Source: Thermoplasmata archaeon | GTDB taxonomy: Archaea > Thermoplasmatota > Thermoplasmata > Thermoplasmatales > Thermoplasmataceae | Direction of reading: 5' to 3' | Assembly (NCBI GenBank): GCA_021835025.1 | Contig: JAKBQY010000059.1 | Span: forward strand, 1 to 43,935 | DNA length: 43,935 nt | Part shown: in pieces, positions 1 through 43,935 of the stretch | How positions within the stretch are numbered: the stretch's first letter is position 1 | How the letters are laid out: every line of letters starts with the position of its first letter | Position numbers and translations under genes: made by a program | Notes under the pieces: generated by a model | Databases searched by the model: none | What the model was told of the DNA's origin: nothing | What the model saw: only the letters and a program-made list of their open reading frames with translations

Positions 1-44
1 TATATTTAGCATATTATTAAATATTTTTAAAATATTTAGTATAT

Positions 45-563
45 ATGGCAGGAAAAAATCCAAGTTATAATGAATCAAAAATTTTAAGATTACTGAAGGA
101 TAATTCAAGATTAAGTATTTCCGAGATTTCTGAATCGCTGAATTTAAGCAGAAATACTGTATCTAAGATTATAAAGTATCTAAATAAAAATTATATCAAA
201 AAATATACAATAGAAACAATGGAAAAATATGATTCATTTTATATTATTTCAGTTGTTGATTCCGTAGATGATATAAATTCAGACGTTATACTTGAATATT
301 ATGAGCTCATGAATGGAAAATATTTAATTGTTTTGAATAAAAATTCACTTGATAATATTGTAAAATATGATGAACTCCACATTGCCAGGAAAAGGGTTAC
401 AAATTTCAATAATGAGGATATTGATTTATACTGTGATTACTGTAATAATAAGATTCTTGGAAATCCCCGAATATATGAATTAAATAAGAATAAATATTAT
501 TTCTGCTGCGATACATGCAAAAAAACATTTATAAAAAAGCAAAAAGCGCAGAATAATGAATAA
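45..563 (+). CDS. Copper-responsive HTH regulator with C-terminal TRASH domain
   Basis: A 172-residue regulator. Residues about 8-55 form an Lrp/MarR-like winged helix (LSISEISESLNLSRNTVSKI). The C-terminal part (about residues 129-165) is a TRASH metal-binding module with CDYC followed by FCCDTC. This two-part layout is that of the archaeal CopT/CopR (CopY in Ferroplasma) regulators, which sense copper and control the adjacent exporter. It is followed at once by a YHS-domain miniprotein and a Cu(I) ATPase on the same strand, which supports the role. The ATG lies close to the window edge behind an AT-rich stretch (23-40) that could be its TATA box, so a leaderless transcript is likely. Function is inferred from domains and neighbours. 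Confidence 0.85.
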   Translation: MAGKNPSYNESKILRLLKDNSRLSISEISESLNLSRNTVSKIIKYLNKNYIKKYTIETMEKYDSFYIISVVDSVDDINSDVILEYYELMNGKYLIVLNKNSLDNIVKYDELHIARKRVTNFNNEDIDLYCDYCNNKILGNPRIYELNKNKYYFCCDTCKKTFIKKQKAQNNE

Positions 564-586
564 TATTAATTAAAATGCCCTGCAAA

Positions 587-616
587 TTCATATATATGGG
601 ATATGAATATTCATAT
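587..616. promoter_or_regulatory. Candidate CopT/CopR operator: three TTCATAT/ATATGAA half-sites
   Basis: TTCATAT occurs at 587-593, its reverse complement ATATGAA at 601-607, and TTCATAT again at 610-616. The last two form a perfect 16-bp palindrome at 601-616, ending one base before the ATG of the small YHS gene. A palindrome directly at the start region of a metal-resistance gene, just after its regulator, is a natural repressor or activator site. Binding is inferred. Confidence 0.5.
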
Positions 617-754
617 ATGGCAATAATAGATCCTGTATGTGGAATGAAGGTTGATAAAAAGATAGAGTCAGAATACAATGGAAAGAAATATTATTTCTGC
701 GGTGAGCATTGCAGGGAAGAGTTTAACAAAAATCCCTTAAAATACATAAGATGA
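617..754 (+). CDS. Small YHS/TRASH-domain copper-binding protein (CopZ-like)
   Basis: A 45-residue ORF that consists of one YHS domain: DPVCGM at residues 5-10 and YYFCGEHC at residues 25-32 supply the metal-binding cysteines (C8, C28, C32). It is not a classical ferredoxin-fold CopZ. The same DPVCGM...YYFC pattern forms the N terminus of the ATPase that starts 8 nt downstream, so this looks like a free copy of the ATPase's metal-binding domain acting as a cytosolic copper chaperone or buffer. It sits between the regulator and the ATPase on the same strand. Translation is clear; the chaperone role is inferred from the copYZB-type arrangement known in Ferroplasma. Confidence 0.8.
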   Translation: MAIIDPVCGMKVDKKIESEYNGKKYYFCGEHCREEFNKNPLKYIR

Positions 755-761
755 TGATTGT

Positions 762-2783
762 ATGCCTATAGACCCTGTATGTGGAATGTATGTTTCCAAT
801 GGTACCGATTTATATATTGATAAAGAGGGAACAAGATACTACTTCTGTTCACAGAACTGCCTTGATAAATTTAATGAACCTGAAAAGGAGGAAAAGTCTC
901 TAAAATTAAAACTAATAGTTGCATGGTCTTTTTCTGTACCAACACTTTTAATAAATTATTTACTCGCATTTTCATCAAAAAATTATATTTTATTCATTCT
1001 TGTACTACCCGTTCAGTTTTATTCAGGAATGAATTTCTATAAGGGGGCATTTCAGGCAATAAAGAATAAGAGTGGAAATATGGATTTATTGATAACTCTG
1101 GGGACGTTGACAGCATTCATATTTTCAGCTGTAATCACGCTTGATTCTTCTATATTTCCGGTAAAATATACATATTTTGACGCTTCCGCATTTATAATCA
1201 CGCTTATATTGACCGGAAATTATATTGAGAGCCTCACAAAAAAAAGGGCAAATTCAGCAGCGAACAAATTGCTTGAATTACTCCCAAATACAGTGCACAT
1301 ATATAATGGCCAAAACATTGTTGATGTATCAATTGATAAAATAAAGGAACATGATAATATACTCATAAGACCTGGAGAAGTAATACCTGTTGATGGGGTA
1401 ATTGTCGATGGAAAATCTGAAATAGACGAATCAATGATAACTGGAGAACAGATGCCAGTGGTTAAAGCAATGAATGATAGAGTTATATCTGGAACAAAAA
1501 ACATAAATGGCGATCTTAAAGTAGATGTCTCAGCTACTGGAGTAAATTCAACCGTTAATAAAATATATTCAATGATTCAGATGGCGTCTATGGGTAGAGC
1601 AAAGATACAGAAAATTGCCGATATATTTTCTTCACATTTTGTCCCTCTGGTTCTTATAATTGCATTATCATCATCGCTATTCTGGTACTTTTATTTGATG
1701 TCGTTGAATAATCCATTGTTTACAATCGTGGCTATTCTTGTCTTCGTTTCGGTAGTTGTTATAGCATGTCCATGTGCTATTGGCCTGGCAGCTCCAATAA
1801 CATTGTTAATTTCATCAAACGAATCGTCGGAAAATGGAATATTGATAAAAAATTCAAGCTCTATGGATCGCCTTTCAAAAATAAATATGGTAATATTTGA
1901 TAAAACCGGAACATTAACAGATAATAATCCAGAAATAACCAGTTTTACAACAGATTATGACAAAAATTACATACATTCATTATTGTATTCAATGGAAATA
2001 AAATCTAACCATCCTATTGCCAAGGCGATAATAAACTACACATCGCAGTTTAAACATGAAATTTATGGTATAAGAGATTTTAAGGAGATTCCTGGCCATG
2101 GAGTTACAGGGTATTATGGCGATCAATATATTGAAATAGGAAAAGATAATAATTCCCTTGTTCTTAAAATTAATTCCAAAACACATGCCACCATGAAAAT
2201 ATCATATAACTTAAGGGAGGACGCAAAAAATGATGTAGACTTATTAATAAAAAATGGAATTAAAGCCGTTATTGTCACAGGAGATTCCCTTGAAAATACC
2301 AAAAAAGTGGCAGATTATTTAAATATATCGGATTACCATTACGGTATAAAACCAGATGAAAAGGCCAGTATAGTGAGAAATTATCAGGAAAATGGGGACT
2401 ACGTCATGTTTGTTGGAGATGGGATAAATGATACAATAGCCATGGAAACAGCTGACGTTGGTGTTGCCATGGCTTCCGGTTCAGATATAGCTAAGGAAAG
2501 TGGCGATATAATCTTGCTCAACAACCATTTAAACAATATATACAATATGAAGGTCATAGGCAATTACACTATAAGGAAGGTAAAACAGAACATCGGGTGG
2601 GCTATTGGGTACAACTCGGCATTAATCCCTGTGGCAGCCGGCATACTTGTTCCACTTCTTGGGCTCGGAATATACTATTTACTTCCCATCTTTGCGGCAT
2701 TCGCAATGGGTATGAGTTCGTCAACTGTAGTGCTTAATTCTTTAAGAATTAAAAAACACATAAAAAGGGCAATAATAACATAA
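762..2783 (+). CDS. copA: Cu(I)-exporting P1B-type ATPase with N-terminal YHS domain
   Basis: A 673-residue membrane pump that expels copper at the cost of ATP. The N terminus is a YHS metal-binding domain (DPVCGM at 4-9, YYFCSQNC at 26-33) in place of the usual HMA domains. P-type landmarks follow in order: the TGEQMP actuator loop (about 227), the CPCAIGLA membrane motif (about 335), the phosphorylation site DKTGTLT (about 381), the SNHPIA nucleotide-binding HP (about 415) and GDGIND (about 551). The late helices carry YN and MGMSSS signatures, which together with CPC indicate P1B-1, Cu(I)-specific transport. Called copB in some Ferroplasma work. It is the third gene of the copper operon and probably regulated with it. 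Confidence 0.93.
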   Translation: MPIDPVCGMYVSNGTDLYIDKEGTRYYFCSQNCLDKFNEPEKEEKSLKLKLIVAWSFSVPTLLINYLLAFSSKNYILFILVLPVQFYSGMNFYKGAFQAIKNKSGNMDLLITLGTLTAFIFSAVITLDSSIFPVKYTYFDASAFIITLILTGNYIESLTKKRANSAANKLLELLPNTVHIYNGQNIVDVSIDKIKEHDNILIRPGEVIPVDGVIVDGKSEIDESMITGEQMPVVKAMNDRVISGTKNINGDLKVDVSATGVNSTVNKIYSMIQMASMGRAKIQKIADIFSSHFVPLVLIIALSSSLFWYFYLMSLNNPLFTIVAILVFVSVVVIACPCAIGLAAPITLLISSNESSENGILIKNSSSMDRLSKINMVIFDKTGTLTDNNPEITSFTTDYDKNYIHSLLYSMEIKSNHPIAKAIINYTSQFKHEIYGIRDFKEIPGHGVTGYYGDQYIEIGKDNNSLVLKINSKTHATMKISYNLREDAKNDVDLLIKNGIKAVIVTGDSLENTKKVADYLNISDYHYGIKPDEKASIVRNYQENGDYVMFVGDGINDTIAMETADVGVAMASGSDIAKESGDIILLNNHLNNIYNMKVIGNYTIRKVKQNIGWAIGYNSALIPVAAGILVPLLGLGIYYLLPIFAAFAMGMSSSTVVLNSLRIKKHIKRAIIT

Positions 2784-2807
2784 CATCTTAATTTTAAATA
2801 AAACAAT

Positions 2808-2820
2808 AAATTTATAAAAA
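2808..2820 (+). promoter_or_regulatory. TATA-box promoter of the PEBP-family gene
   Basis: An AT-rich element centred on TTTATAAA lies about 25 nt before the ATG at 2839, the spacing expected for a leaderless archaeal transcript. It separates this gene from the copper operon that ends at 2783. Confidence 0.45.
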
Positions 2821-2838
2821 TGGATTGTTTATACATCT

Positions 2839-3288
2839 ATGAAAATAAGCGTCAAGGCTTTTGGGAATAATCAACAGATACCGGAGAAATATACATGTGA
2901 TGGGGAAAATATATCGCCTGAAATATCCATATCCGGAATACCTGAAAAAAAATATTACATGATTATATTAAACGATCCTGATGCCCCAGTTGGTCTATTT
3001 ACACACTGGATAATATACAATATACCCTCAAGCATAAGCCAGCTTCATGAAAACATGGAAAAATTGCCCATTACGGATGAAAATTTCTACCAGGGAAAAA
3101 ATGATTTCGGAAAAATAGGTTATGGGGGGCCATGCCCTCCACAGGGAAATGGGGTTCACAGATATTTTTTCAATTTGTATATACAGGATAAAAAAATAGA
3201 AAATGAAAAAATCAACGTAAATGATGCATATACCATTGTGAGAAATAGGGATAAAGCGATTTATATGGGTACATATATTAGGCATTAA
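2839..3288 (+). CDS. YbhB/YbcL (PEBP) family protein
   Basis: A 149-residue protein of the phosphatidylethanolamine-binding / Raf-kinase-inhibitor-like family. Diagnostic stretches are NDPDAPVGLFTHWIIYNI (residues about 45-62) and GYGGPCPPQGNGVHRYFF (about 94-112), which form the anion-binding pocket of the fold. Its length is normal for prokaryotic members. No signal peptide is present, so it is cytosolic. The family is widespread in archaea and its exact role is unknown; a small-molecule or phosphate-ester ligand is likely. Its 3' end overlaps the convergent aminotransferase gene by 4 bp. Confidence 0.88.
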   Translation: MKISVKAFGNNQQIPEKYTCDGENISPEISISGIPEKKYYMIILNDPDAPVGLFTHWIIYNIPSSISQLHENMEKLPITDENFYQGKNDFGKIGYGGPCPPQGNGVHRYFFNLYIQDKKIENEKINVNDAYTIVRNRDKAIYMGTYIRH

Positions 3289-4229
3289 TTTTCCATGTTT
3301 TTTAATGCCTCAATCAATTTTGAGTATGATTCTTCAAAGTTCAATTTTGTTGTACATATTCTTAAGTATGGGCCATCAATGCCAAATAATTTTGCCGGTA
3401 CGGCAAGAATACCAGCAGAAGATAATTTTTCACTGACCTGGTCTGCCGGGAGCCGGGTATAGCCAGAATAATCCATAAAAGATACAGGAACGTTTACCGG
3501 AACTATATTTTTATAAAATTTCAATCTTTCTCTCTTCTTTATAAGAATATCATGGTTTTTATTTATAATTTCTCTGACATATTTTACAATGTTGTCATTA
3601 TCCTTTAAAATATTGACGCCTATTGATATATTGTATGTGGATACGCTTTCTGTTAAAAGTCCCTTGTATTTTTCTATTTTTTGTGCATCCTCCTTTTCTG
3701 GTGTAATTATATAGCCAAGTTTCAACTCATCACCCGCATATACCTTGGTGAATGTATTTAATATATATGAACTGCCATATTTTATTCTATCAAGGTCTTT
3801 ATAGAATTCCATGAACGTTTCATCAATTACCCTAGCCTTAAAATTTTTCTGCTCTTCCATCAAATTTCCAAGCGGATTATTTGGGCTGCTGCCGAAAAAC
3901 ACATCATTTTTTCCCTTTTTATATTCAAGCATTTCTGGAACCTTGTAAATAAGTTCATATTCTGGTAAATTTACTTCATAATAATTATGATTATTGTGCT
4001 TTAAATAGTAAGCTACAAGAAAAAAGCCTTCGGTAGCTCCATGTGTGATAACAATGTTATTTTTATCCACACCGTGCAGATTAGCTATCATCTGTTTAAG
4101 ATCATCTTCACTGTATGCCAGATTCAGGTCTACATATTTTTTAATTGACAGGACACCACCCATGCCACTGCTGCTCATATTGTATTTTCCAGTATGCGTT
4201 GAAATCCATCTTCCAATTTCAAATTCCAT
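3285..4229 (-). CDS. PLP-dependent class I/II aminotransferase
   Basis: A 314-residue fold-type I enzyme, shorter than typical (350-400) family members. Visible cofactor residues are ITHGATEGFF (61-70, phosphate-binding loop), SSPNNPLGN (114-122, the pyridine-binding Asn), VIDETF (134-139, Asp contacting the pyridine N) and the Schiff-base lysine K162 in NTFTKVYAGDELKLGY. A carboxylate-binding Arg occurs in YLRICTTK near the end. It resembles histidinol-phosphate or CobD-like aminotransferases, but no histidine or cobalamin genes lie nearby, so the substrate is open. It is a single gene between a convergent PEBP gene and a divergent HTH regulator. Confidence 0.82.
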   Translation of the reverse strand: MEFEIGRWISTHTGKYNMSSSGMGGVLSIKKYVDLNLAYSEDDLKQMIANLHGVDKNNIVITHGATEGFFLVAYYLKHNNHNYYEVNLPEYELIYKVPEMLEYKKGKNDVFFGSSPNNPLGNLMEEQKNFKARVIDETFMEFYKDLDRIKYGSSYILNTFTKVYAGDELKLGYIITPEKEDAQKIEKYKGLLTESVSTYNISIGVNILKDNDNIVKYVREIINKNHDILIKKRERLKFYKNIVPVNVPVSFMDYSGYTRLPADQVSEKLSSAGILAVPAKLFGIDGPYLRICTTKLNFEESYSKLIEALKNMEN

Positions 4230-4254
4230 GAGATGTTATAATAATGGAATATAT

Positions 4255-4306
4255 TATTTTTTTGTGGATCCCTCCCACAACTAAGCGGGTTTCAATCTTC
4301 AGCGTT
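4255..4306. mobile_element. Possible degraded IS200/IS605-type terminal sequence
   Basis: A short C/G-richer patch in AT-rich intergenic DNA carries CCCTCCCAC...GCGGGTTTC, reminiscent of the terminal hairpins of archaeal IS605-type elements. A similar element end is preserved near 43170. No transposase coding sequence is left here and the stem is imperfect, so this is a weak call. Confidence 0.25.
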
Positions 4307-4409
4307 AAAATATATTTTAAAAATTTCATATTATTGTACAAAAAAGTGAAGTATATTTTAATTATAATCGAATAGATATATTTTTATTTGAGCAATGCAT
4401 TATATTTGA

Positions 4410-5084
4410 ATGGATATTATAGAAAAAATAGCGGGAGAGATAACTATTTCAGAAAATCCTGGAATTACAATAAAAAAATGGAGAGAGGAGTTCAATATTT
4501 CCCAGATGGAACTTTCAAAATTTATGCAGGTTTCCCCCTCAGTTATAAGTGACTATGAGTCAGGGAGGAGAAAATCTCCAGGAGCATCTTCAATTAAAAA
4601 AATTGTGAATTCCCTGATAGATATTGATGAAAAAAGAGGGGGGCATATTGTACGCAGATACAATAGTGGCATACCATCGGATGCCCTTCTAGATATAAAG
4701 GATTATGACCATGATATAAGCCTTGAATATATTCTCCCTAAAATCCGTGGGAAATCCTGTTCTAAAGCTGATATAAAAAGAAATATACGAGGATATACAA
4801 TGATTGACGGAATTAAGGCAATCCTGAAATTTTCCTATGCAGACTACACAAAATTATATGGGTGGTCAAGTCAGAGAATTATTTTTATAACCGATGTATC
4901 ATATGGAAGAAGCCCAATGATAGCTGTCAGGGCGCATCCATTGAAGCCTGCAGCAGTGGTATATATTAAACCAGAAAATGTGGATGAACTTGCCATAAAA
5001 TTATCTGAAATAGAGAATATACCATTGATAAAAACAGATATGGATTACAGGTCAATAATAAATGTTATGAACCTATTTAGATGA
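4410..5084 (+). CDS. COG1709-type HTH transcriptional regulator
   Basis: A 224-residue protein. Residues about 20-60 form an XRE-type helix-turn-helix (WREEFNISQMELSKFMQVSP, then VISDYESGRRKSPG). The remaining 150 residues are a conserved archaeal domain with LPKIRGKSC and RSPMIAVRAHPLKPAAVVYI, matching my recollection of the COG1709 family of predicted archaeal regulators, which is not well studied. It is transcribed alone, with a convergent 12-bp overlap with ftsY. The ATG follows an AT-rich promoter region (4340-4400). The regulon is unknown. Confidence 0.75.
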   Translation: MDIIEKIAGEITISENPGITIKKWREEFNISQMELSKFMQVSPSVISDYESGRRKSPGASSIKKIVNSLIDIDEKRGGHIVRRYNSGIPSDALLDIKDYDHDISLEYILPKIRGKSCSKADIKRNIRGYTMIDGIKAILKFSYADYTKLYGWSSQRIIFITDVSYGRSPMIAVRAHPLKPAAVVYIKPENVDELAIKLSEIENIPLIKTDMDYRSIINVMNLFR

Positions 5085-5996
5085 AAATATTTTATTTAAA
5101 TACCAGTTAGGGTCAAACGGCATGATGTCGTCCATATTCTGCCCAATTCCAACAAAGAGTATTGGTTTTTTTATTTCCGTAGATATGCTTATTATTGAAC
5201 CACCTTTTGCATCCGTATCGAGTTTTGTCAGTATTATGCCATCAAAATTTATTTCCTTTGAAAATGTATTTGCCTGTTCAATAACATCCTGTCCAATCAG
5301 TGCATCAAGAACCAGGACGGTAATGTCTGGTTTTGCTACCCTTTTTATTTTTTTCATTTCATCAAGAAGATTTTTGTTTGTCTGCATTCTCCCAGCAGAA
5401 TCGATCAGAACATAATCAATAGATCTTGCCCTGGCATGATCTATGGCATCATATGCAACCGAGGCGGGATCGCTTTTAAAATCGTGTTTTATGACCTCGA
5501 CATTTATCTCCTTTCCAAGAATTGATATCTGGTCTATTGCTCCGGCTCTAAATGTATCGGAAGCCGATATAACAACCTTTTTCCCATGCTCCTTCAAAAA
5601 ATATGCCAGTTTTGCAATTGTTGTTGTTTTTCCTGTGCCATTAATCCCAAGAAATAACATTACAAAGGGTTTTTTATCCACATTCAAAATGTTTACAGCC
5701 CCATCATTATTTTTCGCTATTACCTCTTTTATTGTATTTTTCAGCTCCTGTTCAATAAATTTATAATCCACTTTTCTTTTTATCTTACCCATATTTTTCC
5801 TTAATGACTCAATAATCATCCGAGTCGAATCAAATGAAACATCGGATTCAAGAAGTGTCTCTTCTATCTGCTGATCAAGTTCATCTCTTTTTATTGTTCT
5901 CTCTTCTATGGATTCAGCATCCTGTTCAATTTTGCTATTTTTATTATCATTCTCGGAAAAAATATCAGAAAATTTTTTTTTCAGTTTATCAAACAT
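5073..5996 (-). CDS. ftsY: Signal recognition particle receptor FtsY
   Basis: The SRP GTPase receptor, which docks SRP-ribosome complexes at the membrane. From the ATG at 5996 it is 307 residues: an acidic N-terminal region, a four-helix N domain (about 30-95), then the NG GTPase with GINGTGKTTT (117-126), DTFRAGA (147-153), DSAGR (199-203), TKLD (257-260) and a C-terminal GIGQNMDDIMPFDP motif. The ATG at 5996 is preferred to the TTG at 5999 because GGGGGT lies just upstream and the ATG overlaps the stop of the prefoldin gene. It is the last gene of a pgk-pfdA-ftsY run; pfdA-ftsY linkage is common in archaea. Confidence 0.95.
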   Translation of the reverse strand: MFDKLKKKFSDIFSENDNKNSKIEQDAESIEERTIKRDELDQQIEETLLESDVSFDSTRMIIESLRKNMGKIKRKVDYKFIEQELKNTIKEVIAKNNDGAVNILNVDKKPFVMLFLGINGTGKTTTIAKLAYFLKEHGKKVVISASDTFRAGAIDQISILGKEINVEVIKHDFKSDPASVAYDAIDHARARSIDYVLIDSAGRMQTNKNLLDEMKKIKRVAKPDITVLVLDALIGQDVIEQANTFSKEINFDGIILTKLDTDAKGGSIISISTEIKKPILFVGIGQNMDDIMPFDPNWYLNKIFSSK

Positions 5997-6397
5997 CAAT
6001 TACCCCCTTGTCTTGCATTCTGGATTGCATATACAAGGGCATTATAATTATTTTTTGCCTTTTCCTTCTGTGCAATAAGATTATTGTATGTCCCATTGAA
6101 ATCCTTTATATCCTGATTAAGGTCATTTATTATGTCTTCCTTCTTCTTTTCAATGTAAATATTTGAGCCTATGGGTTTGAGAACCTTGTTTGAGTTTATT
6201 GATGCCTTCGCAAACATTCCAGATCCTATTGATATTTTCACATCCCCGGACTTTAAATATTCCTCATTCTTGAGAAAAGAAAGCGTTTCATTCGACTCTT
6301 CAAGCGTTTTTAACAATAAATTCAGCTTGTTGTCTAAATTGTCTATTAAATTCTTCAAATAATCTATCTGTTCCATTATATTATTTTCATCTGCCAT
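5996..6397 (-). CDS. pfdA: Prefoldin subunit alpha
   Basis: A 133-residue subunit of the hexameric prefoldin chaperone, which passes unfolded proteins to the thermosome. Two long heptad-rich helices (residues about 8-50 and 90-130) flank a central beta segment containing [12 protein letters not shown] and [12 protein letters not shown], the typical alpha-class layout. The ATG at 6397 is chosen over an upstream TTG at 6412 because GAGGGTG lies 6-12 nt before it. The gene overlaps the end of pgk by 11 nt and its stop overlaps the ftsY start, so the three genes are translationally linked. Confidence 0.92.
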
Positions 6398-7640
6398 GTT
6401 TAACACCCTCAAATATTTTTTTATTTTCTATAAGTGCATCTATTACTGGAATAGAATCACCGGATAAATAATTTATTAAAGCACCACCCCCAGTTGATAT
6501 ATAATTCATGTATTTTGAAAGTTCAAATTTGTTTAGGGCATTCAGTGTATGTCCGCCTCCAATCAATTTCATTCCACCGTTCATGGCAACAGAGTTAAGT
6601 ATCTCCCTTGTTCCAAGGGAATAGGGGCTGATTTCATACATTCCCATTGGACCATTTATAAATATATTCTTTGCATCCTTTATATACTCCTCAAATTTCA
6701 GTATGCTATCCATGCCTATATCCGCCAGTAGTTCATCATCCGGTATATTTTCATTAATGTTTATATGCCTTCCCGATGGGTTAAGTATAAAATCCTCAGG
6801 AAGAATTATTTTATTACTGTATTTCTCAAGGATATATCTGGAAATTTCCATTATATTCTTATAATTTTTATTGTTATTGATGATAAAATCCCTGTTTTTT
6901 TTCCCAATATTGTATCCTTTTGCCCATACAAGAATATTTGCAACAACTCCCCCATATATAATATAGTCAACAATATTGTTGTCGAAAAAGGATTTTGAAA
7001 CCTTTATGGCATCGGAAATTTTTGACCCTCCAAGAATGGCAATTTTTGGTCGCAAATCAGAATATTTAAATTGATTTATCATTTTTATTTCATATTCCAT
7101 CAATCTTCCAGCAATCATGGGACCCGAGTTTTTGAAACCTATAAGGCTTGTTTGGGGCCTGTGTATTGTCCCAAAGGCATCTATTATATAATAGTTGAAG
7201 AACCTTGAGAGATTCCTGATAATGTTGGTATTTTCCATTATGTCAAACTTATCAGGGTTTATTGATATCTCTTCACTGTAAAATCTTGTATTTTCAAGCA
7301 TAATTATATCACCAGGTTTCATTTTATCAATTGAATCCCTCACATCATGCCCAAATAATGAATCTATGAATTCTATATCTCTGTTTAAAATATTTGAGAG
7401 GAATCTTGCATGATTATTCAACGATATGAAATCATTTTCTCCTGGCCTCCCTTGATGGGCAGTAATTACAAGTTTTGATCTGGAAAGTTCCTCAATGGTT
7501 TTTGCATATGATTTCAGGCGAGAATTATCCATAATTTCTCCGGTAATGGGATTAATCGGTGAATTAATATCGATTCTCAAATAAACATAGCTATTATTAA
7601 AGTCGAAATCATCCATGGTAAAAAAGGGTAAATTCTCCAT
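6387..7640 (-). CDS. pgk: Phosphoglycerate kinase
   Basis: A 417-residue enzyme converting 1,3-bisphosphoglycerate + ADP to 3-phosphoglycerate + ATP in glycolysis and gluconeogenesis. The length is normal for archaeal PGK. Key stretches: LRIDINSP (21-28, substrate loop), [10 protein letters not shown] (61-70), the [11 protein letters not shown] substrate region, [12 protein letters not shown] (hinge and nucleotide-binding), NGPMGMYE, and GGGHTLNAL near the C terminus. Some motifs are variants of the bacterial consensus (DIN for DFN; GGGHT for GGGDT or GGGHT), as in other archaea. It is the first gene of the operon with pfdA and ftsY. Confidence 0.95.
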
Positions 7641-7884
7641 ATTACTTAATACCTATATGATAATAAAATTTTTTTATTTTGCGATATTGTCAAATTTTTA
7701 TTGATGGTTTGTGAAGACAGTAAACCAACTTGAATCTATTTATGAGCAGTTCTGATATAAAGATTGAATTTAGCAAAATTTAAAACTGTAAAATTTATGC
7801 CTGTGGAGGTTCTGCTGGTAATAGTCGAAGCAGGTCGCTTATGAATAATAATAACCCTTAATACCATTTTAACATTAATCGAAC
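7641..7884. other. Divergent intergenic region with a GC-richer patch
   Basis: This is the 244-nt divergent gap between pgk and sfsA. It holds AT-rich promoter DNA on both sides and a conspicuous GC-richer patch at about 7798-7846 in which CTGCT (7811-7815) could pair with AGCAG (7828-7832). No ORF, tRNA or known RNA family was recognised in it. Confidence 0.3.
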
Positions 7885-8568
7885 ATGAGTGAAGGCCCAT
7901 TTAAAAAAATTAATAATGGAGTTATTGTTGAGAGGTTTGGTGATTTGTTCAAATCAACTTTCATTAGTAGGCCAAACCGTTTTATTGTCAATGTTATGCA
8001 AGATGGAAATATTATAAAGGCACATCTTCATGATCCGGGAAGGCTTGAGGAACTATTAATTCCTGGAAATGAAATTCTTATCAGGAAATTAAAGGGAATA
8101 AAAACTGACTATTCTGTTACATTTATAAAAAATAATAACGTTTATACCCTGAATGACGCGAGATTTCATAGCAAAATTGCATCATTGTTTTTAAAACCCG
8201 GATACAGATCCGAAGTCACAGTCAAGGATTCAAGGATTGATTTTTTGTATGGAAATTATTATATTGAGGTTAAATCATGCACATTTGTGAAGGATGGCAT
8301 TGCCATGTTTCCGGATGCAGTAAGTAAAAGGGCCACACACCATATGGAAACATTGATGAATCTGGTTAAGGAAGGGCATAAGGCATATGTTCTATTCCTC
8401 ATATTCAATGAAAATGCCAAATCTTTTATGCCCAATATGAAAAGAGATAAGGTGTTTTCTAATAAATTCTATGAGGCAATAAATTCGGGTGTTAAAATGA
8501 AGTACATGGTTTTTGGCGTTAAAAATAAGAATGTTTTTTATAAGGATAATATATATTTATCTGATTAA
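7885..8568 (+). CDS. sfsA: SfsA family protein (DNA-binding / nuclease-fold)
   Basis: A 227-residue protein, the usual size for SfsA (sugar fermentation stimulation protein). It shows the family's N-terminal OB-like part with HLHDPGRLEELLIPGNEI (residues about 48-65) and a C-terminal PD-(D/E)xK-like core with DFLYGNYYIEVKSCT (about 114-128) and FPDAVSKRATHHM. The bacterial name comes from an E. coli maltose phenotype; the archaeal role is not settled and a nucleic-acid-processing activity is plausible from the fold. It is a single gene whose end overlaps the convergent rfcL gene by 4 bp. Confidence 0.9.
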   Translation: MSEGPFKKINNGVIVERFGDLFKSTFISRPNRFIVNVMQDGNIIKAHLHDPGRLEELLIPGNEILIRKLKGIKTDYSVTFIKNNNVYTLNDARFHSKIASLFLKPGYRSEVTVKDSRIDFLYGNYYIEVKSCTFVKDGIAMFPDAVSKRATHHMETLMNLVKEGHKAYVLFLIFNENAKSFMPNMKRDKVFSNKFYEAINSGVKMKYMVFGVKNKNVFYKDNIYLSD

Positions 8569-9824
8569 TCAAGAATGGATTTCTCCCTATCCGTTAACGA
8601 TAATATTTTTGTTAATTCCGTCATTAAAAGTCTGTCATTTTTTTTGATAATTTTATAGAACCATAAATTTCCGGCGTTTTCATTGTTTGAGGTGTGTGTT
8701 ATTATTGAAATTTTATCAAGAAAGCTTTTCATATTGTATTTTTCTGAATTGCTTTTTCTATTGCTCATTTTCTGTATTATTTCAGGGAAATGGTATTTTA
8801 CATAATGACTAACATCATGATTATTGGCACCAAGTGATATACCGCCAGAAATTTCCCCAGCATAGGAGGAAAGGGAAAAATCTTTGAGGCGTCTGTTAAA
8901 ATATATATCGGCAATTGAAAGGATTTCATAGGAATTCTTTAAATCAGCAGGGTCATTGAACTCAGAATACATATTCTGGTCGAGCCACTCCATCAGAAAT
9001 CCAGGATCCTCATCCATTGAAGTCAGGGATTTTAAAATTTCATCGTAGTTTCCAGATCTAAATATTCTGTCAACCATATAATAAATGGATTCATGTGTAT
9101 CGCGTACATTTGCTGAATATAGACCACCATCTTTCAGGAGTTCAAGATCATTCAATGTTGCCCTTATATCTGGCTCATTTTTTTTGATAATGTCATTCAG
9201 TTTTTTGCTGTTAACATTTATATTCTCAAGTTTCGCTATATTTGCCAGTCTTTCTTGAAGCCTATCCAAAAATAAACGGTAATTTTTTTCTGTTCTTTTT
9301 TTGTATGGGGCAATCTCTATAGCGATGGATGCGGAAATAATTTCCTTTGCATAATTTTTTCGCCTGAATGCATAATAATCATTCATGGTAATTATTATGG
9401 GATTTCGCGCCTTTTTGATTATGTCAAGCAACTCAGCAAGTCCACCTGCATCTCCTCCCTTTGAAGGATTCCTTGATTCCAGAATATTATCTGCCTCGTC
9501 TATAAGTATGAGCCTGTCTGGAGATTTGACATTTAGCTGCAAAATATCATGGTATTCTGATGCCATTAAAGCAATTTTTTTCATGTTTTCCCGATTTCTC
9601 TGATCTGATGCATTCATCTCAATTAACGGCAAATCAAAATGTTTTGCAATTGCTACTGCAAGAGAGGTTTTGCCCACACCCTGATTGCCATATAAAATAA
9701 TTGCCTTTTTTGTTTCTTCGTGATTTTTCCATGAATTCATCCATGATAAAATCTGGTTTATAATTTCGGGGGGAAGAATTAAATCCTCTATTGATTCTGG
9801 CCTGTATTTATCCGGGAGCGGCAT
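8565..9824 (-). CDS. rfcL: Replication factor C large subunit
   Basis: A 419-residue large subunit of the archaeal clamp loader that opens PCNA at primer-template junctions. It starts with PLPDKYRPESIEDL, followed by Walker A GNQGVGKTSLAVAIAKHF (about 46-63), Walker B LILIDEADN (about 104-112) and sensor 1 IIITMNDYY. The C-terminal collar domain follows; the tail is shorter than in some RFC-L proteins and no PIP box is obvious. ATG at 9824 is preferred to TTG at 9827 because AAGGTG lies just upstream; it overlaps the stop of the upstream gene (TGATG), so the two are co-translated. Confidence 0.93.
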   Translation of the reverse strand: MPLPDKYRPESIEDLILPPEIINQILSWMNSWKNHEETKKAIILYGNQGVGKTSLAVAIAKHFDLPLIEMNASDQRNRENMKKIALMASEYHDILQLNVKSPDRLILIDEADNILESRNPSKGGDAGGLAELLDIIKKARNPIIITMNDYYAFRRKNYAKEIISASIAIEIAPYKKRTEKNYRLFLDRLQERLANIAKLENINVNSKKLNDIIKKNEPDIRATLNDLELLKDGGLYSANVRDTHESIYYMVDRIFRSGNYDEILKSLTSMDEDPGFLMEWLDQNMYSEFNDPADLKNSYEILSIADIYFNRRLKDFSLSSYAGEISGGISLGANNHDVSHYVKYHFPEIIQKMSNRKSNSEKYNMKSFLDKISIITHTSNNENAGNLWFYKIIKKNDRLLMTELTKILSLTDREKSILD

Positions 9825-10150
9825 CAATGCACCTTGCTCCCTGGCTCCATTTCCCTGTCTGGATTCAGGAGTGATACGGTATTTTCATCCTCAACGGCCA
9901 GAAGCATTCCTTGGCTCTCTAGTCCCATAAATTTAGCAGGCTCAAGATTGTTCACTATGATAAGCTTTTTTCCTATCATTTCTTCCGGTTTATAATATTC
10001 ATATATACTTGAAATGATCTGTTTTTTTTCATCCCCAACATCAACTATAATTTTCAATAAACTTCTTGATTTTTCAACTTTTTTACATTCTATTACCTTA
10101 CCAACCCTTATATCTATTTTGTGGAAATAGTCTATTGATATTTTGTCCAT
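9824..10150 (-). CDS. Stand-alone tRNA-binding-domain protein (CsaA / MetRS-beta-like)
   Basis: A 108-residue OB-fold tRNA-binding domain, as at the C terminus of methionyl-tRNA synthetases and in CsaA and Arc1p/p43. It has the diagnostic DIRVGKVIECKKVEKSRSL (residues 12-30), QIISSIYEYY, LIIVNNLEPAKFMGLES and GMLLAVED. In archaea whose MetRS lacks this domain, such a separate protein serves as MetRS beta; a MetRS gene is not in the window. It directly precedes rfcL, with a one-base stop/start overlap, which suggests an information-processing operon. Confidence 0.88.
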   Translation of the reverse strand: MDKISIDYFHKIDIRVGKVIECKKVEKSRSLLKIIVDVGDEKKQIISSIYEYYKPEEMIGKKLIIVNNLEPAKFMGLESQGMLLAVEDENTVSLLNPDREMEPGSKVH

Positions 10151-10179
10151 ATCCTGTATTTTTCATATTAAATATAAAC

Positions 10180-11709
10180 TTATTCATTTTTTATATTTTC
10201 CCTAATTTTGAATGGATTTATTGAGTATATGAATACAATCAGTTGCCTAAACGTTATTTCTTTTATCAAAATTGCAATAATGAAAAATAATACCACTGAG
10301 GAAACTGCAACGGGGACAAATAATACTATATCGTAAACTTTAATGTAGGAGGTTATTTCGTATAAATATATAAATTGAATAACCGCTGGTATTATCTGTA
10401 TAAATATTCTGTAATTTATCGACGACCCATGGGTTCGTATGATTTCGATACGATAAAGTGCTGTTTCCACTGAAAATGCTATGAATGTGCTTACAGCAGC
10501 TCCTACCACTCCCAGTGAAAACGTCTTTATGCCGAAAATATTTGAGGGTATCAACAATAAATCAAAAAATATATTGGTACATATTGATATTACTGTGATT
10601 TTTCCAATATTTTTTGTTAAACCTCTTGCAATTAGACCTGATGAATAGGGTGAATTTATTACGATAAGATAGTTTGCCATTGCAAGAAAGATCAGTATTT
10701 CGGAATAGGGTATTAAATAACTGCTCCATAAGTTTGCTATATATATTCTCAGTGCAATAAAAATGATAACAAATGGCAAAATAAAAAGGGATATTGTTCT
10801 TTCATATTTAGAAATATCTCGATTAAATCCACTCTTTGACGCCTGCCTCATAAGAAGCGGAATGAAAAGAGCACTAATGGCCGTTGAAAATGTAGTTATT
10901 GGCGAGGTGATTTTTTGAAGAGACGCAAAGGCCCCGGTTGCCGTGGCAGCCCAGAAAAATTGAATTAAAACCTTATCTATATTTCCACTCACAGTTCCAA
11001 GAATCGTAACCAGCGCCAGGGGATATGCTACTTTGGTGTATTTTTTGAAAGTACTTTTGAATGTATTTTTATCAATTTTTTGAAAATTCCATGGCCTACC
11101 AAGAAGAAACAGAGAGACAAAGTATATAGCATATGCAATGCTATAAATTACCGCGAAAAGTAATGTTGCACTAACGAAATTATATCCTGGTATCTTAAAT
11201 AAATACATAATTCCTAGATATATAAATGCGGAATTTCTTATAACTGCCTCAACGATCTGGGGTAAAACCATTTTGCCCGTTTGCATTCTTGAATTAAAGT
11301 AAATATATGGAAATATTCTCATCTGTGAAAAAAAGAAATAGGGGAGCAATAGAAAAATTGTATAGAGCTCTATAATGTTTTGAAACCCATGATGCAGAAT
11401 GTCCACCCATAGAAACAACGCAACAAGGATAAGAGATATTGTTATAACTGTCTGTACGAACTTTATTATCAGGAATGTTTTATTATATACGCCCTCATTT
11501 CCATCACTCGAAGACAGGAATCTCAGGTGTGCCGTACCATATCCAAGATCAGAAAATATGCTTATAGTGCCTATAAACGCAAGAGAAAAGCTCAAAAATC
11601 CCCATTCCTGGAGTCCTACGAATCGTATTATAAAGAATAATCCTATATAACCGAACAGGGAATTGATAATTTGACCCAGTAGCAATAAAGGTGATTTCTT
11701 GGATATCAA
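10180..11709 (-). CDS. Polysaccharide / lipid-linked oligosaccharide flippase (MOP superfamily)
   Basis: A 509-residue, very hydrophobic protein with about 12-14 predicted membrane helices, starting with SPLLLLGQIINSLFGYIGLF. The first part carries GLQEWGFLSFSLAFIGTIS and SDLGYGTAHLRFL, typical of Wzx/RfbX-like transporters that flip lipid-linked glycans across the membrane. A role in glycosylation of lipids or surface proteins would suit a wall-less acidophile, but no glycosyltransferases are adjacent. A GGAGGT-like stretch precedes the ATG. Single gene, divergent from PINA. The substrate is inferred only at family level. Confidence 0.82.
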   Translation of the reverse strand: MISKKSPLLLLGQIINSLFGYIGLFFIIRFVGLQEWGFLSFSLAFIGTISIFSDLGYGTAHLRFLSSSDGNEGVYNKTFLIIKFVQTVITISLILVALFLWVDILHHGFQNIIELYTIFLLLPYFFFSQMRIFPYIYFNSRMQTGKMVLPQIVEAVIRNSAFIYLGIMYLFKIPGYNFVSATLLFAVIYSIAYAIYFVSLFLLGRPWNFQKIDKNTFKSTFKKYTKVAYPLALVTILGTVSGNIDKVLIQFFWAATATGAFASLQKITSPITTFSTAISALFIPLLMRQASKSGFNRDISKYERTISLFILPFVIIFIALRIYIANLWSSYLIPYSEILIFLAMANYLIVINSPYSSGLIARGLTKNIGKITVISICTNIFFDLLLIPSNIFGIKTFSLGVVGAAVSTFIAFSVETALYRIEIIRTHGSSINYRIFIQIIPAVIQFIYLYEITSYIKVYDIVLFVPVAVSSVVLFFIIAILIKEITFRQLIVFIYSINPFKIRENIKNE

Positions 11710-11849
11710 CGGAGGTTAATGTCTAAACGCAATTATAAAGTTTGTTATGCCTGTGAGCGCTTATCTTAATTTTTCTGTTAATAAAAAATTATAGGTGGAA
11801 TATTAAATTTGAACGCAAAACTTTACATAATAATATATAATTAGAGAAT

Positions 11850-13655
11850 GTGGACTACGTACCAGATACCTCTGTTATAATAGATGGAAGATTCACCTCA
11901 TTTATCTCAATACATGAAGGTTCCCGCGTCATTTTGGCTGAAGCCATGCTGGCGGAAGTGGAACATCAGGCAAATGAAGGTAGGTCAATAGGTTTTGCCG
12001 CCCTTGGAGAATTAAAAAAATTGAGGGAACTAGAGGCTGAGGATAAAATTTATATTGAGATTTATGGGAAGCGACCCCAGGATTGGCAAATAAGAAGGGC
12101 CCATAGTGGGGAAATTGACAATATTATCAGGGATGTTGCAATAGAACACAATGCAATCCTTGTTACTGGAGATAATATACAGAGGGATATTGCATTAATT
12201 AAAGGTCTGAATGTTGAATATTTGAGTTCTCTTGAAAAGGAGTTTAAATCAATAGAAGAATTTTTTGATGAAAATACAACATCTGTGCATTTAAAATCAA
12301 ATATGAAACCACTTCTAAAAAAAGGATTTCCAGGAAATTCACAACTGCAGGAACTTGAGTATATAGTTTTAAACGATGAGCTTGAGGGTATTGCCAGTGA
12401 TATTGTAAAGAGAGGCAAGTTTGAGGATGAATCATTTATAGAAATGGATATGTTCGGAGCCACAGTTATTCAGCTTAAAAATATAAGGATAGTTATTACA
12501 AGGCCACCATTTTCTGATGCTCTTGAAATTACGGCAGTAAGGCCGGTTAAAAAAACATCCATTGAGGATTACAATCTTGACAAAAAATTATTTGAAAGGC
12601 TTGAGAATAAAGCTAATGGCATACTGATTGCAGGTTCTCCCGGTGCAGGCAAAAGTACATTTGTAACGGCACTTGCAGAATTTTATTCATCAAAAAATAA
12701 AATTGTAAAAACCATGGAAAAACCAAGGGATTTACAGGTATCAGACAAAATAACGCAGTATACGGGTCTGGAAGGCGACATGGAAAAAACAGGTGACATT
12801 TTATTGCTTGTCAGGGAAGATTACACTGTATTTGATGAGATGAGAATAACTTCGGATTTCAAGGTATTTTCAGATTTAAGGCTTGCTGGCGTTGGAATGA
12901 TAGGTGTTGTACACGCCACACAGGCGGATGATGCAATTCAGAGATTTATTGGAAGGATTGAACTGGGTTTAATACCACAGGTTGTGGATACGATTTTATT
13001 TATAGAAGCTGGAAAAGTGTCACAGGTTCTTACAACAGAGTATGTTGTTAAGGTACCATATGGATTAAACCAAGAGGATCTCGCCAGACCCGTAATAGTA
13101 GTCAAGGACTTCATGAAAAACAGGGAAGTAAGTGAAATTTATACTTTTGGGAATCAGGTTGTTGTTGTTCCTGTTGGTCCTGCTGGAAGTTCAAACCCCC
13201 TTCTGAAACTTGCTGAGGGGAAAATAAGAGACGACCTTGTGAAATTCCTGAATACAGAAAAAATTTCTGTAGAAATGGTTTCGGAAAATAGGGCTCTTGT
13301 AAGAGTGCCAGATACATTGGTTCCCCGACTTATCGGAAAAAAGGGGGAAACCGTATTGAACTTTGAAAATGTATTCGGTGTTAAAATCGATGTTGACACT
13401 CTTGATGAAGATATAAATGTAATGCAGAATGCAGTATTTGAAATTAAAAACAAAACAATATTTATTGATATTGGCTACAGAAACAGAACTGTTAAAATAT
13501 ATGTTGACGAAATACTCATATTACAGGCAAGGACATCTGCTAAGGGAATGATTAAATTGAGAATGAACAGTGATACCGGTTCTTCACTTTACAAACATAT
13601 AAAACAGGGCAAAAAGGTCCGGTATATGGTTGTTGATGATGCCAAAAAAAATTAA
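11850..13655 (+). CDS. PINA: PIN-domain, secretion-type ATPase and KH-domain protein
   Basis: A 601-residue archaeal protein with three parts. The PIN domain (1-125) has acidic residues D6, E36, D90 and D108. The central ATPase of the PilT/VirB11 class has Walker A GSPGAGKSTF (about 262) and a VFDEMR Walker B. The C-terminal KH domain (about 484-515) has RLIGKKGE. Family members in Sulfolobus (PINA) are hexameric Holliday-junction branch-migration ATPases working with Hjc and Hjm. The start is GTG at 11850, matching the conserved MDYVPDTSVIIDG N terminus; an ATG two bases upstream is out of frame. An AT-rich TATA region lies at 11822-11840. Confidence 0.9.
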   Translation: MDYVPDTSVIIDGRFTSFISIHEGSRVILAEAMLAEVEHQANEGRSIGFAALGELKKLRELEAEDKIYIEIYGKRPQDWQIRRAHSGEIDNIIRDVAIEHNAILVTGDNIQRDIALIKGLNVEYLSSLEKEFKSIEEFFDENTTSVHLKSNMKPLLKKGFPGNSQLQELEYIVLNDELEGIASDIVKRGKFEDESFIEMDMFGATVIQLKNIRIVITRPPFSDALEITAVRPVKKTSIEDYNLDKKLFERLENKANGILIAGSPGAGKSTFVTALAEFYSSKNKIVKTMEKPRDLQVSDKITQYTGLEGDMEKTGDILLLVREDYTVFDEMRITSDFKVFSDLRLAGVGMIGVVHATQADDAIQRFIGRIELGLIPQVVDTILFIEAGKVSQVLTTEYVVKVPYGLNQEDLARPVIVVKDFMKNREVSEIYTFGNQVVVVPVGPAGSSNPLLKLAEGKIRDDLVKFLNTEKISVEMVSENRALVRVPDTLVPRLIGKKGETVLNFENVFGVKIDVDTLDEDINVMQNAVFEIKNKTIFIDIGYRNRTVKIYVDEILILQARTSAKGMIKLRMNSDTGSSLYKHIKQGKKVRYMVVDDAKKN

Positions 13656-13712
13656 AAACATAATTTAATGTTTTAATGTAATTATTTAAATAATGTCAAA
13701 TAATATCTTATT

Positions 13713-14087
13713 ATGTATTCATATGAAAAAACATACAACAAAAGTGCTGAGGAACTATTTGGTGAATTGCACAGAAAATTGAAGGAAAAAGAAATGGTCA
13801 TTTTATCCTACGTTGATGTAAAGGAAATATTTTCAAAAATGAAAGAGGATATTGAACCCTACTATATACTCGATGTATGCTATCCACCCGCTGCTGTTGA
13901 ACTTATCCATGAAAATGTGGATATTGGTGCATTTATACCATGCAAGCTGATTCTTATACAGAAAGGCAATACAACAAAGGTTCTTATGCCAAAACCATCT
14001 GTATTATCAAGGGAATATCTTGATTCTGATGGTAAAACAGTAGAAAAATACGAAAATATTATTATCGGTATTCTGGAAGAACTTTAA
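13713..14087 (+). CDS. DUF302 protein
   Basis: A 124-residue protein matching the DUF302 pattern: a start like YEKTYNKSAEELFGEL, a middle part with ILDVCYPPAAVELIHENV (residues about 49-66) and FIPCKLILIQKGNTTKVLMP. DUF302 proteins are small, often dimeric alpha/beta proteins of unknown function found widely in bacteria and archaea. There is no signal peptide. It lies 57 nt downstream of the PINA gene on the same strand and may have its own promoter in the AT-rich gap. The product family is fairly certain and the function unknown. Confidence 0.82.
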   Translation: MYSYEKTYNKSAEELFGELHRKLKEKEMVILSYVDVKEIFSKMKEDIEPYYILDVCYPPAAVELIHENVDIGAFIPCKLILIQKGNTTKVLMPKPSVLSREYLDSDGKTVEKYENIIIGILEEL

Positions 14088-14200
14088 TTATCCTCTAATT
14101 ATAGTTGGTTCCAACAAAGTTATACATTTTGAATCTCCCTGAATTTAATAAAAAATGAAAAGGGCTCTCACAAAAGTATAGATTTTGAAGTAATTGACTA

Positions 14201-14219
14201 TAAATATATATCCTAAAAA
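14201..14219 (+). promoter_or_regulatory. TATA promoter that decides the acetoacetyl-CoA synthetase start
   Basis: TAAATATATA at 14201-14210, continuing as TCCTAAAA, ends 22 nt before the ATG at 14233, the distance expected for a leaderless archaeal transcript. It falls inside the longer ORF that could begin at TTG 14194, so that longer start is unlikely. Confidence 0.55.
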
Positions 14220-14232
14220 CTTATATTCATTT

Positions 14233-16185
14233 ATGCCTGATGAGGGAATCTTATTATGGAAACCAGATGATGATTTTCTTAAGAATTCAATTATGCACAA
14301 ATTCATGAATTTTCTTAGTGTTAAAATAAAGGAAAATTTCTTAAATTACTCCAAACTTTGGGAATGGTCAGTAAATAATCCTAGTGAGTTCTGGCTTTTA
14401 TTATGTGAATTTTATAATATAGATGTTAAACCATATAATGTTATTTCTGGAAAAACCATAAATACAGAATGGTTCATGGAATCGGGTATTAATTATGCCG
14501 ATTATGTTTACAGGAATACCAGGTATGATGGTGATGCCGTGGTGACATATTCCGAATCATATGGACTTAGAACTAAAACGTGGAAGGAACTATGGAAGGA
14601 CGTTTCATCACTGGCATTTAAATTGAAATCCTATGGAATCTCAAAGGGAGATACAGTGGCAGCATATATGAATAATATTTATGAATCCGTGGTGTGCTTT
14701 CTTGCCACTGTTTCCATCGGCGCAATATGGTCCATTGTTTCTCCAGATTTTGGCTCTCAAGCTGCTATTGAAAGGTTCAAACAGATTAATCCTAAACTCC
14801 TTTTTGCTGTTAATGGATACAAATATAGTGGCAGAATATTCGATATGACTGAATCAATAAATGATATAATGAACAATATTGATACAGTCAAATATTCGGT
14901 AATTGTAAACATTCTTGGTAATGATTATAATATAAGAAATTCAATTGATTTCAATGAAATACCTGTAGTTAATGAACTATACATTCCTGATAAAATGGCA
15001 TTTTCTGATCCATTATGGATTTTATTTTCATCTGGAACAACCGGAACACCCAAAGCAATAGTCCATGGGCACGGAAATATTTTAATAGAGCATTATAAAA
15101 TGCTCGGACTTCATATGAATATAAAAAAGGCAGACAGATTTATGTGGCTATCTTCCACCTCATGGATGATGTGGAATATTCAGGTTAGCGGCCTACTTCT
15201 TGGTGCAACAGTGTATCTTTATGATTCATCATTTGTGTATCCGGACCACGATCGGTTATGGAATTTTATTGACAAAAATAAAATTACACATTTTGGAACA
15301 GGTGCTGCATTACTCGATGCATATATGAAAAATAATTATAAATGCCCATATGAATTGAAGTCCCTTGAATTTATAGGTTCTACTGGAAGCCCATTGTCAC
15401 CCGATAATTTTTTTTATGTATATAATAATATTAAAAAAGATGTGTGGTTAAGCTCCTTAAGTGGGGGAACGGATGTATGTTCAGCTTTTCTTGTCGGGAC
15501 TCCCACAGAACCTGTCATGGCTGGAGAAATACAGTGTAGGGCGCTAGGAGCATTTATTAGGGCCTATGACCCACAGGGGAATTCAATAATAAATGATGTT
15601 GGAGAGCTTGTGATAGAAAAACCCATGCCATCAATGCCCCTTTATTTTTGGAATGATTATAATGGAGAGAGGTATTACAATACCTATTACAACTATTATA
15701 GAGATATTTGGAGGCACGGGGACTGGATAAAAATCACCGATAGAGGATCTGTAATAGTTTACGGGCGATCTGATGCTACTTTAAACAAAAATGGTATTCG
15801 ACTGGGTTCGGGGGAAATATACACGGTACTTGACCAGGTAGAAGAGATATACGATAGCCTGATAGTTGGAATAGAAAAGAATTACAGATATTATATGCCC
15901 TTATTTATTGTTATGAAAGATAATAAAAAGTTGGACAATGAATTGAAAAATAAAATAAAAAATTCAATAAAGGTAAATTTAAATCCCAGATATGTGCCTG
16001 ACGATATATTCCAGATAGTGGACATCCCAAAGACTTTCAGCGGAAAAAAACTTGAAATTCCTGTTAAAAAAATTTTAAGCGGATTCCAGATTGAAGATTC
16101 CGTTAATATAAACTCTGTTGAAAATCCTAATTCGTTGAATTATTTTAAGGAATTTTATAACCAAAAAATAAAAAATATGGTATAA
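14233..16185 (+). CDS. Acetoacetyl-CoA synthetase (acyl-CoA ligase, ANL family)
   Basis: A 650-residue adenylate-forming ligase, the usual size for acetoacetyl-CoA synthetase. It would activate acetoacetate (or a similar short acid) to its CoA thioester with ATP. Motifs: LFSSGTTGTPKAIVHGHG (about 260-277), the STSWMMWNIQVSGLL segment characteristic of this subfamily, FIGSTGSPLSP, and the catalytic-lysine tail FSGKKLEIPVKK (about 602). The start LLWKPDDDFLKNSIMHKFM resembles the conserved family N terminus and supports ATG 14233 over TTG 14194. Its partner pathway may be ketone-body or branched-chain amino-acid catabolism. Subfamily assignment is good; substrate is inferred. Confidence 0.87.
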   Translation: MPDEGILLWKPDDDFLKNSIMHKFMNFLSVKIKENFLNYSKLWEWSVNNPSEFWLLLCEFYNIDVKPYNVISGKTINTEWFMESGINYADYVYRNTRYDGDAVVTYSESYGLRTKTWKELWKDVSSLAFKLKSYGISKGDTVAAYMNNIYESVVCFLATVSIGAIWSIVSPDFGSQAAIERFKQINPKLLFAVNGYKYSGRIFDMTESINDIMNNIDTVKYSVIVNILGNDYNIRNSIDFNEIPVVNELYIPDKMAFSDPLWILFSSGTTGTPKAIVHGHGNILIEHYKMLGLHMNIKKADRFMWLSSTSWMMWNIQVSGLLLGATVYLYDSSFVYPDHDRLWNFIDKNKITHFGTGAALLDAYMKNNYKCPYELKSLEFIGSTGSPLSPDNFFYVYNNIKKDVWLSSLSGGTDVCSAFLVGTPTEPVMAGEIQCRALGAFIRAYDPQGNSIINDVGELVIEKPMPSMPLYFWNDYNGERYYNTYYNYYRDIWRHGDWIKITDRGSVIVYGRSDATLNKNGIRLGSGEIYTVLDQVEEIYDSLIVGIEKNYRYYMPLFIVMKDNKKLDNELKNKIKNSIKVNLNPRYVPDDIFQIVDIPKTFSGKKLEIPVKKILSGFQIEDSVNINSVENPNSLNYFKEFYNQKIKNMV

Positions 16186-16296
16186 TAATATTATTTTCAT
16201 CACATCCCTATTTTGGCACTATAAAAAAAATTCTATTTTTTGGATTGTTTAACATAAATTTATATAATAAAATTTAATATTTCTTACTTTTATAAT

Positions 16297-16316
16297 TTAC
16301 TAACTCATTTTAGTAA
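16297..16316. promoter_or_regulatory. Inverted repeat upstream of the APC permease
   Basis: TTACTAA (16297-16303) and TTAGTAA (16310-16316) form a perfect inverted repeat with a 6-nt spacer. It lies 64-83 nt before the permease ATG and upstream of the AT-rich TATA-like stretch at 16334-16348. This is a candidate operator; no regulator is assigned. Confidence 0.35.
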
Positions 16317-16379
16317 TATATCTTACAATATATTTTAATAATATAAACGCATGATTAAATGTTTATTGGTGTTTAAATC

Positions 16380-17816
16380 ATGGTTAAAAAAACCGAATTG
16401 AAAAAAAACTCAATTGGCCTTTTCCAGGGTACATTTCAATCCCTGGGGCAGGTTGCGCCAGCCGCTGATATTGCAATTTTGCTTGTGGCGTCATTTTCTA
16501 TATCTGGAGCCCAGACAGTAATGTCAGTTATTATAGGATGGGTAATATATGCCTTATGGATGGTTACCCCATATCAGTTGTCAAAATACAAATCAAATGC
16601 TGGAAGTTATTATGCCTACGCGGCCGGTGCCACAGATAAAGGTGGCATGGGCCCTGTTACCGCTTTAAGCTTCATGTATTATGATGTAACGGGAGCTGCC
16701 TTCGGGATTCTTGGTTTGTCAAGCTTCATATTTCTCATGGCACCTGCAATTACAAAAATTCCATATCTATGGATTTTATTTGGCGGTTTATTCACTGCAT
16801 TCATAGTTATTATTACGTATCTGGGGATTAGGCCTTCACTTAATTACACGGCGATAGCAGGTTTAATGGAAGTCATGTTTCTTCTGATAGGGTCAATAAT
16901 TATTATTATCAAGGTGGGCTCAGGAAACTCAATAATACCATTTGAGGTTTCAGGAAAATATAGTATTGGATTTGGGGCAATAATGTTTGCATCTGTTTTC
17001 TCAATTCTTGATTTTACAGGTTCAGGTGTTGTTACAACCGTTTCTGAGGAAATTGATAAACCCAAAAAAAATGTTGGAAGATCCATTCTTATTGCTATGG
17101 TTCTCACTGCAGTGGCTCTAATACCATCAGCATATGCCTTGACCGTGGGATGGGGAGTATCAGGCATAGGAACATTCGCAACACATGCGGATGCAGGACT
17201 TACGGTATTTTACAGATACCTCGGACCCATTGGACTGATATTATTGATAATATTTACTGTTAACAGTTACCTATCAAACGGTGTTTCCAAAGCAACTGCC
17301 GTAAGCAGATGGTGGTATTCAGCATCAAGGGATGGTGTTGTATTTCCAGAAAAAATTGGAGAAATAAATAAAAAACATAACACACCTGCAAATGCTGTAA
17401 TTATATGGGCTATATTTTCATTTATACTTGACGTTATAGTTGGTTTGATTTTTGGGCCATTGAAGGCGGCATTTGTTCTTGAGGCTGGAACGGGAATATC
17501 AATTATAATAGTGCATATGCTTGCAAATACATCTCTCACAATTTATTCTAGAAGAATAAATGAATTCAGTATATTGAAACATGGCATAGCACCCACGGTT
17601 GCCACAATAGTTGGATTGGTTATAATATATTTCACTGCATCCAATATTATTAAGAAATGGTTATCTTCACCCACAGGGGTTAATGATGCATACTTTGTTT
17701 CATTTATATTCACCATTCTATGGGTTCTTGTGGGAGGTATAACTATTACATTATATTACTGGAAAAGAAAGCCGCAGATTCTTCAAAATGCAGGGGAATT
17801 TGATCTGCCTAAATAA
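16380..17816 (+). CDS. APC-superfamily amino-acid permease
   Basis: A 478-residue membrane protein with about 12 predicted helices. The N terminus has the APC-like first segment GLFQGTFQSLGQVAPAAD (residues about 13-30), where helix 1 breaks for substrate binding, and a VSEEIDKPKKNVGRSI loop after helix 6 is typical of the family. It probably imports amino acids or polyamines by proton symport, useful for an acidophile feeding on peptides. It is a single gene after acetoacetyl-CoA synthetase with a 194-nt promoter-like gap, convergent with the Hsp70 gene (8-bp overlap). Substrate unknown. Confidence 0.85.
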   Translation: MVKKTELKKNSIGLFQGTFQSLGQVAPAADIAILLVASFSISGAQTVMSVIIGWVIYALWMVTPYQLSKYKSNAGSYYAYAAGATDKGGMGPVTALSFMYYDVTGAAFGILGLSSFIFLMAPAITKIPYLWILFGGLFTAFIVIITYLGIRPSLNYTAIAGLMEVMFLLIGSIIIIIKVGSGNSIIPFEVSGKYSIGFGAIMFASVFSILDFTGSGVVTTVSEEIDKPKKNVGRSILIAMVLTAVALIPSAYALTVGWGVSGIGTFATHADAGLTVFYRYLGPIGLILLIIFTVNSYLSNGVSKATAVSRWWYSASRDGVVFPEKIGEINKKHNTPANAVIIWAIFSFILDVIVGLIFGPLKAAFVLEAGTGISIIIVHMLANTSLTIYSRRINEFSILKHGIAPTVATIVGLVIIYFTASNIIKKWLSSPTGVNDAYFVSFIFTILWVLVGGITITLYYWKRKPQILQNAGEFDLPK

Positions 17817-19557
17817 TATTATAATTCTCCTTTAATTTTTTTGTCATTTTTAATAATACATTAATATTTTTTTCCTTGATATTTTTTGCAAGTTCTATTA
17901 TATCCTGGCTTATATTGTAATATTGATTGATCCCTGAAATTGTTTGATAATTTGCTATGTTTTTAAGTTTATACAAAATTTCACTGGATTCCTTTATTGT
18001 TTCAACAAATTTTTTGATTTCCATGTCAGATAAATAAAATTCATTCACCTCATCTTTTATTTTATTAAGTTTATTGGGGTCAATGTTAATGGGGCTCTTG
18101 ATAATTATCTGATTTTCTGAGCCGGTATCCGCATCCTTTGCCGAGACCTTCAAAATTCCATTTCCATCAATATGATATGTAACATTTATTTTTACGGATC
18201 CCCTGGTTCCTGGTTTTAAATTTGCTAAACGAAATTCGCCTATAAGTTCATTGAAACTTCCTATGGGCCTTTCTCCTTGCACAATTTTTATAATAATTTC
18301 CTTCTGGTAATCTTTTACCGTTGTAAACGGTTTCGTAATAGTATATGGTATTTTTGTATTTGCCGGTATCATGGGAACAACAAGGTCATTTACAATAACG
18401 TTTCCAAGGCTCAGTGGAGTAACATCCCTGAACCTAATTTGCGAGTTGATCATCTCTTTTATGTCATTTGTGGAAGCGGCAACGATTGATGCTCCTAGTG
18501 CAACAGCCTCCATTGGATCAATACCCTTCATTGATATTTTGCCCATGTAGTTCTCGACAGACATCCTTAAAAATGGTATTTTTGTTGGCCCACCTATTAA
18601 AATTAGGCCATCAACATTTTTTTTGGAAATTTTTGCCTTTTCCAGTGCCTCATCTATTGAATAAAATGATTTTTTAATAATCGGAGAGATCAACTTATTA
18701 AGTCCATCCTGATTTATTGTAATTGTGAAATTATGATATTCTTCATTGTTTTTTAACAAATATTTCAATTCCGTTTTAAATTCGTAATTGTATGACAGCC
18801 AAATTTTGGCATATTCTGAAATTTGTTTGATCTGAAATTCATTATCAGGATTTTTCTTATAATTTATTCCCCTATCCTTCAAAATTTTTATAAAATAATT
18901 TTCAAGGGCATTGTCCATATCCATACCACCGAGGGACATGTTTCCGGCTGTTGACAGAACGTTGAATACCCTTTTCTTAATGTTTAAAATTGTAACGTCC
19001 AAAGTACCCGCGCCAAGGTCATAAACCATAACATTCTCATTTATATTTTCATTTTTTAAAAATTTATCAAAACCATATGCTATTGCAGCCGCCGTCGGCT
19101 CATTAATAAGCCTCTTTACCTTGATTCCTGCTATTTCAGATGCCGTTTTGGTGGCATTTCTCTGATTATCATTGAAATAAGCTGGAACAGTTATAACTGC
19201 ATCTTTTATTCCATCAGCCAGATAATTTTCTGCATCAATTCTAATTCTTTCCAGCAATAATGCTGTGAGTTCCTGCGGGCTATGGAAATCATCTCCAATT
19301 CTGTACAGATAATCAGTGCCAATTTTCCTCTTAAAGTGTGATATAACTTTATCAGGATAAATATTTTCAAGTTTTTTTGCCTGTGACCCAACATAAATTT
19401 TTTTATTTCCAATAAAAGCAATATAACTTGGAATCGATTTTTCATCCATATTTTTTTTATCTGATCTAATGATACGATGTTCTGTTTTCCCATTTATTAC
19501 CCTTGTAATTGCCGCCGCAGAATTTTGTGTTCCAATATCGATACCAATAGAAATCAT
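17809..19557 (-). CDS. Divergent Hsp70 (DnaK-like) protein
   Basis: A 582-residue Hsp70, somewhat shorter than standard DnaK (about 610-640). The nucleotide-binding domain shows [13 protein letters not shown] (5-17; GTQNS where DnaK has GTTNS), [18 protein letters not shown] (123-140), [12 protein letters not shown] (151-162), [11 protein letters not shown] (180-190; DLGGGTFDVSI in DnaK) and LIGGPTKIP (about 325). The substrate-binding beta domain begins with RDVTPLSLG; the helical lid is shortened. No grpE or dnaJ is in the window. It may be the organism's second, specialised Hsp70. It is divergent from an unrecognised 452-residue gene. Confidence 0.85.
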
Positions 19558-19561
19558 TTCA

Positions 19562-19575
19562 TAAGATTAATCTTA
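19562..19575. promoter_or_regulatory. 14-bp palindrome in front of the Hsp70-like gene
   Basis: TAAGATTAATCTTA is a perfect palindrome located 5-18 nt before the Hsp70 start codon, between its AT-rich promoter (about 19580-19600) and the ATG. This position would overlap the transcription start, which is typical for a repressor site. It is also in the region divergent to the 452-residue gene. Confidence 0.4.
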
Positions 19576-19659
19576 ACATAATTATAACTTTTTTTATAGT
19601 AAGACCCAGTATGACAAAATTTAAGTATACCTTTCGATTATAATATGTAGAGGGTTTTG

Positions 19660-21018
19660 ATGAAATCTGCTGGAAAATGGTTTGAAGTTGTGAATGGCGC
19701 CAGGGATATTGATTATGATCAGAGAATGATGAGTACTCTGGGAAGATCATTTGGTGTATTTTATTATAAGAAAAATGGAACAATGCATGTTTATCTCAAT
19801 ACGAATAGCAGGCCATCCTTTATAAAAGAAGCGGTGGATATAGATCCCATTGATTCGCTGCCAAAGGTAAACAATTCATATATATCCAGAAAAATATTGG
19901 ATCCCTATTATTACGAAGAGCATGAGGAATCAGGACTGGACCTTAAAGGTCTTGGAAGGTTCATTTCCAATCTGGAAAACAATCAAGGGATAATAATATG
20001 GCTTTCACATTACGGTGTTAAGCCTGATAATTCTGAATATTCGATCAAGGAGGATAAATTTAAAATAAAGATAATATTGATAGAAAAAACACATCGCAAA
20101 CAGGACATAAAACCAAAAAATATTCATGATTTTGTTGGGCCTGAAAATACAGAAAACAATATTCTACAACAATTCCATGATTGTATAAATGTCGAATTTA
20201 AATGGAAGTATGTAAAAAAGCCAACATATAAAGTTTTTAATCCTGAGGGTTCATTTTCATTTAGCGAAATTTTTATCAAGAAGGAAAAAAGAATATATAC
20301 GTACCGTGCAAATGTACCAAAATTGATGATTATGGAATACAGCAAAAAGGTTGAATTAAGGCTTGACAACAATGGAAGGGGAATAAATAATCCTGAAATA
20401 GCACAGAAATATCTTGAGTCCAAAACATTCGAAACGGGTGATAATGATATCAATTACGATACAAAGGCTGCAATATTAATGGAGGTATCAAAATCTGATA
20501 ATGTTATTCTTTTCTCAGGGAAAAAAAATGATGGAAAAATCGATATTTCAAAGAAATTATTAACAGATGTCATAAATAATAATAGAAAGTTATTTGTACT
20601 GGAAACAACAATCTATGACCCATATAAAAAATTAATCACTGATGGCGATACTGGCGTATCAAGAATAAATTTAAGCAATGATTATATGAACAGGATAATT
20701 GTAAAAAATGTGGATGATGTGACCCTACTGGCCGAGAAGTTATGGGCAGAAATTATAGGTGCAATATCCAGTGAAAAGGATCCTGCCATACTCCTATACA
20801 ATGTCGGAGACATAGTCCCAAAATCTGATTCAGGCTATCCAATTTATGAAAGTGAATTCTGGAGTTCATTTTTTAATTTATCGTCAAGAAGGCCTGTGCT
20901 CATATTACTTTTATATGATGATGACCTATCTGGAAAATTGAACTTATATGTGGATAGGGTAATAAAATCCTATAAAGAAGGAAATGACGTTTCCTTTTCA
21001 ATAGAAAATGTTAAATAA
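19660..21018 (+). CDS. Uncharacterised protein, possibly with a degenerate P-loop
   Basis: A 452-residue protein I do not recognise. It starts with KSAGKWFEVVNGARDIDY and has a beta-rich N-terminal half. Around residues 283-300 NVILFSGKKNDGKIDISKKL resembles a nucleotide-binding P-loop, and DPAILLYNVGDI near 370 could be a Walker B strand without the usual acidic pair, so a degenerate HerA/VirB4-like ATPase fold is one possibility. No signal peptide or membrane segment is seen. ATG 19660 is chosen over TTG 19657 because AGAGGG lies just upstream. It is divergently paired with the Hsp70-like gene (about 100-nt gap), which suggests a shared function or control. Confidence 0.75.
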   Translation: MKSAGKWFEVVNGARDIDYDQRMMSTLGRSFGVFYYKKNGTMHVYLNTNSRPSFIKEAVDIDPIDSLPKVNNSYISRKILDPYYYEEHEESGLDLKGLGRFISNLENNQGIIIWLSHYGVKPDNSEYSIKEDKFKIKIILIEKTHRKQDIKPKNIHDFVGPENTENNILQQFHDCINVEFKWKYVKKPTYKVFNPEGSFSFSEIFIKKEKRIYTYRANVPKLMIMEYSKKVELRLDNNGRGINNPEIAQKYLESKTFETGDNDINYDTKAAILMEVSKSDNVILFSGKKNDGKIDISKKLLTDVINNNRKLFVLETTIYDPYKKLITDGDTGVSRINLSNDYMNRIIVKNVDDVTLLAEKLWAEIIGAISSEKDPAILLYNVGDIVPKSDSGYPIYESEFWSSFFNLSSRRPVLILLLYDDDLSGKLNLYVDRVIKSYKEGNDVSFSIENVK

Positions 21019-21033
21019 ATTTTTTATTTAATC

Positions 21034-21052
21034 ACATACGAAACTCGTATGT
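21034..21052. promoter_or_regulatory. 8-bp inverted repeat before the HTH_10 regulator
   Basis: ACATACGA and TCGTATGT form a perfect inverted repeat with a 3-nt spacer. It lies 16 nt after the end of the 452-residue gene and about 155 nt before the HTH_10 gene. A second inverted repeat, ACTTAC / GTAAGT, is at 21147-21166 just upstream of the TATA box. The first could equally be a transcription-end hairpin; no T run follows it. Confidence 0.35.
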
Positions 21053-21205
21053 AATCGGACAATTAGATTTTATTAATTATATAGTACTAAAAGGACAGGT
21101 AATACAAACCAATATGCATTTGTATCTTAGTCTATATCTAAATTTCACTTACCAATTTTTGTAAGTACAAATATTTATATATAATATTGGTGTATAATAA
21201 AGAAA

Positions 21206-21868
21206 ATGGATAAAAATATGCCCTCATTTTTTGAAATTAAAATAAAACATAAAAATTGTTGGACATCTTGTATGCCAAAAAACTATAGCGATATTTTATT
21301 AGGGTATAGTTATTTCGGCAATTATTTAAAAGCCATAAGAATTTCTAAGAATTACGATAAAATACAAAGAAATGAAATTATAAATCTCTTTAAATGTGAT
21401 GCTTCTATAAAAAATGTAAATATTTATAGAATAGATGCCTCCTCATCAATAATATCAATGAATGTCGGTAAAGATAACACTTTTCTTGACAAATTAATCA
21501 AATTATATATATTTCCCTTAAAATCATCAGTACATAATAATATAGAGGAATATATTTTTATGTTTGAAAATGCAAAAATAAAAACACTTATTTCCAGTTT
21601 GAAAAATGAAGATATTAAAATAATAAATATACATGAATTAAGACCAGATGAAATTATTTCTACAATAGGAAATTTTATTATGGATATTTTTTTAACTCAA
21701 AGGGAAAGAAATATAATAAAAATTGCCATTGAAAATAATTTTTTTGACATTCCTAGAGGGACTACAAATCAAGAACTTGCGGACAAATTTAATATTAGTA
21801 AAATGGCTTTTAATCTTGAAATAAGAAGGGCAACGAATAAAATCATAAGCAGAATGTATTTAAAATAA
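21206..21868 (+). CDS. HTH_10 (Bat-type) transcriptional regulator, CWTS paralogue 1
   Basis: A 220-residue regulator. Residues about 165-215 form an HTH_10 domain of the bacterio-opsin-activator class, with LTQRERNIIKIAI, NQELADKFNISKMAFN and RRATNKII. The N-terminal sensory part begins with IKIKHKNCWTS (C18-W19), a motif shared with the paralogue at 28012-28677 and partly with the one at 43325. A TATA element (21174-21183) sits about 25 nt before the ATG, so the transcript is likely leaderless. The ligand is unknown; the conserved Lys-His-x-x-Cys-Trp patch suggests a metal or small-molecule sensor. Next to it lies transposon debris rather than a target gene. Confidence 0.8.
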   Translation: MDKNMPSFFEIKIKHKNCWTSCMPKNYSDILLGYSYFGNYLKAIRISKNYDKIQRNEIINLFKCDASIKNVNIYRIDASSSIISMNVGKDNTFLDKLIKLYIFPLKSSVHNNIEEYIFMFENAKIKTLISSLKNEDIKIINIHELRPDEIISTIGNFIMDIFLTQRERNIIKIAIENNFFDIPRGTTNQELADKFNISKMAFNLEIRRATNKIISRMYLK

Positions 21869-22742
21869 TTGAATTAAACATACGAATTCCAAAAATATAA
21901 ATATTATTACTATTGCGAATGTGAGATAGATTCTTGGATACCGAGTGATAATAACACTGAAACAATACTTCTTATTTCGTTTCCCAGGTGACAGAAAGCA
22001 GTTATGTATTTCCCTCTTCTTTCAACAACATCGATGAACTGCTCCCTCTTTGTTATATTGTGGTCGCTATAGGTGATTGATCCTATAGATCTTTCCCACT
22101 ATTATTTTAGTCTTGCAACCACGTTTTGGATGCGAGCATTTTCTATGTTAGCACCTTTTCAAAGAGAACACTCCTTTCCGCTCGTATCAATGTGCCCTTG
22201 CTTCCGAATGTGCCCCCATATGCATTCATGTTGATCTTCCTATCCTTTAACTTCTGTGCCTGTGACTCATAATTCTTTTTCACGTTCATAGAGTAACTGT
22301 TCCATTTCTAGGGCATCCTATCCTGTTATGTTTTTATTCTCGAGGAGTATAACACGAAGAATTTGTATTGCCGAATGACTTCATCATCTGAATACAACCG
22401 TTTAATGGTCTTGTATGAAACATCGATGACATACATCATTGAGAACATATCAAGCATGTATGCAAACATTCAATTGGATTTACTCACAAGGTATCTTGAA
22501 AGACGGGTTTACATGATAATAACAAAGTCACCTGGAGAGAGTAGGAACTAGGAATAGTTTTCCACGCACCAAGAAATTGGAAGAGTAAAATAATATAATT
22601 TTATCTATTATATTTTTTTTAAATAGTTAAATATTCAGTTAAAAATGCTAGGAATGCCAAAATGTCTGAATTTAAATGGCCAATTGTGTTATAATAAATT
22701 TCTTAATGGGAACGTTTCCTTCTTAGACCATTCATTTTCTTT
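21869..22742 (-). mobile_element. Decayed DDE-type transposase remnant
   Basis: This gap of about 0.9 kb has no intact gene. Reading the minus strand from about 22560 to 21900 gives transposase-like pieces broken by stops and frameshifts: VSYKTIKRLYSDDEVIRQY, then TKREQFIDVVERRGKYITAF and CHLGNEIRSIVSVLLSLGI. The first piece matches the style of archaeal DDE transposases. Base composition is visibly less AT-rich than in flanking genes. Ends and target duplications were not identified, and 22570-22740 shows nothing clear. Confidence 0.55.
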
Positions 22743-22871
22743 TCAGAAATTCTTTTTCAATTTATTATAAATTGGAACATTTATACCGTATTTATTCTTT
22801 ATTTCTTCCAATTTCACACAAAGAAATGCTTCCCATATATTACCTCTTAAATCATTTTTAGATTGTTGCAT
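22743..22871 (-). CDS. Small ORF downstream of the nucleotidyltransferase gene
   Basis: A 42-codon ORF beginning MQQSKNDLRGNIWEAFLC and ending KLKKNF. It begins 10 nt after the stop of the upstream nucleotidyltransferase gene and is in the same frame, so it is either a tiny third gene of that operon or the tail of a longer ancestral protein cut by a nonsense mutation (stop at 22881-22883). No family recognised. Low confidence that it is expressed. Confidence 0.3.
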   Translation of the reverse strand: MQQSKNDLRGNIWEAFLCVKLEEIKNKYGINVPIYNKLKKNF

Positions 22872-22880
22872 GCATTCATC

Positions 22881-23393
22881 TTAAATTATCCCGTAATCTA
22901 TACCCGTTCTTACGATCAGCATCATATCATCTAAGTCTCTATCCCTCTCCGTCATACTTTTCATCAAAAATATATCCTCATTTGATAATCCAAAAACATT
23001 AAGATTTTTACCACAGTATATCTTTGTGGCACGTGATTTCATGTTATCACTTAAGGCTAATTTTTTTGCAATATACTCTATAAAAATCTCCCACAGAAAA
23101 CCGCAATTGTTCTGTAATGCCGTTGCAGAGAGTTGGTTATATGGCTTAGATAAGTCTTGAGACTGTAACAAATAATAATTGCATTTTTTAAGAGCATTAA
23201 CTAAAATTTGGTGGGTTATATTGTCTGTGACTATCACATCAATATCTTTGGTTCCCGATTTCAAATCTTTCATGGCCATTATTGCACCACCAAGCAAATA
23301 AATATTTATTTTCTCGCTTAGAGTTTTATTTAAATTATTCAATTCGTTATTTATATACAGTTTGTCAAAGTTTCTCCTATTAGAATCTATCAT
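22881..23393 (-). CDS. Nucleotidyltransferase-fold protein (AbiEii / DUF6036-like), putative toxin
   Basis: A 170-residue protein with the minimal nucleotidyltransferase signature: LLGGAIMAM (33-41, the GG motif) and GTKDIDVIVTD (47-57), whose D50 and D52 would bind metal. Similar proteins (AbiEii, DUF6036) act as toxin-like partners in two-gene type IV toxin-antitoxin systems and modify RNA or nucleotides. The start overlaps the stop of the upstream winged-helix gene by 4 bp, which fits an antitoxin-toxin operon. Homology is read from short motifs; a DNA or RNA polymerase-beta-like nucleotidyltransferase with another role is possible. Confidence 0.7.
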   Translation of the reverse strand: MIDSNRRNFDKLYINNELNNLNKTLSEKINIYLLGGAIMAMKDLKSGTKDIDVIVTDNITHQILVNALKKCNYYLLQSQDLSKPYNQLSATALQNNCGFLWEIFIEYIAKKLALSDNMKSRATKIYCGKNLNVFGLSNEDIFLMKSMTERDRDLDDMMLIVRTGIDYGII

Positions 23394-24364
23394 TTTACCA
23401 CCATATCATATAAATCGGCTATTTCCTGCAACTCTTTTTTATCAGGTAATGGTGATTTTCTTATTCTCCCATTAGTTTTTATATATTTTATAAATTTTCT
23501 GGTTATGTCCGCAATTCCGTATTCATAAGATTTTTTTAAGAGTAGATGAATATCTATATCTTTTTCATTTTTAAAAGCTAGTAGAAGAGCGTATATGGAA
23601 TAAGTCTGGCTTTCTGAGTCTATAAGCAATGTATGTATAATTATATCTTCTATGCTTAACTTCTCTAAGTTTGGTTGGTAATAATAATATGAATCAGACG
23701 TTATAAAGCGTATTCCATAATTCGGAAAAACAGTAACTGCAGTAGGAAAAGCGTTAGCCGGCATTCTATCGACTTCGTTTTTAGAGATATCTTTTATCTT
23801 GAAAAGACAACGGTAACCTCTTCTCCAAATAATTATTGCGTCTTTAGGCAACTTCTTATTAAGGTACTTCCTACTCATATAATCCGAATATTCACTTATA
23901 AAAAGTGATAAATTGTTATTTCTTAATGGTACTTTATTAGAAGGTGACATTAGCATTCCAAACATTGATAGATTACGAGTTGCTCTCCATTGGTTTACAG
24001 AAGATATATTGTATTCAAAGCTATCCTCATTTGTTACATTCCTAAACAATACTGCCATATTCGAATTTGAAAGTATTTTTTCCCACGGAATATATGGCTC
24101 ATTTCTGAACAAATCTTGCAATAAAGAAGCGTGCTTATTGTCTGAAATGCATACTGATTTATTCATACCATGCCTATTTATTTTTATTATTCCTTTTATT
24201 TCAAGAGTCTTAATAGTTTTAGAAATAGAACTTTCAGATTTTCCTATTATTGTTGAAAGTTCACGAATAGATGATATTCTACGTTCAGATATAGTTCTTA
24301 CAATAGATATTTCACCTTTTGAAAAGATAAATGATAACTTTTGTTTTTTCATTATATATTTCAT
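23390..24364 (-). CDS. Winged-helix regulator paired with nucleotidyltransferase (AbiEi-like antitoxin candidate)
   Basis: A 324-residue protein. Residues about 15-75 form a MarR-like winged helix (ISSIRELSTIIGKSESSISK, then TLEIKGIIKIN). The remaining 240 residues are a domain I do not recognise, with RNVTNEDSFEYNISS and FPNYGIRFITSDSYYYY, which could contact the partner protein. The pair order (HTH gene first, nucleotidyltransferase second, ATGA overlap) is that of AbiE. A TATA-like CTTATATAGTAA lies just ahead (about 24374-24385), so the transcript is nearly leaderless and probably autoregulated. It is flanked on both sides by decayed transposons. Confidence 0.7.
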   Translation of the reverse strand: MKYIMKKQKLSFIFSKGEISIVRTISERRISSIRELSTIIGKSESSISKTIKTLEIKGIIKINRHGMNKSVCISDNKHASLLQDLFRNEPYIPWEKILSNSNMAVLFRNVTNEDSFEYNISSVNQWRATRNLSMFGMLMSPSNKVPLRNNNLSLFISEYSDYMSRKYLNKKLPKDAIIIWRRGYRCLFKIKDISKNEVDRMPANAFPTAVTVFPNYGIRFITSDSYYYYQPNLEKLSIEDIIIHTLLIDSESQTYSIYALLLAFKNEKDIDIHLLLKKSYEYGIADITRKFIKYIKTNGRIRKSPLPDKKELQEIADLYDMVVK

Positions 24365-25508
24365 AAATATAAATTACTATATAAGTATTTGCGATTTTTG
24401 AAATTATGTTTTAGTTATAATTTAGTTATAATAATGATGGTAATTAATTTAAATTGTAAAATTATAAACTTCAAAGGCAAATAAATTTAGGTATTTTATT
24501 TTATTTGCTATACATAATAATATGACTATAGAAATAAATCCAAACATTAAAAATTGCTTTATTATAGAACTAAATATATAATTTAAATTATTATTTTGGT
24601 TTTGGGACAAAATTATTTTTGACATAGTTCACCGAAATTTCCAACTATTTCAGGTTTTGTATGCCTTAGATAATTGTACTGCTTCATGTTGTGAACATTG
24701 ATTTTTAGGAATTCCTCTATCTTTTTTCTTTGTGGAAGTTTCTTCCTTATCTTTGTAGGCATCTTTTTCTTCAACATGGAGTTGACGCATTCTGATATAG
24801 ATCACATGTGATAGTTTTCAAGCCATTCCTGTGTATTGCCATAAAAGTTGTAGAGCATTTTTTTCCATGAAAGTATGCCATTCGATCGGAATGTTGCATT
24901 TGTTTTTGGTATGAAGAATGAATTTATTCCATATATCTTTGTTATGGAACATATTATATGTATCTCGCATTATCTTTGGAAAATATGATATTTCCCCTAT
25001 TCCCTGGCCATCCGATGAATCGAATCCTGCAATAACCTTTGTATGTACACCAACAGAAAATGATGAGTACTGGAAATCATGTTTTCCCTTGGCTTGGAGG
25101 AATTCACCGATTCCTTTCCATTATTCTTTTTCTCTGCCATTTGCTGGCTTCTCTTTGTCTCATACTTCACCTTTGTGGTTGCAGGATCGCCTGTGTTATG
25201 TACAGGGAATACATTCTCCGAGGGATTACCGGATTTATTCATTATCCTAAGAACATCATCCACGATCTTCTTTGCCCTGTCAGATTTATATCCTCCCTTC
25301 TATTGTCTTGTATGAAAAGGTAATACACATGCTATTTAACGGAGAATTACGTCCAAGTTATACATAGTACATCCCTAACAAGATCATAATTACATATATG
25401 GTTAAAAATAATATATAAATATTTATTAAACATCATACGTGCAGAGAGTCTGTAGAATGATACATATTTATATATGATAAATTCAAATGGGTATATGTAA
25501 TAGTATTA
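24365..25508 (-). mobile_element. Second decayed DDE transposase remnant
   Basis: This gap has no intact gene. On the minus strand from about 25330 to 24620, transposase fragments appear in shifting frames: NTGDPATTKVKYETKRSQQM, then HDFQYSSFSVGVHTKVIAGF, FYGNTQEWLENYHM, VNSMLKKKMPTKIRKKLPQR and MKQYNYLRHTKPEIVGNFGE near the C terminus. Short plus-strand ORFs over 24918-25323 are shadows of it. 24365-24600 is AT-rich DNA with the regulator's promoter. The family is probably an IS5/IS4-like DDE group; no ends located. Confidence 0.6.
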
Positions 25509-25520
25509 CTTTTTATATAA
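25509..25520 (+). promoter_or_regulatory. TATA promoter that decides the MFS start
   Basis: TTTTTATATAA ends about 20 nt before the ATG at 25539, the usual leaderless spacing. A TTG at 25524 would lie too close to this element to be transcribed, so the ATG is taken as the start. Confidence 0.5.
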
Positions 25521-25538
25521 TTATTGTATTTAATTGTT

Positions 25539-26960
25539 ATGAAAAATCCTACAAAAGAAATGGTAACTGAAAAATCAACAAAAAATGAAAAGAAAACGAA
25601 TGTGAGATGGATATTACCCTTAATGATTTTTATAGCTATTATGTTCAATTACGCTGACAGGGTAATTTGGGTAATCACCGCTCCTGCTTTTGCCTACTCC
25701 TTTGGATGGGTTTCATCTATATCAAACTATGGTGCCAAGGGAGCTGCAGGAGGGACAGGACTCACTAATTACACGTTAATATTGTTTGCATGGTCTCTTG
25801 CTTATGCACTTTTTAATTTTCCTGGAGGAACTATAGTTGATAAATTGGGTCTCAGAAAATCCATGGCTACATTCTATGCTATTTGGTCGGTCTTTACCGC
25901 ATTGACAGCTGCGACGTTTGGTTTTATTTCAATGTTAATAGTAAGAATATTTATGGGTGCAGGAGAAGGTCCTGTTTGGCCTGTAAACGCAAAATCTGCT
26001 AAGAACTGGACCAATAGGTATGATGAGTCGAAGGCTTATACGTGGGCTGGTGCAGGTCAAGCTGTTGGTCCGGTGGTGGCTGCAACTCTCGGAGTTTTGA
26101 TATATCACTTCTTTGGTTGGCCTGGACCTTTCATATTTTTCGGTTTGATAGGTCTCTTGTTTGCTGCAATTTGGTATTACTATGTGAGAGACACTCCTGA
26201 TCTTCATAAGGGTGTTAATTCGGCAGAATTGGAATATATAAACGAGGGAAAAAATAAGAGCGAAATTTCTATCAAGAAACCCCCTGCTAAACTTGTGTGG
26301 AAGAGCACATTAAAGATGATATTTGGAACTCAAGCTGGCATAGGTACATTACTCGTCTTCCTGTCTTTCGGATACATATTGTTCACATTCTTATACTGGC
26401 TTCCAGGTCTAATGTTTACCACATTTGCGCATTCTGTAGTCACAAGTGGGATTTATACGGCAGCAGTTGATTCGGCCCTCATAGTTGGATTCATTGGATC
26501 CGGCCCCCTTAATGATGGCCTACTTAGGAAATTCACTAAGGTAAATGCGAGAAGAATAGGGTCGCTTCTTCCAATGAGTTTCATGATATTAATGGTAGGG
26601 CTTTCATATTTCACAGGTACAGCCAAAGAATTAGTTCCAACAGCAATTCTTCTTGCTGCAGGTGCTGGATTAATGAACCTGACTGTTGGATCATGGGCAG
26701 TAAATGCAATAGATCTTGCACCAAGAGGTACAGCTGGTACTGTATACGGATTTTACAATGGCTCCTTAAATCTTGTGGGGGCATTCAATGCTATTATTGA
26801 GGGTGTTCTGTTTATAAAATTTGGTGCTGTGGTAGGTTTCACAAGCTCAATTATATTTATGGCATTATTCATAGGGGGATATGTTGGCTTAATAAGAAAA
26901 GACAGTTGGGATAAGGCAATGAAACTTAGGGATCAGCTGACACTTGAAGCAAATCAATAA
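25539..26960 (+). CDS. MFS transporter (anion:cation symporter type)
   Basis: A 473-residue major-facilitator protein with about 12 predicted helices. After a short basic N terminus, helix 1 carries NYADRVIWVITAP, and GGTIVDKLGLRKSM is the loop 2-3 signature A. FMGAGEGPVWPVNAKSAKNW resembles the anion:cation symporter subgroup that moves organic acids or sugar acids. Codon use is visibly more G+C-rich than in neighbouring genes, and it stands alone between decayed transposons, which suggests acquisition by transfer. Substrate unknown. The 5' start is fixed by the TATA box at 25509-25520. Confidence 0.85.
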   Translation: MKNPTKEMVTEKSTKNEKKTNVRWILPLMIFIAIMFNYADRVIWVITAPAFAYSFGWVSSISNYGAKGAAGGTGLTNYTLILFAWSLAYALFNFPGGTIVDKLGLRKSMATFYAIWSVFTALTAATFGFISMLIVRIFMGAGEGPVWPVNAKSAKNWTNRYDESKAYTWAGAGQAVGPVVAATLGVLIYHFFGWPGPFIFFGLIGLLFAAIWYYYVRDTPDLHKGVNSAELEYINEGKNKSEISIKKPPAKLVWKSTLKMIFGTQAGIGTLLVFLSFGYILFTFLYWLPGLMFTTFAHSVVTSGIYTAAVDSALIVGFIGSGPLNDGLLRKFTKVNARRIGSLLPMSFMILMVGLSYFTGTAKELVPTAILLAAGAGLMNLTVGSWAVNAIDLAPRGTAGTVYGFYNGSLNLVGAFNAIIEGVLFIKFGAVVGFTSSIIFMALFIGGYVGLIRKDSWDKAMKLRDQLTLEANQ

Positions 26961-28011
26961 ACAGGGGATGCCAGAGACACAGAATTCTATTGAAAACAGA
27001 CAAAAGGTATGTTACCGGAGAAAAGGTGCGAGTATTTAGTGATGGGACGGTAAACTTTGGAACCTATCCGGTGTGCATAGAACCACTATTTGAGGAAAAG
27101 GTGTGAAACTACATTATTAAAAATAAATCGGCCGCCAAAATAGGCTTGCCACATGTTTTCCTATTGGAGTTCTTAAGGAAAAAACTAGAGAGAATTTGAT
27201 TAAAAAACTCTCTGACTCATTTGAAGAGTCTGACCAGGTTACAAAGATAGGGAATGTGAAGTAAGGAGATATATGTAATTTGTAAGTAACATTGATAGAA
27301 AAATATTCAATAAACGGTAACACCACTAATAATAGTTTTTGCTTTTTTTCATGTTCCCGATCCAAGCACATTGGTTGTGTACTAGATTGTATAGCCTTCG
27401 TAGTCATATTCAACCATTTTAATTGCAAAAGTAAGTGTGTTTTTTGAAATAATATTGAAAGTAAAAATAGATGAAAAAATGTACCCTGGTATGTATTTTT
27501 CATTAAATGTACACCATTCACGGTGAATTCTCACCTTCAGCATTTCGTCACTTATTTGATAACTTGTATCTTATTTTAACCAGATATGTAATTACTGGTC
27601 AGGAATGCACGATGTATAATTTGGATGTAATTCCCCATTTTATAACATCCTTCCCCCATTATCCATCCTATGTCCGTCTGGGACATTGCAGTATATCTGC
27701 GAATAAAAGACAAGTCTAAGATGAATTGATAAAGAGGAGTTTTAACGATTAAATACCAATGATGTAATTTAAAAGTTATAACTTCTTAAAAATAATGAGT
27801 TCAATGAAATTTTAAAATTTAATAATTGAAATTTACAGCAATTTGTTTACACACCATACAATACACGGTGGAAATATCTCAATCAAAAAAATATATATCA
27901 AAATTAAAGATATAATGTTTTAGTGTTATTCACTAAATAAAATACACTTAATATTAATGAAATTGGTGGAAAGACAACATAATTATATAGACCAGTATAA
28001 CGGCATAAAAA
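26961..28011. other. Long gene-poor gap, probably further transposon debris
   Basis: Over 1 kb without a convincing gene. Just after the MFS gene (26980-27110), a plus-strand frame gives RYVTGEKVRVFSDGTVNFGT and ends at 27104. Minus-strand ORFs around 27117-27521 show no family likeness and are broken. 27720-28010 is very AT-rich. The location between the other remnants suggests decayed mobile DNA, but no transposase motif could be recognised with confidence. Confidence 0.35.
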
Positions 28012-28677
28012 TTATGTATACTGCTCATTTAAAATTGAAAATATCTTATTTTCTGAGCTTCTCAATATTGTTGACACTCTTGATTTCGATATTCCTGCAA
28101 TGTCAGCAATTTTCTGCATATTTATTTTCCTTGGTTTTTCAAAAAAACCATATTGCATGGAAATTTTTAATATTTTTAACTCAATCAAAGTTAACTTGTT
28201 AAGCAAAAATCTGGAAGGTAAATAGCTAAACATATATCTGTTATCAATTTCCTTCAAAAGGGCAATATGTATGGTATGGTCATTTTTTATTGTTTCGTTC
28301 AATGATTTTACTGCGTTGATTGTTCCGGCGATATAGTAAAATTCCTTTCCGTCGGATACTTCAGCATCAATTAATGAAAGTCCACCCATGGTTATCTTTT
28401 TTATGGAAGAATCCTCATATGGAACCTTCATTGACAGCAGATAATTGTTTTTAATATTTGAAGTTGAAAATTTTATGCGGTTGAAATTATAACTATTTTT
28501 AAAACTTTTTACAAGATTTTTAATATTCCCCTTATAAGAAACATATCTTAAAGCAGATAAATTTTCTTCTATATTCTCTTTCCAAATAAGTGAATCATGG
28601 TAATTTTTATCCGTATATGAGGTCCAGCATTTATCATGTTTTATCACTATATTGTATATCTTAATATCATCATCCAT
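28012..28677 (-). CDS. HTH_10 (Bat-type) transcriptional regulator, CWTS paralogue 2
   Basis: A 221-residue paralogue of the regulator at 21206. The N terminus reads IKIYNIVIKHDKCWTS (C17-W18) and the C-terminal HTH_10 domain reads LTLIELKILKISMQYGFFEK, QKIADIAGISKSRVST and LRSSENKIF. A TATA element on the minus strand at 28700-28707 lies about 25 nt before ATG 28677; it falls inside the longer possible ORF beginning at 28710, so the shorter start is chosen. It is divergent from the NCS1 permease gene with a 185-nt shared region, so it probably controls that transporter. The ligand may be a nucleobase; inferred from context. Confidence 0.82.
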   Translation of the reverse strand: MDDDIKIYNIVIKHDKCWTSYTDKNYHDSLIWKENIEENLSALRYVSYKGNIKNLVKSFKNSYNFNRIKFSTSNIKNNYLLSMKVPYEDSSIKKITMGGLSLIDAEVSDGKEFYYIAGTINAVKSLNETIKNDHTIHIALLKEIDNRYMFSYLPSRFLLNKLTLIELKILKISMQYGFFEKPRKINMQKIADIAGISKSRVSTILRSSENKIFSILNEQYT

Positions 28678-28862
28678 ATAATAATTGAGAATTATATAGT
28701 ATATAAACATTTTTATTCCGTTTATTATTAAATCCGATAATTTATTAAAAATATTACGATATGATGAAATATTGTCTAAATGACGGTATTTTATACGAAA
28801 AACAGTATTATAGTTAACCTATAAACAACCATGTTTAAATATATGTTTTCATTTTCCGTTTA

Positions 28863-30311
28863 ATGGTAAATAAAAATTTAAATACAGAAATTATTGAAAA
28901 CGGTTTTGAGGTCGTTGGGGTGAATCCAATACCAACAAAGGCCAGAAATATGTCATCAAAAAAAATATTCATTTTTTGGGCAATGGCAAGTGCTTCAGCA
29001 TTAACACCCCTGGTAGGATTTGTATTATATAATATGGGATTAATTTATGCTTCAATAGCAGTTTTTGTAGCTTTACTCATAGGTTTGATACCCGCTGGTC
29101 TGGTTGCTGAAATGGGAAGGCAGATTCCCGTTCCATCCCTAATAGTTTCAAGAAAAACATATGGATATATGACTTCTGGTGCATATTCCCTTGTATTTAC
29201 GTTTTTGAATTTGGGATTTTTTGGCTTAAATGATGCGGTTGGTGCAGAGATCATAAGTTCGTTGACACATACATCTGTTATTTTATGGTATATTATAATG
29301 GGTATTATCCAAATATTACTGGTTTTGCTTGGTGCAAAATGGCTTGAATATTTTTTCAGATACAGTGCCCCAGTACTGTTTGTAAGCTATGTTATCCTTG
29401 CTTATTTTCTTTTAACCTCTTATAAAATTAACTTTTCCCTACTTTTGCATCCGGCCGGACCCTTCACATGGGGTGCGGCCTTGGATTTCATCCTTGGTTT
29501 TTCAATACTTGCATGGTCATATAAAATTTCAACCCAGACAAGATTTGCATATCCATTTTCAAAAAAAGATAGTGGTGAAAAACGTTCATGGTATTTTCTT
29601 TCTAGCCCGATTGGCATCATGCTTCCTGTATTTTTAATGGGAATTATGGGACTAATAGGTAATAGTGTTGATCCTGGAATAGGATGGAATATAGCAGTAT
29701 TATCTTTTCCTGCTCTTCATGGAATCTACGGTATTGTTATTTTCATTGCGGCTCTGGGTGTTTCACTTGCAATTATACACACAAATGCCATGAATCTCTA
29801 TCCAGCCACGGCTGATTTGCTTGCATCTATCCAGCCAATATTCAAAAAAATTTCAAACGAAAAGTTGGCACAACCTCTTGTCACAATATTTCTTGGTGTA
29901 GGTGGAATAATATTGGCAATTGTTGGAATTCTTAATCATATAGAAACGTTCATAGATACCTTGGCATCCATAATATTCCCATTCACATTCATACTTATAT
30001 TCGATTGGTATGTTCATTTAAGATATACAACAAAAATAAATGATTATTACATAATACCCAAAAGCTTATTCCATAATATAAGGGCAGATGCTTTAATACC
30101 CGCACTTATAGGTACGGTAGTTGCCATATTCGGCATTGGGCAATATGATTATATATTCAATTATTTCCCACAGGCTTTATTTGGATCCCTCGTTGGCCTG
30201 CTTCTTTATATTGTAATTTATTATACAATAACGGTAAAATATGTTAAGGATGCCAATAGAGTAACATCGGTAAACTATATGGATTTCAATGCAGAAGACA
30301 CTCTAAAATAA
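28863..30311 (+). CDS. NCS1-family nucleobase permease (cytosine/purine type)
   Basis: A 482-residue permease with about 12 membrane helices. The N terminus GFEVVGVNPIPTKARNMSS (residues 14-32) and the GQIPVPSLIVSRKTYGYM-like helix 3 stretch are typical of NCS1 cytosine, purine and allantoin carriers. It would import nucleobases by cation symport. Its TATA (TTTAAATATATG, about 28833-28844) is about 20 nt before the ATG, so it is leaderless. Neighbours strengthen the assignment: a divergent HTH_10 regulator and, downstream on the other strand, a nucleoside deoxyribosyltransferase. Exact base not determined. Confidence 0.87.
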   Translation: MVNKNLNTEIIENGFEVVGVNPIPTKARNMSSKKIFIFWAMASASALTPLVGFVLYNMGLIYASIAVFVALLIGLIPAGLVAEMGRQIPVPSLIVSRKTYGYMTSGAYSLVFTFLNLGFFGLNDAVGAEIISSLTHTSVILWYIIMGIIQILLVLLGAKWLEYFFRYSAPVLFVSYVILAYFLLTSYKINFSLLLHPAGPFTWGAALDFILGFSILAWSYKISTQTRFAYPFSKKDSGEKRSWYFLSSPIGIMLPVFLMGIMGLIGNSVDPGIGWNIAVLSFPALHGIYGIVIFIAALGVSLAIIHTNAMNLYPATADLLASIQPIFKKISNEKLAQPLVTIFLGVGGIILAIVGILNHIETFIDTLASIIFPFTFILIFDWYVHLRYTTKINDYYIIPKSLFHNIRADALIPALIGTVVAIFGIGQYDYIFNYFPQALFGSLVGLLLYIVIYYTITVKYVKDANRVTSVNYMDFNAEDTLK

Positions 30312-30339
30312 TTATAAAAATGGATAATATCATTTTGAT

Positions 30340-30771
30340 TTATTTTTTAATTTCCCTTAATTTTTTTAATGCTTCATTAAGTGAGGTATAAAGACCCAGA
30401 TTTAACGTTCCATCTATCATCGGGTTATTGTAATTTTCAGAGAATTTTCTTGTATCCGTTTGCAATCCTATGCATTTTTTACCAATAGCATAGGCTATTC
30501 CCGTTTCCACACACGCACCCTCATCTGGGACCCTTCCATCAAGTATCATGAAGAGTATATCACACTTTTTAATCTCTGTTACATCCTTTTCAAAAATTTT
30601 ATCCTTTACCAAATTCCACGAATAACCGGATTTAATAAGTTCTGAACCCTCATAACCATCTCTTTGTGGTAAATATGTTTCAAATCCCAGTTCATGAAGT
30701 TCTGAATCAACCTTTAAATTAAACTCTTTTTCCATTTGATTAAACAACGGTGCCGAAATATATACTCTCAT
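30340..30771 (-). CDS. Nucleoside 2-deoxyribosyltransferase
   Basis: A 143-residue enzyme that exchanges the base on 2'-deoxyribonucleosides through a covalent sugar intermediate. It begins with MRVYISAPLFNQMEKEFN (substrate loop) and carries DILFMILDGRVPDEGACVE (residues about 69-87), in which the Glu of the GACVETGIAYAIG segment is the expected nucleophile. Length matches the family. It faces the nucleobase permease convergently, so the two could form a salvage unit, though they are not co-transcribed. Related deoxynucleotide N-hydrolases share the fold, so hydrolase activity is an alternative. Confidence 0.87.
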   Translation of the reverse strand: MRVYISAPLFNQMEKEFNLKVDSELHELGFETYLPQRDGYEGSELIKSGYSWNLVKDKIFEKDVTEIKKCDILFMILDGRVPDEGACVETGIAYAIGKKCIGLQTDTRKFSENYNNPMIDGTLNLGLYTSLNEALKKLREIKK

Positions 30772-30945
30772 CTTATATCAATAACTTTTATTTGTTATAA
30801 AGATAATAATATAGATGTTTACATGTAAATATGTATATTAATATTGAATAAAATAATCAAATATAGAATATGAAATATATCGGTTATACAACTTTAACGT
30901 ATTCAAAGAATGAGGGGGATTTTACACCAATTTTTTCTTTGATGA

Positions 30946-30962
30946 AACTTTTATATCCTAAA
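30946..30962 (+). promoter_or_regulatory. Promoter of the acyl-CoA operon
   Basis: TTTTATATCCTAAA upstream of the SDR gene puts transcription start near 30978. The same TATATCCTAAA string occurs in front of the genes at 14233 and 38359. Confidence 0.4.
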
Positions 30963-30993
30963 CCCGATTTATCATCATATTGTGGTGATTTCA

Positions 30994-31713
30994 TTGTCTA
31001 AAAAAATAATTGTTACAGGTTCAAACAGGGGCATAGGATACGCTATTTGTAAAAGGTTGATTGATGATGGTTTTAACATAATAATGGTTGATTATGATTC
31101 AGACGTTGCCAATACAGCCAGGAAAATTAAAACCGGGAATAACAGTGCAGAAGGTGTAGTATGTGACGTTTCTGATTATAATTCCTGCCAGAAGGCTTTT
31201 GAAAATTATAAGGGGGATGACATTTACGGAATAGTAAATAATGCCGGTATAAACAGGGATACCTTATTTAAAAATATGACATATCAGGAGTGGGATGCTG
31301 TAATAAAAACAGATTTATACAGTGTATTCAATATAACAAAGGTTTTCATTGATAGCATGATAAAAAATAATTGTGGTAGGATTGTAAATGTTTCTTCTGC
31401 AAGCTGGCAGGGGAATATAGGCCAGGCAAATTATGCAGCCGCAAAGGCGGGAATTATCGGTTTTACAAAAACTCTCGCGAGGGAACTGGGGAAATATAAT
31501 ATTAAAACGAATGCAATTATTCCAGGTTTTATTAAAACACCAATGACGGACAGTGTTCCGGAAAACATAAGGGAGAAATTTATTGATAAAATACCCCTGA
31601 AAAAGATAGGTTTGCCTGAGGACGTTGCAAATGCTGTATCATTTCTAATGAATGAAAAAAGTAAATATATAAATGGTGCTTTGATTGATGTTGGAGGCGG
31701 TTTGGTTCTATGA
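30994..31713 (+). CDS. SDR-family 3-oxoacyl reductase (FabG/PhaB-like)
   Basis: A 239-residue short-chain dehydrogenase/reductase, probably reducing 3-oxoacyl-CoA to 3-hydroxyacyl-CoA, or the reverse. It shows VTGSNRGIGYAI (cofactor loop), NNAGIN, and the catalytic Ser-Tyr-Lys in NVSSASWQGNIGQANYAAAK (YxxxK). TTG 30994 is preferred to GTG 30982 because GGTG lies a few bases upstream and the protein then begins MSKKIIVTGSNRG like other family members. It is the first gene of a four-gene operon; its stop overlaps the next start (ATGA). Confidence 0.85.
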   Translation: MSKKIIVTGSNRGIGYAICKRLIDDGFNIIMVDYDSDVANTARKIKTGNNSAEGVVCDVSDYNSCQKAFENYKGDDIYGIVNNAGINRDTLFKNMTYQEWDAVIKTDLYSVFNITKVFIDSMIKNNCGRIVNVSSASWQGNIGQANYAAAKAGIIGFTKTLARELGKYNIKTNAIIPGFIKTPMTDSVPENIREKFIDKIPLKKIGLPEDVANAVSFLMNEKSKYINGALIDVGGGLVL

Positions 31714-33254
31714 TGACAATGCTTGATACAATAAATAAAAATGACAAATCGAAAGTGTTTATAAGATATTTTGATGCGGATATAACATACAATGATTTTT
31801 TAATGTATACCAATGGTCTCGCATCCCAATTTTCAATGTATTCCGATCCGCATAGTATTATAGCTATTATATCGGAAAATATACCCCAATTTATCATGGT
31901 ACAGTATGCCTCATGGAAAAACAACTGCATTTTTGTTCCACTTAGCCCCCTGGATTCTTATAATGAAATAAAGGATAAGGTTCTATTTTTAAATCCAAAA
32001 ATACTCATCATCAGTTCCGAATTCAAGAATAATTTTTCTGGACTAGAAAAAATAGCCAATTTAAAGATACTGTATACCGACCCTCAAACATTTTCAAAAT
32101 TACCAGAAAATATGAAAAATAAATTTCTGAATGATGGACATATCGAAGAACTTAATTTGAGGAAAAAACCAGAATTTATTTCATATAATCCTGATATTGA
32201 AGATACAGCAATGATGGTTTTTACTTCCGGAACTTCAGGAAGGCAAAAGGCGGCAGTTATAAAACACAAAAACATATATGCAGCTTCATATATTTATAAG
32301 GAATGGTTCAATGTTAATGAAAGGGATATTAATCTTGCAATTGCCCCTTTTTTCCATATTACGGGTTTAATATTTGGCATATCACTATCCGTGATTTCCG
32401 GATCCACAATTGTAATAAATTATAGATTTTTGCCGGAAAATACATTGAATGATATTGTAGGTAGAAAAACAACAATGACCATGTTTGTTGCCACGGCTTA
32501 CAGGGCAATGATAAATTCATGGCATAATATTGATAATATAGGTGAAAAAATCTCTTCAATGAGATTATGGTCAGCAGGTGGAATGCCAATGCCTGAAAAA
32601 ACTGAACACGATTGGAAGGATATGACTGGACAGTGGATATATATGGCTTATGGCCTCACAGAAAGCACATCTCCTGTAACCTTATGGGAATATCCCTATA
32701 CTGGAGATTTGAAACTTTATAAAAATATTGTTAGTTGCGGAAAAACTGCACTTTATACAACAATTAAAAGAGGAAAATACGGAGAACTTATGGTAAAAGG
32801 CCCCCAGATTGTTGAGTCATATTATCACAATAAAGAGGATACTGAAAATACTTTCAAAAATAACGGAATGAAAACAGGTGATATATTTACTATGGACAAT
32901 TCAGGTTATCTATATATTATTGATAGAAAAAAGGATCTAATTGATATATCTGGGTACAAGGTCTGGCCTACAGAGATAGAGAATGTAATAAGAAAGAATT
33001 TAAAGGTAGAGGATGTTGTTGTGGTATCGGTAAAGGACGAATACAAGGGAGAAGTTCCTGTTGCTTACGTAAAGCTCTTCAATGAAAATAACGAAAATGA
33101 TGAAACAAAAAAGGAAATAATAGAACTTTGCAGAAATAATATGGCAAAATATAAAACTCCAAAGGATATATTATTTATTGACAGGATACCTACGAACGCT
33201 TCTGGAAAAATTAAAAGATCAGATATATTCAAAATTGTGGGTGAAAAAATATGA
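31710..33254 (+). CDS. Acyl-CoA ligase (ANL superfamily)
   Basis: A 514-residue AMP-forming ligase that activates a carboxylic acid to its CoA thioester. Motifs in order: MVFTSGTSGRQKAAVIKHK (P-loop-like), MAYGLTEST, TGDIFTMDNSGYLYIIDRKK, DLIDISGYKVWPTEIEN (hinge) and the catalytic lysine in TNASGKIKR at the end. Size is normal for medium/long-chain acyl-CoA ligases. It is translationally coupled to the SDR upstream and the thiolase-fold gene downstream (4-bp overlaps both sides). The substrate is not readable from sequence. Confidence 0.85.
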   Translation: MMTMLDTINKNDKSKVFIRYFDADITYNDFLMYTNGLASQFSMYSDPHSIIAIISENIPQFIMVQYASWKNNCIFVPLSPLDSYNEIKDKVLFLNPKILIISSEFKNNFSGLEKIANLKILYTDPQTFSKLPENMKNKFLNDGHIEELNLRKKPEFISYNPDIEDTAMMVFTSGTSGRQKAAVIKHKNIYAASYIYKEWFNVNERDINLAIAPFFHITGLIFGISLSVISGSTIVINYRFLPENTLNDIVGRKTTMTMFVATAYRAMINSWHNIDNIGEKISSMRLWSAGGMPMPEKTEHDWKDMTGQWIYMAYGLTESTSPVTLWEYPYTGDLKLYKNIVSCGKTALYTTIKRGKYGELMVKGPQIVESYYHNKEDTENTFKNNGMKTGDIFTMDNSGYLYIIDRKKDLIDISGYKVWPTEIENVIRKNLKVEDVVVVSVKDEYKGEVPVAYVKLFNENNENDETKKEIIELCRNNMAKYKTPKDILFIDRIPTNASGKIKRSDIFKIVGEKI

Positions 33255-34399
33255 TAAGTGGTTTTGCTGAATCGGTATATAAAAAATATGGCAGGTCTGT
33301 ATATGAATTGATGGAGGAATCCTTTTTCAAGGCACTTGATATGGCTGGACTCCAGAGATCAGATATTCAGGGTTTCATTACAACTTTCATGCCGGGAATT
33401 TTTGATGATAATGTATATATGCACTTTTTTCCAGATCAAGTGTGCAATTATCTTGGCATACATCCAAAGTACATAGATTCGCTTGATTATGGTGGGCCAT
33501 CTGTACTGGCTGCCCTATATAGAGCTGAAAGGCTTATAAAAAATGGTGGTATAGATAATATTTTATTGTTATTCGGTGGGAAGGGATCTCTTGTGAGGGA
33601 AAAGAAGGTTACCGTGGATTCATTTGAATCATTATATGAAAATGTTACAAATACACCTTATAAATCCCTTTTTAGGGAATATAATTATACAAATCCCTTG
33701 AGTGATTATGCCCTGGCAGCCCAAAGGCATAAATATATGTACAAATCAACCGATGAACAGAGAGCAATTTTAGCGGTAAAACAGAGAAAAAACGCCAACG
33801 CCTCAGGTTATTCAATGTTTTCAGGAAATCTTTCAGCCGATGATGTTCTGAATTCTTCAGTTATATCATCGCCACTCCATCTCCTCGAAATAGTCTATCC
33901 TGTTGATGGTTTTCATGCATTTATTGTTTCAAAATCCGCTGGAAAACTGAGGGCACTAAAAATACAGAACTATGGTGAAGCCCATTGGACCGATATTCCA
34001 CCGGAACAAAATGATATTATACTGATATCTGCTTCTGAAAGTTCAAATAAATTCAGAAATGAAATAAAGAAATGTGATTTCTATGAACTTTATGATTCCT
34101 TTACAATTACAGTTATGTTGCAACTTGAGAACACGGGTATAGTTCCTAAAGGCAAATCAGGAAAATTCATTGAAAATACATCAATGTCAGCAGATGGGGA
34201 ATTTCCCTTAAATACTGGTGGTGGAAGTTTAAACAGGGGACAACCTGCATATATGAGCGGTAGTGTACTTTTATATGAAAGCTTATTGCAGTTAAACAAT
34301 ATGGCAAAAAATCAGGTCAAATCAGCCAATAAGGTATTTATCAATGGCATTGGCGGTTGGTCAAGGAATCATTCTGTATCAATGATTATAGGTGAGTAA
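33251..34399 (+). CDS. Thiolase-fold acyltransferase/aldolase lacking the active-site cysteines
   Basis: A 382-residue thiolase-superfamily protein of the SCP2-thiolase branch. Where a normal thiolase has its nucleophilic cysteine, this reads SLDYGGPSVLAALYRA (77-92), and the C-terminal motif GIGGWSRNHSVSMIIGE keeps His374 but not the second cysteine. Loss of the cysteine is known in the Ltp2-type aldolases that cleave CoA-bound side chains with a DUF35 partner, and such a partner is the next gene. The protein is therefore either an aldolase-like enzyme or a structural partner rather than a classical thiolase. It is in a tight operon. Confidence 0.78.
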   Translation: MISGFAESVYKKYGRSVYELMEESFFKALDMAGLQRSDIQGFITTFMPGIFDDNVYMHFFPDQVCNYLGIHPKYIDSLDYGGPSVLAALYRAERLIKNGGIDNILLLFGGKGSLVREKKVTVDSFESLYENVTNTPYKSLFREYNYTNPLSDYALAAQRHKYMYKSTDEQRAILAVKQRKNANASGYSMFSGNLSADDVLNSSVISSPLHLLEIVYPVDGFHAFIVSKSAGKLRALKIQNYGEAHWTDIPPEQNDIILISASESSNKFRNEIKKCDFYELYDSFTITVMLQLENTGIVPKGKSGKFIENTSMSADGEFPLNTGGGSLNRGQPAYMSGSVLLYESLLQLNNMAKNQVKSANKVFINGIGGWSRNHSVSMIIGE

Positions 34400-34400
34400 A

Positions 34401-34730
34401 ATGGATTTAAAAGAGATCTATCAAGTTTATAAGGAAAAATTTAATGATAAAAAATTACCGTATATAGAGTGCAATAATTGTAAATATAATTTTTATTATC
34501 CAAGAAATATCTGTCCAAAATGTGGATCACACGATATAAAAATAAATGAGTCCAATGGCAATGGTACCATATATTCATATACAGTTATGAATAAGTCCAT
34601 TTGGGCAATAGTATCACTAAATGAGGGATTTAAAATGTACATGGATATATATGGAAATAATCCTGAAATAAATAAAAAAATAAAAATAATTTTTAAAGAT
34701 TCACAATTACCTTGCGGGGAAATAATATGA
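34401..34730 (+). CDS. DUF35 OB-fold zinc-ribbon protein (acyl-CoA-associated)
   Basis: A 109-residue protein with a rubredoxin-like zinc ribbon (C24-x2-C27 and C38-x2-C41) followed by a short OB fold with NGNGTIYSYTVMNKSI. DUF35/ChsH2-type proteins bind acyl-CoA and form complexes with thiolase-fold enzymes. ATG 34401 is used since GGTGAG lies just upstream; a GTG at 34392 would add three residues and overlap the thiolase-fold gene. The protein is on the short side for the family, and the end lies in AT-rich DNA next to a TnpB remnant, so slight truncation is possible. Confidence 0.83.
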   Translation: MDLKEIYQVYKEKFNDKKLPYIECNNCKYNFYYPRNICPKCGSHDIKINESNGNGTIYSYTVMNKSIWAIVSLNEGFKMYMDIYGNNPEINKKIKIIFKDSQLPCGEII

Positions 34731-34742
34731 CTGTGAACTACT

Positions 34743-35098
34743 TCATGTTAAATCTGTGAAGCTTCCCTTATCATTCACAAAACTTGAATATATGTGTATA
34801 ATACTTTTTAGGTATTCCAATATAAAAGTAGAGGTTTTAGTGCCCATAGGCATATATCCCCTGCCTTCCACGGATATATTATTTTTTAAAATATTTATAG
34901 ATGCAATAATATCCATATCAATAGGGAAATTGCATGATTCACAATTGAATACCCCTTCATTAAAACCCATTTTCTTCCAGTGACCCTATATTGATGTCTC
35001 ATTTATTGCATCTTCAGTACTTTTAAAAGTTCTTTTTTTTGTCCGAAATTAAACCCGTGGAATATCATTTTGCATGTTCTTTCACTTGAAAAGTACAA
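34743..35098 (-). pseudogene. TnpB (IS605 OrfB) C-terminal remnant
   Basis: On the minus strand this stretch keeps the end of a TnpB protein. FSSERTCKM appears near 35090-35070 in one frame, and after a frameshift VFNCESCNFPIDMDIIASIN (about 34942-34880) follows, which is the second CxxC of the zinc ribbon and the (D)xDxNASINI motif. A TnpB-like tail with VEGRGYMPMGTKT and VNDKGSFTDL ends at 34743. Frameshifts, a stop and the missing N-terminal RuvC parts show that it is dead. It lies in the 430-nt gap between the DUF35 and MutS-like genes, which otherwise holds AT-rich DNA. Confidence 0.6.
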
Positions 35099-35160
35099 TT
35101 ATATTAAATATATTGCTTATTTAGCCATAAAGCTAATAATTTAAAATTTTTTATAATAAT

Positions 35161-36654
35161 TTATTTTCCAGCAATTATATTATTATTAAATATTTCTTTG
35201 AATAGGTCAATTGCATATCCTGTGTCTTCAGGCTTTCCCTTTATAATTTTGTATGTTCTTTCTCCCGTATTGGTTCTTTCAGCCTTTAAAAAAACGGTAT
35301 CTCCCCCTCTTTTAATGTACATATATGGCAATTCATAAAAATGGGTAACGAATATTGTATCTATATTTTTTTCCTTCAATGCATCAATGATTTCTGAAGC
35401 CACGTAAGATCCTTCTAACGCATCCGTGGATGAAAATGATTCATTAAATAAAATTATAGACCCTTTTTTTACATGATCAATAATACCATTCAATCTTTTA
35501 AGTTCTTCACCAAATTTTCCCATCTTTAATTCTGGATCCTCCTCCCTTTTGAAATGAGTGAATATTTTTTCATAAATCTTTGCGTTGAATTTTGTTGCAG
35601 GGACATACAAGCCGGCTCCCATCAATAAAATACACTGCCCTACACCTCTCAAAAATGTTGATTTTCCACCCCTATTTGCCCCGGTAATAAATATCAATTT
35701 TGAATTTATATTTTCAATGGAATTATTCACAATATTTTTTCCTATTCTCAATGCCAGTGAAAGATCATACATTGATTCATATGATATTTCATTATATTTG
35801 TTAAATTCCGGAAAACATACCTCAAGATTCAGTTCCGTAATCTTGTTATAAAGATTTATACATCCTATGAGCATCCCCAGTTCTCTATTCAAGGATTTCA
35901 TGAAACCCAAAATATTTTTCGCTGAATCCTTTAAAATTCCAGAAAATGTATATAAAATTTTCTTTTTCAAATCAGCAATGGCCTCAGCCCCTGCTATATC
36001 CCTTGGTGGAAGTGTATATGTATAATGTTTATTTTTTATTGAAACGATGTTTGGTAAATGCACCCTTCTTTTTTTATATGTCAAAAGCTTGAAATCTGAA
36101 AGCATACTATAATCTCCAATTTTTCCAGAAGCGTAAATAACCTCAGTATTAATCTGATTTAATGAATTTTTAATTTTATCAAGATATTCTTCATTGAATT
36201 CTTCAAGAATAAGGTTAAAAAGATGAGCAAATCCTTTAGAATTAAAATGGGCTTTTTCAGAAATCGCAATATCACGAAGTTTTTTAAATGAATCGATATA
36301 GGTATTTATTATGTCTTTTGATGTCATTATAGATAATGATGGATTATTTTCCGACATCCAGAGAAAATTCTTTTTCGCTTCATTTATAGCATTTAAAATG
36401 ATTTTATACATATTTATAACTGTTTTCTGGTTATTTAAAGCGTCTTTTATTGTATTTTGGCGATAATACATTTCATTTTCATTATTAACTGGATTAAATA
36501 ATAGCTCAATCGATAAATTCCGGACATTATTGTCCTCACCACCCATTATATCAAATATTTTCTCCAGTTCCAGGTCCTTCTTAAGAATATCATATTCCCA
36601 TGGCAATTTACATTCTTTTATATTACTATTTTCATTAAAAAGAGATGTAATCAT
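35161..36654 (-). CDS. MutS-like ATPase B (MutS C-terminal domains only)
   Basis: A 497-residue protein consisting of a MutS-type lever/core region (1-300) and ATPase domain, without the mismatch-recognition and connector domains. Walker A is TGANRGGKST (324-333), Walker B ends ILFNESFSSTDALEGS (401-416; NE where classical MutS has DE), and the TH motif is present in FVTHFYELPYM (435-445). It belongs with the short MutS-like families seen in some bacteria and archaea, whose function is unknown. It overlaps the upstream MutS-like gene by 4 bp, so the two products probably form a heterodimer. No MutL is nearby. Confidence 0.83.
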   Translation of the reverse strand: MITSLFNENSNIKECKLPWEYDILKKDLELEKIFDIMGGEDNNVRNLSIELLFNPVNNENEMYYRQNTIKDALNNQKTVINMYKIILNAINEAKKNFLWMSENNPSLSIMTSKDIINTYIDSFKKLRDIAISEKAHFNSKGFAHLFNLILEEFNEEYLDKIKNSLNQINTEVIYASGKIGDYSMLSDFKLLTYKKRRVHLPNIVSIKNKHYTYTLPPRDIAGAEAIADLKKKILYTFSGILKDSAKNILGFMKSLNRELGMLIGCINLYNKITELNLEVCFPEFNKYNEISYESMYDLSLALRIGKNIVNNSIENINSKLIFITGANRGGKSTFLRGVGQCILLMGAGLYVPATKFNAKIYEKIFTHFKREEDPELKMGKFGEELKRLNGIIDHVKKGSIILFNESFSSTDALEGSYVASEIIDALKEKNIDTIFVTHFYELPYMYIKRGGDTVFLKAERTNTGERTYKIIKGKPEDTGYAIDLFKEIFNNNIIAGK

Positions 36655-38129
36655 TTTATCCTCTCCATCAATTTATCCTTTGTAAGGTTATATTTATCAG
36701 CAAGACTTTTTGCATATGCACTTCTATTTTCATAATCTTTTATTATTTTATATGTTCTTTCGAAATTTTCATTTACCTGTGCGGACATTCTTACCGAATC
36801 ATCCATATCTGAAAGTGAGTCAATAAATGTTACATAAAAGGCCCTCGATCTTTTATCCCTTATCATTTTTATTATTTCCCTTCCTAAAATTGAAGCATCA
36901 GAAAGCATGGCAGAACTCAACATCTCGTTTATGATTATTATGCTGTTTTTAGTGCTTTTTTCAATTATGCCTTTTATTCTCTGTAAATCATCTTCAAGTT
37001 TTCCCCTTAGATTGTCAAGATTTTCAGATTTTTCAAAATGTGTAAATATATTATCATAAAAGTTTAATTTTGCATCTTTACCCGGAACTGGCAATCCCAT
37101 ATTCCCCAAAAAAAGCATTTGGCCTATCATTCTTACAAATGTAGTTTTCCCTCCATTATTCGGGCCTGTGATAATTATAATATTTTCATTTTTTATAAAG
37201 CTAAAATTATTTTTAACTATGTTATTGTAGTTTTTGTATGCAAGTGAAAGATCAAAGCAATCCTTTCCAAAAATATTATTGTCATATGATATATCGGGTA
37301 AACAGAAATTCAGACCATTTTTCTTGAGTCTACGTGTATAATTTTCATATGCCATAAAGAACTTTATTTCGCTGTAAAAGTTATCTATGCCATTATCGAT
37401 AAAATTTTCATATTTTTTGCAAAATTTTTTTAAATCCAGAAATGTATTATTGTAAAATTTATATATAAAATTCAGGAGATAAGCACCAACATGCGACATA
37501 TACGTTTCATTTTTAATTTCCTCATCTTTTTCTGTAAATTTTTTAAAAAGTGATTTTATATATACCGTATAGTCGTCCATATTATCATTATCAAGGAATA
37601 CAGTTATTTTATCTGATGAAATTTCCATATTATATTTTATTTCGGAAATTTTTCCCCTCATTATGTTGGTATCTTTTTCCATTTCTTTAAAATAATTATT
37701 TTCCATGTAAACTTTAAGGTATTCACGAAAGTTAGAAAGACCCCTTGATAAATTATCAATTGATAAAAAATAATTATAAAAATTAATTAACGTGGAAATG
37801 TAAATTTGAATTGCAGACAAAATTACTCCATATCTCTGTTTATCATAATATTCATCTATATTTTTTATTGCATTTTTTACAGAAAAAAAATTGAATATGA
37901 AATTATCAATTAATTTATAGGTTTCAGTTTTTTCAATGTCGTGGAATATTTCCTGCCTGTATTTTACATCATCAATTGTTTTTGGCCTTGCAAAAAAAAT
38001 ATTTTTGTCAATATCATATTTATCCTTTAAAACACCCTCAATTATATCATCGATTGAAAGATCATGAAAAAATTCATATTTGTTTGAAATATAATTTACA
38101 TTGTTTAATAATATGCTTTTATATTCCAT
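36651..38129 (-). CDS. MutS-like ATPase A (divergent partner)
   Basis: A 492-residue homologue of the next gene with the same domain layout. The ATPase domain has TGPNNGGKTTF (321-331) and IIIINEMLSSAMLSDAS (397-413), but the usual Thr-His after Walker B is Thr-Phe (AFYVTFIDSLS, T434-F435). A conserved FDLSLAYKNYNNIVKN (292-307) precedes the ATPase in both partners. A modified switch residue in only one of the pair suggests asymmetric ATP sites as in eukaryotic MSH heterodimers. The first gene of a two-gene operon, divergent from an unrecognised gene at 38359. Confidence 0.8.
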   Translation of the reverse strand: MEYKSILLNNVNYISNKYEFFHDLSIDDIIEGVLKDKYDIDKNIFFARPKTIDDVKYRQEIFHDIEKTETYKLIDNFIFNFFSVKNAIKNIDEYYDKQRYGVILSAIQIYISTLINFYNYFLSIDNLSRGLSNFREYLKVYMENNYFKEMEKDTNIMRGKISEIKYNMEISSDKITVFLDNDNMDDYTVYIKSLFKKFTEKDEEIKNETYMSHVGAYLLNFIYKFYNNTFLDLKKFCKKYENFIDNGIDNFYSEIKFFMAYENYTRRLKKNGLNFCLPDISYDNNIFGKDCFDLSLAYKNYNNIVKNNFSFIKNENIIIITGPNNGGKTTFVRMIGQMLFLGNMGLPVPGKDAKLNFYDNIFTHFEKSENLDNLRGKLEDDLQRIKGIIEKSTKNSIIIINEMLSSAMLSDASILGREIIKMIRDKRSRAFYVTFIDSLSDMDDSVRMSAQVNENFERTYKIIKDYENRSAYAKSLADKYNLTKDKLMERIK

Positions 38130-38274
38130 AATATCAAATCATTAAACATTATTAAAGGCTTTTTATGTACACAGACATTCTCCATACATTTTATTTTAAT
38201 TTCCAGCAATATCCAGACCAGTTTATAGCAAAGGAAATATTTCTGAAAATGTATATTTTTTATTTACCGAATCC

Positions 38275-38293
38275 ATAAACGCTAAACGTTTAT
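38275..38293. promoter_or_regulatory. Inverted repeat in the MutS-like / unknown-gene divergent region
   Basis: ATAAACG and CGTTTAT form a perfect inverted repeat with a 5-nt spacer, 66-84 nt before the ATG at 38359 and about 150 nt before the MutS-like gene. Its position in a divergent promoter suggests a shared operator. Confidence 0.4.
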
Positions 38294-38358
38294 TATTAAA
38301 AATTATGTCATAAAAAGAATAAATATAGATTTTTAAATGGTGTTTATATATCCTAAAA

Positions 38359-39141
38359 ATGGGACTATTTTCAAACATTAAAAAATATAAATCAGCATAT
38401 AAAAATTATATCACTGTTGCTTTTGAAGCAAACAGAAAAAAGAACAGAATTATATTATCCATGAAAAATGGGAAAAGGGCAATATGGAATTATGAAAAAA
38501 CGAATTTATACACGTTATCCACATTTTATCCCGAAAGTAGCAAAAATATAGATTTCTATACATTTGAAGATACAAAATTGCCGAATTGCATAAATTTTAG
38601 GTATAAAACAGGTCCTTTAATGATGTGCGGCCTTGATAATGATGATGATTTTGCGGACGTTTTTATTTTTGAAAGATTATCCTTTCTTACAACAAAAAAT
38701 GAAGATATTCTTTGTATATCCGAGGATAATGGCGAATCCTTTATATATTTTTCAATAAATGATTATTCGACCAATAATGAAAGTAAAATTTTTGGTATAA
38801 ATCCAAATAAGGAAAATGCAAATAAAAATTTAAAGATAAATGACATTGAAAAAAGAATAAAATTATTAAATTATGAATATAAGAATGGATCAGATATTAA
38901 ATTGAAAACAATAATGAACGAAAACAATATTAATTCAGGGTATTTATTTATTGATTCAAGGAATTCTGAAGATAAAATACTTGAAGAAGAGAATGAAATA
39001 CTTAAGAAGTTCAGTAAAATTCAAATAAAGGTTTATAACAAGAACAATTTATTGAAGGTCAAACTTGAAAATGCGGGTTTTAAGCTCAATACCGTTAAAA
39101 ATCCCCACAATGAAATATTATATTTAAATGCAGAAATATAA
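38359..39141 (+). CDS. Uncharacterised protein divergent from the MutS-like operon
   Basis: A 260-residue soluble protein that I do not recognise. The N-terminal half contains KKNRIILSMKNGKRAIWNYE and later PLMMCGLDNDDDFADVFIFE; the C-terminal half is acidic and lysine-rich with NNINSGYLFIDSRNSEDK, and a short helical end with EENEILKKFSKIQIKVYNKN. The central part suggests beta strands, and the end could bind a partner. Its promoter carries TTTATATATCCTAAAA immediately before the ATG and another AT-rich element at 38319-38332. Divergence from the MutS-like pair hints at a functional tie; nothing in it is a known nuclease or MutL motif. Confidence 0.65.
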   Translation: MGLFSNIKKYKSAYKNYITVAFEANRKKNRIILSMKNGKRAIWNYEKTNLYTLSTFYPESSKNIDFYTFEDTKLPNCINFRYKTGPLMMCGLDNDDDFADVFIFERLSFLTTKNEDILCISEDNGESFIYFSINDYSTNNESKIFGINPNKENANKNLKINDIEKRIKLLNYEYKNGSDIKLKTIMNENNINSGYLFIDSRNSEDKILEEENEILKKFSKIQIKVYNKNNLLKVKLENAGFKLNTVKNPHNEILYLNAEI

Positions 39142-39163
39142 AAAAATTTATAAAAAATTATTT

Positions 39164-40525
39164 TCATTCCATTATAGATTCTACTTGTTCCTTTGTTGAT
39201 TTTGGCCCAAGTACTGCAAGATCTATTACAACAATTGCTATGAATACCCATATTATTGCAAAGCTTGCAAGAACACCATGGGGCAATATAACAGAGGCTA
39301 TGAAAAGAACTAGTACAGAGGTTGATACCCTGCTTACTGAATAAACTGTTCCAGCTGCAGTTGGCCTAACTCTTGTTGGGAATATTTCTGCCTGATATGC
39401 ATGGAAGAAATTAGAGAAGTTCCAGAGTATAAACGTTGTTATGAATCCAAATATAATTACCATGTAAACGTTTGTTGAAATTCCGAATAACGTACCAAAT
39501 ATTCCTGCCAGCAGAGCTGTACCTATTATTCCATACTTTCTTTCAACCTTATCTATGATGAATAGGTTGAATATTGAACCAAAGAAGAATCCTGCGTATA
39601 TTAGGAATGCGAATTCAAGCGATTTCGTAATTGTAAATCCTTTTGCAAGCAAAAATGAGGGTGCCAACGCCACAAATCCATAGAATATTCCTGACTGGAA
39701 AAACTGGAAAATCAGCATCATTATTGTTCTTTCTCTTAAATCAGGTTCAAATATATCCTTGAATTTGCTTTTATTCTCTTTAACAGTTGTTTTTGTCGTA
39801 ACAGGAGGCAATTCCTTAAGGTTAAGATCAGCTTTAGTTTTATCCTCCCATTCAGTGGTAATTTCATTAGCTTCCTTGTATTTTCCATGGACTTCAAGCC
39901 ATCTGGGTGACTCCTTAAGCTTTGTTCTTATGGCCCATATGGCTATCCCCATTATGCCCATAAACCAGAATAATATACGCCATGAATATGCAGGATTAGC
40001 CTGTTCAAGCATAAATGCAAGAAAAGCCAAAAATGGTCCTGCCGTAACTGCGATGGTATAAACTAATGCAAGCCTGTTGCCCCTAACTTTACTGGGCATC
40101 ATTTCAGTGGTAAATGAATCAACCAATGGAAATTCACCGCCCACACCTATACCACCTATATATATGAATAAGGCTATTAAGATATAATCGGACATAAATC
40201 CAGCCATAAGCATTCCAACAGAGAATACAAGTAAATTATAAAGGAAAACGAATTTTCTCCCTCTTCTATCAGCAAGCCATCCAAAAAATATGCTTCCCGT
40301 AAATTCCCCAAGGAAGAACGCCGTTGGTATTATCAGCGTTCCCACTAATGTACTAAATTTTAAAATTGAAACCATAAGAGCAAGAATTGCTCCATTGCCC
40401 AGAAGCATTAAAGTTTCAGCCCATTCTCCACCCGACACCATCAATAAAAATGAGAGGTGCACTTTACTCCATGGCAACCTTTCAAGTCTATCCGACACAC
40501 TACCTTCATAAGGTTTATTTTGCAT
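39164..40525 (-). CDS. MFS transporter (sugar-porter / MHS-like)
   Basis: A 453-residue transporter with about 12 membrane helices. Signature A is FFGWLADRRGRKFVF in the loop after helix 2, and GIGVGGEFPLVDSFTTEMMP with the following PSKVRGNRLAL is characteristic of the sugar-porter/MHS branch; the second half has the matching YQAEIFPTRVRPTAAG. The ATG at 40525 is chosen over an upstream start (40561) because a TATA element lies at 40545-40554, giving a leaderless transcript. A 14-bp palindrome precedes the promoter. It ends 23 bp from the convergent 38359 gene. Substrate could be a sugar, organic acid or phosphate; not resolved. Confidence 0.86.
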   Translation of the reverse strand: MQNKPYEGSVSDRLERLPWSKVHLSFLLMVSGGEWAETLMLLGNGAILALMVSILKFSTLVGTLIIPTAFFLGEFTGSIFFGWLADRRGRKFVFLYNLLVFSVGMLMAGFMSDYILIALFIYIGGIGVGGEFPLVDSFTTEMMPSKVRGNRLALVYTIAVTAGPFLAFLAFMLEQANPAYSWRILFWFMGIMGIAIWAIRTKLKESPRWLEVHGKYKEANEITTEWEDKTKADLNLKELPPVTTKTTVKENKSKFKDIFEPDLRERTIMMLIFQFFQSGIFYGFVALAPSFLLAKGFTITKSLEFAFLIYAGFFFGSIFNLFIIDKVERKYGIIGTALLAGIFGTLFGISTNVYMVIIFGFITTFILWNFSNFFHAYQAEIFPTRVRPTAAGTVYSVSRVSTSVLVLFIASVILPHGVLASFAIIWVFIAIVVIDLAVLGPKSTKEQVESIME

Positions 40526-40561
40526 AAATAAATAAACGATAAGTAGTATAAAAAGAAACAT

Positions 40562-40575
40562 TCTAACATGTTAGA
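40562..40575. promoter_or_regulatory. 14-bp palindrome upstream of the MFS promoter
   Basis: TCTAACATGTTAGA is a perfect palindrome lying directly upstream of the TATA element at 40545-40554 of the MFS gene, 37-50 nt before the start codon, a usual place for an activator site or a repressor that blocks TFB. Confidence 0.45.
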
Positions 40576-40637
40576 TAATTTAAATAATTATAGGTCATCA
40601 ATAAAATGAACCCACACAAATGTCCGATGAACTATAA

Positions 40638-41747
40638 TTATATTATATTTTGAGCTTTAAATCGATTAAGATCACTATCATTATATCCAATGGATTTTAA
40701 AATTTTAATATTATAATCTCCAAGTTCCGGGACATAATTATTTTTTCCACTGTAAAAGGGCATAACAGGTACTGAAATTTCTTTATTTTTGTATATTTCT
40801 GGAACCATATATTTCATTGCGTGTTCGTTTCTCAATAGATCCCATGGTTTGTTTGAAAGCCCATAACTTATGTTGTAATCACCTAACTTCTTTATAATGT
40901 TTTGTGAATCCATATTTATGAGAAGTCTCTGTATTTCTGGAACCAATATATTTCTATTATTATATCTTTGATTGTTTGTTTCATATTCCTTTTTATAATC
41001 AAAATTAAAAGCTTTGCAGAAACTTTTCCATTGGGAATCTGTTGAAATAGCTATAAATATCTTTTTGTTATCTGAAGAAGTAAATAAATCATAAACACCC
41101 CATGCAAAATTTTCCTCATTTATTGGGCCCAAATCCCTGTTTTCAAGCTGGTATGTAGCTATGTGCTGCCCTATAAGAAACATTGCAGTTTCAAAAAGTC
41201 CAATTTTAATATATCCCCCAGTATTTTTTAGAATTTTATCCATTATTTCAATAATGCCAACCATTGCCGCAGTCATATCTATTATTGATCCACCAAGCCT
41301 CATCGGCTTTCCATTGAGCCCAGTCATATAAGCTATACCAGATTCAATTTCAACAGGGTAATCAAGGGATTTTCTATTTTCATACGGCCCGTTCATATAT
41401 CCCTTAATTGATAGATAAATCATTTTATCATTTATTTTTTTTACCTCTTCATATGAAAACCCAAGTTTTTCCATTGAACCGGGCCCAAGGTTTTCTATTA
41501 TTATATCTGAGGTTTCAATCAATTTTTTTAAGATTTCCTTTCCCTCTTCTTTTGTGAAATCCAGTGTTAAACTTTTTTTATTTCTATTATAATATGGAAA
41601 CGTCCCAGAGCTGCTTCCACTCAATTTTCTTGAAATATCGCCCGTTATCGGCCTTTCAATTTTTATAACCTCGTATCCAAGATCAGAAAGTATTAATCCT
41701 GCTGTTGGGCCGGCAACAACCTGCCCTATTTCCAAAACCCTTTTCAA
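40638..41747 (-). CDS. Class III CoA-transferase (CaiB/BaiF family)
   Basis: A 369-residue family III CoA-transferase. It starts with MKRVLEIGQVVAGPTAGLIL, has ENLGPGSMEKLGF (85-97), and the catalytic aspartate D157 in MRLGGSIIDMTAAMVG (149-164). Members move CoA between carboxylic acids in one step. The start codon is TTG at 41747, overlapping the stop of the DRE-TIM gene by 4 bp, so the two proteins are co-produced. The acid substrates cannot be read here, but pairing with a DRE-TIM enzyme suggests a hydroxyacid such as citramalate or a relative. Confidence 0.87.
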   Translation of the reverse strand: MKRVLEIGQVVAGPTAGLILSDLGYEVIKIERPITGDISRKLSGSSSGTFPYYNRNKKSLTLDFTKEEGKEILKKLIETSDIIIENLGPGSMEKLGFSYEEVKKINDKMIYLSIKGYMNGPYENRKSLDYPVEIESGIAYMTGLNGKPMRLGGSIIDMTAAMVGIIEIMDKILKNTGGYIKIGLFETAMFLIGQHIATYQLENRDLGPINEENFAWGVYDLFTSSDNKKIFIAISTDSQWKSFCKAFNFDYKKEYETNNQRYNNRNILVPEIQRLLINMDSQNIIKKLGDYNISYGLSNKPWDLLRNEHAMKYMVPEIYKNKEISVPVMPFYSGKNNYVPELGDYNIKILKSIGYNDSDLNRFKAQNII

Positions 41748-42778
41748 TTAACTTCACCACTGATTTTTACTATATCTTTTAATTCCAAAGCCCTGCCCGT
41801 TTCTGATGAATAATCCTTAATTTTATTTACAATCATATTAAGTTTAGATTCATCAAAATTTATCTTGTTTTCAATGAGTATATTCTTAATCATTGATCTG
41901 CCGGTATATGCATTTACCGAATAATTTTTACCCTTGAATATATTTCCAAAGGAAGCATGTGTTCCTGCTGTATGTATTGATGTGTTTTTGCCATATAATG
42001 GATAATTATCCATAAAAAATTCATTTCCTATCTTCTTTAAAATAAGATTCACCATATAATCGTAGGCAATTTTTAATTTGTTCATATCTATATCCTCTAT
42101 TTTACGGTCATTCAGCATTTTTGAAATGACCATCGAATCAGATATGCCGTTTCTTTCACCCGTTCCAAACAATGTCGTATCAATATAATCGGCACCAGAT
42201 TTAAGGCCTTCATATGCATTCATTACAGAATAACCAGCATCATTGTGGCAGTGTATTTCAATTTCAGTTTTAATCGATCTTCTCAATATCTTAATTATTT
42301 TTCCATATTTTTCCGGGGACGTTACACCCTTAGTATCCGGTATCTGTAATATATTTGCGCCTGATTCCTCCATATCATTGCAAATCTTTATCAAATCATG
42401 GATATTGTATTGATCAATATCCACAATGCCTATCTCAAGTTTTTTTCCCTTTTTTGATGCATATCTTACATTTTCCTTTAAAATATTTATATCATCTATT
42501 TTAAATGGTAGATGAAGTGATATATTAGCTCCTGTACTGTATATTCTGTCTATATCCTCTTTAATGGTTCTTCCAAGTCCAAATGTTTCGTCAAAATAAC
42601 GATTTTTAATTATTTTTTCCGTTACTTCATATTCTGAAATATGTGCAACGGGATATGATACAAGAGCCCTTTTAATTCCAGCTTCTGAGATTAACATGGC
42701 AAGTTTCAACTTTTCTTCAATAGTAAAGGCCATTCCGGGCGTTTGCATGCCCTCCCTCAATGTGTCATCCGTAATCAT
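41744..42778 (-). CDS. DRE-TIM metallolyase-family enzyme (isopropylmalate/homocitrate synthase-like)
   Basis: A 344-residue TIM-barrel enzyme of the DRE-TIM family. It starts with DDTLREGMQTPGMAF (4-18), with the catalytic Arg8 and metal-binding Asp, and has the metal-binding His pair in IEIHCHNDAGYSVMNAYEG and FGTGERNGISD for the Gly-rich active-site loop. It lacks a C-terminal regulatory domain, so it is like NifV/AksA or citramalate synthase-like enzymes, and it differs from HMG-CoA lyases in the loop. It would condense or cleave an acyl-CoA with a 2-oxoacid. First gene of an operon with a CoA-transferase. Confidence 0.83.
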   Translation of the reverse strand: MITDDTLREGMQTPGMAFTIEEKLKLAMLISEAGIKRALVSYPVAHISEYEVTEKIIKNRYFDETFGLGRTIKEDIDRIYSTGANISLHLPFKIDDINILKENVRYASKKGKKLEIGIVDIDQYNIHDLIKICNDMEESGANILQIPDTKGVTSPEKYGKIIKILRRSIKTEIEIHCHNDAGYSVMNAYEGLKSGADYIDTTLFGTGERNGISDSMVISKMLNDRKIEDIDMNKLKIAYDYMVNLILKKIGNEFFMDNYPLYGKNTSIHTAGTHASFGNIFKGKNYSVNAYTGRSMIKNILIENKINFDESKLNMIVNKIKDYSSETGRALELKDIVKISGEVN

Positions 42779-42795
42779 AAGTAAAAATAATAAAT

Positions 42796-42811
42796 GTGTA
42801 TATTAATACAC
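42796..42811. promoter_or_regulatory. Inverted repeat before the DRE-TIM operon
   Basis: GTGTAT and ATACAC form an inverted repeat with a 4-nt spacer, 18-33 nt upstream of the ATG at 42778, overlapping the probable promoter. Candidate operator. Confidence 0.35.
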
Positions 42812-42911
42812 TGTATAATATATTAGATATCTTTCCTGCGGCCAACATATGTATTATTTATTTTATTAAATCTTGGAATTTTTTCATGAAATTTTATATT
42901 ACAATTTAATC

Positions 42912-43197
42912 ATTTTTTTGGGTTCAATTTTAATATGGTGACCTCCTCCCACGAATGAATTGGTAGGCTTCCCGCTTCAAAGGCTACTGGCGGAGTCTCC
43001 ACAGGCTTGCATTCCCCACGGCCCGTGGGCACTCTGTTCTTCATGCCCAGCCATTAGACTTTACGGGCACAGGCACGCATGGAGCTATATGTGATCCGAC
43101 CTTCTTTCGTTATATTTACTAGAAGACAGGAATCATGTTCTCCTGTGATATAAAAGGATTCGCTTTCATCCCACTCATAAATGGGTGGGTTTTCCTG
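42912..43197 (-). mobile_element. Miniature IS605-type remnant: terminal hairpin plus TnpB C-terminal tail
   Basis: A GC-richer patch of about 285 bp between the DRE-TIM operon and the HTH_10 gene. On the minus strand it reads, after an in-frame stop, a TnpB-like tail: MKNRVPTGRGECKPVETPPV, then AFEAGSLPIHSWEEV, ending at a stop at 42912-42914. Upstream on that strand a strong hairpin, CCCACTCA / TGGGTGGG (43170-43189, about 8-bp stem with a 4-nt loop), is of the kind at IS605-type element ends. The TnpB RuvC body is missing, so this is a non-autonomous or decayed element. The rest of the gap (42779-42911, 43198-43324) shows promoter-like AT-rich DNA only. Confidence 0.6.
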
Positions 43198-43294
43198 CTA
43201 ACTGTGTTAAATGATAAACTATCCATTTTATTAACTTTTTATTTTTTATAAAATTAACGAAAAACTTTAATTACATAGGTTCGAATAAAAAATG

Positions 43295-43302
43295 TTTATA
43301 TA
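43295..43302 (+). promoter_or_regulatory. TATA box of the HTH_10 paralogue 3
   Basis: TTTATATA lies about 25 nt upstream of ATG 43325, the spacing for a leaderless start. Confidence 0.5.
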
Positions 43303-43324
43303 GAAGGTAGTATATGGGTTGTAG

Positions 43325-43935
43325 ATGTATATAATGAATATGAAGGTAAAGGGGAAATGTAGCCTCTCATTGTCAACAGAGAATAATGATTCAACAATTC
43401 TTATGCCATATGTTGGCCCATCAAAAGATGGATACAACTCAATTTTTGGTTATTTTAATAAGGAAAATGATATTAAAGATGTATATAATAATGATTTTAT
43501 AAATATTAACTTTTTAAATGGGAAAAATTATAATCTGTTTAATGGTATTAAAAAGGGCCACAATATAATGAATTCAATATTTTCAAATGATGGAATACCT
43601 TTGTTCCCATTTTATTCATATAATGGTTATGAGAATTATTTCATTATGATACAGAATAAAATAGCCTATGATAATATATTAAACGATACAGAGAAAGAAA
43701 ATAAAATAATATTAAGTGAATATATTAGTGTAAATCGTGATGATAATATTTTCGACCTATCAAAAAGACTAGCCCCAATTTTGCATCTATCAAATATTAC
43801 AGAAATTGAAAAAAAAATATTGAAGGAGGCACTGAACAACGGTTATTTTTCGTGGCCAAGGAATTATAGCCTAACAAATATTTCCAATGAATTCAATTTA
43901 TCAAAGCCAACAATATTATTTCATTTGCGTAATGC
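43325..43935 (+). CDS. HTH_10 (Bat-type) transcriptional regulator, paralogue 3 (3' end outside window)
   Basis: An open frame of at least 203 codons running off the window end. The N-terminal part begins MKVKGKCSLSLSTENNDS, with a cysteine in the same place as the CWTS motif of the other two paralogues but without the tryptophan. The C-terminal part enters an HTH_10 domain: NITEIEKKILKEALNNGYFS, NISNEFNLSKPTILFHLRN. ATG 43325 is chosen from the TATA spacing; an in-frame ATG at 43334 or 43340 is possible. It is the third such regulator in 23 kb; the target gene may lie beyond the window. Confidence 0.75.
   Translation, partial: MYIMNMKVKGKCSLSLSTENNDSTILMPYVGPSKDGYNSIFGYFNKENDIKDVYNNDFININFLNGKNYNLFNGIKKGHNIMNSIFSNDGIPLFPFYSYNGYENYFIMIQNKIAYDNILNDTEKENKIILSEYISVNRDDNIFDLSKRLAPILHLSNITEIEKKILKEALNNGYFSWPRNYSLTNISNEFNLSKPTILFHLRN

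Follow-up and report, generated by a model that had tools for sequence, protein, structure and literature searches.

The two overlapping genes MutS-A and MutS-B lie in a contig of 43,935 nucleotides from an acid-loving Thermoplasmata archaeon (JAKBQY010000059.1, assembly GCA_021835025.1); the whole stretch is called the window here. Our best explanation, to which we assign a probability of about 0.5, is that their products belong to a distinct family of paired MutS-like ATPases which serves the fluoride-stress response and acts as a heterodimeric remodelling clamp. The role of the family is probably in surviving fluoride rather than in DNA mismatch repair. This fluoride link goes beyond what the sequence of the window alone showed.

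The initial annotation had described a pair of MutS lever/ATPase genes without mismatch-recognition domains, with Asn-Glu in both Walker B motifs and with a Thr-His switch in one chain and Thr-Phe in the other. All of this was borne out; both open reading frames are present and have the ATGA in common (Table 1).

Table 1. Features of the MutS pair and its surroundings in the window.
Feature	Position	Strand	Description
Short ORF downstream of the pair	34743..34970	minus	like the TnpB C-terminal zinc-binding end (PF07282, E 9e-4, below cut-off)
MutS-A, downstream gene	35161..36654	minus	497 aa, MutS core/lever + ATPase
ATGA stop/start overlap (translational coupling)	36651..36654	minus	4 bp; kept in 15 of 17 archaeal loci
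MutS-B, upstream gene	36651..38129	minus	492 aa, MutS core/lever + ATPase
MutS-B leader, riboswitch site in relatives	38130..38194	minus	only ATGGAG and TAATGA look-alikes, no pairing arm
Protein beside the pair	38359..39141	plus	260 aa, no known family
MutS-A motifs			TGANxGGKST, THFKREED, GKF signature, FNESFSST Walker B (SIILFNE), VTH switch (VTHF)
MutS-B motifs			TGPNxGGKTT, THFEKSE, GKL signature, IINE Walker B (IIIINE), VTF switch (VTFI)

The short ORF just downstream of the pair is probably the remnant of an insertion sequence. Relatives of the 260-aa protein also occur near the pair in two other genomes (G011 and G027), about 7 kb away.

The two chains score 74 and 65 bits with the Pfam model MutS_V (cut-off 30), and the host genome (1.68 Mb, 96% complete) encodes no other MutS_V protein. 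In profile-profile alignments the full length of each chain falls on the core, lever and ATPase domains of canonical archaeal MutS (E = 3e-23 for A and 1e-29 for B), and the two chains align with each other from end to end (E = 3e-68). Both Pfam and the profile alignments place the start of the chains at the core domain, and MutS domains I and II are absent. The ATP site carries the diagnostic residues of the family. The Walker B Asn-Glu is found in 29/29 A and 27/27 B proteins from archaea and bacteria; the switch residue is His in every one of these A proteins and Phe in every one of the B proteins. The MutS signature RG(R/Q)STF is changed to G(K/R)(F/L) in both subunits, and the window chains have GK(F/L). 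AlphaFold2 models built from 3-row alignments were too poor for a fold search (mean pLDDT 38 for A and 46 for B).

The two genes travel together. Among the host and 60 relatives MutS-A occurs in 17 genomes, each time with MutS-B immediately upstream. Across the phylum, 16 of 390 surveyed genomes have full-length A, with B adjacent in all 16; the remaining matches are mostly longer frames, as is typical of canonical MutS. Both archaeal surveys combined give 22 genomes with the pair, and the genes are adjacent in 22/22. These genomes belong to the family of the window except for one (G051), which comes from a second family of the same order. The genes that flank the pair are not conserved from one archaeal locus to another. 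A scan of genome contigs gave a match only in a sister species (MAG TL1-3.bin39), and viral contigs contained one partial relative of A and none of B.

Outside the archaea the pair is found on plasmids, with near-full-length matches in 46 records for A and 45 for B. The relatives of the two proteins lie side by side there and have ca. 25-36% identity over nearly their full length. The hosts are Klebsiella, Enterobacter, Citrobacter, Burkholderia, Caballeronia, Rhodococcus, Mycobacterium, Rubrobacter, Alicyclobacillus and Tsukamurella. On two plasmids part of the pair is missing: in one (L097) B is present only as a fragment near copies of IS26, and in the other (L096) A is present and B was not detected. 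Chance can be excluded as the cause of the arrangement because the pair recurs across genera with the same order and overlap.

Next we analyzed the relationship of A and B in a tree of 60 ATPase domains rooted on canonical MutS. The archaeal and bacterial A proteins group together (support 97/82), as do the archaeal and bacterial B proteins (94/83), and A/B and canonical MutS form separate clades with a support of 100/100. Since the A clade and the B clade each span both domains of life, the split between A and B is probably older than the spread of the pair between them. At the level of sequence, these comparisons show A and B to be old paralogues which were co-inherited across Archaea and Bacteria, always as a translationally coupled pair and with fixed, different ATP-site residues in A and in B. 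The initial annotation had predicted an obligate dimer with unequal ATP sites, a view that occurrence of the genes singly in relatives would have contradicted; none of the 22 archaeal genomes has either gene alone, and the two lineages run in parallel. The strongest case that the sequences make for an obligate heterodimer lies in this lock-step inheritance and the fixed asymmetry, and an obligate, unequal A-B heterodimer is strongly favoured as the predicted form of the proteins. The window pair is under purifying selection (dN/dS 0.11-0.15). Its synonymous divergence from the relative at locus L034 is 0.27-0.32, while three neighbouring genes show the much higher values of 0.69-0.89; this hints at a recent exchange of the pair or at a stronger constraint on it.

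The link to fluoride comes from the leaders of the pair. In 15/17 archaeal loci MutS-B is immediately preceded by a fluoride riboswitch (RF01734); three of these 15 matches exceed the cut-off of Rfam and the others, which are below it, were judged by their conserved core. The archaeal leaders have the core GATGGAGT...CTGATRACTCCT in common. A comparison of riboswitch and mutS positions found the riboswitch at 0/14 of the canonical mutS genes in the same genome set. The leaders thus show that the predicted mRNA of the pair usually starts with a fluoride riboswitch. An association of this kind has been known since 2010, when Weinberg et al. named mutS among the genes under the crcB motif, and the authors, who had found these RNAs upstream of mutS, proposed DNA-damaging stress (PMC2864571). 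The pairs described here have the same regulatory association and are very probably the genes that were meant. The available part of that paper gives them one line on DNA repair; the pair structure, the asymmetry, the parallel lineages and the missing repair components do not appear in that part. We came across no account of the anatomy set out here, with its pairing, its asymmetry and its presence in both domains. A literature search for KamB/KamC and for fluoride with MutS gave nothing relevant beyond PMC2864571 and PMC3149608, and MutS does not appear in a more recent review on resistance to fluoride (PMC11139923).

A second riboswitch in the archaea with the pair precedes an operon of the NuoH/HycD type. 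This membrane hydrogenase/complex-I operon stands behind the riboswitch in all 18 relatives that were examined for it. The host genome (G000) has a riboswitch-like leader on contig 6 (C6:7241-7299; 25 bits, below cut-off) at the corresponding operon (locus L069:837-7299). In one relative (G028) a riboswitch precedes crcB. The host genome has a CLC protein, and CrcB was not found in it.

The window itself departs from this pattern. Its pair is not preceded by a riboswitch detectable with Rfam, and a covariance model of 14 leaders from archaea reached 2.7 bits at best; none was found before the pair of the sister species either. On the upstream side, the DNA similarity between the window and this sister species extends about 36 bases beyond the start codon and stops there. 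Apparently the riboswitch in front of the pair was lost in the genus of the window and the genes were retained, so that their expression is probably constitutive or controlled in another way. As a consequence the fluoride assignment of the window pair rests on its family membership and not on its own leader.

The plasmid pairs lie within fluoride islands with genes for crcB, eno (enolase), ppa/ppaC (pyrophosphatase), gpmA, uspA and an antiporter. Their company in bacteria thus consists of fluoride exporters and additional copies of enzymes that are inhibited by fluoride. One layout is antiporter-uspA-mutS-mutS adjoining P-type ATPase-crcB-gpmA-eno-uspA-ppaC; a second is eno-DUF190-ppa-eno-mutS-mutS-dynamin-ppa, and a third contains PAP2-MFS-eno-crcB. 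Fluoride riboswitches were found in 11/12 plasmid loci, including an unannotated one from Caballeronia which was judged by its riboswitches alone. The genes beside the plasmid pairs are those of the FRM operon of Enterobacter cloacae (ppaC-uspA-eno-gpmA-crcB plus a transporter), and an operon with the same enzymes confers fluoride resistance by experiment (PMC5533749). The available main text of that study mentions neither MutS nor mismatch repair. A divergent pair from Tsukamurella (L094:9001-11996) has about 25% identity and the same diagnostic motifs. It sits beside aroBKC genes and dnaE, in a context that is not related to fluoride and has no fluoride riboswitch. The family may hence have more than one role.

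Other MutS-like relatives were found outside the fluoride setting. A gut contig labelled as phage (L099:1057-5548) carries a pair of the A/B type immediately downstream of hydG (905 bits), the gene for the [FeFe]-hydrogenase maturase; its position suggests that MutS-like ATPases in pairs also work for other systems of enzymes or cofactors. A contig from a viral collection (L098:3963-5693) encodes a single MutS-like protein of 576 aa beside an integrase, with an NE Walker B and THF/GRL motifs and with no partner gene on the short contig piece. We rejected the idea that Asn-Glu is an adaptation to fluoride, because L094, L098 and L099 have it without a fluoride context; the Walker B Asn characterizes the subfamily more widely. 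A function as an anti-phage defence system was also discarded, as the PADLOC matches were weak and mostly generic (E of 1e-4 or worse).

Could the pair stand in for mismatch repair in archaea that have neither MutS/MutL nor NucS? The idea has some appeal, since the 17/17 pair genomes of the first survey have no canonical MutS, and none of the pair genomes has NucS or a MutL above cut-off. The initial annotation had noted the lack of a MutL nearby, and there is none above cut-off in the whole host genome either. However, about half of the family of the window has neither the pair nor MutS/MutL/NucS. The survey of these repair genes, which the annotation had proposed as a check, hence finds them absent with and without the pair, and we rejected a replacement of mismatch repair for this reason. 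A and B also lack a mismatch-recognition domain, and in bacteria such as Klebsiella and Enterobacter, which already possess their own MutS and MutL, the pair is an accessory plasmid cassette. A substitute repair system is in our judgement very improbable. The core and ATPase domains of canonical MutS (TIGR01070), which works with MutL, align with the pair from end to end, but the pair has no domains I and II and no MutL, and its Walker B and signature are altered.

The predicted heterodimer would contain a more competent ATP site in A, with the switch His, and an altered one in B, with the switch Phe. It could close, like the clamp of MutS or MutS2, around a macromolecular complex that fluoride has jammed, and spend ATP on remodelling or freeing this complex. 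Its most likely targets would be enzymes or nucleotide-binding proteins locked by Mg-fluoride-phosphate. In this sense the pair more probably remodels complexes that are stalled or locked by fluoride than senses mismatches or junctions; the remodelling step is what we infer. A narrower version, which we hold tentatively and at less than even odds, makes the pair an ATP-driven 'fluoride reactivase', a heterodimeric clamp that pulls apart enzymes and nucleotide-binding complexes locked by Mg-fluoride-phosphate.

The analogy for such an activity is KamC (NCBIfam NF052383), the reactivase of lysine 5,6-aminomutase, a MutS-like ATPase of about 500 aa with a function not concerned with DNA. The reactivase idea was raised because KamC is the closest curated model of A, though far below cut-off (94 bits vs 300; B reaches 44 bits), because a pair of the A/B type adjoins the HydG maturase gene and not a DNA-repair gene, and because the genes under the same regulation stand in for, or protect, enzymes inhibited by fluoride; each of these is a slight hint. 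The KamC model is matched by 16/16 archaeal A proteins. Unlike KamC the pair is not adjoined by an aminomutase gene, and PF09043 (lysine 5,6-aminomutase) had no match in the host genome, nor in any control genome.

Two further readings take their model from known MutS homologues. Heterodimers of unequal subunits, as proposed for the pair, are known from MSH4-MSH5 and other eukaryotic MSH proteins; these are larger and act with MutL homologues, while the pair has no such partner. MutS2 (TIGR01069; Bacillus subtilis MutS2) likewise has core, clamp/lever and ATPase and lacks domains I and II. It is a homodimer with DE and a canonical signature, whereas the pair consists of two different chains with NE and GK(F/L); with the MutS2 model, whose cut-off is 400, the two chains reach 75 and 51 bits, and they have no SMR match and no KOW domain. 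On these models the pair could be a clamp of the MutS2/MSH4-5 type on branched or damaged DNA, which protects or restarts replication or recombination under fluoride. The domain set fits this, the solved structures closest in sequence include MutS2, and in MutS2 the lack of domains I and II leaves a large cavity for junction DNA (PMC12292046). The DNA-damaging stress suggested in the 2010 paper (PMC2864571) points the same way. Yet there is no Smr nuclease, no MutL and no DNA-repair neighbour in any examined locus, and the pair is accompanied by exporters, antiporters and metabolic enzymes that fluoride targets. We therefore consider such a DNA clamp rather unlikely. The initial annotation had predicted a role on DNA structure rather than on mismatches; its second half agrees with the missing domains I and II and the missing MutL, but its first half lacks direct support, and the genomic context points to fluoride stress.

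Still less probable is the idea that the pair, like MutS2 of B. subtilis, splits ribosomes or translation complexes stalled by translational GTPases which are trapped in Mg- or Al-fluoride states. MutS2 splits collided ribosomes with the same core and ATPase (PMC10897456), and the best PDB matches of A are MutS2 chains; A and B, however, lack KOW and SMR, the domains that recruit MutS2 to ribosomes.

Together, these results place the mutS genes of the crcB riboswitch, which were attributed to DNA repair in 2010, in a separate and consistently paired family without mismatch-repair equipment. They are also a warning against labelling such pairs as mismatch repair where a genome lacks this system. 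If the reactivase reading is true, the pair would give fluoride resistance an arm that repairs at the level of proteins, next to export and the over-production of targets; it would also be a branch of a wider group of MutS-like remodellers, with KamC acting for the aminomutase and the HydG-linked pair for hydrogenase maturation. The family is conserved from Thermoplasmata to Klebsiella plasmids, and it raises the testable question of whether an ATP-driven rescue machine takes part in fluoride resistance and what its substrate is.
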